A stretch of DNA of 58,974 nucleotides. Source: Muribaculaceae bacterium. Its GTDB lineage: Bacteria > Bacteroidota > Bacteroidia > Bacteroidales > Muribaculaceae. The DNA lies in NCBI GenBank assembly GCA_017557665.1, contig JAFYYI010000052.1:1-58974 (forward strand), written 5' to 3'. The notes beneath the pieces are model-generated. The model had not been told where the DNA came from. It saw only the letters and a list, made by a program, of their open reading frames with translations, and did not search any database. This document shows, piece after piece, positions 1 to 58,974 of the stretch (position 1 is the stretch's first letter; each line of letters starts with the position of its first letter). Position numbers and translations under genes: made by a program.

Positions 1-36
1 GGCGTAGTCTTCCCACTTGAAAACCATGGCGGCATC
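1..36 (-). pseudogene. Fragment resembling the rluD 3' end (continues past the window edge)
   Basis: Read on the minus strand, this stretch encodes a peptide ending KWEDYA. It is preceded by residues that align without gaps to the last part of the RluD protein encoded at 194-1294: A-A, then L/M, I/V, T/F, K. Eighteen bases (2-19) are identical to 216-233 inside rluD. The similarity fades to the right of about base 36, so only a 3'-terminal piece is duplicated. The rest lies beyond the left edge and cannot be judged. A short open frame with its own start codon in this stretch is possible but unsupported. Confidence 0.5.
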
Positions 37-100
37 ACTCGCGGCAATTAAAAAACAAGAATCACTGCTTCAGGCTACTGGCCCAAAAAGGGAAAACGAT

Positions 101-176
101 AAATACAATAAGTACAATCCGATAAGTCCCTAAGACCAATAATTGTATTTATTGTACTTATTGTCTTCTTTTATCT
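101..176. repeat. Inverted repeat built from ATTGTAYT-like units
   Basis: Bases 105-118 and 151-164 form a perfect 14-bp inverted repeat with 32 bases between them. The right arm belongs to a run of near-identical 8-mers (ATTGTATT, ATTGTACT, ATTGTCTT). It sits just downstream of rluD on the minus strand and could act as a weak terminator. The same word family recurs downstream of the M48 peptidase near 37576. Confidence 0.6.
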
Positions 177-193
177 CAACCGGCAAATTGTTG

Positions 194-1294
194 TTACTTG
201 GTGGCGAGGTTGCGTGCGTAGTCTTCCCACTTGGTGATGAGGGCTGCCATGTCGGGGGGCAGCTCGCTGTCGAAGTCCATCTGCTGGCCTGTCTCAGGAT
301 GAACGAAACCCAGCGTCTTGGCGTGCAGGGCTTGGCGTGGACATAGTTCAAAGCAGTTGTGGATGAACTGGGCGTAACTGGAAGAGCGGTTGCCGCGCAG
401 AATCTGGTCACCTCCATAGCGTGCATCGTTGAACAGCGGATGCCCGATGTGCTTCATGTGGACGCGAATCTGATGGGTACGACCCGTCTCCAGTTGGCAT
501 TGAACTACCGCCACGTGGGCGAGGTTCTCAACGGTGTGCCAGTGAGTGACGGCATGTTTGCCCTGGTCGCCGTCAGGAAAGACTTTCATCAGTACGCGGT
601 CGCGTGGGTCTCGTCCGATGTTACCCGTCACGGTACCGTCTAGCTCTTTCATCTCGCCCCACACCACGGCGATGTATTGGCGCTTGGTGGTCTTCTTGAA
701 GAACTGGGCGCCGAGCGAGGTCTTAGCATTGGGCGTCTTAGCGATGACAAGCAGACCGCTGGTGTCCTTGTCGATGCGGTGCACGAGACCTAGACGTGGG
801 TCGGTCACGTCATAGTCGGGGTTGTCCTTGAAATGCCAGGCGAGGGCGTTGACAAGCGTGCCGTCGAAGTTGCCGTGGCCGGGGTGAACGACCATGCCGG
901 CCGGTTTGTTGACCACCATCAGACTGGCGTCCTCATAAACGATGTTCAACGGGATGTCCTGGGCGACGATTTCGCATTCATAGCGCGGGCGGTCCATGAC
1001 GACGCTGATTTCGTCGCCAGGGTGCACGCGGTAGTTGCTCTTGACGGGGCGTCCGTTCACGCGGATGCATCCGGCCTCGGCAGCGTTCTGCACGCGGTTG
1101 CGGCTGGTGCCCTTGATGCGCTCCACCAGATATTTGTCGATGCGCAGCAACACCTGTCCCGGCTCCACCACATAGTGGTAGTGCTCCCAGTAGTCTCGCC
1201 CGTCTTCGGTGAAGTCGGGCTCACTATAGTCATATTGAATCTCGTGACCGCCCGATTCCAGTTCGGCATCAAGCAGTTCGTCGTCCAGCGCCAT
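194..1294 (-). CDS. rluD: RluD-family 23S rRNA pseudouridine synthase
   Basis: This cytoplasmic enzyme isomerises uridine to pseudouridine in large-subunit rRNA. The 366-residue protein has an acidic N-terminal extension of about 45 residues, an S4 RNA-binding domain at about 48-100, and the pseudouridine synthase core. The catalytic motif HRIDKDTSG is at 172-180, with Asp175 as the expected nucleophile. The RTHQIRVH motif typical of the RluA/C/D group follows. It starts 10 bases after the stop of the PASTA gene, so the two are co-transcribed, an order familiar in Bacteroidales. The exact target uridines cannot be read from sequence; RluD is preferred over RluC because of the extension and the neighbour. 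Confidence 0.93.
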   Translation of the reverse strand: MALDDELLDAELESGGHEIQYDYSEPDFTEDGRDYWEHYHYVVEPGQVLLRIDKYLVERIKGTSRNRVQNAAEAGCIRVNGRPVKSNYRVHPGDEISVVMDRPRYECEIVAQDIPLNIVYEDASLMVVNKPAGMVVHPGHGNFDGTLVNALAWHFKDNPDYDVTDPRLGLVHRIDKDTSGLLVIAKTPNAKTSLGAQFFKKTTKRQYIAVVWGEMKELDGTVTGNIGRDPRDRVLMKVFPDGDQGKHAVTHWHTVENLAHVAVVQCQLETGRTHQIRVHMKHIGHPLFNDARYGGDQILRGNRSSSYAQFIHNCFELCPRQALHAKTLGFVHPETGQQMDFDSELPPDMAALITKWEDYARNLATK

Positions 1295-1304
1295 GTCAGA
1301 TCAG

Positions 1305-2093
1305 TTATTTCTTCTTGTCCTTTTCCGACTTCTTATCTTTCTCCTTGTCCTTATTGTCGCGCTTTTCTTGGGCAGCCTGATTCTTGCGCTCCTGTTCGGC
1401 ACGCTCACGGGCAGCCTTTAACTCTTCCTCATAGTTCTTTTGGGCATCCTGATAGTTGGCCTCTTCAATCGAGTCCATCATCTCAGGATCCAATACTTGC
1501 TCGGGATCGAGGTCCACGATGGAGCCGTCACCCACGATAATCTTGATCTGGCTGTTAACGCTCACACCGGTGTTCGGGGCTACGTTGCGGCCGTCGACTG
1601 TCACTTGAAGGATCAGACCGGCCATCTCACTTGGTATGCTGTCAATGTCCACATGCTTGTAGCCCATCGCCTTGAGCATTGCGGCACCTTGTCGACCAGG
1701 CAGGTCAACCAGTTTAGGCAACGGGATGATGGGAGCGTGCATCGCGTTTACGTTCAAGTAGATGATACGGATCTTTTTGATATAGGATTTGGCCTTGGGG
1801 TCCTGATCGATGACCGTGCCGGGTTTATAGTTTTCATAGAATGTGGTCGAGTCGCTGATGTCCCAACGCAGGCCGGCATCCTCAAGAATTTCAATCGCTT
1901 TTTCGAGAGGCATATTGCGCACGTCAGGCACTTGCACCTGCTGCCCGTGTGAAGTGAAGACATCAATAAACAGCAGGGCGATATAGCCCAGAGCCACCAA
2001 TGCCAGCACCATCAGGGTGGAGTTTACCAGGATGGGGTGGCGGTCACGAAAGCGGTCAAACCCGCGTTTATTATTCTCAGTATTATTGCTCAC
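1305..2093 (-). CDS. PASTA-domain single-pass membrane protein
   Basis: The 262-residue protein has a short cytoplasmic N-terminus, one transmembrane helix at about 21-44, and two PASTA-like repeats at about 52-116 and 122-188 (VPDVRNMPLEKAIEILEDAG, then LPKLVDLPGRQGAAMLKAMG). The tail from about 215 is highly charged and Lys/Glu-rich, probably coiled-coil or disordered. PASTA domains bind peptidoglycan stem peptides or beta-lactams in penicillin-binding proteins and Ser/Thr kinases, but no catalytic domain is fused here. A structural or scaffolding role at the periplasmic face is therefore inferred. It is the first gene of the operon with rluD, and its own promoter lies upstream. Confidence 0.88.
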   Translation of the reverse strand: MSNNTENNKRGFDRFRDRHPILVNSTLMVLALVALGYIALLFIDVFTSHGQQVQVPDVRNMPLEKAIEILEDAGLRWDISDSTTFYENYKPGTVIDQDPKAKSYIKKIRIIYLNVNAMHAPIIPLPKLVDLPGRQGAAMLKAMGYKHVDIDSIPSEMAGLILQVTVDGRNVAPNTGVSVNSQIKIIVGDGSIVDLDPEQVLDPEMMDSIEEANYQDAQKNYEEELKAARERAEQERKNQAAQEKRDNKDKEKDKKSEKDKKK

Positions 2094-2121
2094 GGTCGTT
2101 CAATAGTTTAGTTACAATTTG

Positions 2122-2129
2122 CAAAGATA
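2122..2129 (-). promoter_or_regulatory. Bacteroidetes -7 box for the PASTA-rluD operon
   Basis: The minus strand reads TATCTTTG, with a TTTG at 2149-2152 about 19 bases further upstream. This matches the Bacteroidetes primary sigma consensus (TTTG, then TAnnTTTG). It is divergent from the promoter at 2191. Confidence 0.65.
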
Positions 2130-2190
2130 GTGTTTTTCGGTGGCTAAACAAACATGCCACACCGTTTTTTTTCAGATTTCAAAAAAATGT

Positions 2191-2198
2191 TATCTTTG
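2191..2198 (+). promoter_or_regulatory. Bacteroidetes -7 box for the gene at 2208
   Basis: TATCTTTG lies only 10 bases before the ATG at 2208. The transcript should therefore be nearly leaderless, which argues for the start at 2208 rather than the in-frame ATG at 2154. Confidence 0.6.
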
Positions 2199-2207
2199 CA
2201 AGTAATT

Positions 2208-2654
2208 ATGGAGAAAGATTATAACGAAAACGTTGAACGGCTGCTTGAAGCGCCTTATTGGGTAATTGACTTCCTGCCGATGCAGGTGCCACAGGACAGC
2301 GAGGGACAATTCTTTGCCGTGGAGCAGTACTATCTGCAAGAGCCGCAGCATGAACGCTTGTGTAACCAGTTTGCCGACGTGCTGCTGAAATTGAATTGCT
2401 ACTACGACCTGCTTGTGAGCCGCGATGGTGGTGATGAATGGCTCTTTCCTGATCCAAGGATGCTTGTCAAGTGGCTGACGGAAAGTATGCAAAACGGCCA
2501 CCTGTGCGTCTTGATTGACGATGGAGACTCACTGATTACCGCCAGCGGCGGCGACCTCTGCCTGACGCTTTACAACCCGTCGCCAGCCCTGCTGCAACTT
2601 GTTGGCCAACTGGCCTCCGCTGCCGGACTCTACCTCTGGCAACCAGGGGGATAA
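2208..2654 (+). CDS. Conserved-looking hypothetical cytoplasmic protein
   Basis: I do not recognise this 148-residue protein. It begins MEKDYNENVERLL and is soluble and acidic, with no signal peptide or membrane segment. Hydrophobic and aromatic clusters (APYWVIDFLPMQVP near the start, a VEQYYLQEPQHERLCNQF segment) suggest a compact alpha/beta fold. An in-frame ATG 54 bases upstream (2154) is rejected because the -7 promoter box lies downstream of it. The gene stands alone, divergent from the PASTA-rluD operon and followed by 156 bases without a gene. Confidence 0.75.
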   Translation: MEKDYNENVERLLEAPYWVIDFLPMQVPQDSEGQFFAVEQYYLQEPQHERLCNQFADVLLKLNCYYDLLVSRDGGDEWLFPDPRMLVKWLTESMQNGHLCVLIDDGDSLITASGGDLCLTLYNPSPALLQLVGQLASAAGLYLWQPGG

Positions 2655-2810
2655 ACTGTTTATGTCAAAAAGAGAGGAATGCCAGTGAAACCTGAAACTT
2701 GGTGATTGGACAGAATCAGGGCTTCAGTTTTTGTAGACAACTATAAACCAATAAATTAAAAATTGAGAAATTTTTCGCAAACCTTTAACCATTAACCTTT
2801 AAACTATACA

Positions 2811-3914
2811 ATGGATCGTTCTTCACAGATTATCAGGACCAGTTGGATTGGCATCATCGCTAACGTGCTGCTGGCCGCTTTCAAGGCCATTGTGGGCCTA
2901 CTGGCCAGTTCGGTAGCCATCGTGATGGATGCAGTAAACAACCTGAGCGACGCGCTCTCGAGCGTCATCACCATCGTGGGCACTAAACTGTCGCAGCGGC
3001 CAGCCGACAGGAAACACCCCTTCGGGTTCGGGCGCATCGAGTATTTCAGTGCCATCATCATCGCGGTAATTGTGCTCACGGCCGGCGTGACCTCGCTCAT
3101 TGAATCCATCAAAAAGATCATTGAGCCGACCACACCCACTTACACTACCGTCACACTCATTGTCATCATTGTGGCCATCATCGTGAAACTGGTGCTCGGC
3201 CGATATGTCAAGTCACAGGGCGAGAAACTCAAGAGTGACGCACTGATTGCCTCGGGTTCAGATGCCCTGTTTGATGCCATCATCACGCTGGCAACGCTCA
3301 TTTCGGCAGGTGTGATGCTGCTGTGGCATGTTTCGCTCGACGGCATCCTGGGAGCCCTCATCTCGCTGGTCATCATCAAGGCCGGTATCGAGATGCTCGC
3401 TTCTCCCATCAACGAACTGCTTGGTGCCAAGATTTCGCCCGAACTGTTGTCGCAAATCAAGCGAGAGGTCGGCGAACATGAAGAGGTGCACGGCGTGTTT
3501 GACATTATCCTGCACAACTACGGTCCCGATGTGCAGATCGGGTCGCTCCACATCAATGTCCTCGACACGATGAATGCTCACGAGATTCACGGCCTCACAC
3601 GGCGCATCACTGAGGAGATGTTTGACCGGCACGGCATCATTATGACCGTCGGCGTGTATGCTGTCGCCACTGGCGATAACAAGCGCGCAGAATTGCAGCA
3701 AACCGTTATGCAGGCTTTGGCCTCTCATGAGCATATCACCCAAGTTCATGGCTTCTACTATTTCGAGGACGAGAAACGTGTATCGGTCGATATTGTTCCT
3801 GACCTCACCATCCATGACGATGCCGCCTTCATCCAAGAGCTGAAAGCCGAGGTGCAGCCCCTTGTGCCCGATGCCCAAATCACCATCGTCATCGACCACA
3901 ACTACAGCGAGTAG
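2811..3914 (+). CDS. Cation diffusion facilitator (CDF) family metal exporter
   Basis: This inner-membrane divalent cation/proton antiporter has 367 residues. It has about five to six hydrophobic helices in the first 215 residues and a C-terminal ferredoxin-like cytoplasmic domain carrying HINVLDTMNAHEIH and HGIIMTVGVY. The HPFGFGRIEYF motif after helix 2 is diagnostic. The helix-2 metal-site position reads D40-x3-N44 rather than the D-x3-D of E. coli FieF. The helix-5 position has A148 and D152 (with D156) rather than H-x3-D. The substrate may therefore not be that of FieF (zinc/iron); manganese-type CDFs also vary at these positions. It is monocistronic as far as can be seen. Confidence 0.92.
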   Translation: MDRSSQIIRTSWIGIIANVLLAAFKAIVGLLASSVAIVMDAVNNLSDALSSVITIVGTKLSQRPADRKHPFGFGRIEYFSAIIIAVIVLTAGVTSLIESIKKIIEPTTPTYTTVTLIVIIVAIIVKLVLGRYVKSQGEKLKSDALIASGSDALFDAIITLATLISAGVMLLWHVSLDGILGALISLVIIKAGIEMLASPINELLGAKISPELLSQIKREVGEHEEVHGVFDIILHNYGPDVQIGSLHINVLDTMNAHEIHGLTRRITEEMFDRHGIIMTVGVYAVATGDNKRAELQQTVMQALASHEHITQVHGFYYFEDEKRVSVDIVPDLTIHDDAAFIQELKAEVQPLVPDAQITIVIDHNYSE

Positions 3915-3931
3915 TAATGCTCGCTATGCTC

Positions 3932-7141
<3,210 letters not shown>

Positions 7142-7149
7142 TTAGGTGA

Positions 7150-7914
7150 TTATGAATACTGCAGGTATTCCTCGGCACGTTGTAAATCTTCGGGCGTGTC
7201 GATGCCGATGGTCGCCGTGGTGGTTATGCCCGCTTTGATGGTATAGCCATTTTCCAGCCAGCGCAACTGCTCCAGCGACTCGGCAAGTTCAAGCGGCGAC
7301 TGCGGTAAACGCGTAATTTCGGCTAGAACGTTGGCTCTGTAAGCATACATGCCCACGTGGGTATAGTATTGAGTCATTTTGGGCCATTCATCATGCTCCT
7401 TGCCCCTAATATAGGGAATAACTGAGCGCGAAAAATAGCGCGCGCGCATCTGGTTATCCAACACCACCTTGGGGCTGTTGGGATTCTCCAATTCGCTATA
7501 AGGACGGCTTGGGTCAAACGGGCGCACAAGCGTAGCGATGTCAGTCCCTTCATCCTCAAAGCAGGCCATGATGGCTTGCAACTGGTCGGGCTGTATGAAA
7601 GGCTCGTCACCCTGGATGTTGATAATGACATCCTCGTGACCGCCATTCTTCAGGTATGCCTCCTGACAACGGTCGGTGCCGCTGCGGTGCTCGGTGCTCG
7701 TCATCACCGCCTTGCCGCCGAAAGCAGCCACTGCCGCCATAATGCGGTCATCATCGGTAGCGACCACCACGCGGTCGAGCGCCTTGCTCACCTGACGGTA
7801 AACCCTTTCTATCATCGTCATGCCGCCCAGCATCGCCAGCGGCTTCCCCGGGAACCTCGTCGAAGCATACCTCGCTGGTATAATCCCAATAAAATTCAAT
7901 TCTTTATCCATCAT
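7150..7914 (-). CDS. kdsB: 3-deoxy-manno-octulosonate cytidylyltransferase (CMP-KDO synthase)
   Basis: KdsB activates KDO with CTP to CMP-KDO for lipopolysaccharide core/lipid A assembly in the cytoplasm. The protein has the N-terminal nucleotide-binding signature IPARYASTRFPGKPL, VVVATDDDRIM, the metal-binding IQGDEPFI, and the length (about 254 residues) of the family. I place the start at the tandem ATG pair (7914 or 7911) because the family begins only a few residues before the IPAR motif. An upstream in-frame ATG at 7932 would add six residues. The gene precedes the beta-galactosidase gene by 20 bases. Confidence 0.94.
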   Translation of the reverse strand: MMDKELNFIGIIPARYASTRFPGKPLAMLGGMTMIERVYRQVSKALDRVVVATDDDRIMAAVAAFGGKAVMTSTEHRSGTDRCQEAYLKNGGHEDVIINIQGDEPFIQPDQLQAIMACFEDEGTDIATLVRPFDPSRPYSELENPNSPKVVLDNQMRARYFSRSVIPYIRGKEHDEWPKMTQYYTHVGMYAYRANVLAEITRLPQSPLELAESLEQLRWLENGYTIKAGITTTATIGIDTPEDLQRAEEYLQYS

Positions 7915-7920
7915 CAGTGA

Positions 7921-8012
7921 GTTAAAAAACAACTAAAACAACGATGCCTACTTAATATTGTATGGAAGGTTGTTTGAGTTGTCTATGTTGTTTTTAATTC
8001 TCAAATTAATAT
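7921..8012. repeat. Degenerate AACAAC / GTTGTTT repeats upstream of kdsB
   Basis: The spacer between kdsB and the LUD-domain gene holds ACAACTAAAACAACG near 7928-7942. GGTTGTTTGAGTTGTCTATGTTGTTTT follows near 7966-7993, and these are repeated 6-9 base units of a GTTGT core. No clear promoter or hairpin is visible. Confidence 0.5.
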
Positions 8013-8030
8013 GTTGTTGATTCATTCTTT

Positions 8031-8669
8031 TTAGTAGCCCCAGTTCTCGCCCACGAGGATGACGGTGTGGCGGTGAGCAGGGAAACTGTTGCGCGTGAAG
8101 TGGACGTAGTTGCAGATGCACTGTTGGCTGTTGCAGTTGTGGCAAACGCCGTCCAGGCGGCAGGGCGTGTCGCAGCCCAGACGCGCTGTGTTGATGGGAG
8201 CGGCGACGTTGCGGGCGCGGGCGAGTGCGGCCTCGATGGTCGGGGCCACCTTGTTCATCCCGATGACATGGATTACGTTGTGCGGTCCCCAGGTGATGGC
8301 GGCAACGCGATTGCCACGTCCGTCGATGTTGACGATGACGCCGTCCTGGGTGATAGCGTTGGCGCTGGTGAGGAAGTAGTCCACATCCATCGCGTCGAGG
8401 TAGCACTGACGCTTATCCTCGTCGGTGACGGCCTTGTCACGGTCGACGACTTTGTATTTGCCACTGTCGATGAGTTCGCCGGTCAGACCCATTTCGCGGA
8501 TGGTCTGTGAACCGCCCCAGGAAATGCTGCTGCCCTCGGGAATGAGCGACTTGACAAGGGTGATGGCCTCGTCGGTGGTGGCGCAGTAGTGCGCGTTGAA
8601 GTTGCGGCGCTGCAGGTGCTTGATGATGCGGCCCGCCAGCAGCTCGTTATGGATATTGATAGGAGTCAT
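8031..8669 (-). CDS. LUD-domain protein (LutC/YkgG superfamily)
   Basis: The 212-residue cytoplasmic protein matches the LUD (lactate utilisation) fold: the segments SLIPEGSSISWGGSQTIREM and FLTSANAITQDGVIVNIDGR resemble the nucleotide/substrate pocket of this family. Unlike LutC itself it ends with a Cys-rich segment (CDTPCRLDGVCHNC, then CIC), which could bind a metal or iron-sulfur cluster. LutA and LutB partners are absent here, so lactate oxidation cannot be claimed. Such stand-alone LUD proteins are common in anaerobes and their reaction is not settled. Its closest upstream neighbour is the DedA-like gene, 40 bases away. Confidence 0.85.
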   Translation of the reverse strand: MTPINIHNELLAGRIIKHLQRRNFNAHYCATTDEAITLVKSLIPEGSSISWGGSQTIREMGLTGELIDSGKYKVVDRDKAVTDEDKRQCYLDAMDVDYFLTSANAITQDGVIVNIDGRGNRVAAITWGPHNVIHVIGMNKVAPTIEAALARARNVAAPINTARLGCDTPCRLDGVCHNCNSQQCICNYVHFTRNSFPAHRHTVILVGENWGY

Positions 8670-8704
8670 TTTTTGATTAGTGATTAGAGATTAGTGATAA
8701 GTGA
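8669..8704. repeat. GATTAGTGATTAGAGATTAGTGATA array
   Basis: Four near-identical 8-9 base units (TGATTAGTGA, TTAGAGA, TTAGTGA, TAAGTGA) fill the spacer between the LUD gene start and the DedA-like gene stop. They are one of the degenerate intergenic arrays that recur in this window with a different unit each time. Confidence 0.6.
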
Positions 8705-8709
8705 ATTCA

Positions 8710-9177
8710 TTAGAAGAGGTCAATGATTTTGAGCGAGCCCCAGATGATGGCGGCATAGCGCAGCAGTTTGCCGATGGTCATGGTGAGGAGCACAATCCAC
8801 ACGTTGGAGCGCACATAACCCAGTGCAACACTGATGGCAGTGCCCAGCATGGGGATAAAGGCAAAGAAACCCATCCACGCGCCACGGCCATGCATGAAAG
8901 CCAGGGCGCGGTCGAGTTTCTCCTTCTTCACTCGGGCATATTTCTCAATCCATTCAATTTTTCCCAAGTGCCCGATGTAGTAGCACGTCATGCCGCCGCT
9001 CACGTTTCCCAGCAGTGCCACAAACAGGCAGGTGACGGGTTCCATGTGCAGCGGCCCCACACAGGCGATGACCAAGGCCTCGCTGCTGAACGGGATGATA
9101 CTGCCGGCAAGGAACGACCCCAGAAACACTCCGAGGTAGCCCCATTGGGTAAAAAACTGAATGAGCGTGTCAAACAT
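8710..9177 (-). CDS. Small DedA/YqaA-type membrane protein (VTT domain)
   Basis: The 155-residue inner-membrane protein has re-entrant and transmembrane hydrophobic segments and the motif GSFLAGSIIPFSSEALVIA. The later segments GFFAFIPMLGTAISVALGYV and GNVSGGMTCYYIGHLG follow. These match the YqaA branch of the SNARE-associated/DedA (VTT) family, whose members are proposed lipid scramblases or flippases. DedA proteins are usually about 200 residues, while YqaA members are about 140-155. The start is set by MFDTLIQFFTQWGYLGVFLGS, typical for the branch. It is separated by 47 bases from the esterase gene upstream on the same strand. Confidence 0.88.
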   Translation of the reverse strand: MFDTLIQFFTQWGYLGVFLGSFLAGSIIPFSSEALVIACVGPLHMEPVTCLFVALLGNVSGGMTCYYIGHLGKIEWIEKYARVKKEKLDRALAFMHGRGAWMGFFAFIPMLGTAISVALGYVRSNVWIVLLTMTIGKLLRYAAIIWGSLKIIDLF

Positions 9178-9224
9178 CGTCTTCGTCGGTTCCCTGCGCC
9201 GAGGCTAGGCCACGGCCAGTTAGG

Positions 9225-10361
9225 TCATTTGAATAACAGTTGCGTGAAAATCACCAGATAGTCGCGCCAGTTGGCCCACTCGTGCCCGGCACCGCTCTCG
9301 TGATAGGTGTAGCGCAGGCGGTTATTGTCGAGCATCTTGCGGAATTCGGCATTGTCCTTATAGAGGAAGTCGTCCTTGCCGATGCCCATCCAGTACAAGC
9401 GTGGACGTTGTTTGAATTGGGTGACGAGTTTGGCCTCAATGTCGTCATAGATCTTGCTCTTGCCCTGGTCCATGCGGTTGATGGCTGCCGAGAACAGCCC
9501 CACATAGGCGAAGTCCTCGGGCTGGTTGGCGCTGATGTAGAGCGAGTGATAGCCGCCCATCGACAGGCCGGCGATGGCGCGGTAACGCTTGCCGGGGCGT
9601 ATGCGATAGTTCTTTTCCACATAGTTCATGATGTCTCTGAAACTCTGCTCAAACGTGCCGTCCATCCAGTTCTTGTGGGCAAACGTGGGCTGCACATTAC
9701 CCTCGGCACTCATGTTGGAGGCTGCCAGTTCATCTACGTTGCCATTGGGCATCACGACAATCATCGGCTCTGCCTTTCCGCTGGCGATGAGGTTGTCAAG
9801 CACCTGTGCGGCACGGCCTTGCTCCAGCCACACCGTCTCGTCTCCGCCCGAGCCGTGCAGCAAGTAGAACACAGGATACTTTTGGCGGCTCAGTTCATAG
9901 CCGGGCGGCAGATAAATCATCATGCGGCGTGTGGTACCCAGGGTGGGGGAGTCATACCACACAGCCCTGACCTCGCCATGTGGCACCTCATGAACTGCCA
10001 TCGGGCAGTCGCCTTTCGGGTCGAGCACAAATGTGTTCATCACACTCTTGACATCACGCAGCGTGTGGGCATTCTCGTTGTCGAGCACCTTCATGCCATC
10101 CACCAGATAGTAGTACATGTACAGGTCCGGTTCCAGGCCGCGCAGGGTGATGCTCCACGTCTCGTTGCCGGTATGCTTCATCAGCGTGTCCAGGCGCGTG
10201 TCAATGATCAGGCGCACCGTGTCGGCATTGGCGGCCTTAACCTTAAAAGTTACTGATCCATCCTTGGTAATGTCGGGGCTGGGGAGTGACGGAGCAAAGT
10301 AATCTTGTCCGCTCATCGCCAGCGAAATCATAACAAACAAAAAGAAAAAGGAATGTTTCAT
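9225..10361 (-). CDS. Secreted CE1-like esterase with N-terminal Ig-like domain
   Basis: The 378-residue protein has a signal peptide (about 1-17). An early-set/CBM48-like domain follows at about 25-115 (SVTFKVKAANADTVRL, ITLRGLEPDLYMYYYLVDG). The alpha/beta hydrolase has an HGSGGDETVW oxyanion loop, the nucleophile Ser in AGLSMGGYHS, an Asp in the GIGKDDFLYKDN region, and a His in ESGAGHEWANWRDYL. This layout is that of feruloyl or acetyl-xylan esterases of carbohydrate esterase family 1 in gut Bacteroidales, so removal of acyl or feruloyl groups from plant xylan is likely. No xylanase neighbours are present, and the substrate remains inferred. Confidence 0.9.
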   Translation of the reverse strand: MKHSFFFLFVMISLAMSGQDYFAPSLPSPDITKDGSVTFKVKAANADTVRLIIDTRLDTLMKHTGNETWSITLRGLEPDLYMYYYLVDGMKVLDNENAHTLRDVKSVMNTFVLDPKGDCPMAVHEVPHGEVRAVWYDSPTLGTTRRMMIYLPPGYELSRQKYPVFYLLHGSGGDETVWLEQGRAAQVLDNLIASGKAEPMIVVMPNGNVDELAASNMSAEGNVQPTFAHKNWMDGTFEQSFRDIMNYVEKNYRIRPGKRYRAIAGLSMGGYHSLYISANQPEDFAYVGLFSAAINRMDQGKSKIYDDIEAKLVTQFKQRPRLYWMGIGKDDFLYKDNAEFRKMLDNNRLRYTYHESGAGHEWANWRDYLVIFTQLLFK

Positions 10362-10385
10362 ATCACTTGATGATTAAAGTTTGTG

Positions 10386-10393
10386 CAAATTTA
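10386..10393 (-). promoter_or_regulatory. -7 box for the esterase gene
   Basis: The minus strand reads TAAATTTG, 25 bases before the esterase start codon, matching the Bacteroidetes TAnnTTTG motif. Confidence 0.55.
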
Positions 10394-10451
10394 CATCAAT
10401 CCCACCGTTATTCAAAATGATGACAGGCAATTTACATTTATATAACATGTT

Positions 10452-11156
10452 TTACAGCCTTGCCTTGATGCGCTCCCAGGCATGGCTGCCGAACAGAAAA
10501 CACTCGCGCATCGTGTCCATCATTGCCGCGAATCGGCTCATCGGAACGGTGAAACTCAATTCGTCTTTGCCTACCCAAGGCCTCACCGACGGGTCAAACA
10601 GCCCGAGGAAGCAACGGTGCCCCTGGCGGGTGTTCTCGACAACGGTCATCGACACCACGGTGCTGCAGCCTGAACCGAATCGGGCCACCACGGCATCGGG
10701 TTCGTTAGTGTCATAGAAGGCCCAACCGCACAGGCCCGACAGCACGTCGGGTGTGGCATAGAACATCACACCCTCATAGCCTTCCAATGATTCAGCCATG
10801 TCAATTCTCACGAAATTCAGGTAGGGCTTGCTGGCACGCGGCATTTCCAGACTCTTGACGTAGTCGGCGACCATTTCGGGCGTGCGCTTGTACTTCTCTG
10901 TGAGCGAGACAAAGTTGGGCACCCGCTCGGGCATGTCGCTGAAGCCCGTGTACAATTTTCCGCCACCGCAGCCAATCACCTCGGCGCTCAGGCTCACTGG
11001 AGTCCCCTCGCGGGCCGTCTGCAGCCCCTTGAAGAAACAACCTCCGATTTTGGCCGTGTCGGCAACCGGCGTGTTGCTGTATCCGAACAACAACGGCAAC
11101 TGCGCCCCTTCTCCGAACGCCTCCCGGTAATTCTCAATAAATTCTCTCAATTCCAT
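10452..11156 (-). CDS. DUF169 family protein
   Basis: The 234-residue soluble protein matches the DUF169 family found in anaerobes. It has the N-terminal PLLFGYSNTP, a Cys-containing ggcffkglq segment, and GLCGWAFYDT followed by ARFGSGCSTVVS, with conserved cysteines that could bind a metal or cofactor. The biochemical role of DUF169 is unknown; links to one-carbon or cobalamin-dependent metabolism have been suggested for relatives but nothing nearby supports that. It has its own promoter and is divergent from the small DUF6440 gene. Confidence 0.85.
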   Translation of the reverse strand: MELREFIENYREAFGEGAQLPLLFGYSNTPVADTAKIGGCFFKGLQTAREGTPVSLSAEVIGCGGGKLYTGFSDMPERVPNFVSLTEKYKRTPEMVADYVKSLEMPRASKPYLNFVRIDMAESLEGYEGVMFYATPDVLSGLCGWAFYDTNEPDAVVARFGSGCSTVVSMTVVENTRQGHRCFLGLFDPSVRPWVGKDELSFTVPMSRFAAMMDTMRECFLFGSHAWERIKARL

Positions 11157-11186
11157 GTCACATCCTTGTTAATTCATTCATACCTA

Positions 11187-11194
11187 CAAAGGTA
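11187..11194 (-). promoter_or_regulatory. -7 box for the DUF169 gene
   Basis: TACCTTTG on the minus strand lies 31 bases before the DUF169 start. It faces the divergent box at 11218-11225, so the two promoters overlap in their upstream regions. Confidence 0.6.
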
Positions 11195-11217
11195 ACTATT
11201 CTTTGGCAAAAATTGTT

Positions 11218-11225
11218 TATCTTTG
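11218..11225 (+). promoter_or_regulatory. -7 box for the DUF6440 gene
   Basis: TATCTTTG lies about 42 bases before the ATG at 11267, a typical Bacteroidetes arrangement. Confidence 0.6.
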
Positions 11226-11266
11226 CACCATCAGGAGAAATAATTTAATAAAAAATAGGTAAGGAA

Positions 11267-11443
11267 ATGAAACGATTTGTTTGGCGAGATTCAGAGGGCT
11301 TTATTAAAGAAACCAGAATTATTGTTGACACTGTTACTGGTGTTAACTACCTTTTTGTAGCAGCAGGCTACAGTGGCGGATTGACCCCCTTGATTGACGC
11401 CGATGGAAAATCCATCGTCACCCGCGTCGTCGTCGAGGACTAG
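11267..11443 (+). CDS. Small DUF6440-like protein
   Basis: A 58-residue protein starts MKRFVWRDSEGFIKETRIIV. The middle reads DTVTGVNYLFVAAGYSGGLT followed by PLIDADGKSIV. That core (ETGVNYLF, GYxGGLTPLxDxDGKP) is the pattern I know from the DUF6440 family of short beta-rich proteins common in Firmicutes and Bacteroidetes. The function is unknown. It has a good promoter and ends before a hairpin, so it is likely expressed as a monocistronic gene. Confidence 0.8.
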   Translation: MKRFVWRDSEGFIKETRIIVDTVTGVNYLFVAAGYSGGLTPLIDADGKSIVTRVVVED

Positions 11444-11480
11444 ACCCTGAAGCTTTAATTCAGTAAGTAGAATAAGTGAG

Positions 11481-11524
11481 ACGGCTCACTAGATGTTGTT
11501 CATATATCTGGTGAACCGTTTTAT
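11481..11524. terminator. Hairpin between two converging genes
   Basis: The stem ACGGcTCACtAGAT pairs with ATCTgGTGAaCCGT with few mismatches and is followed by TTTTAT on the plus strand. It lies between the DUF6440 gene and the opposing lipoprotein gene, so it can serve both. Confidence 0.55.
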
Positions 11525-11541
11525 GTTATATGTCCATATGA

Positions 11542-12024
11542 TCACTTGTTCATGTGCTTGAGCATTTCGGCCTTATCAACCACGACCCAAACGGTATCCA
11601 CCACTTGACCTTGCTTGCTGCTCATCTGGCGCAGGGGATTGGCGAAGTCCTTGTCGAGCACCTCCACGTCATCGATGAAATAGTCGGTCTCACCGCGGTT
11701 TTGGAAAACGTTCTTGAAACCCCACACCTCGTGGTACTTGAGTTTTACTTTCCATCCCTCGATTTGAGCCTGGTAGAGCAGCTGCACGAGTGAATCCTGG
11801 TCGTTGCGGTCGTTGTCAAATGAGAACTGGAAGGGATCACCACTGGTGTTCATGCCCGTTTGGGTGAGGTTCATGCGGCCTTCCCAGGAGTCCCAGATGA
11901 CACCTTTCTTGGTAAACTCAATCAGGTTTCCCACCTTCTCGCCCACTGAGTAATTCTCCTTACATCCGGTCAATGGCATCAGCACAACAGCCATGAGGCA
12001 TAAATACAATAATCGTTTCATCAC
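11542..12024 (-). CDS. Lipoprotein of a family often mislabelled 6-phosphogluconate dehydrogenase
   Basis: The 160-residue protein has a signal peptide with lipobox LTGC (Cys about 21). After it come NLIEFTKKGVIWDSWEGRMN, FQFSFDNDRNDQDS, a WKVKLKYHEV strand and RGETDYFIDDVEV. The pattern KKGxxWxxWEGxxxL...FSxDN...V.L.Y...RGxTxYFI is that of a widespread Bacteroidetes membrane or lipoprotein family that databases sometimes call 6-phosphogluconate dehydrogenase without enzymatic basis. No catalytic residues for that enzyme are present. An envelope role is inferred. Two ATGs (12024, 12021) are possible starts. It lies downstream of the broken dcuB fragment. Confidence 0.75.
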   Translation of the reverse strand: MMKRLLYLCLMAVVLMPLTGCKENYSVGEKVGNLIEFTKKGVIWDSWEGRMNLTQTGMNTSGDPFQFSFDNDRNDQDSLVQLLYQAQIEGWKVKLKYHEVWGFKNVFQNRGETDYFIDDVEVLDKDFANPLRQMSSKQGQVVDTVWVVVDKAEMLKHMNK

Positions 12025-12099
12025 AAATACGTAGTTAAAAGGGTACTATACTTCAAGAAAATACAGCAAAAACCATGCCAATGGTTTGATGCTTTAGAA

Positions 12100-12131
12100 G
12101 ATTGCACGGGAACCGTAATGGCCCGTGCAAT
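12100..12131 (-). terminator. Terminator hairpin of the displaced dcuB 3' end
   Basis: GATTGCACGGG pairs with CCCGTGCAATC over 11 bp. It is homologous to the hairpin at 13952-13984 that follows intact dcuB, so the duplication extends beyond the coding end. Confidence 0.75.
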
Positions 12132-12193
12132 CAGTTATCATGTTAGATGAATTATTCTAATCTTTCATCGCTAATCTCTAATCGGCAAAGTTT

Positions 12194-12360
12194 TTAGATC
12201 CAGCCCATTGAGTGGTAGAGGAAGGCGATGAGGTAGCCGGCGATGCAGGCGACGATGGTGTGTACCAGACCGGGCATCATGAAGGAGTGATTCAGCAGGT
12301 ACTTGCCGATGACCGTGGTGCCCGTTCGGTCGAAGTTCACCGTGGCGATATCCGAGGGAT
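12194..12360 (-). pseudogene. Truncated dcuB: duplicated last 55 codons
   Basis: These 167 bases align end to end with 14005-14171, the 3' end of intact dcuB, with three substitutions and no gaps. One substitution is the synonymous ATC for ATT before the stop. The fragment begins abruptly at 12360, has no start codon, and runs through the stop at 12194 to its own copy of the terminator. It is best read as the original 3' end of the resident gene, displaced when the 12361-13950 cargo arrived. No insertion sequence or integrase gene adjoins it. Confidence 0.93.
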
Positions 12361-12396
12361 TATTACTCTAATAATGAAGTAAAATGTAGTTGTTTT

Positions 12397-13005
12397 TTAT
12401 GAGTTATCAGTAATCTGACTATTCTCGGAATCGTTATTCTTAACATTCTGAATGATTTCTGATAATATTTTTTTTGATGACTCTTCTGTCGCTTCTTTTA
12501 CTTTACCTTTTCCCATTTCCTGAGTATAGACCATGCGATTGGTGCTAAATACAGATTTTATTATAGCCTTAACAGGTTTAAAGAAAACCAAAATGATTAC
12601 AATTATAGCAATCAAATAGAATATGGTAAATTTGTTAAGCCAATCATGTGAATTAGAAAAGATTTTAGTCCAATTATATACAAGATAGATTGCAAGTAGT
12701 CCAATAATGTATTTAAATATGCTCCAATAGTGAATATTATATGTCTTATACTGTGTGTCAGATGGATTCATAACAACTTCAGTATCTGTTTTTTTTGATT
12801 TCGTGCTAGTGTTGGAGTCTCTTGAGTCAATACGTTGTCTATAAGATAATCCTGTGCCAGGTATACCGATATTAAGAAATGTGCCTCTTTTACCAACACT
12901 TATACTTGCTCCTCTTTTACCAAAAGAAGTGCTAATGCCGGTTTTCCCGATATATAGCCTAATTCCAGGTGCAACTTTTTTTGATTTACGATATCTCAGT
13001 CCCAT
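12397..13005 (-). CDS. DUF4236-domain membrane protein in AT-rich insert
   Basis: The 202-residue protein opens with the glycine-rich DUF4236 domain (about 1-55). Its pattern is repeated short beta strands (GLRYRKSKK, IGKTGISTSFGKRGASISVG, GTFLNIGIPGTGLSYR). A polar linker follows, then two hydrophobic helices at about 92-140. DUF4236 is common in phage-related and mobile DNA but has no assigned function. Base composition is far more AT-rich than the flanking genes and the codon use differs, signs of transfer. It shares the insert with the divergent ion channel gene, and its TATTTTTG box is at 13033-13040 on the minus strand. Confidence 0.82.
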   Translation of the reverse strand: MGLRYRKSKKVAPGIRLYIGKTGISTSFGKRGASISVGKRGTFLNIGIPGTGLSYRQRIDSRDSNTSTKSKKTDTEVVMNPSDTQYKTYNIHYWSIFKYIIGLLAIYLVYNWTKIFSNSHDWLNKFTIFYLIAIIVIILVFFKPVKAIIKSVFSTNRMVYTQEMGKGKVKEATEESSKKILSEIIQNVKNNDSENSQITDNS

Positions 13006-13126
13006 TTGAGTCAGTCAATATTTGTTGTACTGCAAAAATACAAATGTTTTATAGTTAGGGCAAATGAACTCACAGGTTTTCTGTTTTTTAAGTCATGATT
13101 TTATATGTTTGTTGTCTTAATTTGAT

Positions 13127-13134
13127 TAACTTTG
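13127..13134 (+). promoter_or_regulatory. -7 box for the channel gene
   Basis: TAACTTTG with TTTG at 13108-13111 upstream. The ATG follows at 13158, 23 bases later. Confidence 0.6.
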
Positions 13135-13157
13135 CATAATGAAGAAATGATAGAACC

Positions 13158-13928
13158 ATGACGATACGAGACAAGATAAGAGAAATAGTAGAGCCGAGGA
13201 ATGAGAATAGAGTTTCTCATTTTTACGATTATATAATGCTGATAGCGATAGTTATTGGTATAATTCCCTTAATGTTTAGGGAACAAAATAAATTGTTCTG
13301 GTATTTTGATATAATTTCTGTAATTTGTTTTATAGTTGATTACATACTGCGCTGGTTAACAGCGGATTATAATTCAAGGTATAAAGGGGTTATCCCTTAT
13401 GTTGTTTATCCTTTTACACCTATGGCAATAATTGATTTGCTTTCAATTTTGCCTGGATTCAATTTACTTAATCCAACGTTTAAAGTTGCCCGTATATCTC
13501 GTATGCTGAAAATCGTAAGAGTTTTCAAAATTATCAGATATTATGAGCCATTAGAGATAGTCATAACCGTTATAAAGAAACAATCTAAGTTTTTAATGAC
13601 AGTGCTGTCATTAGCGATTCTTTATATATTTGTAACTGCATTAATAATGTTTAATGCTGAAACGGGAATCAACCCAGAAACTGGACAACGCCTTTTTAGC
13701 GATTTTTTTGATGCTTTTTACTGGGCGGCATGTACTCTAACAACAGTAGGCTACGGTGATTTCTATCCTGTATCAGATTTGGGGCGTCTTATTAGTATAA
13801 TATCATCAATTGTTGGAATAGCCATCATTGCCTTGCCCTCTGGTATTGTTACGGCAGGTTATATCGAGGAGCTAAACTCACGGAAAAAACCTTACCTAAA
13901 TGATAAGAATGGAATAAATGATAAATAG
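13158..13928 (+). CDS. Voltage-gated K+ channel-like ion transporter
   Basis: The 256-residue inner-membrane protein has a voltage-sensor-like region (S1-S4, about 20-130) whose S4 carries regularly spaced positive residues (KVARISRMLKIVRVFKIIR). The pore domain contains the selectivity filter TLTTVGYGDFYPVSD and a closing inner helix (IVGIAIIALPSGIVTAGY). It should pass K+ across the inner membrane. The gene is strikingly AT-rich against its neighbours and lies inside the insert bounded by dcuB 3' ends. K+ channels of this type occur on many mobile segments. A role in defence or stress is possible, but no sequence evidence decides it. Confidence 0.9.
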   Translation: MTIRDKIREIVEPRNENRVSHFYDYIMLIAIVIGIIPLMFREQNKLFWYFDIISVICFIVDYILRWLTADYNSRYKGVIPYVVYPFTPMAIIDLLSILPGFNLLNPTFKVARISRMLKIVRVFKIIRYYEPLEIVITVIKKQSKFLMTVLSLAILYIFVTALIMFNAETGINPETGQRLFSDFFDAFYWAACTLTTVGYGDFYPVSDLGRLISIISSIVGIAIIALPSGIVTAGYIEELNSRKKPYLNDKNGINDK

Positions 13929-13951
13929 GGATATTGTAATTCTCATAATAA

Positions 13952-13984
13952 GATTGCACGGTCCTCATGTGGGGCCGTGCAATC
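13952..13984 (-). terminator. Terminator hairpin of intact dcuB
   Basis: GATTGCACGG pairs with CCGTGCAATC, with a GGCC-rich inner stem. It lies 20 bases after the dcuB stop codon on the minus strand and is homologous to 12100-12131. Confidence 0.75.
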
Positions 13985-14004
13985 TTTATGTATGGATTAT
14001 TCTT

Positions 14005-15468
14005 TTAAATCCAGCCCATTGAGTGGTAGAGGAAGGCGATGAGGTAGCCGGCGATGCAGGCGACGATGGTGTGTACCAGACCGGGCATCATGAAGGAGTG
14101 GTTCAGCAGGTACTTGCCGATGACCGTGGTGCCAGTTCGGTCGAAGTTCACCGTGGCGATATCCGAGGGATAGTTGGGGATGAAGAAGTAGCCATAGACC
14201 GAGGGCAACACACCCAGCAGAATCCAGCCGTCGATACCCAGCTTGTAGGCCAGCGGCAACATGGCAACGACTACTGCGCCCTGGGAGTTGACGAGAACCG
14301 ATACCAGGAAGAAGGCAAAGGCAATCGACCACGGGTACTGTTCAACCAGGCCGGCTAGCATGTCTTGGATTTCGCCCAGGTAGTTGGCAAAGTAAGTGTC
14401 GGCAAGCCATGCGATGCCGTAGATGGCAACAACGGCTACCATACCGCTCTGCCAAACGGGGCCGGCGATGGCCTTTTTGGGCTTCGCCTTGCAGAAGATA
14501 ATCATCAGCGCCGCAGCAGTAATCATCACAATCTGGATGACGAGGTTCATCTTCAAGGGGGTAGGATGTGTCTTGGTCAATCCGTCAACGGCGATGCCCA
14601 ATTTGGCGAGTTGGTCGGCGGTGATGGTCACGCGCGAACCGATGAGTTCGACGGTAGCGTCACCGTCAATGGCCTTGATGGTGTCATAGGAGGGCAGCAG
14701 ATTCTGGAAGATGGCGAAGAACACGATGACCAGCAGGGCGCCAAAGAAGATATAAACGGCACGCTTGCTCTCGGGAGCAATCTTCTTGTCGAGGGTGGTA
14801 GCGGTGCTGCCGTAGATATACTCGCGCTGGGCGGGATCGGCAATCTTCTTCTGGAACTCGGGATCCTTGTCCAGGTCCTTGCCGCGCTTGTAGGAGGCGG
14901 CAGAGGCAATCAAGATACCCAGTAAGCAGGCGGGAATGGTCACCATGAGCACCTTGGGGATGGTGATATCGTAGCCGTTAGCGCCGCTGATGGTGATGAA
15001 CGCCACAACTGCAGCAGCGATGGGCGAGCAGGTGATACCGATCTGTGACGCGATGCTGGCGATACCGCAGGGACGCTCAGGACGGATGCCCTTCTTGATG
15101 GCGATGTCGCAGATGATGGGCATCAAGGTGTAAACCACGTGGCCCGTGCCGACGAGCACCGTCAGGAAGAACGTGCACAGCGGGGCCAGGAAAGTGATGC
15201 GGTCGGGATGCTTGCGCAGCATCTTCTCGGCCAACTGGATGAGCCAATCCATACCGCCCGATGCCTGCATGATACCGGCGCAGGTGACTGCAGCAATGAT
15301 GATGTAAATCACATCGGTGGGCGGGGTTCCGGGCTTCATGCCGAAGCCAAACACGAGAATGGCCAAGCCGATGCCTGAGATGGCACCCAGGGCCAGGCTA
15401 CCGTATCGCGAGCCGAGCCACAACGCGCCCAGCACGATACAGAGTTGAATGATCATGATTAGTGTCAT
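14005..15468 (-). CDS. dcuB: Anaerobic C4-dicarboxylate transporter, DcuA/DcuB family
   Basis: DcuA/B carriers exchange fumarate, malate or aspartate for succinate across the inner membrane during anaerobic growth. The 487-residue protein follows E. coli DcuB throughout: the N-terminal ALWLGSRYGSLALGAISGIG, AGIMQASGGMDWLIQLAEK, TVLVGTGHVVYTLMPIICD, RPERPCGIASIASQIGITCS and RGKDLDKDPEFQKKI. It is about 40 residues longer than DcuB, owing to a polar insert of about residues 245-300 (DGDATVELIGSRVTI). It lies 120 bases downstream of a porin gene, which probably supplies outer-membrane passage. The last 55 codons are duplicated at 12194-12360. Confidence 0.92.
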   Translation of the reverse strand: MTLIMIIQLCIVLGALWLGSRYGSLALGAISGIGLAILVFGFGMKPGTPPTDVIYIIIAAVTCAGIMQASGGMDWLIQLAEKMLRKHPDRITFLAPLCTFFLTVLVGTGHVVYTLMPIICDIAIKKGIRPERPCGIASIASQIGITCSPIAAAVVAFITISGANGYDITIPKVLMVTIPACLLGILIASAASYKRGKDLDKDPEFQKKIADPAQREYIYGSTATTLDKKIAPESKRAVYIFFGALLVIVFFAIFQNLLPSYDTIKAIDGDATVELIGSRVTITADQLAKLGIAVDGLTKTHPTPLKMNLVIQIVMITAAALMIIFCKAKPKKAIAGPVWQSGMVAVVAIYGIAWLADTYFANYLGEIQDMLAGLVEQYPWSIAFAFFLVSVLVNSQGAVVVAMLPLAYKLGIDGWILLGVLPSVYGYFFIPNYPSDIATVNFDRTGTTVIGKYLLNHSFMMPGLVHTIVACIAGYLIAFLYHSMGWI

Positions 15469-15549
15469 ATCGTCTTAATTAATTGTTGTAAATAGTCAAC
15501 GGTAAAAGGAGAACAGTAATAGTGAACAGTTGTGTCTGTCATCGGGCAG

Positions 15550-15590
15550 CAAACTCCTAATTTCTAATTTCTAATTCCTAATTCCTCATT
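15550..15590. repeat. CTAATTT array in the porin-dcuB spacer
   Basis: Five units of CTAATTTCTAATTTCTAATTC type (7-8 bases) run up to the porin stop codon. The rest of the spacer (15469-15549) shows no convincing hairpin or promoter. Confidence 0.65.
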
Positions 15591-16710
15591 AGTACCTGAT
15601 GCTCACTTGCACAAACACGGTGCTGTAGTCAGGATCGGCAAGAGCGCGGTCATGGGTGAAACAGTATTCGGTCTGCACCTCGAGGTATTTGCAGAAACGG
15701 TAGTTCAGACCCACCTCATAGTTGGTCTTGGCGGCCACGCTCGAACCGGTGGGACGGTAGAGGTCATAGCGCGCCTTGGCCATCAGTTTGTCCTTGACAA
15801 CGGGAACGATGGCGAGGGCGTAGATACCGTCGCTCTTATCGTTGGCAACCTCGTTGCCGTCCTTGTCGGTATAGGTCTTGATGGTGAGGTCATTGGCGTC
15901 ACCGGGCTTCTGGTAGGTCGTGGCAAAGCCGCGGCCCGTCGAGTGGATGTACTCGGTGCGCAGTTGCAGGTCGCCTTTCTTGTATTCGGCACTGAAGGCG
16001 TAGCGGTGCTGGCGCAGGCTCACCGTCTGGCCACCGCTCTTGCGGGCGAAGGAGCCTTCCCAGCCGAAGGCGCCAAGGCGCATACCCGCGATGGGCATGA
16101 CCCATACGCCGCCGATGATATCCTTCCTTTCATCCACGTCCTTGACGTTGATACCCTGGCCGTTGAACACGCCCACTTGGTAGTGCAGCAGGTTACGTCC
16201 GCTGCTGTTCTTCAGGAAGTCGCCCTGGAACTGCAGACCGATGTCACGGCCGTTACTGGCATGCATACCGGTACGGTCACTGAAGCCTGCCAGTTTGCTC
16301 ACGGGCTGCGAGTAACTCATGAAACCCTGGTCAATCGGGTTCATCGGGTTCTCGTAGGTGAACGGGCGCTTGAACTGACCCAACTTCACGCGGAAGAAAT
16401 CAAACTTCTGCCATTCCATGAAGTAGTCCACCAGTCTGGGACTGCTGCCCAGCGTCGTGGTGTTGCCGTTGATCTGACCTTGGATTTTGTAGTAGAAGTC
16501 GTTGAGGATGCGGCCCTCAATCGAGGCCCTGACGAGCCTCAGGTCAAACGAGTTGCTGTTGCCGGCATCCTGGAACGTCGCCTGATAAGACGCCATGGCA
16601 AAGCCGCTGAATTTGGGCTTGGTGAAAATCGCATTATTGCCGTCACCCTGAGCAAATATCGGTAACAACAACATCGATGCCAATAGCATCAAGAGTAGTC
16701 GTTTAGTCAT
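15589..16710 (-). CDS. Outer-membrane porin, OprO/OprP-like (phosphate-selective porin family)
   Basis: The 373-residue protein has a signal peptide (about 1-20) and alternating amphipathic strands typical of a 16-strand barrel. Recognisable segments include KPKFSGFAMASYQATFQD, FDLRLVRASIEGRI, VKLGQFKRPFTYENPM and the closing strand YSTVFVQVSIRY ending in an aromatic residue. This matches the porin O/P family of Bacteroidetes. Directly upstream of dcuB on the same strand, it probably admits dicarboxylates rather than phosphate; this is inferred from context only. Its promoter box (TAAATTTG) is at 16754-16761 on the minus strand, with a perfect palindrome further upstream. Confidence 0.85.
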   Translation of the reverse strand: MTKRLLLMLLASMLLLPIFAQGDGNNAIFTKPKFSGFAMASYQATFQDAGNSNSFDLRLVRASIEGRILNDFYYKIQGQINGNTTTLGSSPRLVDYFMEWQKFDFFRVKLGQFKRPFTYENPMNPIDQGFMSYSQPVSKLAGFSDRTGMHASNGRDIGLQFQGDFLKNSSGRNLLHYQVGVFNGQGINVKDVDERKDIIGGVWVMPIAGMRLGAFGWEGSFARKSGGQTVSLRQHRYAFSAEYKKGDLQLRTEYIHSTGRGFATTYQKPGDANDLTIKTYTDKDGNEVANDKSDGIYALAIVPVVKDKLMAKARYDLYRPTGSSVAAKTNYEVGLNYRFCKYLEVQTEYCFTHDRALADPDYSTVFVQVSIRY

Positions 16711-16753
16711 AATGTTCTAATCATTTTGGAGGTTAATATTTTTCTTTCGGCAA

Positions 16754-16761
16754 CAAATTTA
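16754..16761 (-). promoter_or_regulatory. -7 box for the porin-dcuB operon
   Basis: The minus strand reads TAAATTTG, 43 bases before the porin start. Confidence 0.55.
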
Positions 16762-16804
16762 GCGTTTTTCTTCTATAAAAGCGCCAAAAAATCATTTTTT
16801 TTAT

Positions 16805-16826
16805 AAGAAATGAAGCGTCATTTCTT
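16805..16826. promoter_or_regulatory. Perfect 9-bp palindrome, candidate operator of the porin-dcuB operon
   Basis: AAGAAATGA, four bases, TCATTTCTT. It lies about 45 bases upstream of the -7 box at 16754, where an activator would bind. It could equally serve the divergent gene at 16950. Which regulator binds is unknown. Confidence 0.45.
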
Positions 16827-16898
16827 TCATCTTGGAGATTATATGACCCTATTTAGGCGAAATTTTCGCAAATAAACCGTGTTTTTAAAATAAATGAT

Positions 16899-16906
16899 TA
16901 AATTTG
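16899..16906 (+). promoter_or_regulatory. -7 box for the gene at 16950
   Basis: TAAATTTG lies 44 bases before the ATG at 16950. Confidence 0.55.
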
Positions 16907-16949
16907 CGATGAAAAACTAAGTCTAACTATAAGATTATATATAATAGAT

Positions 16950-17390
16950 ATGGAAAATTCAATGAAACATTTCATCAAGGGTATCGTGGCGCTGATGATT
17001 TTCATGGCGGTGAGTGTGACCCAGATCGGTCATGCACAGACGATACGTAACGGCAATAATGCGTCGGTTGCCAAGATTGAGAGTGACGGCACAGTGAGAA
17101 ACAGCAGCAATGCGGCTATTGCGCGCATCAACAGTAACGGAGAGATTCGCGACAGCAGCAACAGGCTGCTGGGAAAAATCAGCAGCAATGGTGAAGTGCG
17201 TGACAGCAACAACTCCTACGTTGGCAAGATTGAGAGCGATGGCACCGTGCGCAATCGCAGCAATTCCTACATTGGCCGAGTTGATAAGGACGGTACCGTC
17301 AGGAACAGCAGCAACAGTTCCATCGGCAACGCGAGGGGTGTTCCCATGCAATATGCCGCCCTGTATTTCTTCTTCTTCGACCTCTATTGA
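16950..17390 (+). CDS. Exported protein of 14-16-residue repeats (DGTVRNSSN type)
   Basis: The 146-residue protein has a signal peptide (about 1-30, cut after HAQ). At least six tandem repeats follow of the form IGKIxSDGTVRNSSN: KIESDGTVRNSSN, RINSNGEIRDSSN, KISSNGEVRDSNN, KIESDGTVRNRSN, RVDKDGTVRNSSN. It ends with a conserved-looking aromatic tail (VPMQYAALYFFFFDLY). Proteins of this design are frequent in Bacteroides and Prevotella, and the short beta-hairpin repeats probably stack into a solenoid. The function is unknown. A second ATG (16962) is a possible start. A strong hairpin lies downstream, so the gene is monocistronic. Confidence 0.85.
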   Translation: MENSMKHFIKGIVALMIFMAVSVTQIGHAQTIRNGNNASVAKIESDGTVRNSSNAAIARINSNGEIRDSSNRLLGKISSNGEVRDSNNSYVGKIESDGTVRNRSNSYIGRVDKDGTVRNSSNSSIGNARGVPMQYAALYFFFFDLY

Positions 17391-17448
17391 TTCCCGAAAC
17401 GGCTGATTTTGTCGAAGCAAAGTGCCCGCACTGAGCCGTTGACCCTGT

Positions 17449-17490
17449 AACAACATCCTGCAGCTCGCCAGCTGCAGGATGTCTGTTGTT
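17449..17490 (+). terminator. Strong hairpin after the repeat protein gene
   Basis: AACAACATCCTGCAGCT pairs with AGCTGCAGGATGTCTGTTGTT with a 4-base loop and one bulge. It lies 58 bases after the stop at 17390. Confidence 0.75.
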
Positions 17491-17600
17491 AAGGCCAGGA
17501 TGTTGGCGACGTCTTCATGATGAGCATGTGAATGATTCTTTCGATACCTTTCTGATGCTTGATGCCGTAGTGCGCCTTTGACCCCAAAAATGTGTTTTTT
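17491..17600 (-). pseudogene. Possible orphan 3' end of a lost gene
   Basis: On the minus strand one frame reads KAHYGIKHQKGIERIIHMLI, then MKTSPTSWP and a stop near 17488. The codon choice looks coding and the peptide resembles a protein C-terminus. No start codon or domain lies upstream, because the promoter of the next plus-strand gene occupies that DNA. I do not recognise the parent protein. It is probably a remnant. Confidence 0.35.
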
Positions 17601-17629
17601 GTTTTTTTGCGATAATTGGTGGGCTTTTA

Positions 17630-17661
17630 TTTGTTGGTTGATAGGTTTTTGCCTAACTTTG
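17630..17661 (+). promoter_or_regulatory. Promoter of the secreted protein gene at 17710
   Basis: TTTG at 17630-17633 and TAACTTTG at 17654-17661, 20 bases apart, are an almost ideal Bacteroidetes -33/-7 pair. They argue for the start at 17710 rather than the long upstream open frame. Confidence 0.7.
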
Positions 17662-17709
17662 CCAAAAATCGTTTTTAGTTTTCACATTAACTCTAAAACC
17701 AATTTGTTT

Positions 17710-19287
17710 ATGAAGAAAATCTTACTCTTTCTTGCGGCTGCTGCCCTATCGGTGGCTGTGAGTGCACAACCGGTGCAGAATGTTAAGTTGCCCAAGCATG
17801 ACCAGGGCAAGACACGTCATGCCATCACGACGCCCCGGGCGGAACTTGCCCCGGCGTTGAAGACAGATGCCCCCAAACTGGCTGATGCGGTGGTGACTCC
17901 TCCGGCCGGCCTCGAGACCAATGGTTACCGTCTGAATGGTTACATCTTTGACGGCTCAAGCTGGCAAGTTGTGGACCGCATGTTGCAAATAGGCTTTGAC
18001 GGCAATGACGTCTATTTGCAGGGCTTCAGCGTCTATCTGCCCGAGGCTTGGATCAAGGGCACGCTCAACGATGACCACACTCAAGTCGCCTTCCCCGTGC
18101 AGTACTATGGCGACCTCTACGGCAACGACCTCTATTTCTTCCCTGTCACACCTGTAGATAATGATTATCAAATCATAGATGCCGTGTTCAATTATAACGA
18201 GCGCGCCGATGTCTTTTTCCTGGACCAGGAGCAGGTGTGCTACATCCTTGAGAACGCTCATCCCGACCATGTCGGCTGGTACTACCAGTATGACAGCGAG
18301 ATGAGCATCACGTCCGACGTGGGCACCGTCACCGTCCCCGACGGCCTTGAGACTCAGCCCTATATGCTGACGGGCTCTTACATGGGCTACTATGAGGATG
18401 TGGACACGTGGTTCGAGGGTGATCCCCTGATGGGCAGCGCCCAAGTCGGCTTTGACGGTGACGACATCTATATCCAGGGCTTGTGTTCTTACTTGCCCAA
18501 GGCTTGGGTGAAGGGCCATCGCGAGGGTGACAACTACGTCATCGACAACGGCCAGTTCTTCGGCCCGTTTGCCTTTGCTGGCGACGTCTATCCGCTCTAC
18601 TTCATGGCTTGCGCCCCCGAGTCCATCGATGCCGAGCCGATGACCTTGACGCTGGATCCCGAGACAGGAGCTCTTGTTTCCCAGCAGTGGTATGGCATCT
18701 GTGCCGACGAAGTTGAGGTGAGTTGGTATGATATGTTAGGCAACGTTGTGCTCACGCCCGTGCTTGACGAGGCTGCTGTTCCCGCCGAACCCTCTGTGCT
18801 CTATTTCGAGTACTATGACGATGAAGATTTGGGCTTCCTGGTGCTTGACATACCCGTGGTAGATGTTGATGGCAAGCCGATGTTGACCGAGTTGCTGGGT
18901 TATCGACTCTTCTGTGACTACGGCAACGGCCCCGAGCCCTACATCTTCTGGGATGACATCTATGGCTTCGGTGCAGATGAAACAATCATTCCTTATGATT
19001 TCAATGACGACATGAACATCCTGATGGGTGGCCAGTTGGTAGTGGTTTACTTCATTGGCGCTGACATCCAGCGCATCGGCGTACAGAGTGTTTACTTTGG
19101 CGGTGACGAGATGAACCTCTCGGAGATTGGCTGGTATGACCTCCAGATGACGGATATCAAGACCATCACGACCGACACCAAGCAGGCCGTCGAATATTAT
19201 GACCTGATGGGTCGTCGTGTGGATGCCGCCAAGTTGACTCCCGGTATCTATGTGACGAGTGACGGTCGCAAGATTCTTATCAAGTAA
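17710..19287 (+). CDS. Secreted repeat protein with T9SS-like C-terminal tail
   Basis: The 525-residue protein has a signal peptide (MKKILLFLAAAALSVAVSAQ) and at least two similar beta-rich modules. Each is built around a line such as VGFDGDDIYIQGLCSYLPKA followed by WVKG; the counterpart reads IGFDGNDVYLQGFSVYLPEA, WIKG. The end (YDLMGRRVDAAKLTPGIYVT, then GRKILIK) fits the type A sorting domain recognised by the type IX secretion system or its degenerate form in gut Bacteroidales. Surface exposure is likely. The protein at 56865-58493 is a paralogue. The function is unknown and no enzyme motif is visible. The open frame extends upstream to 17578, but the promoter lies within it. Confidence 0.8.
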   Translation: MKKILLFLAAAALSVAVSAQPVQNVKLPKHDQGKTRHAITTPRAELAPALKTDAPKLADAVVTPPAGLETNGYRLNGYIFDGSSWQVVDRMLQIGFDGNDVYLQGFSVYLPEAWIKGTLNDDHTQVAFPVQYYGDLYGNDLYFFPVTPVDNDYQIIDAVFNYNERADVFFLDQEQVCYILENAHPDHVGWYYQYDSEMSITSDVGTVTVPDGLETQPYMLTGSYMGYYEDVDTWFEGDPLMGSAQVGFDGDDIYIQGLCSYLPKAWVKGHREGDNYVIDNGQFFGPFAFAGDVYPLYFMACAPESIDAEPMTLTLDPETGALVSQQWYGICADEVEVSWYDMLGNVVLTPVLDEAAVPAEPSVLYFEYYDDEDLGFLVLDIPVVDVDGKPMLTELLGYRLFCDYGNGPEPYIFWDDIYGFGADETIIPYDFNDDMNILMGGQLVVVYFIGADIQRIGVQSVYFGGDEMNLSEIGWYDLQMTDIKTITTDTKQAVEYYDLMGRRVDAAKLTPGIYVTSDGRKILIK

Positions 19288-19311
19288 CATTTATTGTCAC
19301 TATCCACCACA

Positions 19312-19350
19312 ACTGCCCCCGTCGCATCATGCTCGACGGGGGCAGTCTTT
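19312..19350 (+). terminator. Terminator after the secreted protein gene
   Basis: ACTGCCCCCGTCG pairs with CGACGGGGGCAGT, 13 bp, followed by CTTTG. Confidence 0.75.
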
Positions 19351-19430
19351 GATAGAAAACTGGATGAAAAGTTGTAACCCTCGTGAAGAATCTATAATTT
19401 TGCGGTAATAAACCCAATAACTAGAATGCA

Positions 19431-21269
19431 ATGAACAACCGACATTTATTAAGAGTGATGGCAGCCATGCTGCTCGTGTTGGTCTGCGCCAGCAGCGCCA
19501 ATGCTCAATACGGCAGTCGTGGCAACAAGCGTTATAACGAACGTTACAGCCGTGCCAATACCTATGGCGACATTGTCGAAGTGCGCCTCAGCAACCCTGG
19601 TACGCTGGAGGAGAAGATACCCTTGAACATGGTGGACCGCGTGCGTTTGCTGCATATCGAGGGACCCATGGACTCCAAGGACTTTAACTTTATCAAGAAG
19701 ATTTGCAAGCGCTCGCGTTGCGTCGATAGCCATGACCGCAAGATTGACAATTACCTGGACCTGGAACTTGAACGTGCGCGCATCATGAGCGCCGGCACCA
19801 AGGGACTGTTCGGCGATAGTGGAGAACGTGATGTGCTGGGCGACGCCTTGGCCAATTGCAACCACCTGCGTTCCATCGTGCTGCCCGAGCGCACCAAGCG
19901 CATCGCCTATGGTGCCCTGCGTGGCTGCAGCGACCTGGAGGAGGTGATCATGCCGTCGGGCGTGAGATCACTGGGAGATAACGCCTTTAGCGGTTGCTAC
20001 AGTCTGGAATACATCACCCTTAACGATGGATTGGAGAGCATCGGCGAGGAGTGCTTTAGCTCATGCTCCAGGCTGGACAACATCAACCTGCCATACTCAC
20101 TCGTCGAGATCGGGAAAAAGGCGTTCAAGGGCACTGGATTGAAGCGCGTGTCGCTGCCCTCAAGGCTGCGGACACTTGGCGCAGCCGCCTTTGAAGACAC
20201 GCCTATCACTGAGCTTGACATCCCAGCCGAAACCCAGATTGAGAACAATGACCTGGGTAAGATGAAGAAACTTGAGGAAATCACCGTGGCTAACGGCAGC
20301 CGGTATTATACCTATGAGGACGGCGTGCTGTATGACAACACTGGAGCAGTGCTGTTGTGCTGCCCTGCAGCGCGCACGGGCTCCTTCATGGTGCCCGACG
20401 GTGTGGAGGAAATTGGCAGGAGCGCTTTCGCCTATTCCCAACTGTCTGGTGTCAATCTTCCTGACGGTATGAACTTGATTGAGGCTGACGCATTCTTTGA
20501 GTGTCCGCAACTCAAGACGGTCATTATCCCTGCCAGTGTCAAGGAGATTGGTGAGTTAGCATTCTATGGTTGCAGCCGTCTGCAGCAGGTGGATCTGTCC
20601 AATGTGCGAAAACTTGGCAAAAAAGCTTTTCAGGATTGCAAGTCGTTGCAGTCGGTAGTCGCCGGTGGCTTGGGCAGTGTGCCTCAATCGGCTTTTGAGA
20701 GTTGTTCGGCATTGACGTCGGTTAAGCTGTCGTCCGAAGTCACAACCATCGGCGAACATGCTTTCAAGAATTGCAAAGCATTGGCTCAGATTACATTGCC
20801 TGACCAACTGACAACCATCTGCAAGGAGGCTTTCGAGAACTGCGCCTTGACTTCGCTGGAATTGCCGGAAGGACTGGTCACCATTGGTGAACGTGCTTTT
20901 AAGAATTGCAAGGGTTTGACGAGCGTGACGGTGCCCGATAACTGCGTGACGGTCGATAAAGACGCCTTCCGCGAGTGCACGTCACTTGTTGAGATAGACT
21001 TGGGCAAGGGCTTACGATTCCTGGGAGACAATGCCCTGCGTGAGACCGCCATTACCACCCTGATACTTCCTGAGACCACTTCCGACGTGGGTAAGAAGGT
21101 TGCCGAGAAATGCAAGAACTTGACGCGCATCGAGTGCCATGCCATCAGGCCTCCCCAGTTGGGTGGTGTTAGCAACAACAAGGTGGAACTCTTTGTCCCC
21201 GCCTCTTCGATTGATGACTACCGTAAGGCCAAGAATTGGAAAAACTTCAAGAACGTTGAGGCATTGTAA
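19431..21269 (+). CDS. BspA-type leucine-rich repeat (LRR_5) surface protein
   Basis: The 612-residue protein has a signal peptide (cut near SANAQ) and a long array of BspA-like LRR_5 repeats from about residue 130 to 590. Typical lines are LGDNAFSGCYSLEYITLNDG, IGERAFKNCKGLTSVTVPDN and IGEHAFKNCKALAQITLPDQ. Such proteins are cell-surface adhesins or binding proteins in Bacteroidales and oral anaerobes. No T9SS tail is visible at the C-terminus, which ends in a capping repeat (VPASSIDDYRKAKNWKNF). That ending is shared by many LRR_5 proteins. It is followed 29 bases later by mutY, probably fortuitously. The -7 box TAATTTTG is at 19395-19402. Confidence 0.92.
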   Translation: MNNRHLLRVMAAMLLVLVCASSANAQYGSRGNKRYNERYSRANTYGDIVEVRLSNPGTLEEKIPLNMVDRVRLLHIEGPMDSKDFNFIKKICKRSRCVDSHDRKIDNYLDLELERARIMSAGTKGLFGDSGERDVLGDALANCNHLRSIVLPERTKRIAYGALRGCSDLEEVIMPSGVRSLGDNAFSGCYSLEYITLNDGLESIGEECFSSCSRLDNINLPYSLVEIGKKAFKGTGLKRVSLPSRLRTLGAAAFEDTPITELDIPAETQIENNDLGKMKKLEEITVANGSRYYTYEDGVLYDNTGAVLLCCPAARTGSFMVPDGVEEIGRSAFAYSQLSGVNLPDGMNLIEADAFFECPQLKTVIIPASVKEIGELAFYGCSRLQQVDLSNVRKLGKKAFQDCKSLQSVVAGGLGSVPQSAFESCSALTSVKLSSEVTTIGEHAFKNCKALAQITLPDQLTTICKEAFENCALTSLELPEGLVTIGERAFKNCKGLTSVTVPDNCVTVDKDAFRECTSLVEIDLGKGLRFLGDNALRETAITTLILPETTSDVGKKVAEKCKNLTRIECHAIRPPQLGGVSNNKVELFVPASSIDDYRKAKNWKNFKNVEAL

Positions 21270-21298
21270 CGACTTGGAGGGTTGAGATAACTCAAAGC

Positions 21299-22324
21299 AT
21301 GGGCCAATCATCGTTCACTGCAGCGTTGTTGAGGTGGTTTGCGCAGTACGGGCGTGAACTGCCTTGGCGAGGGATTGGTGACCCTTACGGCATCTGGGTG
21401 AGCGAAATCATTCTGCAGCAGACGCGCATTGATCAGGGCACCGCCTACTGGCACCGCTTCATGGAACGTTTCCCCACTGTTGAAGCCTTGGCGGCTGCCA
21501 GCGAGGACGAGGTGCTGCGCCTCTGGCAGGGATTGGGCTACTACAGCCGTGCCCGCAACATGCATGCCGCAGCCCGTCAAATTGTTGAACAGGGTGGTTT
21601 CCCTCACACCATCGAGGGACTCCGCGCTTTGAAGGGGGTGGGGGACTACACGGCCGCTGCCGTGGGTTCGATGGCCTTCGGCCTTCCTGCTGCCGCTGTC
21701 GATGGTAACGTCTATCGCGTACTAGCGCGCCACTACGGCATCGATGTGCCCATCAACACCACGTGTGGCAAGCACACGTTCGAGGCCCTGGCCAGAGAGT
21801 TGCTGCCCGAGGGCGAAGCCGGAACCTTCAATCAGGCCATGATGGACTTTGGTGCCACCTGGTGCACGCCGCGGTCCCCGCATTGTCCCGATTGCCCCGT
21901 GGCCGAGACCTGTGATGCACTGCGCACCAGTCGCATAGACCAGTTGCCCGTCAAGGAAAAGAAACTCAAGGTGCGCGAGCGACGGTTCTCCTATATCTAT
22001 ATCAAACATGAGGGAATGACCGCCCTGCGGCGGCGCCCTGCCGGCGATATCTGGCAAGGCTTGTGGGAGCCGCTCTTCATCGAGAACGCTCCCTTGCCTG
22101 AACTGGGTTGCCCGCTCACGCTGCTGGTCAGTGGCGTCAAGCACGTGCTCACCCACCGCATCCTGCTCGCCGACTTCTACCTCGCCGAACCGTCTGCACG
22201 ACCTGACCTGCCGCCAGAGTATGTATGGATAAAAGAACGGGAGATAGGCGATTACGCCCTCCCCCGTTTAGTCGAAAAACTCTTGGAAATCTTGTTTGCT
22301 CTAAATAACCAGATACGGAATTAA
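21299..22324 (+). CDS. mutY: Adenine DNA glycosylase MutY
   Basis: MutY removes adenine mispaired with 8-oxoguanine in base-excision repair. The 341-residue protein has the N-terminal HhH-GPD fold, with the general acid Glu in SEIILQQTRI, the helix-hairpin-helix ALKGVGDYTAAAVGS and the catalytic Asp in AVDGNVYRVL. The iron-sulfur loop has four Cys (WCTPRSPHCPDCPVAETC). A C-terminal NUDIX-like domain recognises 8-oxoG (from about residue 230, RRRPAGDIWQGLWEPLF). All key residues are present and the length is normal. Confidence 0.96.
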   Translation: MGQSSFTAALLRWFAQYGRELPWRGIGDPYGIWVSEIILQQTRIDQGTAYWHRFMERFPTVEALAAASEDEVLRLWQGLGYYSRARNMHAAARQIVEQGGFPHTIEGLRALKGVGDYTAAAVGSMAFGLPAAAVDGNVYRVLARHYGIDVPINTTCGKHTFEALARELLPEGEAGTFNQAMMDFGATWCTPRSPHCPDCPVAETCDALRTSRIDQLPVKEKKLKVRERRFSYIYIKHEGMTALRRRPAGDIWQGLWEPLFIENAPLPELGCPLTLLVSGVKHVLTHRILLADFYLAEPSARPDLPPEYVWIKEREIGDYALPRLVEKLLEILFALNNQIRN

Positions 22325-22358
22325 TACTTTTCCTAAATTCGAAATGGTATATAAAGCA

Positions 22359-23276
22359 TCAGTTTCCTAGACTTTTCAATGCCGCTATAGCATCGGCGTT
22401 GCCTTGTTTTGCAGCTTTTTTGTACCACTTGATAGCTTCGACTTCACTTTTAGGCACGCCATAACCTAAATAATAACATAGGCCAAGGCTATATTGCGCT
22501 GCAGCATGCCCCTGGGAGGCTCCCAGACGGAACCATTTTGCTGCTTGGTCATAATCGATCTCGACGCCATTGCCATAAACGTAGCATAACCCTAGATTGT
22601 ATTGCGAAGAGGCATGCCCTTGTTTTGCGGCCTTTCTAAACCATTTGGCTGCCTCGGAGCAATCCCTTGAAACACCTTGGCCTTGAATATAACAAATCCC
22701 CAAATTGAATTGCCCGTCAGGATATCCTTGCTCAGCAGCTTTTCGGTACCATGTAACCGCCTTAGCATCGTCTTGTTTCACGCCTTGACCATTTGAGTAG
22801 CATATACCAACATATGTCTGAGAAGATGCATTGCCCTGGTCCGCCGATAGAAGAAAGAACCCGAAAGCCAGATCATAGTCCTGTGATACTCCAGTGCCGC
22901 TATAGTAACAAAAGCCTAAATTGTGTTCTGCACCGGCATTTCCTTGGCTAGCCGACAGTCTGAACCACTTAATGGCCTCGGAATAATCTTTTATCACCCC
23001 TGCCCCTTGTATATAGCATAGACCTAAGCTGTTTTGCGCTTCAGCATATCCTTTTTCAGCAGCTTTTTGATACCATTTTGCTGCTTCGGTGGGATTCTGT
23101 GACACGCCACGGCCTTGTTCATAGCAGACGCCTACATTGTATTGCATCATGACGTCTCCCTTTTCTGCTGCCTCAAGAAAACTTTTAAACTCCTCGGACT
23201 GGTATTGCGCTAAAGCGTTGATGCTGCCAATAAGCAGCATCAACCCAAACGTGAAGAAATTAGTGTATTTCATCAT
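22359..23276 (-). CDS. Sel1-repeat protein
   Basis: The 305-residue protein has a signal peptide (about 1-23) and seven consecutive Sel1/TPR-like repeats of 36 residues. Each follows A-x-x-x-LGxCYxxGxGVxxDxxEAxKWxxxAAxQGxA (for example NLGICYIQGQGVSRDCSEAA). Sel1 solenoids mediate protein-protein contacts in the periplasm or envelope. Its start codon overlaps the stop codon of the upstream lipoprotein (TAATG at 23274-23278), so the two are translationally coupled and likely functional partners. No further domain is visible. Confidence 0.92.
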   Translation of the reverse strand: MMKYTNFFTFGLMLLIGSINALAQYQSEEFKSFLEAAEKGDVMMQYNVGVCYEQGRGVSQNPTEAAKWYQKAAEKGYAEAQNSLGLCYIQGAGVIKDYSEAIKWFRLSASQGNAGAEHNLGFCYYSGTGVSQDYDLAFGFFLLSADQGNASSQTYVGICYSNGQGVKQDDAKAVTWYRKAAEQGYPDGQFNLGICYIQGQGVSRDCSEAAKWFRKAAKQGHASSQYNLGLCYVYGNGVEIDYDQAAKWFRLGASQGHAAAQYSLGLCYYLGYGVPKSEVEAIKWYKKAAKQGNADAIAALKSLGN

Positions 23277-23725
23277 TATTCGATATCGCTTTCTGGAGGA
23301 TTGATGTCAAAGAGGTAGGTCTTGAGACGCTCGCTCTGCTTGACGATGGCTCCGTCCATTGTGGCTTTGATGAGATGTACCAGGCACGTCAGGTGTTCGG
23401 CTTTGTTGTTATACATGCCGTAGTAGCGCTGGTGTAGCTCGTCGCAAGCCGTGATAACGGCCGTGTCATCTCCCGTTGCGTTTGGTTCGGGATAGGCCGT
23501 GTTGATGACTTCCTTGAGCATCGTGATGGGACTGTAGTATCGGGAAGTGTGGTCTACAGCGCCGTCTACCAGGAATTCCTCCTCGACTTCGATGTAGTAT
23601 TTGATGTACATTCCCTTGGGCTCATCATCGTTACCGCATGATGAGAATGTTGTCATCGTGCCGATGAATACCAGTGACAGCAGCAACACGCGACACAGTG
23701 AAAAATAATGTTGGATGTCTTTCAT
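23276..23725 (-). CDS. Lipoprotein, member 1 of a three-copy family in this window
   Basis: The 149-residue protein, from the ATG at 23725, has a signal peptide with lipobox FSSC followed by GNDDEP. After it come YIKYYIEVEEEF, ITMLKEVINTAYPEPN, GDDTAVITACDELHQRYYGM, a Cys-containing LTCLVHLIKATMDGAIV and a closing LKTYLFD. It is clearly paralogous to the lipoproteins at 24354-24818 and 45726-46151, which share the same order of motifs. I do not know a named domain for it. The stop overlaps the Sel1 gene start. An in-frame ATG at 23764 would put 13 residues before the signal peptide and is less likely. Confidence 0.8.
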   Translation of the reverse strand: MKDIQHYFSLCRVLLLSLVFIGTMTTFSSCGNDDEPKGMYIKYYIEVEEEFLVDGAVDHTSRYYSPITMLKEVINTAYPEPNATGDDTAVITACDELHQRYYGMYNNKAEHLTCLVHLIKATMDGAIVKQSERLKTYLFDINPPESDIE

Positions 23726-23778
23726 TTGAAATGGATATGAATATATCTGTTTAACGAGAAACAAAGCATTTTATTGCA

Positions 23779-23825
23779 CACGAGCAACCTCGGCCGATGA
23801 TGCATCAGGCCGTCGGTTGCTCGTG
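23779..23825 (-). terminator. Terminator after the dockerin-like gene
   Basis: CACGAGCAACC pairs with GGTTGCTCGTG, and the inner CGGCC/GGCCG extends the stem. It lies 41 bases downstream of the stop at 23866 on the minus strand. Confidence 0.7.
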
Positions 23826-23865
23826 TACCGCTAGCTCGCTAGGTGATGTCGGAATGTGGGTGCTT

Positions 23866-24216
23866 TTACTGCTCTTCCAGATCCTTGTTGATAGCGTCAG
23901 TAATCGTGGTGATCGTTGTCTTCGATGGGCTTTCATTCAGGACTTTATCAATGAGAACCTGAGGTTTAAGAACCCGGTGCCTGGAAGACTTCTGCACTTT
24001 CTCATCTTGAAGCTTCATGTTGATGAGGGTGGTGACATCGGTAATGTTGATCACGCCATCGTTGTTCGCATCCAGTTCCTGTGTCTGAGGCGCGGCAATG
24101 TTGGTATCATTACCAAGCACATAGTTGATGCAGCGATCAATGAGGGCATCATTGTTGGCGCTGGCAGCAAAGGCGGTTGCTACAACACAAAACAGCAGAG
24201 TAAAGACTTTCTTCAT
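23866..24216 (-). CDS. Small exported protein with a dockerin-type calcium repeat
   Basis: The 116-residue protein has a signal peptide (about 1-20) and one dockerin-like region at about 22-72. The clear EF-hand-type loop is LDANNDGVINITDVTTLINM, preceded by a helix (DRCINYVLG) that may be the degenerate first half. A charged tail of about 45 residues follows. No cohesin-bearing scaffold is obvious apart from the weak cohesin-like protein at 54016. Single dockerin modules are widespread in gut Bacteroidales outside cellulosomes. Its promoter (TACCTTTG at 24282-24289, minus) shares about 30 bases with that of the next gene upstream. Confidence 0.8.
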   Translation of the reverse strand: MKKVFTLLFCVVATAFAASANNDALIDRCINYVLGNDTNIAAPQTQELDANNDGVINITDVTTLINMKLQDEKVQKSSRHRVLKPQVLIDKVLNESPSKTTITTITDAINKDLEEQ

Positions 24217-24281
24217 ATCGTTTTATATTTTTAGATTGTTTGTTGTTATTCTCTTGAGGCAAAGCCTATCTTTTCTGGTGA

Positions 24282-24289
24282 CAAAGGTA
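24282..24289 (-). promoter_or_regulatory. -7 box for the dockerin-like gene
   Basis: TACCTTTG on the minus strand. The surrounding sequence (CAAAGGTAGTAAgATGAaTT, then GGATTATGCAA) is nearly identical to that at 24849. Confidence 0.65.
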
Positions 24290-24353
24290 GTAAGATGAAT
24301 TGGATTATGCAAGCGGAATATGTGAAATAATTTTATTTATTATAAGTCGCCGC

Positions 24354-24818
24354 TCACTCGTCCATGTTAGCGGGTCGAGCGCCGAAGTGGTAGGTCTTCA
24401 GCGGGGTACTCCTCATGACAATCTCGCCGTCCATGGCCGCGCGGTAGAGCTTGACAACGCACACGGTGTTCCGCTCATCGCCGCCGTACATGAGCTTGTA
24501 TTGCCTGTAGATATCGTCAAGCGCCGCGATGACGGCTGCATCGTTACCAGTCGTGCCGTTCACGGGATAGGCTTCATGGAGGGCGTTCCTCATCTTCACG
24601 ATTGTGTTGGATAGCACATCGGCAATCGGTTGTGACGAGGTGCCTTGGCTCTCATCCTCCTCCGACAGGGAGATTCTGACTTGGGAATTGATGGTCATGT
24701 AGTAGCCCACGAGCCAGTCTGGCTCATCGCTGCCACATGAAGTGGCCATCGTCAGCGTGCACAGGAGAAATAGCGATATCAATAGGCGCTGGTACATTTT
24801 TGTAAGATGCTGTTCCAT
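24354..24818 (-). CDS. Lipoprotein, member 2 of the three-copy family
   Basis: The 154-residue protein (start taken at the ATG 24818; 24797 is also possible) has a signal peptide with lipobox ATSC followed by GSDEP. Then come GYYMTINSQVRISL, IVKMRNALHEAYPV, GNDAAVIAALDDIYRQYKLM, a CVVKLYRAAMDGEIV segment and LKTYHFG. The order and spacing of these motifs match the lipoproteins at 23276-23725 and 45726-46151. It is monocistronic, with the promoter box TACCTTTG at 24849-24856. The function is unknown. Confidence 0.8.
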   Translation of the reverse strand: MEQHLTKMYQRLLISLFLLCTLTMATSCGSDEPDWLVGYYMTINSQVRISLSEEDESQGTSSQPIADVLSNTIVKMRNALHEAYPVNGTTGNDAAVIAALDDIYRQYKLMYGGDERNTVCVVKLYRAAMDGEIVMRSTPLKTYHFGARPANMDE

Positions 24819-24848
24819 AATCGTTCTCGAGTTGATGTTGTCAATAGG

Positions 24849-24856
24849 CAAAGGTA
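24849..24856 (-). promoter_or_regulatory. -7 box for lipoprotein member 2
   Basis: TACCTTTG on the minus strand, with TTTGCATAATCC upstream. It closely matches the promoter at 24282. Confidence 0.65.
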
Positions 24857-25037
24857 GTAAAATGATTTGGATTATGCAAATCGCTGAATGGAAAAAAAGA
24901 TGAAAGAGCCTAAGAAATCATGAAAAAAAGTGTGTTTTTCACTAATTATTCCTAATTTTGCAAGTTAAAGCAATAAATAACGATAGCAAGGTAAAAACTT
25001 CGGCAGACTTCAAATATTGAAATGCCCTTGATGGCAT

Positions 25038-25045
25038 TATATTTG
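25038..25045 (+). promoter_or_regulatory. -7 box before tamB
   Basis: TATATTTG lies 24 bases before the ATG at 25070. A second candidate, TAATTTTG, is at 24953-24960. The nearer box favours the start at 25070 over 25022. Confidence 0.5.
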
Positions 25046-25069
25046 CAGGAAAGTCTCCCGATTAGTGAA

Positions 25070-28000
25070 ATGAATCTGACGAGAGGAACATATAACGTGT
25101 TGCGCAGCGTGGTGGTAACCGTGCTGGTGACGGTCGTTGCTCTCGTGGCCCTCGCCTATCTGCTATTGCTTTTGCCGCCAGTTCAGCAGCGCTTGTGTGA
25201 TGAGGGCGAGAAGGCATTGGGTGAGTTCCTCAATACCGAGGTTAACATCGGCTCGGTGTCAATTTCTCCCTTCAATCAGCTGGAACTCAAGGATGTCTTG
25301 GTCAACGACCAGCAGGGGGATTCCCTGCTCACTATCGGCAAACTGGGTGCCGGCATCAGCCTCAAGGACCTGGTTTTCGACCGCCGCATCGTGGTTACCT
25401 ATGGCGAAATCGTCGGTCTGAACGGACATGTGACACGACCCGATAAAAACAGCCCAACCAACATGCAGTTTATCATCGACGCTTTCAAGCCTAAAGATGA
25501 TAAACCGCCCAAGCCGTTTGACGTTCAGGTCAATACAGTGGTGGTGCGCAAGTCGGCGCTCACCTATGATGTCCTTGACCAGCCTCAACGCCCTGGCCGA
25601 TTCGACCCGAATCATCTGGCTATTGACAACCTTCGTGCCGACCTCACCTTGCCGCGGTTGAAGAATAATGATTTCGACATCAGGGTGAAGCGTTTGTCAT
25701 TTGATGAAGCGAGCGGTTTCTCGCTCAAGCGCCTCTCCACCGATGTGCATATCACCGATAACGCCCTTGATGTCAAGGATATCAAAGTGCAGTTGCCGAA
25801 CAGCGACATCCGCTTGGATGACGTGCACCTGACTTATTCGTCTCTCAAGAACCTGGGGAACGAGCTGAAGGATATGCCATTGAGGCTGAGCACCCCGGGC
25901 AGTACTGTCGCCCCTTCGGACTTGGCTGCCTTCGTGCCGCAGTTGGCGCAATACAAGACGCCGATGACGATTGCCACGACTGTCGTGCGTGACGGCAACC
26001 GCATCGAGGTGCCCAATTTGAACCTTCAGTCCACCGATGGCGCATTGGCTGTCAACGCGCGAGGTGGTGTCACATTGCCCACTGGTGGTGGTTACCATGC
26101 GTTGGACTTGGATAAGGTTGACCTGAAGGCTTCCTCGGGCATGTTGTCGCAACTCACGGGTGTCATTCCCGGACTGACCCCTCAAGCCCGCTATATCATT
26201 TCGCATTGCGGCAATGTGAATGTCAATGGTGAATTGCACAGCACCCCCGCCAACTTGAGTTTTAATGGTCACGTTGGCTCTTCGCTGGGCAATGCCGATC
26301 TCAATGCCAAGATGAAACGACAGGGTACCGCCAGCCATATTGCGGGACACGTCAAAACCGACGGTCTGCAATTAGGGACCTTGCTCGAAAAGAACGACCT
26401 GGTGGGGCAGGTTGCCATGGATGCCCAAATCGACGCCGTGCTGAACGGTCGGGACGTGTCGGGCAAACTGCAAGGCCATATCCCCTTCATTGATTTCAGG
26501 GGCACGCGTTATCACGACATCACCGCCGACATTGACAAGCAGGGCAACGGCTATACCGGAGCCTTGACAATGAATGACCCCAACGTGCGCATCCAGGTTG
26601 ACGGCAAGGCGCTGATTGACGGCGCCAAGTCAAACTATGACGTGAACATCAAAACCGATGGCTTGAACCTGGCGCGCTTGGGCATTACTGACAAGTATGC
26701 CGATCACAGGCTTTCGACGACGGCCACAGTATCGTTCTGGGGCAACTCGCTTGATAACGCGTCGGGCGTTGTCGAGTTAAACGACTTTGCATTCACCGAT
26801 GCTAAGGGCGAGGGTTTGAAGTTCAACAACTTGAAACTCTTGGCCGACAACAATGGTGGCATGGACAAGATCATCACCATCGAGAGCGACCACGTGGACG
26901 GCTTCGTGTCGGGACAATACGACTTCCACACGATAGTTCCAACGGTCAAGCACATGCTCTCGAATGCATTCCCCAAGTACTTTGGCGACTATGCCGACTA
27001 TACCCACAAGGGCGAGCCTAACGACGTGAGACTCAACCTGGTTATCACTCCCGATGAGTCGTTGCACGCGATGCACAATCTGCCCTTTAAACTGGCTTAC
27101 AGGACAGTTGTCGAGGGTGAACTGAACGAGAGCGACAGCACCTTCAACCTTGTGATGGACGCCCCCTTGATTATACAGGGCAACAAGGTGATTGAACGTA
27201 CGCTCCTGTCCGCTTCGCTTGACAACGAGACCGACAAGGTGGTATTGAATGTTCAGTCCAGTTATCCGGCCAAGAAGGGCATGATCGACTTGAACTTGGA
27301 TGCCAGCGGTCAGGACAACCGCATCGGAGCCAATCTGTCTTGGTGTGTGCCCCAGGAACATGACTTCCACGGCAACATCAATTTGGGCGGTCTGCTGGAC
27401 CGTGGCGAGGATGGCGGCTTGAAGGCCGACATTGATATCCATCCGTCGCAACTCGTGTTCAACGACACGATATGGGGCGTGGAGAAAGGCCACATCGGAG
27501 TTGAGAACGGCGTCATCACAGTCGAGAACCTTTCTGGTGGACATGGCCTCCAGTTCCTCCAGGTTAATGGTAAAATCTCCAAGGATCCTGATGATGAGTT
27601 GTGTCTGGAAATGAATGATTTGAACCTGGACTATGTCTTTGGAACGTTGGCGATAGATAATGTGGACTTCGGTGGCAGGGCCACCACAAAGGTCTATGCC
27701 AGTGACCTGTTATCGGGTTCGCCGAGGATTTACACGCCGAGTTTTGCCATCAAGAATGTCTCCTATAACGACGCTGTTCTGGGCGACTTGGACTTCAGGG
27801 CCGAGTTTGATACCAAGACACGTGGCATTTTGGTGAATGGTGGCATTGACCAGCCCAACGGCCGCCGCACCGACCTTGACGGTGGAATCTATGTGGCCGA
27901 TGACTCGCTCTACATCGAGTTCGACACCGACCATGCCAATGTGGCTTTCCTCAAACCCTACATGTCGGCTTTCACGAGTGATGTGCAAGGCGAGATGTCG

Positions 28001-29701
28001 GGTAAAGCCACCCTGTTCGGCAATTTCCACACCATCAACCTGGAGGGTGATATCGTGGCCGACTCTATCCGCTTCCTCCTCGACTATGTGAACTGCTACT
28101 ACACGGCTTCGGATGTGCACATTCACGTGATACCCGACTTTATCGAGTTCAGTGACATCCCCATCCATGACCGTGAAGGGCATGAGGCAAAATTGGGTGG
28201 CTGGCTCAAGCACGATGCTTTCCACCGTCCCGAGTTTAACTTTGCCATCACCGATGCCCACAACTTCTTGAGTTACGATACCAATCCGTCCATCAATCCT
28301 GACTGGTACGGCACCATCTACGGCAATGGCGCTTGCTTTGTCGATGGCGGTCCTGGCATTGTCAACATCAGTGTGAAAATGACGTCGGCGCCGCGCAGCA
28401 AGTTCACCTTGGTGATGAATGATACCGAGCAAGTCGACAACTACAACTTCATCACCTTCCGTGACAGGGAGGCTCCGTTAAAATCTGTTGTAGCGCAGGA
28501 GCAGGACTCTGTCGATTTGGTATTGAGCCAGTTGAAGAAACAGGTGCAGCAGGAGGTGAATACCGAGCCCAGCGCCTATAATATAGACCTGCAGGGCGAT
28601 ATCACGCCCGATTTGGCGTTGACCGTGATCATGGACCCCGTCGGCGGCGACCGCATCAAGGCGACCGGCAGCGGCCACATGCGTCTGACCTATAACAACA
28701 ATGGCGAGCTTGGAACCTATGGCAAGTACACGCTGGACAAGGGTACCTACAACTTTACGCTGCAGGATGTCATCATCAAGGATTTCACCATCCGCGAGGG
28801 CAGCAGCATCAGTTTCCAGGGCGACCCCTATGCCGCGATTCTTGACCTCGAGGCAGCCTATGCGCTGAATGCCAACATCAGGGACTTGGATGAATCTTTC
28901 GCCGACGACGCTATCGCCCGTGCCAATGTGCCGGTGCATGCCCTCTTGCGCGCTAAGGGCATCATCAGCCAACCCGAGATTTCGTTCGACCTCGAGTTCC
29001 CGTCGCTCACCACCGAAACCTACCGCAAGGTGAAGAGTATTATCAGCACCGACGAGATGATGAACAGGCAGATTATTTATCTGCTGGCCCTCAACCGTTT
29101 CTATACGCCAGAGTATATGCTCGGCTCTACCACTGCTAACCAGAACGAGTTCATCACATCGGTTGCCTCATCGACCATCGCGGGGCAATTGAGCAACATT
29201 CTGGGCAAGATGACCGACAACTTGTCGATCGCACCCAATGTCCGCACCCGGGACAACTTCAACGATGTGGAGGTGGATGTTGCATTGTCGAGCCAGTTGT
29301 TGAACAACCGCCTGCTGCTCAACGGCAACTTCGGCTATCGTGAGAACACCTATAGCACGAGTAACACCAACTTCATCGGTGACTTTGACCTGGAATACCT
29401 GCTCAATAGCCGTGGCACGTTCCGCCTCAAGGCCTACAACCATTTCAATGACCAGAGTTACTATAGGCTCAATACGCCGCTGACCACCCAGGGCGTGGGC
29501 ATCGTCTGGAAGCATGATTTCGACAAGCCCAAACGCAAGGCCAACGATAAAACTGAATTGGAGCAGGGCCGTGACAGTATCCCGGTGCGTGTACCTTCAC
29601 AACCCAGCGACAGCCGTGACAGCAGCGTGCGGCAGCCAGTGCCCATGGTCACGTTGAGGCCTGCGGCACAACATGATAAAAAGCCCTCAACTGCACCATG
29701 A
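25070..29701 (+). CDS. tamB: TamB/YtfN-type intermembrane lipid-transport protein
   Basis: TamB spans from inner to outer membrane as a long beta-groove and is thought to move phospholipids or assist outer-membrane assembly. The 1543-residue protein has one N-terminal membrane anchor (about 8-35). An AsmA-like start follows (LGEFLNTEVNIGSVSISPFN). Then come many repeating beta strands and the C-terminal TamB domain (DUF490) with KATGSGHMRLTYNNNGELGT, LDKGTYNFTLQDVIIKDFTI and the final barrel-like segment NNRLLLNGNFGYRENTYS. A low-complexity tail (RVPSQPSDSRDSSVRQPVPM) ends it. Its stop overlaps the next start (ATGA at 29698-29701). Confidence 0.93.
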   Translation: MNLTRGTYNVLRSVVVTVLVTVVALVALAYLLLLLPPVQQRLCDEGEKALGEFLNTEVNIGSVSISPFNQLELKDVLVNDQQGDSLLTIGKLGAGISLKDLVFDRRIVVTYGEIVGLNGHVTRPDKNSPTNMQFIIDAFKPKDDKPPKPFDVQVNTVVVRKSALTYDVLDQPQRPGRFDPNHLAIDNLRADLTLPRLKNNDFDIRVKRLSFDEASGFSLKRLSTDVHITDNALDVKDIKVQLPNSDIRLDDVHLTYSSLKNLGNELKDMPLRLSTPGSTVAPSDLAAFVPQLAQYKTPMTIATTVVRDGNRIEVPNLNLQSTDGALAVNARGGVTLPTGGGYHALDLDKVDLKASSGMLSQLTGVIPGLTPQARYIISHCGNVNVNGELHSTPANLSFNGHVGSSLGNADLNAKMKRQGTASHIAGHVKTDGLQLGTLLEKNDLVGQVAMDAQIDAVLNGRDVSGKLQGHIPFIDFRGTRYHDITADIDKQGNGYTGALTMNDPNVRIQVDGKALIDGAKSNYDVNIKTDGLNLARLGITDKYADHRLSTTATVSFWGNSLDNASGVVELNDFAFTDAKGEGLKFNNLKLLADNNGGMDKIITIESDHVDGFVSGQYDFHTIVPTVKHMLSNAFPKYFGDYADYTHKGEPNDVRLNLVITPDESLHAMHNLPFKLAYRTVVEGELNESDSTFNLVMDAPLIIQGNKVIERTLLSASLDNETDKVVLNVQSSYPAKKGMIDLNLDASGQDNRIGANLSWCVPQEHDFHGNINLGGLLDRGEDGGLKADIDIHPSQLVFNDTIWGVEKGHIGVENGVITVENLSGGHGLQFLQVNGKISKDPDDELCLEMNDLNLDYVFGTLAIDNVDFGGRATTKVYASDLLSGSPRIYTPSFAIKNVSYNDAVLGDLDFRAEFDTKTRGILVNGGIDQPNGRRTDLDGGIYVADDSLYIEFDTDHANVAFLKPYMSAFTSDVQGEMSGKATLFGNFHTINLEGDIVADSIRFLLDYVNCYYTASDVHIHVIPDFIEFSDIPIHDREGHEAKLGGWLKHDAFHRPEFNFAITDAHNFLSYDTNPSINPDWYGTIYGNGACFVDGGPGIVNISVKMTSAPRSKFTLVMNDTEQVDNYNFITFRDREAPLKSVVAQEQDSVDLVLSQLKKQVQQEVNTEPSAYNIDLQGDITPDLALTVIMDPVGGDRIKATGSGHMRLTYNNNGELGTYGKYTLDKGTYNFTLQDVIIKDFTIREGSSISFQGDPYAAILDLEAAYALNANIRDLDESFADDAIARANVPVHALLRAKGIISQPEISFDLEFPSLTTETYRKVKSIISTDEMMNRQIIYLLALNRFYTPEYMLGSTTANQNEFITSVASSTIAGQLSNILGKMTDNLSIAPNVRTRDNFNDVEVDVALSSQLLNNRLLLNGNFGYRENTYSTSNTNFIGDFDLEYLLNSRGTFRLKAYNHFNDQSYYRLNTPLTTQGVGIVWKHDFDKPKRKANDKTELEQGRDSIPVRVPSQPSDSRDSSVRQPVPMVTLRPAAQHDKKPSTAP

Positions 29702-30921
29702 GATGTCGGCTTGTGACCATATTGGCTATCTTATTGATGGGTTGTGCGGCACTCAGTGCCCAGCAACCTCTCGAGATGAGTGATAGCCTTGGCACGACGC
29801 TGATAGGGAGTGACAGCATCACCACCACACCTCAACTCGTTGATGTCCGTCTTGATAGTCTGGAGACCCGTCTGGAGAGCGTGGAGTCCAAGATGGACAG
29901 CTTAAACGAGAAGGACAGGTGGCGCAAGGTCATCTTTCGCCGCGGGTGGAGCATCAACGACACCACTATCCACTACCCGAAGGTGTTGAATTTCGGATTC
30001 AAAACCTACCGGTGGCTGAACAAAGCCTTGAATTATTATGACTCGACCTACGTAGTCAATCCCGGCAAGACAAAAGGAAAAAAGTTCAAAGTCATGCTCA
30101 AGAACAGCAATTGGCTGGACTTCTACTCGGGACATCTGGGCAAGTGGGAAACGCCTGTGCAACTCAACAGTAACGTCACATCGTTGTTCGGATTCCACAT
30201 TAGTGGCATGGGCCTCAGTTTCACCTATATGATCAACGTCCGTGACCTGCTGGCGGGAAGATTCATTCACAACCGCCGACTGCAGTTCTCGTTCACCACA
30301 TCACGCATCTTTATCGAGGGCTACTACCGCAAGAACGATGAGAGCTCGGTCCACCTGCATCGGTTGGGCAAGTGGATGGGTGATCAGACTTTCTATGGTC
30401 TCAAGCGTGAGAGCTATGGTTTGGATGCCTATTACATCTTTAACCACACCCATTATTCCCAAGCGGCGGCCTACTGTTTCTCCAAGTACCAGAAACGCAG
30501 CGCCGGTTCGCTGATGGCTGGCATCTACTTGAGCCACCAGGATGTGGTCATGGACATGAACCAACTCAGCGACACACTGCAAGAATTTCTCCCCGGTAAA
30601 GTGACCGACTACCGCTTCCGTTACCGCGACTTCGGGGTAATGATCGGCTATGGCTACAGTTGGGTTTTCCATCACGGGTGGCTCTTCAACGTCACAGCCG
30701 TTCCCAGTGTCGGCTATCGCCACAGCTTCCCCAATTCCATTGACGGTAAACGGTCGCTGTTGTCCACCAACCTCAACGGCCGCCTGGCGCTCGTCCGCAC
30801 CGCCGGCAACTTCTTCTATGCCCTCACCTTCAGCCATGAGGGGCACTGGTACACCAGCACTAACCACAGCTTCTACAACAGCTACAGTAACCTAGAGGTG
30901 ACAGCCGGCTTCCGCTTCTGA
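29698..30921 (+). CDS. DUF4421 outer-membrane protein
   Basis: The 407-residue protein has a signal peptide (cut near LSAQ). A short heptad-like region follows (LDSLETRLESVESKMDSLNE, about 50-70). Then comes a beta-barrel-type domain matching DUF4421: YRWLNKALNYYDSTYVV, NVTSLFGFHISGMGLSFTYM, and a closing strand SNLEVTAGFRF ending in Phe. It overlaps tamB by four bases, so the two are translationally coupled. In Bacteroidetes it could be the outer-membrane partner of TamB; this rests on context only. Confidence 0.82.
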   Translation: MRCRLVTILAILLMGCAALSAQQPLEMSDSLGTTLIGSDSITTTPQLVDVRLDSLETRLESVESKMDSLNEKDRWRKVIFRRGWSINDTTIHYPKVLNFGFKTYRWLNKALNYYDSTYVVNPGKTKGKKFKVMLKNSNWLDFYSGHLGKWETPVQLNSNVTSLFGFHISGMGLSFTYMINVRDLLAGRFIHNRRLQFSFTTSRIFIEGYYRKNDESSVHLHRLGKWMGDQTFYGLKRESYGLDAYYIFNHTHYSQAAAYCFSKYQKRSAGSLMAGIYLSHQDVVMDMNQLSDTLQEFLPGKVTDYRFRYRDFGVMIGYGYSWVFHHGWLFNVTAVPSVGYRHSFPNSIDGKRSLLSTNLNGRLALVRTAGNFFYALTFSHEGHWYTSTNHSFYNSYSNLEVTAGFRF

Positions 30922-31016
30922 TGATTCTTTTGGGAATAATGGGTGCACTTTGCGCCATCACAGCCTGTTTGGAGCTGACATGAGTAGCGGAATTTGCCGA
31001 ATTGCGCCAAAAGCAC

Positions 31017-31024
31017 TACCTTTG
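31017..31024 (+). promoter_or_regulatory. -7 box for tsaD
   Basis: TACCTTTG, 56 bases before the ATG. Between them lies a degenerate array of (A/T)ATTTGnCC-like units (31045-31078). Confidence 0.6.
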
Positions 31025-31079
31025 CAGCCGTTTATTGGGCCAATGGGTCCAATTTGTCTGATTTGACCGATTTGGAGAA

Positions 31080-32096
31080 ATGAGTGTAACGATATTAGGA
31101 ATAGAATCGTCATGCGACGACACGTCGGCAGCGGTGTTGAGAGACACGGTGTTGTTGAGTAACGTCATCGCCAGCCAGCGTGTGCATGAGGCCTACGGTG
31201 GTGTGGTGCCCGAGTTGGCGTCACGCGCCCATCAGCAGAACATCGTCCCTGTTGTCAGCGAAGCCATCCGCCAGGCGGGCATTGACCGCAAGGACATTGA
31301 CGCCATTGCTTTCACGCGTGGCCCCGGCCTGCCTGGGTCGCTCCATGTGGGTACCTCGTTTGCCAAGGGGTTGGCCCTGGCGCTCGACATCCCGCTGGTC
31401 GATGTCAACCACCTGCATGGCCACGTGCTTTCCCACTTCGTCAAGGAGGCGCCCGATGCCGAGGTGCCGGAATTCCCTTACCTGTGCCTGCTCATCAGCG
31501 GCGGCAACAGCCAGATCATCAAAGTCAACTCGCCCCGCGAGATGGAGGTGTTGGGACAAACCATCGACGACGCCGCCGGCGAGGCTTTCGACAAGTGTGC
31601 CAAGGTCATGGGCTTGCCCTATCCTGGCGGCCCACACATCGACAAGTTGGCTGCCATTGGTGATGCCAAGGCTTTCAAGTTCGCCAAGCCCCATATCGAG
31701 GGCTACAACTACAGTTTCAGCGGCCTGAAGACGTCCTTCCTCTACACCCTGCGCGACGCGCTCAAGGAAAATCCCGACTTCATCGAGCAGAACAAGGCCG
31801 ACTTGGCTGCCTCGCTGCAGCGTGTGATTATCGAGATTCTGATGGACAAGTTCGGCAAGGCCATCAAGGCCACGGGCATCAAGACCATCGCCATCGGTGG
31901 CGGTGTGTCGGCCAACAGCGGCATGCGTGCCGCCGTCGAGGACTACGCCCGCCGCCACCACCTCATGGCCTTCATCCCCAAGCGCGTTTTCACGACCGAC
32001 AACGCCGCGATGATCGCCATCGCCGGCCACTACAAATTCCTCAACAAAGAATTCTGCGACATCACCGCTCCGCCTTTCCAGCGCGTCATCATCTAA
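31080..32096 (+). CDS. tsaD: tRNA N6-threonylcarbamoyladenosine synthase subunit TsaD
   Basis: TsaD transfers the threonylcarbamoyl group to A37 of ANN-decoding tRNAs, together with TsaB and TsaE (not in this window). The 338-residue cytoplasmic protein shows the ASKHA start LGIESSCDDTSAAVL, the family signature GGVVPELASRAHQQNI, the metal-binding VNHLHGHVLSHF, GLPYPGGPHIDKLA and GGGVSANSGMR. Length and motifs are complete. It converges on the M48 peptidase gene once the 32.3-37.6 kb insert is removed. Confidence 0.97.
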   Translation: MSVTILGIESSCDDTSAAVLRDTVLLSNVIASQRVHEAYGGVVPELASRAHQQNIVPVVSEAIRQAGIDRKDIDAIAFTRGPGLPGSLHVGTSFAKGLALALDIPLVDVNHLHGHVLSHFVKEAPDAEVPEFPYLCLLISGGNSQIIKVNSPREMEVLGQTIDDAAGEAFDKCAKVMGLPYPGGPHIDKLAAIGDAKAFKFAKPHIEGYNYSFSGLKTSFLYTLRDALKENPDFIEQNKADLAASLQRVIIEILMDKFGKAIKATGIKTIAIGGGVSANSGMRAAVEDYARRHHLMAFIPKRVFTTDNAAMIAIAGHYKFLNKEFCDITAPPFQRVII

Positions 32097-32221
32097 CTGA
32101 CTGACGAGAATCTCCTAATGATCGACCTGACGGTCGAGAAATCCAAAAAAATCTATTCTTTTTGATTTCTTGCGAGCGATTGCGAGCAATCAATTTTTTG
32201 TTTGTTTGCGTTCTGTCAAGA

Positions 32222-32271
32222 GCGCGGATGCGTTGGGCAAGGATAGGGTGTGAGGTTGCTCAGAGCAAGGC
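32222..32271 (-). pseudogene. Truncated M48 peptidase: duplicated 3'-end fragment
   Basis: These 50 bases align with 37668-37752 inside the intact M48 gene. GCGCGGATGCGTTGGGC is identical, and GTGAGGTTGCTCAG is identical further on. About five substitutions lie elsewhere, and a 35-base deletion between short CTCAC repeats breaks the frame. On the minus strand it still reads ALSNLTP, then, in another frame, LAQRIRA. It has no start and sits just downstream of the four-gene operon, so it looks like the displaced original M48 3' end. It is more decayed than the dcuB copy. Confidence 0.8.
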
Positions 32272-32274
32272 TTC

Positions 32275-32712
32275 TTAAATCCTATGGTTTTCAATGGTTG
32301 TTTTGATGGCATCGAAGCAGAGGCGCTGGATCTCTTTGTTCCAGTGCCTTCTGTCATAGATGGGACGGTCTCCGTCATAACCGATGGCATTTTGTGCAAT
32401 GGAGCCCACCATCATTGCCAGAGAGTCTGCCGGTACACTGTCTGACACTTCTGCCATCCAGAAGATTAGTTCTCCGCACTGGATGGTTCTTGTGAACTTC
32501 TCTTGGGGTGGGCGGCTATAAGCAAATGTCATCAAGTGCCAATACTGGGAAGGTCTGTCCTTGGTATAGTCAACCAGCAGCCCTTCTGTCTTGGCTCGCT
32601 TGATGTAACCGCCATCCTTCTGCTGATAGCCAGCACAGACTAATCGCTCAGTCATGGGGCATGGTGCATCTTCTTTGTCTTTGAAATAATTGATAACCTG
32701 TTCTATTGTCAT
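32275..32712 (-). CDS. Unknown protein, last gene of the DUF262 operon
   Basis: I do not recognise this 145-residue cytoplasmic protein. It has a conserved-looking N-terminal helix (MTIEQVINYFKDKEDAPCPM) and a middle part rich in aromatic residues (RPSQYWHLMTFAYSRPPQEK). Its C-terminal half (SLAMMVGSIAQNAIGYDGDR) is helical. There is no membrane segment. The start overlaps the stop of the HD-domain gene (ATGA at 32709-32712), so it is coupled to it and may regulate or partner it. AT content is above that of the core genes. Confidence 0.75.
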   Translation of the reverse strand: MTIEQVINYFKDKEDAPCPMTERLVCAGYQQKDGGYIKRAKTEGLLVDYTKDRPSQYWHLMTFAYSRPPQEKFTRTIQCGELIFWMAEVSDSVPADSLAMMVGSIAQNAIGYDGDRPIYDRRHWNKEIQRLCFDAIKTTIENHRI

Positions 32713-33152
32713 GGCTCTTTCTTAATTAACGGCTCAATGATTGCCAATGCCTTCTCATGTTTCTCGACAATGCGCCAGTAGCCACCAGCACGACCACGCC
32801 TCAAGTTATGACACAGGTCATTGTATTTCACATGGATAGCAATCTCATTACCCGACTGGGCAATGCGCTGCACATAATTTTCATAAGGCATATCTTTGCT
32901 GTGTGTCAGTAACCTTAACGCCTCCACTATAGGCTCATCCACGCCACGTTCAAGCAGATCATCAAACGTGAAGTCCGTGTCTTCTACCACATCATGCAGC
33001 AAACCGGCAATTATCTCTTCGCGGTTACGTCCTGCAAGCCCCACAGTCATTGGATGAAGGATTACAGGTTTGCCGTCCAGATCTTTTTGTCCGTCATGCG
33101 CTTCAACCGCCAAACGCAAAGCGTCTTCAATCGTCATCATGCAATAAGACAT
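32709..33152 (-). CDS. HD-domain phosphohydrolase, RelA/SpoT-hydrolase-like
   Basis: The 147-residue protein has the HD pattern of SpoT/MESH1-type (p)ppGpp hydrolases: a helix ALRLAVEAHDGQKDLDGKPV, ILHPMTVG, then the metal-binding HD in IIAGLLHDVVEDTDFTFDDL and a later helix with HVKYNDLCHNLRRGR. The first metal His (in AHDGQ) and the HD pair are present. The synthetase domain is absent. It could degrade an alarmone or another nucleotide. It follows the DUF262 gene by 39 bases and overlaps the next gene by four. Confidence 0.85.
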   Translation of the reverse strand: MSYCMMTIEDALRLAVEAHDGQKDLDGKPVILHPMTVGLAGRNREEIIAGLLHDVVEDTDFTFDDLLERGVDEPIVEALRLLTHSKDMPYENYVQRIAQSGNEIAIHVKYNDLCHNLRRGRAGGYWRIVEKHEKALAIIEPLIKKEP

Positions 33153-33191
33153 CTTCTTTTGAATGATTAATAATTTTAGTTGCGACCCCCA

Positions 33192-35477
33192 TTATCCAAT
33201 GCTTACAGATGACACTGGCGATAAATTCAAATACTTGTTAAGCAACCTAAGACCTGCAAGAACTCGATCTTCTATATCGATACCATCAATATTCTGCTGG
33301 ATATCATAGGTCTCAACAACTTCATCACCCTCAATTCTACAAATCGAGTATTGATTATTGTTCAAGGTTAAATACAAACCTTGATTCTGAAGTATCAGTT
33401 TGTCTAAACCATGATTGTTGTACTCCCATTGGGAATAGTCGCCGATTTGGAGGCCAACAGTTTCACCACCTGCGATTTCATAAAGTGTTTTGAGGAAGAT
33501 ATCGTAATTCATTCCACCTGTACTGAATTCAGTCATCATCATCAGGACATGATATGTATCACGTCCCGTTTCATCATGGCCTCGCCAATAATATTTACCC
33601 CATCGATTCGGCATCATCTGGGAATATTTCACGAGATAATACCTTACAGGCATTTCTTTTGCGGATTGGAGATAATTCCAGGAAATTTCCTGCAACTTTT
33701 TATCGGTGAACTCCTCATGTATAGACAATAAGTCCCGAAGCGTTTTACTGAGGTTGTCTTGCAATTTCACAGGGCCGAGTATATCGCGCCAGACACCGGT
33801 AGCCAATCGCTTGTCAGCAGTTCCTATTTGATAACGGAACGAGTCTTCGACAAATATATCTCCGAGAGACAGCAAAGCACGATTCACCTCATTCAGGTCT
33901 TGATTAAAGAGACTATAGAAACGGTCACACCAGTCAACATGATCTAAACCAACAGAAGCAATATGCCCATTCAAATATGGATGGTCTTCAAGGCAGTAAA
34001 GCATTTCGGCCTTTTCTGGATGTTCGTTTGTCCATTGCAGCTTTTCTGCTTCTTCTCGCATTTGGGTATTATTAAAGTGATCTTTACCCTCAGTGGATTC
34101 TTTTGCTGTCCCATCAATGATGATTTCTTCAGTCTGACGCATCAGTCCACTGATATAATCATCACGCATAGTATCACGAGAGTTCGCTGCCAGATTGTTC
34201 AACATTCGTAAACGACGCGTAAACTGCTCATCTGTGATTCTATCTCGGTTCTGAAGAAATAAGACGAAGGCATATAGCAGAAGGAAACGATTATAGGCAA
34301 ACTTGCGGCGGTTACCCTCATGTAAACCGCTATTGCGGCAACATTCGGCGAAAAGATCTGTTTCTTTACCAACCGCCACCCGATTCGCTTGATGGGTCGA
34401 AGACAAATAGCGGCTGAAGAAATCTGAGATTCTGGTCTTCTTGCGCTCAGGTGATGTGGGTTCTATTTGTACCCAAATATCAAATAGTTTGATTAGAAAC
34501 TCTGCATTCTCATTGGCTTTATCACAGTCAACTGAGAACAGTTGCTTAATGATATCAAAATCCTTTTCGATTTCAGCCAAGCCATTTTTGAAACAGATGA
34601 TGTCGCTTACAAAATGAACATAATGGAGAAACTCATCATCAATCACACTGTCAGCTTCAGCATCGCCAGTTCCGCTATCACGATATGGCCACAACAAGTC
34701 GGTCCAGTCGGTATCGATTTTGTGAGCTATTTGTTTTGACAAATCCTCATCAACATCTTTCAATGACAGTTCTAATTCCGCTTTCCAGTGCTCAAACTGG
34801 GTCAATGGCTTACCGCGGGAGTTCATCTTGATGTACAGCTCATCGGTAAGGCCCATTTCATTGATAGGAAGGAAATAGAATGTGATGGCATCACCAGTAA
34901 TTTTCTCCCATAAACCTGAGGTGTCCTTGAAATGCTCATGAATGGCATCCAGCATGACAAGCATTGATTGCACAGTCGGGTCACTTTCCCATTCAAGCAG
35001 AAACCAGGCTTCATCTTCAATCTGACTTCTCAACTCCGGCTGAGAAAAATCAGGGTTGAAGTCCACCAGTTTTTCACAAAAATCGCGAGAACCAGAACGA
35101 GTCTCATAAGAGAAAAAGCGAAGGAATGCATATTGATCCTCTTCAATGTTTTCGTGCTTGGCGATGTAGTAATGCAACAAGAAAAGTGTTGTCAGTCGTT
35201 GTTGACCGTCAAGAGGAGTGAGAACGTGAGTATTTTTACCTCGTAGTTTGCTGGTTTCAATGTTGCCATAAATGAAATCAAGAGTCTGCTTCTGGTCGTT
35301 GACAAGAGCATTATATAGCGCATTCAGAAAACGCTCACGAATAATCGTCACTTCATCACTCGTGCGCCCTTGTGCATAATCACGCTGTATAATCGGAATA
35401 ACGATGCCGCCCACTTGTTGGCCGTCCTCGTTCCAGGTGAAGATATCCTTGAAATTATGCGGTGTTGACTGTATCAT
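33192..35477 (-). CDS. DUF262 (GmrS-like) protein, large partner
   Basis: The 761-residue protein has an N-terminal DUF262/ParB-like nuclease-fold domain (about 1-270) with IPIIQRDYAQGRTSDE, the hallmark TPLDGQQRLTTLFLLHYY, and LYIKMNSRGKPLTQFEHWKA. The remaining 490 residues are helical and unfamiliar. I see no DUF1524 HNH motif in it. DUF262 proteins hydrolyse NTPs and act with DUF1524 nucleases against modified phage DNA (GmrSD, type IV restriction). Its start overlaps the stop of the upstream DUF262-DUF1524 gene (ATGA, 35474-35477), so the pair is made together. It is AT-rich against the core genome. Confidence 0.85.
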   Translation of the reverse strand: MIQSTPHNFKDIFTWNEDGQQVGGIVIPIIQRDYAQGRTSDEVTIIRERFLNALYNALVNDQKQTLDFIYGNIETSKLRGKNTHVLTPLDGQQRLTTLFLLHYYIAKHENIEEDQYAFLRFFSYETRSGSRDFCEKLVDFNPDFSQPELRSQIEDEAWFLLEWESDPTVQSMLVMLDAIHEHFKDTSGLWEKITGDAITFYFLPINEMGLTDELYIKMNSRGKPLTQFEHWKAELELSLKDVDEDLSKQIAHKIDTDWTDLLWPYRDSGTGDAEADSVIDDEFLHYVHFVSDIICFKNGLAEIEKDFDIIKQLFSVDCDKANENAEFLIKLFDIWVQIEPTSPERKKTRISDFFSRYLSSTHQANRVAVGKETDLFAECCRNSGLHEGNRRKFAYNRFLLLYAFVLFLQNRDRITDEQFTRRLRMLNNLAANSRDTMRDDYISGLMRQTEEIIIDGTAKESTEGKDHFNNTQMREEAEKLQWTNEHPEKAEMLYCLEDHPYLNGHIASVGLDHVDWCDRFYSLFNQDLNEVNRALLSLGDIFVEDSFRYQIGTADKRLATGVWRDILGPVKLQDNLSKTLRDLLSIHEEFTDKKLQEISWNYLQSAKEMPVRYYLVKYSQMMPNRWGKYYWRGHDETGRDTYHVLMMMTEFSTGGMNYDIFLKTLYEIAGGETVGLQIGDYSQWEYNNHGLDKLILQNQGLYLTLNNNQYSICRIEGDEVVETYDIQQNIDGIDIEDRVLAGLRLLNKYLNLSPVSSVSIG

Positions 35478-37249
35478 AATTCTATCTGATTTGCTAAATA
35501 GGGTTTAAGTTCACGATTCATCGCAACGAGGTATGCCCGACGGTCATCTTCGCTCCAATAAATCATCTGTTTCTCATCGGCATGCTCGGTGTAATACTTG
35601 AGGAACACCATTCTAGTACAATAGGGAATATATTCACCTCGCCGGTCCAAGTCAATTATTTGTCTTCGTTTCACGTCAAACACAGAATTACTCAAGGCTG
35701 AATTCTGGCTCTTGTCAAGCAATGCCATGTTTGAAAGAGAATGTGTCAGATCCACACTTCCTTCATAGGATAGAGCAGACACGATACGTGATGAAAGTGT
35801 GTTGAACATCTCAGCGGTCAAGCTTGCTTCAGGAATAGTCAAGAATGTATTCATATCACCGATCAACGCTTCTTTTTTCCTTTTGCTCTCATCTGATTCC
35901 TCATTCAGATCTTGAATGGAAATCAAATGGTTCTCCACCCACTCGCGCCACAATTTTCGATCATTCTTCATCTCTTCCGGGTGCTGTGGATGGATGTGCT
36001 CAAGCGACCATTCTTTTGTGTTGTACACTTTGAAGGGGAAACGGGCCCCTTCTTTGTTCATGACTGAAACCACGTTGAACAAAAGCAGCAATCGGCTGAT
36101 GCTTGCATAACCTTTGGCTGTATCGTATCTCAACTCGCCATAAGGCACTTTGAAATTGATGCTCTCCTTAATCTGTTTATCTAGCATCTGTTCAATTTCA
36201 CTCTTTCGCAACTCAACAGGATATGTCGTAGCAGCAACAATCTCATCCATGGTCATGTGGCCAGAGGCGACAAGATAACCAATTTTGTGATATAGATTTG
36301 ACTTCTTATACCACTCTTTTAGGCGATAGTAATACTTTAAGACTTCCTTCCAATACTCTTGTAAATCTTTCTTGGTATTGAAGTAGTAGAAGGTGCTATA
36401 TGGGTCTTGAGTACGCTCGTCTTCTGGCACCATGAAATGGAAGATGAGGTCAATACGTGATGAATAGTTGTCGCTTCTCTCACGGGTGAGGAAGTTCCAA
36501 AAATCCTCATCGTGCAACTCGCGCTCAATGGTGTCCCATTGTAGAGCTATTTCCTGTTGCCACTTTTCGGCTTCAACATTATCTTCTTTTCGGCATAAGA
36601 ACAAAGCCTTAACCAATTCTGCATTGGTGAGTGGAATCCTGCCTATATTCAAGCGCGTAAACAACGAAATGGCATCTTTATCTTCTACATTTTGGACCTC
36701 GTACCAGATGAAACGCACGTTACCACCAGTCCCAGTACTGGAGCCGAATCCTTGGTTCAATTTTTTATTAAAATATAACCAAAGAGTATCTGCTGCTGCA
36801 CTTGGATCTATTCCTTCTTCTTTTAAGCCCATAAACCACTCGTCGATAGTTTTGTAGGCATCATACATAAAACGGAAATCAATGTAGTCATCAGCGTGTT
36901 CCTCGCTCATGTTCTTAAGAAACTCCGCAGATCCTTCACGAATGTCATAAGATAGGGAGTACTTTATGTCTATGCCCGTCTTGAACTTTTCCTTTATATA
37001 TTTCAACAGCAGATAGATAGTGGTCAAGCGCTGTTGGCCATCAATCAGCTCATACTTACCGTCATCTCTCTTTCGTACAACTACAGGTTGCAAACAATAA
37101 GGTTTGCCGTCGCTGTACCTGATGTCTTCAAGCAAAATTCTAACTTGCTTCGGCTCCCACCTGTAACCCCGTTGGTAACTTGGAATAACAAATTCTCCAC
37201 TGACTTCACCAACAAGTTTATCCTCTAATTGAATCTTATTACTCGCCAT
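35474..37249 (-). CDS. DUF262-DUF1524 protein (GmrSD-type restriction endonuclease)
   Basis: The 591-residue protein combines both halves of GmrSD. N-terminal DUF262 has IPSYQRGYRWEPKQVRILLE, ELIDGQQRLTTIYLLLKYI and LFTRLNIGRIPLTNAELVKA. C-terminal DUF1524 (His-Me nuclease) has EWSLEHIHPQHPEE and the distal LSNMALLDKSQNSALSNSVF. Both motif sets look intact, so NTP-dependent cleavage of foreign, probably modified DNA is likely. It is the first gene of a four-gene operon, with TAACTTTG at 37275-37282. The operon lies between M48 3' ends, which marks it as acquired. Confidence 0.9.
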   Translation of the reverse strand: MASNKIQLEDKLVGEVSGEFVIPSYQRGYRWEPKQVRILLEDIRYSDGKPYCLQPVVVRKRDDGKYELIDGQQRLTTIYLLLKYIKEKFKTGIDIKYSLSYDIREGSAEFLKNMSEEHADDYIDFRFMYDAYKTIDEWFMGLKEEGIDPSAAADTLWLYFNKKLNQGFGSSTGTGGNVRFIWYEVQNVEDKDAISLFTRLNIGRIPLTNAELVKALFLCRKEDNVEAEKWQQEIALQWDTIERELHDEDFWNFLTRERSDNYSSRIDLIFHFMVPEDERTQDPYSTFYYFNTKKDLQEYWKEVLKYYYRLKEWYKKSNLYHKIGYLVASGHMTMDEIVAATTYPVELRKSEIEQMLDKQIKESINFKVPYGELRYDTAKGYASISRLLLLFNVVSVMNKEGARFPFKVYNTKEWSLEHIHPQHPEEMKNDRKLWREWVENHLISIQDLNEESDESKRKKEALIGDMNTFLTIPEASLTAEMFNTLSSRIVSALSYEGSVDLTHSLSNMALLDKSQNSALSNSVFDVKRRQIIDLDRRGEYIPYCTRMVFLKYYTEHADEKQMIYWSEDDRRAYLVAMNRELKPYLANQIEL

Positions 37250-37633
37250 AATGGTATAAACTCTGTTTCGGGAGCAAAGTTACAATAATCTTATTTCACA
37301 TCGTGGTGCGAGATGTTACTTTTTTTGATGGAGAATGCTAAGGCTGTTCTAATCTGGATTAAGGTAAGGAAGAAAACGCTCATGACGGGCGATTCCTCCT
37401 TTGTTTCGTTGGTGTCGTCTAAGTTGGGCTGCGCCTCGGTAAAGACCAAACGGGTTTGGTTCTGCTCTCGACTTGTGCGCTTTTTGACGCTGCGCATATA
37501 ATTTTGCCCGTCCTTGCAGGATGGATTATTATGGTCAAGCCTTGTAGGCGTATCACCAGCACCCCTTACTGGATGCTATAAATTGTATTTTTTGTACTTG
37601 TTGTTTTTCTTATATGATTGTTGTCTCAGTTGT
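37250..37633. other. Gene-free spacer between the defence operon and the M48 gene
   Basis: No supported gene. It holds the operon promoter (TAACTTTG on the minus strand, 37275-37282). A GC-richer stretch follows at 37420-37500 with the imperfect palindrome ACCAAACGGGTTTGGT and CTCGACTTGTGCGC; I believe similar text occurs between genes of other Bacteroidales but cannot check. From 37576 there is a degenerate TTGTATTTTTTGTACTTGTT-like array that runs into the 3' end of the M48 gene, where it encodes the Asn-rich tail. Confidence 0.5.
37275..37282 (-). promoter_or_regulatory. -7 box for the DUF262 operon
   Basis: The minus strand reads TAACTTTG, 25 bases before the ATG at 37249. Confidence 0.6.
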
Positions 37634-38884
37634 TTAGTTGTTGTCCTTGTTGTTTGAGGAACGGATGGCGCGGATGCGTTGGGCCAGGGTGGGGTGAGAG
37701 TAGCTGAACCACACGACGAGGGGGTGGGGCGTGAGGTTGCTCAGGGCATGGCTGGCGAGTTTCTTGAGGCCGCTGATGAGGGTCTCGCCATGGCCGTGCT
37801 CGGTGGCGAAGGCGTCGGCGCGGTATTCGGCGTGACGCGATATGGCACTGCCTATCGGGTTGAGCACCAGGCTGATGGGCGAGAACAAGAATGAGAAGGC
37901 CACCAGCGCCAGGATGAATGACGGGGCGGTGCCGCCCAGTGCTGCAGGCAGGTCGGGATTGGCGACCAGCAACGAGAAGATGAACAAATTCACTGCTATC
38001 ATCGCAATCGAGATAAACATGCTCTTGAAGGTGTCGCGGTGCTTGTAATGTCCGAACTCATGGACCAGCACGGCGACAATCTCGTCGGTGGTCATCCGGT
38101 CCTGCAGGGTGTCATAGAGCACGATGCGCTTCTTGGGGCCAAAGCCGGTGAAATAGGCGTTGGCCTTGGTGGAGTGCTTGCTGCCGTCGATGATGTAGAT
38201 GTCTTTGAACTTGGAGCCGAAATCTTTTAATGCGGCAGTGATGGCGTCGCGCAGTTCGCCTTCGGGCAGGGGTGTCTGCTTGTTGAACAGCGGCACGATC
38301 AGGTTGCTGGCGAACATCGAGAAGAAGATGATGAACGCGGCACACACCAGTGTCGCCCAAATCCAGAACTGCTGTCCGAAGGTCTGATACAACCAATAAA
38401 CCACTGCCATCAGCACGGCGCTCAGCGCTGTCGAGACGACAAAGGACTTCAACGTGTCGAGCCAAAAGGTCTTGTGTGTCGTGCGGTTGAAGCCGAAGCG
38501 CTCCTCAATGACAAAGGTCGAATAGTAGCTGAAGGGCAGTTCGATAACGGTGTTGAACAGATTGAATATCAGCAGGAACAGCACCACCTGCAGCACAGGC
38601 AGATCACTCCAGGACTTGCACTGGTTGTCGAGCCAACCCAGCAAGCCGAAGCCCAGGATGAGCAGCGTTAGCGCGAACGACAAACAGCGCGCGATGAGCG
38701 ACACGCGTTTGTTGGTGCGCATGTACTCCTGCTGCTTGCGGTACTTCTCGTCGTCATACAAGCCTTCCAACTCGGGCGGCACGGGATGCGACATCCACTT
38801 GGTGTTCAGCCACGACAACACGCTGTTCACCACAAATTCCAACGTCACAAACGCGATTATCAACAATAATAAAGTCTTCGCCAT
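37634..38884 (-). CDS. M48 family CAAX-prenyl-protease-like (Ste24) membrane metalloprotease
   Basis: The 416-residue inner-membrane protein has about seven hydrophobic helices. The zinc motif is HEXXH in VLVHEFGHYKHRD (about residue 280), and the third ligand region is EYRADAFATEHGHGE. The N-terminal Ste24-type segment is WMSHPVPPELEGLYDDEKYR. Bacterial Ste24 homologues act in membrane-protein quality control. It starts 10 bases after yaaA's stop. The last residues (SSNNKDNN) are encoded by the degenerate TTGTT array that follows the gene. An inactive piece of its 3' end lies at 32222-32271. Confidence 0.92.
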   Translation of the reverse strand: MAKTLLLLIIAFVTLEFVVNSVLSWLNTKWMSHPVPPELEGLYDDEKYRKQQEYMRTNKRVSLIARCLSFALTLLILGFGLLGWLDNQCKSWSDLPVLQVVLFLLIFNLFNTVIELPFSYYSTFVIEERFGFNRTTHKTFWLDTLKSFVVSTALSAVLMAVVYWLYQTFGQQFWIWATLVCAAFIIFFSMFASNLIVPLFNKQTPLPEGELRDAITAALKDFGSKFKDIYIIDGSKHSTKANAYFTGFGPKKRIVLYDTLQDRMTTDEIVAVLVHEFGHYKHRDTFKSMFISIAMIAVNLFIFSLLVANPDLPAALGGTAPSFILALVAFSFLFSPISLVLNPIGSAISRHAEYRADAFATEHGHGETLISGLKKLASHALSNLTPHPLVVWFSYSHPTLAQRIRAIRSSNNKDNN

Positions 38885-38894
38885 ATGGTATTCT

Positions 38895-39662
38895 TTAGTT
38901 TTCTTTGATGAAACAGGGCTGGTCCAGCTCGCTGGATGCGGAACTGAAAGTGAAGCCCTCGTATTGGAAGGCTGCCAGATCCTCAGGACTGGAGAGCCTT
39001 TCTTGCAGAATCATGCGGGTCATGGCGCCGCGACAGGTCTTGGCCCAAACGGCTTGCACCTTGAGGGTGTCTCCCTTGCGAACGAGGAACATGGGCTGCA
39101 CCACGCGCACCTCTCGCTTGACACGCTGCCAGTCCACCAGGCGCTGGAACTCTTCGGTGGCGAGGTGGATGAGCACGCCGTCATCGGCCTTGACGCTGTC
39201 GATGAGCATCTGGGTCAGTCGTGGCTTCCAGAAGTCAAATAGGGTGTTGCCACCAACGCTGGGCAGTTCCGCATGGCCTTCCAGCCGATAGGGGCGTATG
39301 TCATCGAGGGGGCGCAGCAGCCCGTACAGGAACGACATCACCCACAGATGGCTCTGGGCATGGAGCAGCGTGGACGCGTCCAGTGTTTCGGCCTTGAGGT
39401 GCTTGTAGGCTTGGCCATGATAGGCGAGGATGGCAGGTAGGGGTTCGTGAGGGTCATCAAAACGCAGATACCGCAAACGGTTCTGTGAAGCGATGATTTG
39501 GGAGCATCCCAGCATCTCGGCAAGCGTCTCAACCGGATACTGCATCATGTCGCGGGCCAGCATCTGTGCCTCATGTTGGAACATTGGAGACGAGACCATG
39601 ATGCCTTCAGGCACCGCAGCCCCATCGTTCATAATCTTGGCACTGGCAAGTATGATTTGCAT
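38895..39662 (-). CDS. yaaA: Peroxide stress protein YaaA (DUF328)
   Basis: YaaA lowers free intracellular iron and so limits Fenton damage under peroxide stress; it also binds DNA in vitro. The 255-residue protein matches along its length: MQIILASAKIMND at the start, the central ASQNRLRYLRF and LPAILAYHGQAYKHL, HLWVMSFLYGLLRPLDDIRP and FDFWKPRLTQ. The C-terminal AKTCRGAMTRMILQERL is also present. Start and length are those of the family. It is co-directional with and 10 bases from the M48 gene. Confidence 0.93.
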   Translation of the reverse strand: MQIILASAKIMNDGAAVPEGIMVSSPMFQHEAQMLARDMMQYPVETLAEMLGCSQIIASQNRLRYLRFDDPHEPLPAILAYHGQAYKHLKAETLDASTLLHAQSHLWVMSFLYGLLRPLDDIRPYRLEGHAELPSVGGNTLFDFWKPRLTQMLIDSVKADDGVLIHLATEEFQRLVDWQRVKREVRVVQPMFLVRKGDTLKVQAVWAKTCRGAMTRMILQERLSSPEDLAAFQYEGFTFSSASSELDQPCFIKEN

Positions 39663-39794
39663 AAAAAACTTTACTCAAACTGTTTTTCAGTCCGCTAAAT
39701 TACAAAAAAATCACTGACTATCGGCTGCTGAATGACAAAAAAGCTGACGCCATCCCTCTATTGGTCGCGTCACTAAATGCTCGTGTTCCCCTTT

Positions 39795-40169
39795 TCAGTC
39801 CTCGGGCTCCTCCCCGTATAAACCCACGAAAAACCTTGTGCCGCAGAAGGCACACGTCACGCTTCCGTCCTGGTGAGGATATAAAGTCGTGCAGTGGCAC
39901 TCGGGACACTCATAGCGAGGAGTGCCTTCGTAGACATATCTGGTGCCGCAGAAGGCACAGCTGTAGCTCCCGTCCTTGTGGTAGTAGGCCGTTGAGCAAT
40001 GACACTCCGGACAATCAGCGCCCTCGACGCGTCGAGGCTATGCGTTCCTGTCACCAAAAGGAGAATCTTCTTCTGCCACCTCCTCATAGTCATCATCAAA
40101 ATACTCGGGCAACTCACCAGTATTCTGGTGATAATCATAATCTTGCCACATTTCTTCGTCGTGAGTCAT
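39795..40169 (-). pseudogene. Zinc-ribbon protein gene with an in-frame TAG
   Basis: From the ATG at 40169 a 43-codon acidic segment (MTHDEEMWQDYDYHQNTGEL...) runs into TAG at 40038-40040. The same frame continues without another stop to TGA at 39795-39797. It encodes two near-identical zinc ribbons: DCPECHCSTAYYHKDGSYSC then AFCGTR, and ECPECHCTTLYPHQDGSVTC then AFCGTR. Both four-Cys sets are intact and no start codon follows the TAG, so the coding pattern survives the stop. A recent nonsense mutation, a sequencing error or readthrough are the options. Confidence 0.7.
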
Positions 40170-40202
40170 AAACTGTCATGTTATGATTGTTGCACAATCA
40201 AT

Positions 40203-40709
40203 TTATTCACTGCATTTTTTCAGAGCGTTCACGGCTTTAAGCTTATTTCTCGTGAAGTACCATTTGACTTGCTCTTCATCTATGACCTTCTGGCATCCCA
40301 ATTCAATTAAATCGTCTTCAAAGAGCCTCGTGTCACCAACAAGATGGAAAGTCCCTTCGGTAATGGGAATGATTTGTAGCTTTTGGCCCACGGAATAGTT
40401 TGCGATAGCTACATCATTGTCCCGAATAGTAATGGATAGTACTTTGATGTCGATGAGCCGGTTCAACTTGTTGACAAAATCTGAGACTTTTTCATGATGC
40501 TTCTTACTGAAAATCCAGCCGGCACCTTCCTCCAAATGTGGCACGAATTTACCTCCCAGGCGGAGCAATTCTGACTTGAATTCACGTGTGCTGCCATAGA
40601 CAGCAAAAGATTTGTCGGAATAATCAACAATTCTCATGGGCTCATCCAGGATGTCTAATTTTACTTTTTGCACATCACCTGTGCAGTCGTTAAAGATGAT
40701 TGTTTCCAT
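40203..40709 (-). CDS. Protein with two tandem GRF-like 'YGxTxxxKxxLxxLGGxF...GW' modules
   Basis: The 168-residue cytoplasmic protein seems to hold two copies of one small module. The first, about 33-85, reads FAVYGSTREFKSELLRLGGK, then GAGWIFSKKHHEKV. The second, about 118-163, reads FHLVGDTRLFEDDLIELGCQ, then VKWYFTRNKLKAV. The first copy resembles a module (GDT..LKxxLKxLGGRFN...GWIF) seen in phage and plasmid proteins and beside nucleases, where it may bind nucleic acid. A family name is not certain. The promoter box TATTTTTG is at 40736-40743 on the minus strand. Confidence 0.7.
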   Translation of the reverse strand: METIIFNDCTGDVQKVKLDILDEPMRIVDYSDKSFAVYGSTREFKSELLRLGGKFVPHLEEGAGWIFSKKHHEKVSDFVNKLNRLIDIKVLSITIRDNDVAIANYSVGQKLQIIPITEGTFHLVGDTRLFEDDLIELGCQKVIDEEQVKWYFTRNKLKAVNALKKCSE

Positions 40710-40949
40710 TTTGTGGGTAATTAAAGATTCCTTTGCAAAAATAGATAAAAGATGAGATTTTTTCGACTGAATATGTGAAAAGGGTGCCCTTTCTTAGTGA
40801 AAGGAATAGTGAAATGACTGATTATTGTAGTGCAATCATTGGATGTAGAATCCCTGATGGAGTGGAGATGGATAGTACTGACCACCATTTTGGACGATGA
40901 GTGAGGGTTAGATTTTTGCCAATTTGTTGGTTAGGTCTAAAATGCGTTG

Positions 40950-40957
40950 TACCTTTG
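40950..40957 (+). promoter_or_regulatory. -7 box for the lipoprotein gene at 40987
   Basis: TACCTTTG, 29 bases before the ATG at 40987. TTTG at 40923-40926 may be the upstream element. Confidence 0.6.
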
Positions 40958-40986
40958 CGGTATCACATGGATTAAAAGTTGAAGAT

Positions 40987-41583
40987 ATGAAACAGATGAA
41001 ATTATGGATGATGGCCGCCATCCTGTTCTGCGGCGTTGCTTGTGTGACTTCCTGCAATGGCAATGCCAATGTTGAGAAGGAAGTAAAGGATACTGTCGAC
41101 ACTGTCCAGATAGATCCTCTTATCTCGGCTATCGACAAATATTTGGTGGACACTATCGGTTCACAATACGCTCCCGGCGAGGTGTGCATTCCCGTTATTG
41201 CCATGACTTGCTCCGATGGAGAGAAAAACGATAGCGTTTTCATGTGGGGTGACTATTGGGTATTTAACTACAATGTAGCAGGTGATACCCTGAAGTGTGT
41301 ATCGGGTGGCAGCCATCCTGGCAAAATGTTACTCGTGAAGAATGAAGGTGGCGAATACCAGGTGGTGTCGTTTGAGCAGGTCGAAGACGGTCATGGCAAT
41401 CAGGAAAGCGCAAAACGCATCTTTGGTGAGTACTATGATGCATTCCATGCCGCTAACAGTGATGAGGCGTACCGCGATAAAGCCCGTGGAGGTTCTATTG
41501 CCGACTATGTAAAGGCTCACAACCTGCCTGTCAAGTATTATCAGGACTCTGGCTGGCCCGCCAAGGAAATCCCCGCCGAGTAA
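40987..41583 (+). CDS. Lipoprotein of unknown function
   Basis: The 198-residue protein has a signal peptide with lipobox VTSC (Cys about 19) followed by an acidic linker (NGNANVEKEVKDTVDTVQID). The mature domain contains CIPVIAMTCSDGEKNDSVFM, then WGDYWVFNYNVAGDTLKC and GGSHPGKMLLVKNEGGEYQV. I cannot name a family; the GDYWVFNYN and HPGxxxL lines look like a conserved small alpha/beta fold. The upstream in-frame ATG (40924) is rejected because the promoter box lies inside that stretch. cinA follows after 54 bases. Confidence 0.75.
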   Translation: MKQMKLWMMAAILFCGVACVTSCNGNANVEKEVKDTVDTVQIDPLISAIDKYLVDTIGSQYAPGEVCIPVIAMTCSDGEKNDSVFMWGDYWVFNYNVAGDTLKCVSGGSHPGKMLLVKNEGGEYQVVSFEQVEDGHGNQESAKRIFGEYYDAFHAANSDEAYRDKARGGSIADYVKAHNLPVKYYQDSGWPAKEIPAE

Positions 41584-41637
41584 TATCAATTTTGGAAAAT
41601 CCGGAACATCTAGAAACCAGGGACTAGAAACTAAACG

Positions 41638-42873
41638 ATGAAATACAGCATTATTGCCATTGGCGACGAGTTGCTCATCGGGCAGGTGACCGACACCAAC
41701 TCGGGTTGGATTGCCCGTCACATGACGCCGCGCGGTTGGGATGTGAACACCGTGCAGGTCGTGCCCGACGATGCCCGTCAGATTGAACTCGCCATCGACC
41801 GCGCCTTTGCCCAGACCGACGTCGTGCTTATGACCGGTGGCCTGGGGCCCACCAAGGACGACATCACCAAGCCCACGTTGTGCCGCTACTTCGGTGGCGA
41901 GATGGTGCTTGATAAGGATGTGGAGCGCAACGTCATGCGGGTGATGGAGCGACGCCACCTCAAGCTCAACGAGTACACGCGCCTGCAGGCGATGGTGCCC
42001 TCGTCGTGCCGCGTCATCCAGAACGAGATGGGTACGGCGCCGTTGATGTGGTTTGAACGCGATGGCAAGGTGCTGGTGAGCATGCCCGGCGTGCCCTTTG
42101 AGTTGCAGGGGATGATGGAACGTGCTGTCATTCCGCAGCTGCTGGCCCGTTTCAACGACGGCGAGGACATCGAGTTCCGCACCTTTGTCGTCACGGGAAT
42201 CATCGAGTCGGCTTTGGCGATGCAACTTGACGAGTTCGAGCGCCAGCTGCCGCACGGCATTCATTTGGCTTATCTGCCCGAGGGCGGCATCATCCGTCTG
42301 AGGCTGACAGGCTCCTCGACCGATGCCCGCCAAATCAACGACGATATGGAGCGCCTCTCGCACCAGTTGCACGAGATTCTGGGCGGCCACATCATTGCCG
42401 ATGGTGACAAGCGCCTGCCCGAAATCCTGGGTGAGCGCCTGCGTGAAAAGGGGTTGACCCTCTCCACGGCCGAGAGTTGCACGGGCGGTAACATCGCCCA
42501 CCAGATAACCAGCATCGCGGGCAGCAGCGACTACTTCAAGGGTTCGATTGTGAGTTATGCCAACGAGGTGAAAATGTCGTTGCTCGGTGTCAGTGAGCAG
42601 GACATCATTGACCAGGGTGTGGTGAGCGAGCCTGTCGTGCGCCAGATGGTCGAGGGCGCCTGCCGTGCCATCGGCACCGACTGTGCCATTGCCACCAGCG
42701 GAATCGCTGGACCTGGCGGCGGAACGCCCACCAAGCCTGTGGGCACTGTGTGGATGGCCGCAAAATGTGGCGACCGTGTCGTTGCCCAAGTCAAGCAACT
42801 GCCTGGTGACCGCGACCGCGTGATCACGCGTGCCACCCTCGAAGCCCAGCTGTTGCTGCTTACCCTTATTTGA
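41638..42873 (+). CDS. cinA: CinA: competence/damage-inducible protein, NMN amidohydrolase
   Basis: CinA family members recycle pyridine nucleotides: nicotinamide mononucleotide deamidase activity in the C-terminal domain and ADP-ribose pyrophosphatase in some. The 411-residue protein has the N-terminal MoaB/MogA-like domain (AIGDELLIGQVTDTNSGWIA, LMTGGLGPTKDDITKPTL). The C-terminal CinA domain follows (TLSTAESCTGGNIAHQITSI, VSYANEVKMSLLGV, ATSGIAGPGGGTPTKPVGTV). All motifs are intact. A secreted-protein gene starts 40 bases later. dprA, another competence-linked gene, lies 5 kb away. Confidence 0.95.
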   Translation: MKYSIIAIGDELLIGQVTDTNSGWIARHMTPRGWDVNTVQVVPDDARQIELAIDRAFAQTDVVLMTGGLGPTKDDITKPTLCRYFGGEMVLDKDVERNVMRVMERRHLKLNEYTRLQAMVPSSCRVIQNEMGTAPLMWFERDGKVLVSMPGVPFELQGMMERAVIPQLLARFNDGEDIEFRTFVVTGIIESALAMQLDEFERQLPHGIHLAYLPEGGIIRLRLTGSSTDARQINDDMERLSHQLHEILGGHIIADGDKRLPEILGERLREKGLTLSTAESCTGGNIAHQITSIAGSSDYFKGSIVSYANEVKMSLLGVSEQDIIDQGVVSEPVVRQMVEGACRAIGTDCAIATSGIAGPGGGTPTKPVGTVWMAAKCGDRVVAQVKQLPGDRDRVITRATLEAQLLLLTLI

Positions 42874-42913
42874 CCCATTTGTTTTCAATCCTGTCCCCAA
42901 CAATAAAGTGAAA

Positions 42914-43750
42914 ATGAAGAGATACATCTTGTTGCTGCTCATCGCTCTGCTGGCCATGCCGGTGGTAATGGCTGGCGGCATGCCCGACGATGACGACAAG
43001 GACCCGAGCATCCAGCGCGGCATCCGGCGTCTGCATCCCGAGCGTGAGCGTGCCAAGGCGATGAAGAAGCTGCAAGAGCAGATGTCTCGCAAGGCTGACC
43101 CTAAAGATGACCCATGGGATATGGCCGACGAGGTGTGGGGCACTGTTGACCTGCCTCGTGTGGCTGTCAGGGACAGCAGTGCTGTCGAAGGGCATCGCAT
43201 CACCACCCTCAACGGGACTCTTAACGACTCGTCCACTAGCTATGGCTACCGCCGCTTGACATGGCAGGACCTGCCGGTGACCGCTACCATCGACCAGTTG
43301 ATGCTTGGTTTAGTGATTAGCGAGGACGGCGACTATCTGTCAAAGTATGTCACTCGTGAAGGCTTCAGCGACGAGGTGTATTTCACCTTCAATATCTCTG
43401 AGGACGACAGCCTGCCCGGTCCGTTGCGTCTGTGTGTCCGTTATCGTGCAAATGAAATGCTGGATTTTGACCAGATGGTTTTCAGCATCGACGGCTATGA
43501 TTACATGTTCTATCCCAATGAACATCAGCAAGGACGCTTGGACAGCGGAAAGTATTGGGCTGCATGTGACGAGGCTCTGGGGGCGCCCTACAAGGATCTC
43601 GTGTTTGCACTTGCTCATGGCCGTGTGGTGGCACTCAAGCTGATGAGTGCCCGAGGCGCCCAGCAAGTGAAGATGCTCACCGATGGCCAACGGGCTGACT
43701 TCGCCTCCACGCTCGACCTTTACCGCCTGTTTGGGGGCACATTTCGTTAA
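42914..43750 (+). CDS. Exported protein of unknown function
   Basis: The 278-residue protein has a signal peptide (MKRYILLLLIALLAMPVVMA). A charged, possibly coiled segment follows (HPERERAKAMKKLQEQMSRK, about 45-75). The beta-rich domain has DLPVTATIDQLMLGLVISED, FSIDGYDYMFYPNEHQ and AHGRVVALKLMSARGAQQVK. No known motif or lipobox is present. The ATG at 42914 gives the signal peptide directly; the frame is open upstream into cinA but that part is an overlap artefact. It follows cinA by 40 bases on the same strand. Confidence 0.75.
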   Translation: MKRYILLLLIALLAMPVVMAGGMPDDDDKDPSIQRGIRRLHPERERAKAMKKLQEQMSRKADPKDDPWDMADEVWGTVDLPRVAVRDSSAVEGHRITTLNGTLNDSSTSYGYRRLTWQDLPVTATIDQLMLGLVISEDGDYLSKYVTREGFSDEVYFTFNISEDDSLPGPLRLCVRYRANEMLDFDQMVFSIDGYDYMFYPNEHQQGRLDSGKYWAACDEALGAPYKDLVFALAHGRVVALKLMSARGAQQVKMLTDGQRADFASTLDLYRLFGGTFR

Positions 43751-43862
43751 TCACCCCCTACCATTATTGGGTAGTTGTCGCTTATTGTCTGAAAATCAGT
43801 GATTTGCATAATTTGTTGCATAACTTTTTGCTTGGATTGTATTGTGGTTCTCAAAAATGAAT

Positions 43863-43870
43863 TACCTTTG
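43863..43870 (+). promoter_or_regulatory. -7 box for the winged-helix gene
   Basis: TACCTTTG, 52 bases before the ATG at 43923. Confidence 0.6.
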
Positions 43871-43922
43871 CAGTGATTTTTAGAATCATTGATTGTTTTA
43901 TTAAAGGTTTAATACATTTTTT

Positions 43923-44129
43923 ATGATCAACGTTGAAAACATTGGAAACTGGGCTGGTCTCGTGTGGAACGCCCTGAACGACGCGCAGAAGGCTCTCACT
44001 CTGAAGGACCTGCGCAAGGTGACTAAACTCAAAGTGAACGAAATGCACTGCGCCCTGGGTTGGCTCGCTAAGGAAGGCAAGCTCGACTTCGCTGAGGGTA
44101 AGGACGACATCGAGGTTTCGCTGCGTTAA
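43923..44129 (+). CDS. Small winged-helix protein (DUF2582)
   Basis: The 68-residue protein is all winged helix-turn-helix: MINVENIGNWAGLVWNALND, a recognition region LTLKDLRKVTKLKVNEMHCA, and the wing strands EGKLDFAEGKDDIEVSL. It matches DUF2582, a small nucleic-acid-binding family common in Bacteroidetes and often highly expressed. The DNA target is unknown. Codon use is strongly biased towards preferred codons, as in abundant proteins. It has its own promoter and terminator. Confidence 0.9.
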   Translation: MINVENIGNWAGLVWNALNDAQKALTLKDLRKVTKLKVNEMHCALGWLAKEGKLDFAEGKDDIEVSLR

Positions 44130-44182
44130 GCACATTCCTATCGGCCCCTGGATTTTTTAGTAAACAATATCCCTGATATAGC

Positions 44183-44220
44183 AACGATGGCGTGGATGCG
44201 TTTCCACGCCATCGTTGTTT
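44183..44220 (+). terminator. Terminator after the winged-helix gene
   Basis: AACGATGGCGTGG pairs with CCACGCCATCGTT, 13 bp perfect, then GTTT. Confidence 0.85.
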
Positions 44221-44237
44221 ATATCCCCTTCATAAAT

Positions 44238-44366
44238 GCGAAAAACCCAGGTTGTCACCTGGGTTATCGTTCTGTAAAACAAACCATTACTAAGCACTTA
44301 AAGTCATTCGCGGCTTCACAGCTTGCGATAAACAATATTACATTCCATAGCTCATGAATTTGCTTG
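44238..44366 (-). ncRNA. Candidate small RNA with own promoter and terminator
   Basis: On the minus strand TACCTTTG (44373-44380) is followed by about 120 bases. These end in a perfect hairpin (AACCCAGGT, 4 bases, ACCTGGGTT, 44244-44265) and a T-run. No open frame longer than about 10 codons with a start is present. Internal pairing is visible, for example near TTATCGCAAGC and GCCGCGAATGA. The complete transcription unit in a gene-free gap points to a regulatory RNA of about 130 nt. I cannot assign it to a known RNA family. Confidence 0.65.
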
Positions 44367-44372
44367 AGTGCA

Positions 44373-44380
44373 CAAAGGTA
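44373..44380 (-). promoter_or_regulatory. -7 box of the small RNA
   Basis: TACCTTTG on the minus strand, with no protein gene downstream before the hairpin at 44244. Confidence 0.6.
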
Positions 44381-44808
44381 AACACATTTTTTGAATTTAC
44401 AAAAGAAAATGATGAAATTTTCAAAAAAAAATTATTTCCATTTGTAAATGGAGCTTTGGGGTGCAGATGCAGATGAAATAGCAGACAATACTGCCGACAC
44501 TACCGAAAACAATAGTATTTTGGTCGTTTATCAAATTTTAAGGTGTTTTTTCTTGTAAATTGAAATTATTTCCAATATTTTTGCGATTGAATTAAGGAAT
44601 ACCTCTGGATGATCTAAAAAAGTGTAAATGCCGTTTGTCTCTTGCCTGTTGGGATGGTTGATCTCACGGCAAGCAGTCCTGGCAAACCATTACACAACCA
44701 ATATTGCAGATCAATTGAAGCAGACCCGAGGAGGACCGGCCTGTTTATTTGTGTATATGCCGGCTATGCCGAGCGAAGCCTAATTATTGACAATTTAAAC
44801 ATTTTGTT

Positions 44809-44909
44809 ATGGGAAAGCTGTATTATGTATCATTGTTGCTGCTGGCTGCGTCATTGCGGTCGGCCTTCAGGTTTTTATCTTGTTTGAATGGATTATTCTC
44901 ACAAAGTAA
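44809..44909 (+). pseudogene. Small hydrophobic peptide gene, probably frameshifted
   Basis: The ATG at 44809 opens a poor frame. The next frame (from 44808) encodes GKAVLCIIVAAGCVIAVGLQ, then VFILFEWIILTK and a stop at 44907-44909, a plausible single-pass membrane peptide of 33 residues. Adding one G to the GGG at 44811-44813 would join the ATG to this frame. Small membrane peptides of this size are common in Bacteroidales. A recent indel or an assembly error would both explain it. Confidence 0.35.
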
Positions 44910-45209
44910 AGTGATTTCTTCATAAGCATGAATGGGAGAGGGTGTGCATCTGCTTCCTGATCTGGGGCTGGGATATGACATCTTCTCTTGAATTGGCACG
45001 CAGTGGGTAATCAGGTTAATGATTGAGTAATAGATGATAGGTATAAATTGAGTTAATATTCCTGTGTGCCAATTCTTTTTGGTGACAACAACCCCGCTTG
45101 GGGTTCAACATATAACGAAACGATAAACGTTTTATCGATGTGGATAAAGAAGAGTAATAAGATGTTTTTTCATAAGTGCTAATGGTTTTTTCATTTTTTG
45201 TGGTTAAGC

Positions 45210-45256
45210 GAGGGTGCGTCTGGTATTTACCCCATGACAGCAAGAGGCGCACCCTC
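45210..45256. terminator. Orphan terminator-like hairpin
   Basis: GAGGGTGCG pairs with CGCACCCTC and is followed by TTCTGTTT on the plus strand. No protein gene ends nearby on either strand. Confidence 0.5.
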
Positions 45257-45478
45257 TTCTGTTTCCCGATGAGGACCGATTGGCTGTAAAAAGACGAAAA
45301 TGTGCCAAATCAACAAGCAAACGGAAACAGTGACCCTGATAAAGCACTTGCGGCTGCTTCTTTTACTCATTATATATTTACATTGTTAAACGGTTATTTG
45401 AGATACATATTGATAAATGGTTTTGAATACACCGTAAACCATGTTGGTTTACTTTACTTAGTTTTACTTCACTTGTGT

Positions 45479-45524
45479 ATGGCAGGTGCGTTCAATGCCA
45501 GCGATTGACGCACTGCCATCTTTT
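45479..45524 (+). terminator. Orphan terminator
   Basis: ATGGCAGGTGCGT pairs with ACGCACTGCCAT (one bulge), followed by CTTTTTG. No supported gene precedes it, so an untranslated or very short coding transcript may end here. Confidence 0.6.
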
Positions 45525-45725
45525 TGTTATGGTGAACGGTGGATTTATTAACCATAGGGGCAAAAAACTTCGGATTGACAAATAATAGACAGAAGAGTGT
45601 ACATTTTTAGACTGTAGACGTTTTTGCTGGGAAATTGTTTGCGTGTCAGTGCGATGTTTTTCATTATCGAGACAAAGGAAAAGAGTAAAGACTTAATTAT
45701 TTATTATCTAAACATTTTTATCGTT

Positions 45726-46151
45726 ATGAAACAGATTACTCATCTTATCAATCTGATGCGCCGACTGAAGACGGCATTCGTGTGTTTTGCAGTACTTGCC
45801 ACCATGGCATCGTGTACAAGTGACGACGAACCTGAGGTCGGAATTGATTATTACTTGCAGATCGAATCCAGGGTGCCTATCAAGTCGTCAGGTGGCATCG
45901 CACCACCTCCCAAGGGCAACATGATTGGAATCCTCACTTCCGAGATGAAGAAGAGGATCAAGGAGGTTTATCCCGTGCGTGACATGCAGGGCGACGACAC
46001 CGGAGTGATGATCGTATGTGATGAGGTGTACCGCGATTATCAGGACGCCAATATCCAAACCAACTGTGAGTGTGTTGCGATACTTTACCGTGCCAGGATG
46101 TCGGGCGACATTGTCAAGGGATGTGTGAAACTCAAGACCTATCGTTTCTAG
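45726..46151 (+). CDS. Lipoprotein, member 3 of the three-copy family
   Basis: The 141-residue protein, from the ATG at 45726, has a signal peptide and lipobox MASC followed by TSDDEP. Then come IDYYLQIESRVPIKS, LTSEMKKRIKEVYPV, GDDTGVMIVCDEVYRDYQD, a Cys-containing CVAILYRARMSGDIV and the end LKTYRF. It aligns motif for motif with the lipoproteins at 23276-23725 and 24354-24818, 20 kb away. The frame is open upstream to 45624, but the signal peptide sets the start. The terminator at 46245 ends its transcript. Confidence 0.8.
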   Translation: MKQITHLINLMRRLKTAFVCFAVLATMASCTSDDEPEVGIDYYLQIESRVPIKSSGGIAPPPKGNMIGILTSEMKKRIKEVYPVRDMQGDDTGVMIVCDEVYRDYQDANIQTNCECVAILYRARMSGDIVKGCVKLKTYRF

Positions 46152-46244
46152 GGTATCCACTCGCCTGGGGCAGAAATTTAACGCGAACTCATTGTGATGT
46201 GAAAAGCGTGTATCGCGTTGATCATGGTTAATAGTTTTAGTTCA

Positions 46245-46279
46245 GAGGCGCGCTGCCTGATGGGTGCGCGCCTCTTTTT
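46245..46279 (+). terminator. Terminator after lipoprotein member 3
   Basis: GAGGCGCGC pairs with GCGCGCCTC, followed by TTTTTC. Confidence 0.8.
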
Positions 46280-46377
46280 CAGGCTATCGCTGGAGTCTGG
46301 CGCGGTAATTGAAGGCTTGAAAGCGAAAAAATGAACAAAAGTGTTGTAAATGTGTTGTGTAGTTCAAAAAATGTGTC

Positions 46378-46385
46378 TATCTTTG
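46378..46385 (+). promoter_or_regulatory. -7 box of the ribosomal protein operon
   Basis: TATCTTTG lies about 348 bases before the rpmB start codon, implying a long untranslated leader. Confidence 0.65.
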
Positions 46386-46391
46386 CAGCCG

Positions 46392-46732
46392 ATTTCGCGG
46401 CACATGTCTTGCTGACCTCGATGCTCATGCGTTAGTCAAGTCAAGAGTGTGACACTTGATCGTTGAAACTTCGATGTCAAGGCTATGATGCTAAGTGCCT
46501 GACAGTCAAGCGTAGGACGATATTTAAACGAGCGAGACACCCAGCAGTTGTTCAACCCCCTGATGCCGGTGGGCTTCTCACACCGGTGGGGATGAGCGCC
46601 CTCTCCACAGTTGGATGTCCACACCCGGTTTATTGTGCTGCGCCTGTGTTTTTTTGTGCAGGCAGGCATGTATCGCGAGTCGTTGAGTAAAGAATGTAAA
46701 ACAAGAACAATAACTAAACAAAAAGAGAAACT
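46392..46732 (+). promoter_or_regulatory. Long structured leader of rpmB-rpmG
   Basis: About 340 untranslated bases separate the promoter from rpmB. Visible stems include ACCGGTG-type pairing around 46570-46590 (CCGGTGGGCTTCTCACACCGG). Near 46641-46662 there is CCTGTGTTTTTTTGTGCAGG, whose loop is a T-run. Such a leader is where a ribosomal protein or a translation-dependent switch could control the operon. No known riboswitch class is recognised. Confidence 0.45.
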
Positions 46733-46990
46733 ATGTCTAAGGTTTGTCAAATCACCGGAAAGAAGGCGATCACGGGTAACAACGTGTCGCACTCAAAGCG
46801 CAGGACGAAACGTAAATTCAACGTTAACGTCTTCAACCGCAAGTTCTATTGGCCCGAGCAGGGTCAGTGGATCCGCTTGACCGTTTCGGCTTCAGGCTTG
46901 CGCAACATTAACAAGATGGGTCTCGATGCAGCGCTCAAGAAGGCTGCTGAGGATGGACACCTCACCGAAATCCAAGTTATTAATCAGTAA
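46733..46990 (+). CDS. rpmB: 50S ribosomal protein L28
   Basis: The 85-residue protein has the L28 signature: [20 protein letters not shown], then [13 protein letters not shown] and RIRL-like [20 protein letters not shown]. It is a small subunit of the large ribosomal particle, near the E-site side. It starts the rpmB-rpmG-DUF4295 operon, a fixed order in Bacteroidetes; rpmG follows after 18 bases. Zinc-binding Cys pairs are absent (one Cys only), so it is the zinc-independent form. Confidence 0.97.
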
Positions 46991-47008
46991 GAAAGGAGCA
47001 ACAGAATT

Positions 47009-47197
47009 ATGGCAAAGAAAGCAAAAGGCGATCGCGTGCAGGTCATCCTCGAGTGCACCGAGCAGAAGGGTACTGGCGTTCCCGGCATCAGCCGTTACAT
47101 CACGACCAAGAACCGCAAGAACACCACCGAGCGTTTGGAGCTCAAGAAATACAATCCTTATCTGAAACGCATGACCGTTCACAAGGAAATCAAGTAA
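47009..47197 (+). CDS. rpmG: 50S ribosomal protein L33
   Basis: The 62-residue protein shows the L33 pattern: [18 protein letters not shown], then [20 protein letters not shown] and [15 protein letters not shown]. Only one of the four zinc-ligand Cys positions is kept (ECTE), so it is of the Cys-minus type. It lies between rpmB and the DUF4295 gene in the ribosomal operon. Confidence 0.97.
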
Positions 47198-47227
47198 TAA
47201 CAACCCTTTAAACGACTATATAACAGT

Positions 47228-47377
47228 ATGGCAAAGAAAGTAGTTGCAACCCTTCAGACTGGTGAAGGACGCTCATGGAGCAAGGTGATCAAGATGGTCC
47301 GCTCCGAGAAGACTGGCGCTTACGTGTTTGAGGAGCGCATGGTCCCCAACGACAAGGTACAGGACTGGCTGAAGTAA
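47228..47377 (+). CDS. DUF4295 small protein in the L28-L33 operon
   Basis: A 49-residue protein begins MAKKVVATLQTGEGRSWSKV and ends KVQDWLK. It is the DUF4295 family, found almost only after rpmG in Bacteroidetes and abundant by codon use. Its constant place makes a ribosome-associated role likely, though this is inference. The gene lies 30 bases after rpmG and before a strong terminator. Confidence 0.9.
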   Translation: MAKKVVATLQTGEGRSWSKVIKMVRSEKTGAYVFEERMVPNDKVQDWLK

Positions 47378-47403
47378 TCACGACGCCAAACCAATGATAT
47401 ATC

Positions 47404-47450
47404 GCCTGCCCACCCGCTCGACTGAGCTCGTGGGCAGGCTTCGTTTTTGG
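47404..47450 (+). terminator. Terminator of the ribosomal protein operon
   Basis: GCCTGCCCAC pairs with GTGGGCAGGC, followed by TTCGTTTTT. Confidence 0.85.
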
Positions 47451-47533
47451 ACTTGTCGAAAAGTCTCTTGACAAAATGTTGAGGAGGTGAACTTTTTTGG
47501 TTACTTTTGTAACTCAAAACAATAGATACAGGA

Positions 47534-47950
47534 ATGAATCCCGAGAAATATATCTTCACGCTGGAAATTGCGGTGCGTGACTATGAACTCGACAGCGAGG
47601 GCATCGTCAACAACGCCATCTATCTGCATTATCTGGAGCACACGCGCCACTCCTTTGTCACGCAAGAGGGGATACCCTTCGGCAGTCTCACTCGTGAGGG
47701 TCTGATACCCGTGGTCAGGCGCATGGAAATCGACTACTACACGCCCTTGCGCAGCGGTGACGTGATGCTGAGCCGCCTGTGGCTTGAACGCAAGGGACCA
47801 CGCTTCATCTTCCATCAGGACATTTTTAAGAAGGAGGATGGGGCGGCTGTGGTGAGTGCCGTGGTCACTATCGTGTGTATGGAGGACGGACGCATCAACC
47901 GCGGTGACGACCTTGCCGCCCGCGTTGCCAAATACCTTGACCAGCCATGA
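47534..47950 (+). CDS. Acyl-CoA thioesterase, 4-hydroxybenzoyl-CoA thioesterase (hotdog) family
   Basis: The 138-residue cytoplasmic protein is a single hotdog domain. LEIAVRDYELDSEGIVNNAI carries the catalytic-site Asp of the YbgC/4HBT type, although the usual D-x-x-G-H-V reads D-S-E-G-I-V here. YLHYLEHTRHSF and MEIDYYTPLRSGDVMLSRLW follow. It should hydrolyse acyl-CoA or acyl-ACP thioesters; the substrate is unknown. It overlaps dprA by four bases (ATGA at 47947), and a TACTTTTG box lies at 47502-47509. Confidence 0.9.
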   Translation: MNPEKYIFTLEIAVRDYELDSEGIVNNAIYLHYLEHTRHSFVTQEGIPFGSLTREGLIPVVRRMEIDYYTPLRSGDVMLSRLWLERKGPRFIFHQDIFKKEDGAAVVSAVVTIVCMEDGRINRGDDLAARVAKYLDQP

Positions 47951-49062
47951 TGACCGGCGGCTACACTCCATTGACCTACCGTATCGCCTTTGCCGGTTTG
48001 CAGGGCATGGGGGTTGACTTGGCTCACAAGCTGCTTGACGTCGTCGGCAGTGAGGAGCGTTTTTTTGCCATGAGCGAGAAGGAGTTGCGCAGCCTCACGC
48101 GAGGCCGCAGCAAGATTTACAGTGACGACTATCGCCGTGAACGCATACAGCGCGCTGTGACCGAAGAGGCCTTCGTGCGGGAGCATGGCATCTCGGCAGT
48201 CTATTTTACCGATGAAGCCTATCCTCACCGTCTGCTCGAAGCGCCCGACGCGCCGGCGATGATTTATACCTTGGGCCGGTGTGATCTTGAGAGTGCACAT
48301 GTTGTGAGCATTGTCGGCACACGTCACGCGACCCAATACGGCATCCGCTTCTGTGACACCCTGGTCGGCGAACTGGCGCAGAGCCTGCCCGACTTGGTTG
48401 TGGTGAGTGGACTCGCCTATGGTATCGACATCGCGGCACATCGAGCTGCACTCAAGCACGGAGTGTCCACGGTAGCTGTCCTGCCTCGGGGACTCAACCG
48501 CATCTATCCTGCTGCCCACCGCAACGATGCCGTCGCTATAGCCAAGCGCGGCGGTATGCTCTTGACCGACTATACCAGTCAGGATGTGGTGCAGAAGAGC
48601 AATTTCCTGGCCCGTAACCGCATTGTGGCGGCCTTGAGCGATTGCACGGTAATCGTGGAATCGGCAGGTGCTGGTGGAGCACTGGTGACGGCATCGCTTG
48701 CCATGAGTTATAATCGCGATGTGATGGCCGTGCCTGGTCGTTGCGGCGACGAGTTCTCGACAGGTTGCAACAAGCTCATTGCCACCAACAAGGCGGCCCT
48801 CATCACCGGAGCGGCCGATCTGATGGCTGCCATGCGCTGGGAAGGTGCCAGGCAGGAACCGCGCCAACTCGACTTGTTCCCGCAGCTCACCAAGGAGGAG
48901 CAGGCTGTGGTCAACGTCATCCGTGACCAGGGCGAGATACACCTCAATGCCTTGGCCGAAGTCTTGCACCAACCTGTCTATAAATTGATGAGTGTCCTGG
49001 TGGAACTTGACTGCAAAAACGTCATCGCCACACTGCCCGGATGCAGATATACGGTGTTATAG
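47947..49062 (+). CDS. dprA: DNA-processing protein DprA
   Basis: DprA protects incoming single-stranded DNA and loads RecA during natural transformation. The 371-residue protein has an N-terminal helical SAM-like part. The Rossmann-like DprA core follows, with VVSIVGTRHATQYGIRFCDT, VVSGLAYGIDIAAHRAALKH, AVLPRGLNRIYPAAHR and NFLARNRIVAALSDCTVIVE. A C-terminal winged helix completes it (EEQAVVNVIRDQGEIHLNAL). Key residues are in place, so uptake of DNA may be possible in this organism. That would fit the insertion pattern described in the findings. Confidence 0.95.
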   Translation: MMTGGYTPLTYRIAFAGLQGMGVDLAHKLLDVVGSEERFFAMSEKELRSLTRGRSKIYSDDYRRERIQRAVTEEAFVREHGISAVYFTDEAYPHRLLEAPDAPAMIYTLGRCDLESAHVVSIVGTRHATQYGIRFCDTLVGELAQSLPDLVVVSGLAYGIDIAAHRAALKHGVSTVAVLPRGLNRIYPAAHRNDAVAIAKRGGMLLTDYTSQDVVQKSNFLARNRIVAALSDCTVIVESAGAGGALVTASLAMSYNRDVMAVPGRCGDEFSTGCNKLIATNKAALITGAADLMAAMRWEGARQEPRQLDLFPQLTKEEQAVVNVIRDQGEIHLNALAEVLHQPVYKLMSVLVELDCKNVIATLPGCRYTVL

Positions 49063-49112
49063 ACTTCAGACCCTAGACGTCAGACTTTAGACGTCAGACC
49101 TTAGACGTTAGT
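49061..49112. repeat. Left arm of a TAGACGTCAGACT array
   Basis: Starting at the dprA stop, four to five units like AGACTTTAGACGTCAG and AGACCTTAGACGTTAG repeat with a period of 7-8. They read as the reverse complement of the array at 49203-49422. Confidence 0.75.
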
Positions 49113-49202
49113 TGGCAATCGGGTGTTCGAGCAGGAACTGTAAAGGAAGTGATTAAAGAAACCAACATAATACCGAAAACTCGTTCAAATCCCGCCCCCC
49201 TC

Positions 49203-49422
49203 TCTAACCCCTAAAGTCTAACATCTGAAGTCTAACGTCTAACATCTGAAGTCTAACGTCTAACATCTGAAGTCTAAAGTCTAACATCTGAAGTCTAACG
49301 TCTAACATCTGAAGTCTAACGTCTAACATCTAATATCTAAAGTCTAATATCTAAAGTCTAAAGTCTAACATCTAACATCTGAAGTCTAATGTCTAAAGTC
49401 TAATACCTAACATCTGAAGTCT
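49203..49422. repeat. Right arm: long GTCTAAC/ATCTGAA array
   Basis: About 28 units of 7-8 bases (GTCTAAC, ATCTGAA, GTCTAAA, ATCTAAT) repeat in varying order, with higher-order blocks of TCTAACGTCTAACATCTGAA (20 bases) several times. The text has no open frame and sits between dprA and the phosphorylase gene. Confidence 0.9.
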
Positions 49423-49532
49423 CAAAACCATTTCACCTTTTTTAACACCTCGCCTTATTGAAAAATAAGAGAAAAGCAGTAATTTTACATTTTCATTTTT
49501 AATAAAAATTGAACTTTTAATTACACAACGAT

Positions 49533-50414
49533 ATGAATACAGAAAGAATCCCTGACTCTGAGTTTATTATCAATGATGATGGTTCGGCATTCCACATCCA
49601 TGTGAAGCCCGAGCAGTTGACAGACAACATCATCGTGTGTGGCGACCCCGGTCGCGTGACCATGATAGCATCCTATTTTGACACTCGTGATTGGGAAACC
49701 TCGAGCCGCGAGTTCCATGCCATCGGTGGCACCTATAACGGCAAGCCCATTATGGCGCTCTCCCACGGTATAGGCCCTGACAATATCGATATCGTGATGA
49801 CCGAGCTTGACGGCTTGGCCAATATCGACTTCAAAACCCGTACGCCCAAGCCCGAGCATCGCACCCTCAATATCGTGCGCATCGGCACGTCGGGTGGTCT
49901 GCAGCCTTATGTTCCCGTTGGAACCCCCGTCATTGCTTCCAAGGCCATCGGATTTGACGGCGTCATCAATTACTATGCCGACCGCAACAAGGTCGCTGAC
50001 CTCGACTTCGAGAAGAAATTCTGTGAATTCGTGAAATGGAACCCCTTGCTCGCCAAGCCCTATGTCGTGGATGCTGACCCATGGCTGGTGGAGAAAATCG
50101 GTCGTGACGACATGGTACGGGGATACACTATCTCGGCAGTGGGATTCTATGGACCTCAAGGCCGCAGGGTGAGACTCGACCTTGCCGAGCCTGAGTTGAA
50201 CAGCCGCATCGAGCAGTTTGAATACAATGGCGGACGCATCACCAATTACGAGATGGAGAGCAGCGCCCTGCAGGGCATGGCTGCCATGCTGGGACATCGT
50301 GCGATGACCGTGTGCTCCATCATTGCTAACCGCGTTGCAACCGATGTTAATCCCAATTACAAGACCGCAGTCGAGGATCTGGTGCGCACCGTGATTGAGC
50401 GCCTGAATGAATAA
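49533..50414 (+). CDS. Nucleoside phosphorylase (uridine phosphorylase-like)
   Basis: The enzyme splits a nucleoside with phosphate into base and ribose-1-phosphate for salvage. The 293-residue cytoplasmic protein follows the PNP_UDP_1 fold: IIVCGDPGRVTMIASYFD near the phosphate site, MALSHGIGPDNIDIVMTELD, IVRIGTSGGLQPYVPVGTPV, and the ribose-binding NYEMESSALQGMAAMLGHRA. The last agrees with the EMExxxL motif of uridine phosphorylases. It is longer than E. coli Udp (253), with extra N-terminal residues. Exact base preference is inferred. A terminator follows. Confidence 0.9.
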   Translation: MNTERIPDSEFIINDDGSAFHIHVKPEQLTDNIIVCGDPGRVTMIASYFDTRDWETSSREFHAIGGTYNGKPIMALSHGIGPDNIDIVMTELDGLANIDFKTRTPKPEHRTLNIVRIGTSGGLQPYVPVGTPVIASKAIGFDGVINYYADRNKVADLDFEKKFCEFVKWNPLLAKPYVVDADPWLVEKIGRDDMVRGYTISAVGFYGPQGRRVRLDLAEPELNSRIEQFEYNGGRITNYEMESSALQGMAAMLGHRAMTVCSIIANRVATDVNPNYKTAVEDLVRTVIERLNE

Positions 50415-50470
50415 TTGCAAGTTACAGAAAACTTAATAGTTTTTTCTCATAATTAGAATTGTTTTAAAAT

Positions 50471-50507
50471 GGCTTCCTTGATGACTCATCAAGGAGCCGT
50501 TTTTTTG
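50471..50507 (+). terminator. Terminator after the phosphorylase gene
   Basis: GGCTTCCTTGATG pairs with CATCAAGGAGCC, followed by GTTTTTTTG. Confidence 0.85.
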
Positions 50508-50660
50508 TTTTGAAAGGAGGATAGGAATGGTGATGACCTGTCATGTGTTACTGGTCGATGAGTGCGAAAAATAAAAAAAATCTTAAAACGGGATAAGAAT
50601 ATAATATTGGGCAACATCAATGCGTTATCAAAGTGTAACATTTATAAAACAGGACTGCCT

Positions 50661-50819
50661 ATGCACAGAACGACTACTTCGACTAAAAGTGAAAATGACG
50701 TTATTTCGAGAGTGAAAGGCCCCAAGAAGGCCACTATTGACTTCCTCAAGCAGTTTGCAAGAGTCTATGAGTATAACGTCGAGATGCCGAGAGGACTGGA
50801 GTCGATGATTCTGAACTGA
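50661..50819 (+). CDS. Short basic protein, unknown
   Basis: A 52-residue protein starts MHRTTTSTKSENDVISRVKG, continues PKKATIDFLKQFARVYEYNV and ends EMPRGLESMILN. The helix ATIDFLKQFARVY and flanking Ser/Thr and Pro look like the small proteins that Bacteroidales encode in great number. An in-frame ATG at 50562 would add 33 Lys/Ile-rich residues that look less coding. A strong terminator follows at 50853, which supports a real transcript. I know no family name. Confidence 0.6.
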   Translation: MHRTTTSTKSENDVISRVKGPKKATIDFLKQFARVYEYNVEMPRGLESMILN

Positions 50820-50852
50820 GTCCATCGTCCCCTCTCCAAGAAAGCAACCGCA

Positions 50853-50893
50853 GAGCCTTCCCCATTGTTTAAGGGAAGGCTCGCTTGTTTTTT
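50853..50893 (+). terminator. Terminator after the small protein gene
   Basis: GAGCCTTCCC pairs with GGGAAGGCTC, followed by GCTTGTTTTTT. Confidence 0.85.
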
Positions 50894-50938
50894 AACCGAC
50901 TTGGAGGCTCGCGTCTTGCCCATGTCGCGATAAAAGTG

Positions 50939-50946
50939 TACATTTG
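50939..50946 (+). promoter_or_regulatory. -7 box for cdsA
   Basis: TACATTTG, 24 bases before the ATG at 50971, argues against the in-frame ATG at 50944 that overlaps it. Confidence 0.6.
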
Positions 50947-50970
50947 CACCAAATTTTAGATAACATCATG

Positions 50971-51819
50971 ATGAATCTGGTAAAACGCATCCTGTCGGGT
51001 GCCATTTATATAGCGCTGATTGTGGCGGCAATTATGTTGCTGGACAACTCTCCGGTGATGTACTTGCTGGTTTTCTCCCTGTTGATTGTGCTGGGCGTCA
51101 GCGAAATGATTACCATGGCCAAGGACGACGCTACCCAGTCGTGGCTTGTCAACATCATCGACATGCTGGGCGGCGTGGGCATCTTTGTCGCTTTCTTCTT
51201 GCATTATGACAAGGGTACGATGCCGTCTGGCTCCATGTGGCTGCTGCCGATTGTGGTCTACTTGCTGCTGCGCACCATTGTGCAGCTGTATCGACCACAG
51301 CAGAATGCCTTACACAGCCTGGAGCGCTCATTTTTCTCCTTGGGCTATATCGCCTTCCCCATTGCTATGCTCAACGGCATCAAGAGCATCTCGTCGCCTC
51401 GCCTGTTACTGGGCATGTTCATGTTCATCTGGCTATATGACACGGGCGCTTATTGCCTGGGCATGCTGTTCGGCCGTCACCGCCTGTTTGAGCGCATCTC
51501 TCCCAAGAAGTCGTGGGAGGGCGTCATCGGGGGAGTGCTGGCTTGTGTTGCTGGTGCCTATGTCTCCCACACTTGGTTTGACGAGTTTTTCCAGACCCCG
51601 GGATTGGACGTGTGGCTGGGCCTGAGCGTTGTGGTGGCCGTCTTTGCCACCTTCGGCGACTTGGTGGAATCCCTCATCAAGCGCACGGTGGGCGTCAAGG
51701 ACTCGGGAAACATTCTGCCTGGACACGGTGGCATTCTTGACCGCATCGACAGCCTGCTGCTGGTGGCCCCTGCGGTGCTCATCTACCTGTTGCTGGTTGT
51801 CCCTAATATCATCCGTTAA
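50971..51819 (+). CDS. cdsA: Phosphatidate cytidylyltransferase
   Basis: CdsA makes CDP-diacylglycerol from CTP and phosphatidic acid in the inner membrane, the branch point of phospholipid synthesis. The 282-residue protein has about eight hydrophobic helices. The C-terminal signature SLIKRTVGVKDSGNILPGHG is followed by GILDRIDSLLL, with the catalytic Asp pair. Start at 50971 (MNLVKRILSGAIYIAL) or 50968. The MltF-like gene follows 9 bases later on the same strand. Confidence 0.95.
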   Translation: MNLVKRILSGAIYIALIVAAIMLLDNSPVMYLLVFSLLIVLGVSEMITMAKDDATQSWLVNIIDMLGGVGIFVAFFLHYDKGTMPSGSMWLLPIVVYLLLRTIVQLYRPQQNALHSLERSFFSLGYIAFPIAMLNGIKSISSPRLLLGMFMFIWLYDTGAYCLGMLFGRHRLFERISPKKSWEGVIGGVLACVAGAYVSHTWFDEFFQTPGLDVWLGLSVVVAVFATFGDLVESLIKRTVGVKDSGNILPGHGGILDRIDSLLLVAPAVLIYLLLVVPNIIR

Positions 51820-51828
51820 CAAGCTGCC

Positions 51829-53208
51829 ATGCGTCATTTTATCCCTTTCCTGGTGCTCGTGTGGCTATTGTCAATGGCGGTGGCTTGCGGAGGCAGGGAT
51901 GATAACGAGTCGCAGCAGCATCATTTGCCCGACACCCTCAACGTCGGTACCCTCTACAGTCCCACAGGATTCTTCATTCTCAAGGGCGACACGATGGGTT
52001 ATGACTATGACCGCATCTGTGACTTCGCCCGTTCACGCGGTATCGCTTTGCGTTTCAAGGTGGCGCGCAGCATGCCTGCTTTACTTGAGATGCTCAAGAA
52101 GAAGCAGGTCGACGTGCTGGCCTGTGAAATTCCGGTCACTGCTGAGTATAAGTCTCGGGTCTTGCATTGCGGAGCTGTCAACGAGACCTATCAGGTGCTG
52201 GTGCAGCACAGCGGCAAGAATGTGATTTATGATGTGACCCAACTCATCGGCTGTGAAGTGTTTGTTGAGAAGGGCTCCAAGTATGAGTCACGATTACGCA
52301 ACCTGGATAACGAAGTGGGTGGTGGCATCACCATCCGCACCGTGGAAGGCGAGGCGGCATTGCCCACCGAACTGATACAGAAGGTCTCAAGGCGTGAAAT
52401 CGGCTATACCATTGTCGATAGCGATATCGCCCAGATGAACCTGGCCTACTATGACAGCATCAACATCGGGCTCAGGGTGGGATTCGCCCAACACTCGTCA
52501 TGGGCTGTGGACAAGCGCAACCAGTGGCTGGCCGACAGCATCAACGAGTGGGCCTTGAGTCTCAATGCCCAGGAATATTCCAAGCAGGCCTTGAGGCATT
52601 ATTTCGAGATGAACCGTGGACCCAAGCCCGACTCGGTCAAAGTGGACACCCTGGCGGTTACTCCGCCGGGCGGCATATCGCCCTATGACCACGTCTTCAA
52701 GCAGTATGCCCAGGAGATTGGCTGGGACTGGCGACTCTTGGCCGCGATAGCCTGTTGTGAGTCGGGGTTTGACCCCAATGCCACGTCGTGGATGGGAGCG
52801 CGAGGACTCATGCAGGTGATGCCCAAGACGGCCAGGTCCTATGGCGTGAACGAGGAAGATTTGGGTAATCCCGAGGTCAGCATACGTGTCGCTTCCAGAG
52901 TGCTCAAGGACATTGAAAGCATCATGCGCAACCGCACTGGGCCTGAGGACCGCCTCAAGTTCATCCTGGCATCCTATAATGCCGGTGCCGGCCATGTGAT
53001 TGACGCTATTGCGCTGGCGCGCAAGCATGAGCTTGATCCGCGAGTGTGGAGTGAGAATGTCGAGCAGGCCATGTTATGGAAGATGGATCCCGAGTATTAC
53101 AACGACTCGGTCTGCTCCAATGGCTATTGCCGTGGCACGGAGCCGGTGGACTATGTGATCAAGGTGCTCAACTGCTACGAGAACTACAAGAAGAATTACA
53201 AGAAATAA
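51829..53208 (+). CDS. MltF-like membrane-bound lytic murein transglycosylase
   Basis: The 459-residue exported lipoprotein (lipobox MAVAC, Cys about 20) has an N-terminal solute-binding (SBP_bac_3-like) domain at about 35-265: VGTLYSPTGFFILKGDTMGY, then DYDRICDFARSRGI. A C-terminal SLT lysozyme-like domain follows at about 290-430. The catalytic Glu is in ACCESGFDPNATSWMGARGL (about residue 310), then MQVMPKTARSYGV and ILASYNAGAGHVIDA. This layout is that of MltF, which cleaves glycan strands with 1,6-anhydro products. It follows cdsA by 9 bases, and DUF3332 comes 31 bases after it. Confidence 0.93.
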   Translation: MRHFIPFLVLVWLLSMAVACGGRDDNESQQHHLPDTLNVGTLYSPTGFFILKGDTMGYDYDRICDFARSRGIALRFKVARSMPALLEMLKKKQVDVLACEIPVTAEYKSRVLHCGAVNETYQVLVQHSGKNVIYDVTQLIGCEVFVEKGSKYESRLRNLDNEVGGGITIRTVEGEAALPTELIQKVSRREIGYTIVDSDIAQMNLAYYDSINIGLRVGFAQHSSWAVDKRNQWLADSINEWALSLNAQEYSKQALRHYFEMNRGPKPDSVKVDTLAVTPPGGISPYDHVFKQYAQEIGWDWRLLAAIACCESGFDPNATSWMGARGLMQVMPKTARSYGVNEEDLGNPEVSIRVASRVLKDIESIMRNRTGPEDRLKFILASYNAGAGHVIDAIALARKHELDPRVWSENVEQAMLWKMDPEYYNDSVCSNGYCRGTEPVDYVIKVLNCYENYKKNYKK

Positions 53209-53239
53209 GAAACTTTTAAATCATTTATAAGAAATCATT

Positions 53240-53797
53240 ATGAGAAAGAAACATTTGATTATTGCCACCGTTGTGGCTATGTCGGCATCGATGATGATGC
53301 AGTCGTGCATTGGCAGTTTTGCGTTGTACAACAAGGTAAAGGCCTGGAATGACCATGTGGGCGACAAGTTTGTCAACGAAATCGTCTTCGTGGCCATGTG
53401 GATTCTTCCTGTTTATGAATTGAGTTTTGTAGCCGACTTGTTTATCTTGAATTCTATTGAGTTCTGGTCAGGTACCAACCCCGCATTGGCCGAGGCCGAG
53501 ACCAAGGTCATCGACGGCAAGGACGCACAGTATCTCATCGCTCGTGATGCAACGGGTTATGCCATCACCAACCTGACGACCAAGCAGGTTACCCGTTTCA
53601 ACTTCAAGGCTGAGGATAACTCATGGTGGCTCGAGAACAACGGCCAGGAGGTGAAACTCTTCTCCTTTGTTGACGACACCCACATCAATGTCCTCACCCG
53701 CGACGGCAGCTACACCCAGGTGGAATTGTCACAGGCAGGTGTGCTGGCCTATGAGGAACTGGTAGGCATCAGCGGCATCAACTTCGCCATGAAGTAA
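53240..53797 (+). CDS. DUF3332 exported protein
   Basis: The 185-residue protein has a signal/anchor with a lipobox-like MQSC (Cys about 23). It carries the DUF3332 hallmark GSFALYNKVKAWNDHVGDKF followed by VNEIVFVAMWILPVYELS, a hydrophobic hairpin, and a beta-rich C-terminal half. DUF3332 proteins are widespread in Bacteroidetes and gamma-proteobacteria; their role in the envelope is not known. It closes the cdsA-mltF-like operon and is followed by a strong terminator. Confidence 0.9.
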   Translation: MRKKHLIIATVVAMSASMMMQSCIGSFALYNKVKAWNDHVGDKFVNEIVFVAMWILPVYELSFVADLFILNSIEFWSGTNPALAEAETKVIDGKDAQYLIARDATGYAITNLTTKQVTRFNFKAEDNSWWLENNGQEVKLFSFVDDTHINVLTRDGSYTQVELSQAGVLAYEELVGISGINFAMK

Positions 53798-53820
53798 ACG
53801 CGTGAAGGATATAACAGAAA

Positions 53821-53868
53821 AAACGGGCAGGACGGTTTTCAATTTCCGTCCTGCCCGTTTTTTTTTTC
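53821..53868 (+). terminator. Strong terminator after DUF3332
   Basis: AAACGGGCAGGACGG pairs with CCGTCCTGCCCGTTT, with a T-run of ten. Confidence 0.95.
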
Positions 53869-53920
53869 GTTATTCTCGCTTTTTTCGTTATTCTCCGTCT
53901 TATCCGTTATCTCCGTTCAA
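53866..53920. repeat. TCGTTATTCTC-like array
   Basis: Four variants of CGTTATTCTC / CGTCTTATC / CGTTATCTC with a period of about 10-18 follow the terminator. They are one of the degenerate intergenic arrays. Confidence 0.5.
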
Positions 53921-53940
53921 CCCTGAGTGTTGTCTAAAGT

Positions 53941-53998
53941 ATTACGGGCTGTCAGCCCGTAATGAAAGAAGGCCGCAGCTATTGCCGCAGCCTTCTTG
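53941..53998. repeat. REP-like double-hairpin module, copy 1
   Basis: Palindrome ATTACGGGCTGTCAGCCCGT (plus AAT) is followed by GAAAGAA and a second hairpin (AAGGCcGCAG...CCGCAGCCTT). It is found 3' of the minus-strand gene at 54016. The same plan recurs at 55667 and 58677. The second hairpin can serve as that gene's terminator. Confidence 0.8.
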
Positions 53999-54015
53999 AT
54001 AAAATGTTGTCCAGA

Positions 54016-55401
54016 TCACTTCAAGACCTTCACGGCGCTTGTTGTGCCGTCGGTGTAGGTGGTGACCACAATCGTGATGCCGTTAGCCTCCTGCATCTCC
54101 TGACCAAGCATGTTGTAGTAACGCCTGCTGGCAATCTCCTTGCCACCCATCGTCTCCTCAACATCGTTTGACGCGCTTATCACGAAATCATATTCTATCA
54201 CATCACTTGGGAATTTGTTGTAATACAAAGCGTATGCCTCAATATGATACGCGCCGTCGTCGGTGAAGCGAAGTGCCTCGGTGTATTCAGTCCATTCGCT
54301 CCATGTTTCATCTGGATAAAGTACACGGTAGTAAATTTCGCTACCAGGTTCTGAAGGGGTTATTTCCACAATATATGTGTTATCCTCTATGGAGCCTTTG
54401 AAGACAGGATCGCCAGTACTACCACCAAACATTATTCCTCGAGTAATGAGCAAGTTAATCCCATCATTGATGAACTGGAGACCGAAGCAATAGGTATAAT
54501 AAATATGGTTGTTAGTCTCAGACAGGACGGGAACGCAGAACATATTCTCGCTCTCAAATAAAGGATTCGGGACATTCTCTTCAGCATCGCCAAATTCAGG
54601 GACCTGCATGTCGGTCTCGGCACCGTAGCGCGTGCCGTTCACCATAAAATAGAAGGGCACGTCACCTTCTCCGAACATGTCTGGTCTTAGTGAAAGCATA
54701 ATGTAGCAGTTGGCGTCATCGAAGGGGTCGGTAATGAGCTCATACCAATACTCAAGACCTTCTGGGTCAAGCAGTACAATCCATCTGCCAGTCATGTGCG
54801 GATCCTCCGGTTCTATTGGCTCTTCGTTTTGGACCTTGACGTGGCAGACGCGGGTAAAGTGGGTGTTCTCGTCGCCATTCTCGATGATGGTGCCGCCGCG
54901 GCTGTCAGGCGTGGAAGACGCTAACGTGTTGAAGGTGATGTTGCCACCCTTGAAGTCTGGGCTGACATCAAGGTGCAGCAGTATCATCTCGTTATAGTCG
55001 CCGCCTTCCCACTTTATCAGGCCGTAGGGCACCCAGGCGTTCGGATCCTCGCCGTTGGGATCCTGCCAATAACCCTTCTCCATAAAGATGGCAATGATGC
55101 GGTTGATTTCGGACGGCCCCGAGAAATCGGGACGGAGTTTCTTTTCCTGTCCATCACTGTTGATGTAAGTCACACGTTGATCAGCGCCAGATTCGGCTTC
55201 GGTGACTCGCAGGCCTGCAGGCAGTGTCAAGTCAACCTGCCAAGCGTTCAGACGAGCTGAAAAGTGTGCCTTCACGGGAACGACAATTTCGGTCCCCAAC
55301 TCATCTTGTTTCACCTCAAAGTCCTCGACATACAAAGCGCACTCGGCAAACGCGCTGCTCGTCAAGAACAAGGCAATGAATGTAAGAAGATACTTTTTCA
55401 T
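54016..55401 (-). CDS. Secreted protein with cohesin-like domain and T9SS-like tail
   Basis: The 461-residue protein has a signal peptide (about 1-19). The N-terminal beta-sandwich at about 20-190 resembles cohesin or related adhesion domains: VEDFEVKQDELGTEIVVPVK, LNAWQVDLTLPAGLRVTEA, then ILLHLDVSPDFKGGNITFN. A middle part with DPEGLEYWYELITDPFD and chitobiase-type repeats (EPGSEIYYRVLYPDETWSEW) comes next. The end YYNMLGQEMQEANGITIVVT is of the sorting-domain type. Surface location is likely, and it could receive the dockerin of 23866-24216, which is speculation. The TAGTTTTG box is at 55476-55483 (minus strand). Confidence 0.8.
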   Translation of the reverse strand: MKKYLLTFIALFLTSSAFAECALYVEDFEVKQDELGTEIVVPVKAHFSARLNAWQVDLTLPAGLRVTEAESGADQRVTYINSDGQEKKLRPDFSGPSEINRIIAIFMEKGYWQDPNGEDPNAWVPYGLIKWEGGDYNEMILLHLDVSPDFKGGNITFNTLASSTPDSRGGTIIENGDENTHFTRVCHVKVQNEEPIEPEDPHMTGRWIVLLDPEGLEYWYELITDPFDDANCYIMLSLRPDMFGEGDVPFYFMVNGTRYGAETDMQVPEFGDAEENVPNPLFESENMFCVPVLSETNNHIYYTYCFGLQFINDGINLLITRGIMFGGSTGDPVFKGSIEDNTYIVEITPSEPGSEIYYRVLYPDETWSEWTEYTEALRFTDDGAYHIEAYALYYNKFPSDVIEYDFVISASNDVEETMGGKEIASRRYYNMLGQEMQEANGITIVVTTYTDGTTSAVKVLK

Positions 55402-55526
55402 GATAGATATGTGTCAAGAGATTAACAAAAAGCGCATTAAAACATATAGTTTGATGAATAAACCATCAACGCCTGCAAAACTAGTTAATATTTTTAATAA
55501 TTCAAAGAAAAAACAGAGAAAAAAGA

Positions 55527-55576
55527 GATAAAAATAAAAGTAAAAGTAAAAGTAATAGTAAAAGTAAAAGTAAACC
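55527..55576. repeat. AAAAGTA hexamer array
   Basis: Seven units of AAAAGTA/AATAGTA type with a period of 6 (AAAGTAAAAGTAAAAGTAAT...) lie upstream of the secreted protein gene, about 130 bases from its start. This is the purest short-period array of the window. Confidence 0.85.
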
Positions 55577-55666
55577 CTAACCACCTGTTATTTAATTAGT
55601 TGCGAGACAATCCTGCGATCGCGGCTTTTTTATCCCATAACCACTTTCGGTAGGCGTTGTCACGGT

Positions 55667-55723
55667 ATTACGGGCTGCCAGCCCGTAATGAAAGAGAGGG
55701 CCGCAACAATTGCCGCGGCCCTC
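55667..55723. repeat. REP-like double-hairpin module, copy 2
   Basis: ATTACGGGCTGCCAGCCCGT (plus AAT) palindrome, then GAAAGA and the hairpin GAGGGCCGC...GCGGCCCTC. Located 50 bases 3' of corA on the minus strand. Confidence 0.85.
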
Positions 55724-55773
55724 AATGTTTGGGTTGCTATCGGCTATCGAGAAAAGCACGTATTCGTTGCCTG

Positions 55774-56703
55774 TTATTTGAAGAATTTGCTGTGGCGGAT
55801 GAAGATGTAGCCCACTGCCATCAGCACGAACGAAACCGCTATTGCGAAGGGGAAGCCGAACCACCAATTCTCCATGCGGTTGGGCACATTCATGCCGTAG
55901 AAGCCGGCCACTACAGTGGGAATCATCAGCAGGATGGTCACTACGGTGAGCGTCTTCATGATGCGGTTCAGATTGTTGCCGATAACCGACGAGTAAGTCT
56001 CCTGCTGCCGCTCCAGAATGTCGTTATAGATGCTCGCCGTGTCGAGCGCCTGTTGCGTCTCGATCTCGACGTCATCGAGCAGGTCATCATCGTGAGGCAG
56101 TGTCCGCAGCCGCTTTTTCAGGCGCGTGAGCACGGTCATGTTGCCCTTGAGCGATGTGATGAAGTAAATCAGGAATTTGCCAAACCCCATTGTGCGCATC
56201 AACTCATCGTTGTCCATCTTTTGCTCCAGGCGCTCCTCGGCGGCATTCATCATCCCGTTCATCTGCTTGAGGTACTTGAGGTACCACACCGATGTCGAGA
56301 GCATCAGCGACAGCAGCAGGTCATAGCCCTTGCAGGCGTTGACGCGACGCTGATTGCTCCAGCGGATGAAATCGTCAAGCACCTCGGTGTCATAGTAGTT
56401 GACCGTGATGAACACGTCGTCACGGATCAGGACAGCCATTGGCGCGGTCGAGAAGACGGTGTCGCCATCCTCGTCAATACGCTTGCTGGGGACACGGACG
56501 AACACCATCAGCCAGTTATCCTCCTGGTCCACGCGAGGGCGCTCCTCGATGTCCGCTGCATCGTGGGCAAAGTTGGGAACCGCGAAGCGTTCCTTCAACA
56601 GCGACAAATCCTCGTCGGTCGGCTTGCTCACCTTGATCCAGCACCCCGACTTCCACTGGCGAATCTCGCTAAACCCATCCTTGCATTTCCAATAACTGAT
56701 CAT
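55774..56703 (-). CDS. corA: CorA-family magnesium/divalent cation channel
   Basis: CorA forms a pentameric Mg2+ channel in the inner membrane. The 309-residue protein has the large N-terminal cytoplasmic domain, a long helical stalk (DDDLLDDVEIETQQALDTAS), and two C-terminal membrane helices. The selectivity motif GMN is in VVAGFYGMNVPNRMENWW. The C-terminus is short and basic (IFIRHSKFFK). The promoter box TATCTTTG is at 56735-56742 on the minus strand. A REP-like module follows it. Confidence 0.95.
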   Translation of the reverse strand: MISYWKCKDGFSEIRQWKSGCWIKVSKPTDEDLSLLKERFAVPNFAHDAADIEERPRVDQEDNWLMVFVRVPSKRIDEDGDTVFSTAPMAVLIRDDVFITVNYYDTEVLDDFIRWSNQRRVNACKGYDLLLSLMLSTSVWYLKYLKQMNGMMNAAEERLEQKMDNDELMRTMGFGKFLIYFITSLKGNMTVLTRLKKRLRTLPHDDDLLDDVEIETQQALDTASIYNDILERQQETYSSVIGNNLNRIMKTLTVVTILLMIPTVVAGFYGMNVPNRMENWWFGFPFAIAVSFVLMAVGYIFIRHSKFFK

Positions 56704-56734
56704 AATGAATCCGTCTTTTCCATGTTTAAGTATG

Positions 56735-56742
56735 CAAAGATA
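56735..56742 (-). promoter_or_regulatory. -7 box for corA
   Basis: TATCTTTG on the minus strand, 31 bases before the ATG. Confidence 0.65.
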
Positions 56743-56864
56743 GAATAATTTTTCTTTAAAACCTTATTAATAGGAGGAAAATGCAATTGAGGCTTCATCT
56801 GCCGTAAAAAAATGAGGGTTGCAACAAGTGTTGCAACCCTCTTGATGAATTCTTGGTGAGATTC

Positions 56865-58493
56865 TTACTTCATGACCTTGGTGGCAGTGGTGGTGCCGTC
56901 GCTGTAGGTGGCGAGCTGCAGGTAGAGGCCCGTTGCGGGAGCCGTGGGCAGTTCGCGACCGGTGAGGTCAAAGTAGCGGATGCCAACCACTTGTGCGCCA
57001 TTGGCAATCTCATTGATGCCCGACAGATTGGGATTGTCGACATAGACAACCTCCGAGCGGTTCACTTCATCACCAGCGGTGTAGATGCTCTGGACACCCA
57101 CCTTGTCAAAGTCGGTGGTGTAGATGTAAACCGTGTGACGGCCGTTACCGCTCATGTAGATGTCGAAGTTGATGTTGTCCTCAAACTTGTAAGGGATGTC
57201 GGTCATTGCGCTTGACAGACCGATGTAGTCCTCGGGGTCGAAGGTGAATACCTCGCCATCAAGGTAGATGTTGTAAAACAACTTGTTCTCGTTGAGCTTG
57301 TTACCGTCAACGTCAACCGTGGGGATGGTAAAGTGCAGTACGGCCCATCCCGAGGCGTTATTGACAGTCAGGTCATCATCGGTGAAGACGGGTGTGGCGG
57401 GTACGGCGGCAACTTCGTCAAAGGCGACAAGAGCGGGTGCCACATAGTCGTTGATAATCGACAGCGTGGTGGGACCAACATTGGTGACCATGGCGGCAGG
57501 CCACTCGGCAACGATGTTGCGTGCATCCTCATCGACGTTGAAGACAATCTCGTTGTTGAGGTTGTAGTTGAACACGGGAGTGCCGTAAGTCTCGGTGTCG
57601 ACAAAGGCGTCACCGGTCAGCACATAGATGTGACCGTTGTAATAAGCATCGACTCCCAGGTATTGACGGGTGGGGAAGGTGGCCTTGCCGTCAACAAGGG
57701 TACCCTTGATAAAGGAATCAGGATTATTGTTGTTCAGGTTGCCCATGTAGATGTCCTCGCCATCAATGGCCACGCTCACCACGGTCTCCTTGGTCTTGGT
57801 GAGGTCGGTGGGATCGGAAAGGTAGGTCAGGGTGTAGCTCTGGATGTACATGTCGTCTCCACTCAGCGTGATGGACTCGTCGGTCTGAGGAGCATAAACG
57901 ATGTGCTGGTCGGCCATGTAGAACCAGTCGGCTGTAGCGTCACACAGGCCGATGTACTTGTCACCCAGCTGGGTGAGTACGCCGTTCTCCCAAGTGAACT
58001 CGATTTCGCCTTCTTCTTCAACAACGGGCATGCCCTCGTCCTCGTCATAGTGCATGCAGTAGGCATAGTAGGGATCGCCATAGTCGAGGATGTAGAGTTG
58101 AGGCAGTTTCACGACATACTTACCGTCGCCTGCAGACTCGGCCTTGATCCAGGGCAGGATGGAGAACCAGATGTAGCCCTGTGAGATGGGATTGTAGATG
58201 TACAGGTTGCCGTCGGTGCCCTCAACCACCTTGCCGATACCGCCATCCACATTCTGGATGTAGATGTCGCCCCAGCCCAGGCCATAGGCAAACGATTGGG
58301 CATACATGTTGTCATACAAGGTGCCCTCGGGCGTGTCCATGATGGGCTCTTCCTCGGCTCTTGCGGGAGCAGCGGCAGGCGCCTTGAACTGTGACAATCG
58401 CATGTTGCTCTTGACGGGCATGCGTTGAGCGGCGGCCATGCTCGGGATGAGCAGCGCTGCAACCAGTGCAATAAGAGTAATTGTTCGCTTCAT
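56865..58493 (-). CDS. Secreted repeat protein with T9SS-like tail, paralogue of 17710-19287
   Basis: The 542-residue protein, from the ATG at 58493, has a signal peptide (MKRTITLIALVAALLIPSMA) and beta-rich modules. One has the line GEDIYMGNLNNNNPDSFIKG, then TLVDGKATFPTRQYLGV, matching the DIYxQGLxxxLPxAWxKG lines of the protein at 17710. It ends with VVGIRYFDLTGRELPTAPAT and GLYLQLATYSDGT, a T9SS type A-like tail. It is exported to the surface; no enzyme motif is seen. An in-frame ATG at 58505 would add four residues. The TACATTTG box is at 58541-58548 (minus). Confidence 0.8.
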   Translation of the reverse strand: MKRTITLIALVAALLIPSMAAAQRMPVKSNMRLSQFKAPAAAPARAEEEPIMDTPEGTLYDNMYAQSFAYGLGWGDIYIQNVDGGIGKVVEGTDGNLYIYNPISQGYIWFSILPWIKAESAGDGKYVVKLPQLYILDYGDPYYAYCMHYDEDEGMPVVEEEGEIEFTWENGVLTQLGDKYIGLCDATADWFYMADQHIVYAPQTDESITLSGDDMYIQSYTLTYLSDPTDLTKTKETVVSVAIDGEDIYMGNLNNNNPDSFIKGTLVDGKATFPTRQYLGVDAYYNGHIYVLTGDAFVDTETYGTPVFNYNLNNEIVFNVDEDARNIVAEWPAAMVTNVGPTTLSIINDYVAPALVAFDEVAAVPATPVFTDDDLTVNNASGWAVLHFTIPTVDVDGNKLNENKLFYNIYLDGEVFTFDPEDYIGLSSAMTDIPYKFEDNINFDIYMSGNGRHTVYIYTTDFDKVGVQSIYTAGDEVNRSEVVYVDNPNLSGINEIANGAQVVGIRYFDLTGRELPTAPATGLYLQLATYSDGTTTATKVMK

Positions 58494-58540
58494 AAATTGA
58501 ATCATTTTAATGGTTAAAACAAAAGTTGGTTAATCAACCG

Positions 58541-58548
58541 CAAATGTA
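58541..58548 (-). promoter_or_regulatory. -7 box for the secreted protein gene
   Basis: TACATTTG on the minus strand, 47 bases before the ATG at 58493. Confidence 0.6.
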
Positions 58549-58676
58549 AAGAAAAACAAACACAGTGACAACCATCTGGCAGCTATTTTTTCGCACCTGA
58601 CTCAATAGGTCTCATCCCCAGCGCCCAAGTCTGTGCCGTCGATAGCCCCAGCCCCCCATGCCCGTGCCGTCAATGT

Positions 58677-58735
58677 ATTGCGAGCTATCAGCTCGTAAAA
58701 AAACGAGGGCCGTGGCACTACTGCCACAGCCCTCG
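58677..58735. repeat. REP-like double-hairpin module, copy 3
   Basis: ATTGCGAGCTATCAGCTCGT palindrome, a short A-run, then the hairpin CGAGGGCCGTGGC...GCCACAGCCCTCG. The base pairs are kept while the sequence differs from copies 1 and 2 (compensatory changes). Located 3' of the isocitrate dehydrogenase gene. Confidence 0.75.
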
Positions 58736-58766
58736 GTAAGTTCCCTTGAAAACGGTCGGCGATGAA

Positions 58767-58974
58767 TTAGCCGAGGCGCTTCTCGAGGTTGGTGCGGATG
58801 GCCTTGATGAACTCGGCGCTGTTGACGGCCTTAGCCTCAACACCTTCCATCAGGTTCACGAGGTCCTTGGTAACGATACCGGCGTTGAGGGTGTCGAAGC
58901 AAGCGCCCTCGAGCTGGTCACCAAAGTTCATGAGCTCCTTGATACCGTCCTTCTCACCGCGCTTGCGCAGGGCA
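58767..58974 (-). CDS. icd: NADP-dependent isocitrate dehydrogenase, C-terminal part (cut by the window edge)
   Basis: The 68 residues visible on the minus strand run ALRKRGEKDGIKELMNFGDQ, then LEGACFDTLNAGIVTKDLVN and a stop after NLEKRLG. The pattern L..RG..D...L..FA..LE......I..G.MTKDL is the C-terminus of the dimeric, eukaryote-type NADP isocitrate dehydrogenase. That enzyme makes 2-oxoglutarate from isocitrate and is common in Bacteroidetes. The N-terminal remainder lies outside the window, so the assignment rests on this tail alone. Confidence 0.8.
   Translation of the reverse strand, partial: ALRKRGEKDGIKELMNFGDQLEGACFDTLNAGIVTKDLVNLMEGVEAKAVNSAEFIKAIRTNLEKRLG

Follow-up and report, generated by a model that had tools for sequence, protein, structure and literature searches.

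The transporter gene dcuB in a contig of 58,974 nucleotides from a Muribaculaceae bacterium (JAFYYI010000052.1, assembly GCA_017557665.1; the whole of this stretch is hereafter the window) is followed by a two-gene piece of foreign DNA, beyond which the 3' end of dcuB is encountered a second time. The features of this region are:

14005..15468, minus strand: dcuB, the intact target, 487 aa (PF03605, E 7.4e-136; 97% amino acid identity to its nearest relatives)
14003..14171, minus strand: 169 nt at the dcuB 3' end, the resident copy of the repeat, differing from 12192-12360 at 3 positions
13929..14002, minus strand: resident flank with a dcuB-type terminator hairpin at 13953-13983, unlike the old flank
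13158..13928, plus strand: cargo, K+-channel-like protein of 256 aa (PF00520, E 2.9e-27; PF07885, E 2.6e-15)
12397..13005, minus strand: cargo, DUF4236 protein of 202 aa (PF14020, E 2.1e-20)
12361..12396, no strand: far end of the cargo, with the non-homologous joint at 12360/12361, where repeat identity stops
12192..12360, minus strand: old dcuB 3' end beyond the cargo, the copy of 14003-14171
12025..12191, minus strand: old native flank with a dcuB-type terminator hairpin at 12101-12131, matching the flank at locus L010 of a relative

The initial annotation had described a duplicated dcuB 3' end, with three substitutions and no gaps, around some 1.6 kb of AT-rich DNA carrying a DUF4236 gene and a K+ channel gene but no recombinase. 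This description is confirmed: the direct repeat measures 169 nt, with its substitutions at -130, -97 and -4 (taking the end of the stop codon as the origin), and encloses an insert of 1,642 bp (12361-14002) whose G+C content is 32.4%, compared with values of 50.7% in the window and 57.2% in dcuB. The insert contains only two ORFs of at least 80 aa, the DUF4236 gene and the ion-channel gene, neither of which encodes a recombinase. Behind each copy of the gene end lies a hairpin of the form ATTGCACGG..CCGTGCAAT (12101-12131 and 13953-13983); the window contains no further site of this kind, and 100 shuffles gave an expectation of none. Their supposed homology as terminators holds for the stem, which is common to both, but not for the loop and surroundings (74% over 35 nt), indicating that the resident flank is related to the old flank rather than copied from it. 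The resident terminator belongs to the same family as those behind dcuB in relatives, yet is unlike the old one of the window.

The dcuB locus in related genomes

At L010 dcuB is joined straight to the left flank, which is the empty site that had been predicted from the window, and the direct repeat that flanks the insert in the window is single there. The old flank resembles that behind dcuB at this empty site (88.6% over 79 nt and 83.6% over 61 nt). The segment 10452-12024 is 92-96% identical to L010 whereas the flanking genes are 84-87% identical, which implies that the locus recombines between species. The two dcuB end copies of the window are 98.2% identical, and any other dcuB end examined reaches at most 94.0%; since the copies are closest to each other, either the donor was a close relative absent from the sample or the host supplied both copies. 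Among 53 dcuB loci with at least 2 kb of downstream sequence the repeated end occurs in only three; in L015 and L138 it stands beyond different cargo. Other genes are found behind dcuB at many of these loci, with the variable ones mostly lacking the repeat; L001 and L002 have, without a repeat, an ATPase gene behind dcuB that is homologous to that of L015. In part of the loci the gene content of the interval between dcuB and a DUF169 gene varies between the same neighbours.

The same layout behind icd and a cupin gene

The layout recurs within one genus of gut Bacteroidales, behind other genes and with other cargo. The initial annotation had proposed looking for the same cargo elsewhere, and in the genome G003 (L150) the pair of channel and DUF4236 genes does stand behind icd, flanked by the repeated icd end. 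A second icd end lies downstream on the same contig in 4 of the 77 genomes with a match, and a second cupin gene end in 5 of 45, one of which spans two overlapping contigs.

A cupin cassette is common to G089 and G008, with 3.5 kb of cargo that is 98-100% identical in 200-bp windows; its inner ends are the same in both genomes, whereas the downstream genomic backgrounds are different. In G089 a foreign terminator adjoins the intact gene and the native terminator stands behind an 80-nt copy of the gene end, an arrangement in which this copy apparently served as a homology arm. The G089 copies are identical to each other (80/80 nt) and to the corresponding end in G002, and so no simple single crossover between G089 and a G008-type circle can be seen, and this route was dropped as unsupported in its present form. 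In G008 the repeat takes in about 70 nt of host flank. The reading given in the initial annotation is supported in part and calls for a refinement: in this case, the best resolved among the relatives, the cargo, and in G089 the foreign terminator, travelled, while the cupin end copies are near the host's own. Its interpretation in terms of homologous recombination is strengthened by this cassette.

Proposed origin and spread of the cassettes

We propose, with a probability of about 0.6, that these are integrase-free cassettes, which would enter conserved genes by homologous recombination after having begun with one non-homologous joint. A hotspot behind a conserved gene would thereby come to hold a cargo cassette between two copies of the 3' end of that gene. 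In the formation of the dcuB case, donor DNA running from inside dcuB through a terminator into the cargo would have recombined homologously within dcuB. A non-homologous joint would have connected its other end to dcuB at -167, whether directly or by way of a circle, trimmed and closed on itself by ligation, whose integration took a single crossover. Ku was not found in 101 genomes of the genus (a Bacillus subtilis control was positive), so this joint needs a route other than canonical end joining, which we rejected as its origin. During spread, as judged from the cupin case and assumed for dcuB, the second gene-end copy would act as the right homology arm, with the consequence that a cassette could enter any genome possessing the target gene, regardless of the downstream sequence. 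There the resident gene would remain intact and acquire the cargo together with an extra terminator, the former gene end with the native terminator would be displaced beyond the cargo and then decay, and a recombinase encoded by the cassette would be unnecessary. The recurrence of the layout in relatives, behind other genes and with other cargo, suggests that a duplicated gene end enables genes to spread via ordinary recombination, with no need for a dedicated enzyme. More tentatively, the duplicated ends might be attachment sites used by RecA, through which tiny integrase-free cassettes leave as circles and enter genomes sharing the conserved gene; genes of a defence-like kind, among others, would in this way pass from one species of gut Bacteroidales to another.

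Insertion with long target duplication, whereby a putative dedicated activity would duplicate the host's gene end upon insertion of the cargo, is an unlikely alternative that would nevertheless account for several observations. The copies are identical in the G089 cupin case and in a 43-nt case at 251 kb of the same genome, and nearly so in the window; the G008 repeat includes host flank; and repeat length varies by locus (169, 81, 116, 80, 43 and 111 nt at separate loci). Plain target duplication leaves unexplained that the resident terminator is unlike that of the remnant in the window, behind icd of G003 and G097 and behind the cupin gene of G089, G003 and G001, and G089 and G008 have one common joint. 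We also know of no enzyme with such an activity, which we count against it. Still less probable is a tandem duplication that took in dcuB and its downstream DNA, after which one copy would have lost most of its length, leaving the far copy as a worn-down gene. A remnant on contig C107 of G013 joins a deep-internal piece of dcuB to its last 48 nt, implying that this copy was formerly longer, and L138 has two similar gene units; but the G013 remnant and the G013 dcuB are on different contigs, and this process explains neither the cupin cargo in two backgrounds, nor the same pair behind icd, nor the sharp 98% repeat of the window.

Islands integrated in gene 3' ends usually have the intact gene beside their cargo, with the old end on the far side. 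The dcuB region has this layout too. The initial annotation had considered a site-specific element with its integrase supplied elsewhere; such an element would restore the 3' end of its target gene. We regard this as very improbable: the gene-end copies start at -167, -37, ~-50, -102, ~-106, ~-59, -80, -49, -28 and -39, and no shared core is evident by eye at the dcuB, icd and cupin loci, which argues against an integrase acting in trans; G036 and G017 show a mirror case at a 5' gene end; and the cargo is devoid of an integrase. An assembly artefact is scarcely credible, for although the window may be a metagenome contig and such repeats can break contigs (C33 and C93 of G008 meet over 18 nt), the layout is present in separate genomes where cargo and spacing are different and most of the assemblies run across it unbroken, and the copies of the window differ in sequence and flanks.

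Relationship to known systems

Minimal mobile elements of Neisseria, which are mentioned in PMC1538595, offer one comparison. They are exchanged through homology in both flanking conserved genes. Different genes occupy the space between the same conserved neighbours, as in part of the dcuB loci; unlike here, both flanking genes serve as arms and no gene end is known to be duplicated, and the downstream neighbour differs between G089 and G008. The closest known counterparts are insertion with long target duplication and an E. coli single-crossover product. The former was reported by Nobusato et al. 2000, according to papers citing it (PMC1643837, PMC3031569, PMC4978471, PMC3154945), and in these accounts shares with the dcuB case long direct repeats of the target that vary in length and are single in another genome, as well as independence from a transposase. 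The cases related there are mostly restriction-modification genes of Helicobacter pylori, as against other cargo at gene ends here, where moreover resident and remnant terminators differ and one cassette has the same joint in two backgrounds. Following conjugation in E. coli, 56 of 60 clones displayed a duplicated-end product by PCR, and in 14 sequenced clones the duplicated stretch of the lacZ end measured 109-950 bp; the authors attributed this to a molecule that had recircularised and then integrated by a single crossover (PMC3240628). There too a gene 3' end enters with non-homologous DNA and leaves a partial repeat of the gene end, the vehicle being a laboratory plasmid rather than natural cassettes moving between species. 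Homology-facilitated illegitimate recombination, as presented in the same paper, likewise combines homology on one side with a non-homologous joint on the other, and the displacement of T6SS effectors that it has been invoked to explain (PMC5361080) leaves old 3' ends downstream, as here. In these descriptions the process generally deletes recipient DNA, whereas here recipient DNA is duplicated, with the old gene end and native flank both remaining at the illegitimate joint. Further hallmarks of that process are microhomology of 3-10 bp where the illegitimate joint forms and a dependence on RecA. Transposed genes of Arabidopsis also lie between repeats of the host sequence of their target site, for which excision as a circle and reinsertion by homology was proposed (PMC2869330). 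That case, as reported, concerns plant genes within one genome, and ours bacteria and transfer between species.

Cargo and significance

In many accessory-gene hotspots no mobility enzyme is seen. The footprint, the empty site, a cargo pair that occurs at two different genes and a cassette common to two backgrounds are here found together in one genus, which makes it testable whether a duplicated gene end suffices for gene portability, and a gene-end copy beyond cargo offers a simple rule for finding such cassettes. Their cargo includes candidate defence or toxin-antitoxin-like genes. The channel and DUF4236 proteins of the window and G003 had no PADLOC match at E 0.01, and a known defence system was set aside for this pair; Pfam and PADLOC disclosed no restriction-modification genes among the cargo proteins examined, and no recombinase was among those submitted to Pfam. 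An origin as phage or plasmid DNA was also considered and rejected: the channel has matches in 5 phage records at E 1e-10 and in 6 plasmid records at E 1e-20, and DUF4236 matches 19 phage records, none of them with a place covering 80%. ARAGORN detected no tRNA in the window, and tRNA-linked integration was likewise rejected. DUF4236 is mentioned in one paper on Salmonella lineages.

Genome survey

The ORFs of the survey were taken from a longest-ORF picker rather than a gene caller. Repeats lying within ORF pairs were set aside, together with those shared by two intergenic stretches, as were G089 at 6.6 kb (low-complexity) and at 172.8 kb (an overlapping repeat cluster); G036 at 90.3 kb, 147.4 kb and 335.7 kb and G089 at 201.8 kb were left out. 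A possible further case of the layout was noted in G011.

A duplicated dcuB end around a two-gene insert

The AT-rich insert between two copies of the dcuB 3' end, as laid out in the initial annotation, was borne out together with its coordinates: the copies agree over 169 nt with three mismatches and enclose 1,642 bp at 32.4% G+C, against 57.2% for dcuB. The insert encodes a DUF4236 protein of 202 aa and a channel of 256 aa, and no further ORF of 80 aa; in the channel sequence we recognize TVGYG as the filter motif and a basic stretch resembling S4.

10452-12024: genes for a DUF169 protein, a DUF6440 protein and a 160-aa protein
12192-12360: remnant copy of the dcuB end, beyond the cargo
12361-14002: insert
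14003-14171: resident copy, the end of the intact dcuB

The closest dcuB relatives (up to 97% amino acid identity) come from metagenome-assembled genomes that carry the labels Bacteroidales, Prevotellaceae or Muribaculaceae; some of them, several in number, are ruminant-derived. The GTDB genus of genome G015 was sampled with 101 genomes (numbered G), 61 of which match the dcuB 3' end; 56 extracted loci (numbered L) from 55 of these, with the window, gave 57 dcuB loci for comparison. The anticipated empty site could be recognized in L010, where the dcuB stop joins a flank partly matching window 12025-12193 (88.6% over 79 nt and 83.6% over 61 nt), followed by a counterpart of the window's 160-aa gene with 98% amino acid identity. 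Because 10452-12024 is closer to L010 (92-96% identical) than are dcuB, the porin and the esterase (84-87%), a sign of recent between-species exchange, segments in this region appear to recombine between species. Between dcuB and the DUF169 gene there are 340-420 bp in L008, L017, L125, L133 and L134, and in other loci the interval holds differing genes.

At least 2 kb of downstream sequence was available for 53 of the 57 loci, and the dcuB end is repeated in three of them: the window, L015 and L138. In L015 an 81-nt repeat (95%), extending into the terminator, accompanies an AAA_14/DUF4143 ATPase gene; L138 (847-3056) has a tandem pair of similar 340-aa genes, with an eroded dcuB end behind each. 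One of the pair was identified as a sulfatase-modifying-factor protein (FGE-sulfatase plus dockerin). Most variable dcuB loci are without the repeat: L001 and L002 have, directly behind dcuB, an ATPase region that matches the one in L015 at about 71% identity, and in L136 the repeat is confined to the terminator region. A dcuB end also lies behind HipA- and HTH-like genes in G013 (L115), on a different contig from its dcuB, so that the two are only possibly linked. At L115 6674-6762 the final 48 nt of dcuB directly follow a piece from the gene's interior; this remnant has thus lost internal sequence, which shows decay of the copy. The hairpin family occurs in 20 of 203 loci. By coordinates, all of its sites but one lie no more than about 110 nt from a dcuB end or remnant; the exception, in L136, is behind the cargo. 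Two contigs of the G097 assembly (L116, L117) each carry a full-length dcuB, either a real duplication or a mixed bin.

Footprints behind other genes

As the initial annotation had suggested, the same cargo pair was sought behind another gene, and in G003 channel and DUF4236 genes lie behind icd (a name based on the gene's sequence); a 116-nt repeat of the icd end, 97% identical, stands beyond the two genes. Amino acid identity is 62-64% for the channel and 32-36% for DUF4236. DUF4236 matches occur in five of the 101 genus genomes, and G003, G009 and G082 have the two genes side by side, in differing gene orders and places; channel homologs (E 1e-40) were found in 43 of 397 genomes of a family sample, and their contexts varied among the 23 loci inspected.

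Among 77 genus genomes in which the icd end finds a match, four (G003, G097, G063 and, with only 26 nt, G072) have a second copy of it downstream on the same contig, a count that leaves out G043, G076 and G094, whose second matches sit on other contigs. The G097 cargo encodes a HipA_2-like kinase and proteins of 113 and 147 aa, that of G063 a Fic protein, and that of G072, shared with G001 at 84%, genes read from their ORF starts as two-component. Among 21 icd loci viewed, picked so as to include these four, a type A hairpin follows the resident icd at 14, some with other genes behind, and type B at six (G003, G097, G072, G001, G006 and G004). G003 and G097 have type B at the resident gene and type A at the remnant; the two hairpins of G063 are unlike each other and unlike both types. 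Common to G097 and G006 are icd, its hairpin and the HipA-like genes (82.9% over 2.1 kb); a further gene, the remnant and an ATPase gene behind it are present in G097 and absent from G006.

Three further footprints came from a self-comparison that took in 460 kb of G089, 340 kb of G036 and the window.

Footprints from self-comparison
G089: end of a cupin-like gene; repeat 80 nt, 100%
G089: end of a methyltransferase-like gene (identity as read by us); repeat 43 nt, 100%; cargo a DUF4143 ATPase
G036: mirror case at a gene 5' end; repeat 111 nt, 90%

Another, in L014, has a 203-nt repeat (92%). The cupin end is repeated in five of 45 genus genomes with a match (G089, G008, G087, G003 and G001), and for the methyltransferase-like end the repeat is present in G089, and perhaps in G011, among 57. 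In G011 two same-strand matches about 1 kb apart (contig C22, 26372-26456 and 27504-27662) are a possible further case or a paralog. The mirror arrangement, with the gene 5' end repeated upstream of the cargo, was found in two of 91 genomes (G036 contig C10, 106663-108196; G017 contig C3, 45993-47618); at about 83% likeness, the shared stretch reads as old and vertical.

One cassette in two genomic backgrounds

The same 3.5-kb cargo, encoding Na/Ca-exchanger and CitMHS-type proteins and two small proteins, stands behind the cupin gene in G089 and G008. It is 98-100% identical in 200-bp windows from about 100 bp in, its inner ends agree to the base, and the copy beyond it starts at the same point in both. 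Beyond the remnant, G089 resembles G002 (82.8% over 944 nt) and G008 resembles G006 (91.5% over 2,345 nt); between these two species the gene-end copies diverge by 3-5%, and their resident terminator stretches are only about 76% alike (61 of 80 positions). The G089 terminator by the intact gene is of the kind found in G006, G036, G066 and G088, and that beyond its remnant is like that of G002. One exchange would thus have fallen inside the cupin gene or at its end, and the other, since no other homology was found on the remnant side in this comparison, within the 80-nt copy; the gene-end copy therefore apparently acted as a homology arm. The two G008 copies, the resident one bridged by an 18-nt contig overlap rather than assembled through, are alike except at two sites on the cargo side, a pattern to be expected from an exchange within the arm or from later mutation. 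G003 and G001 have another cargo in common behind the cupin gene; the remnant measures 27-28 nt, and the resident terminator again differs from that of the remnant. As the region is 92.8% co-linear, this may be one inherited insertion. In G087 the cupin repeat takes in flank.

Mechanism and relation to known systems

Comparison of sequences demonstrates the duplicated gene end and the empty site, cargo that varies and recurs, terminators that differ from that of the remnant, and one cassette in two backgrounds. A cassette would first have formed through homology within the gene and one non-homologous joint; Ku was not found in the 101 genus genomes. Recombination between the repeats would yield a circle and tandem copies, and the L138 tandem units may be such a product. 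PMC3240628 describes the same product shape after E. coli conjugation: a duplication PCR product in 56 of 60 clones, 109-950 bp of the lacZ end in 14 sequenced clones, which its authors attribute to a single crossover by a molecule that had been trimmed and recircularised, and four clones that looked like homology-facilitated illegitimate recombination (HFIR).

Similar structures appear in other sources: 'insertion with long target duplication' in H. pylori, often with restriction-modification genes, as cited in PMC1643837, PMC3031569, PMC4978471 and PMC3154945; T6SS effector displacement by HFIR, with old 3' ends left downstream (PMC5361080); and transposed genes of Arabidopsis, with a circle-and-reinsertion model (PMC2869330). 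Pneumococcal merodiploids (PMC3784515) and small variable segments (PMC2884548) are also related, and minimal mobile elements are mentioned in PMC1538595. Among the literature matches listed, most subscription papers being outside the search, none describes the footprint in Bacteroidales. The duplicated-gene-end cassette is best filed as a real, recurrent structure that varies on a kind already known, though poorly explained; its value is that one cassette in two backgrounds links the duplicated gene end with homologous recombination.

PADLOC candidate models matched the DUF4143 ATPase of L015 (E 1.3e-58), the Fic protein (E 1.8e-110) and the HipA-like kinase (E 5.1e-12), and did not match the channel and DUF4236 pair. 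Because cassettes at other sites hold such candidate genes, a stress or defence role for the pair might be guessed by analogy.

Elsewhere in the window, overlapping 21-nt direct repeats form an array at 49161-49460, and the palindromic repeat GTATTACGGGCTGNCAGCCCGTAATGAAAGA occurs at 53939-53969, 55665-55695 and 58675-58705; similar palindromes lie 3' of icd in several relatives.
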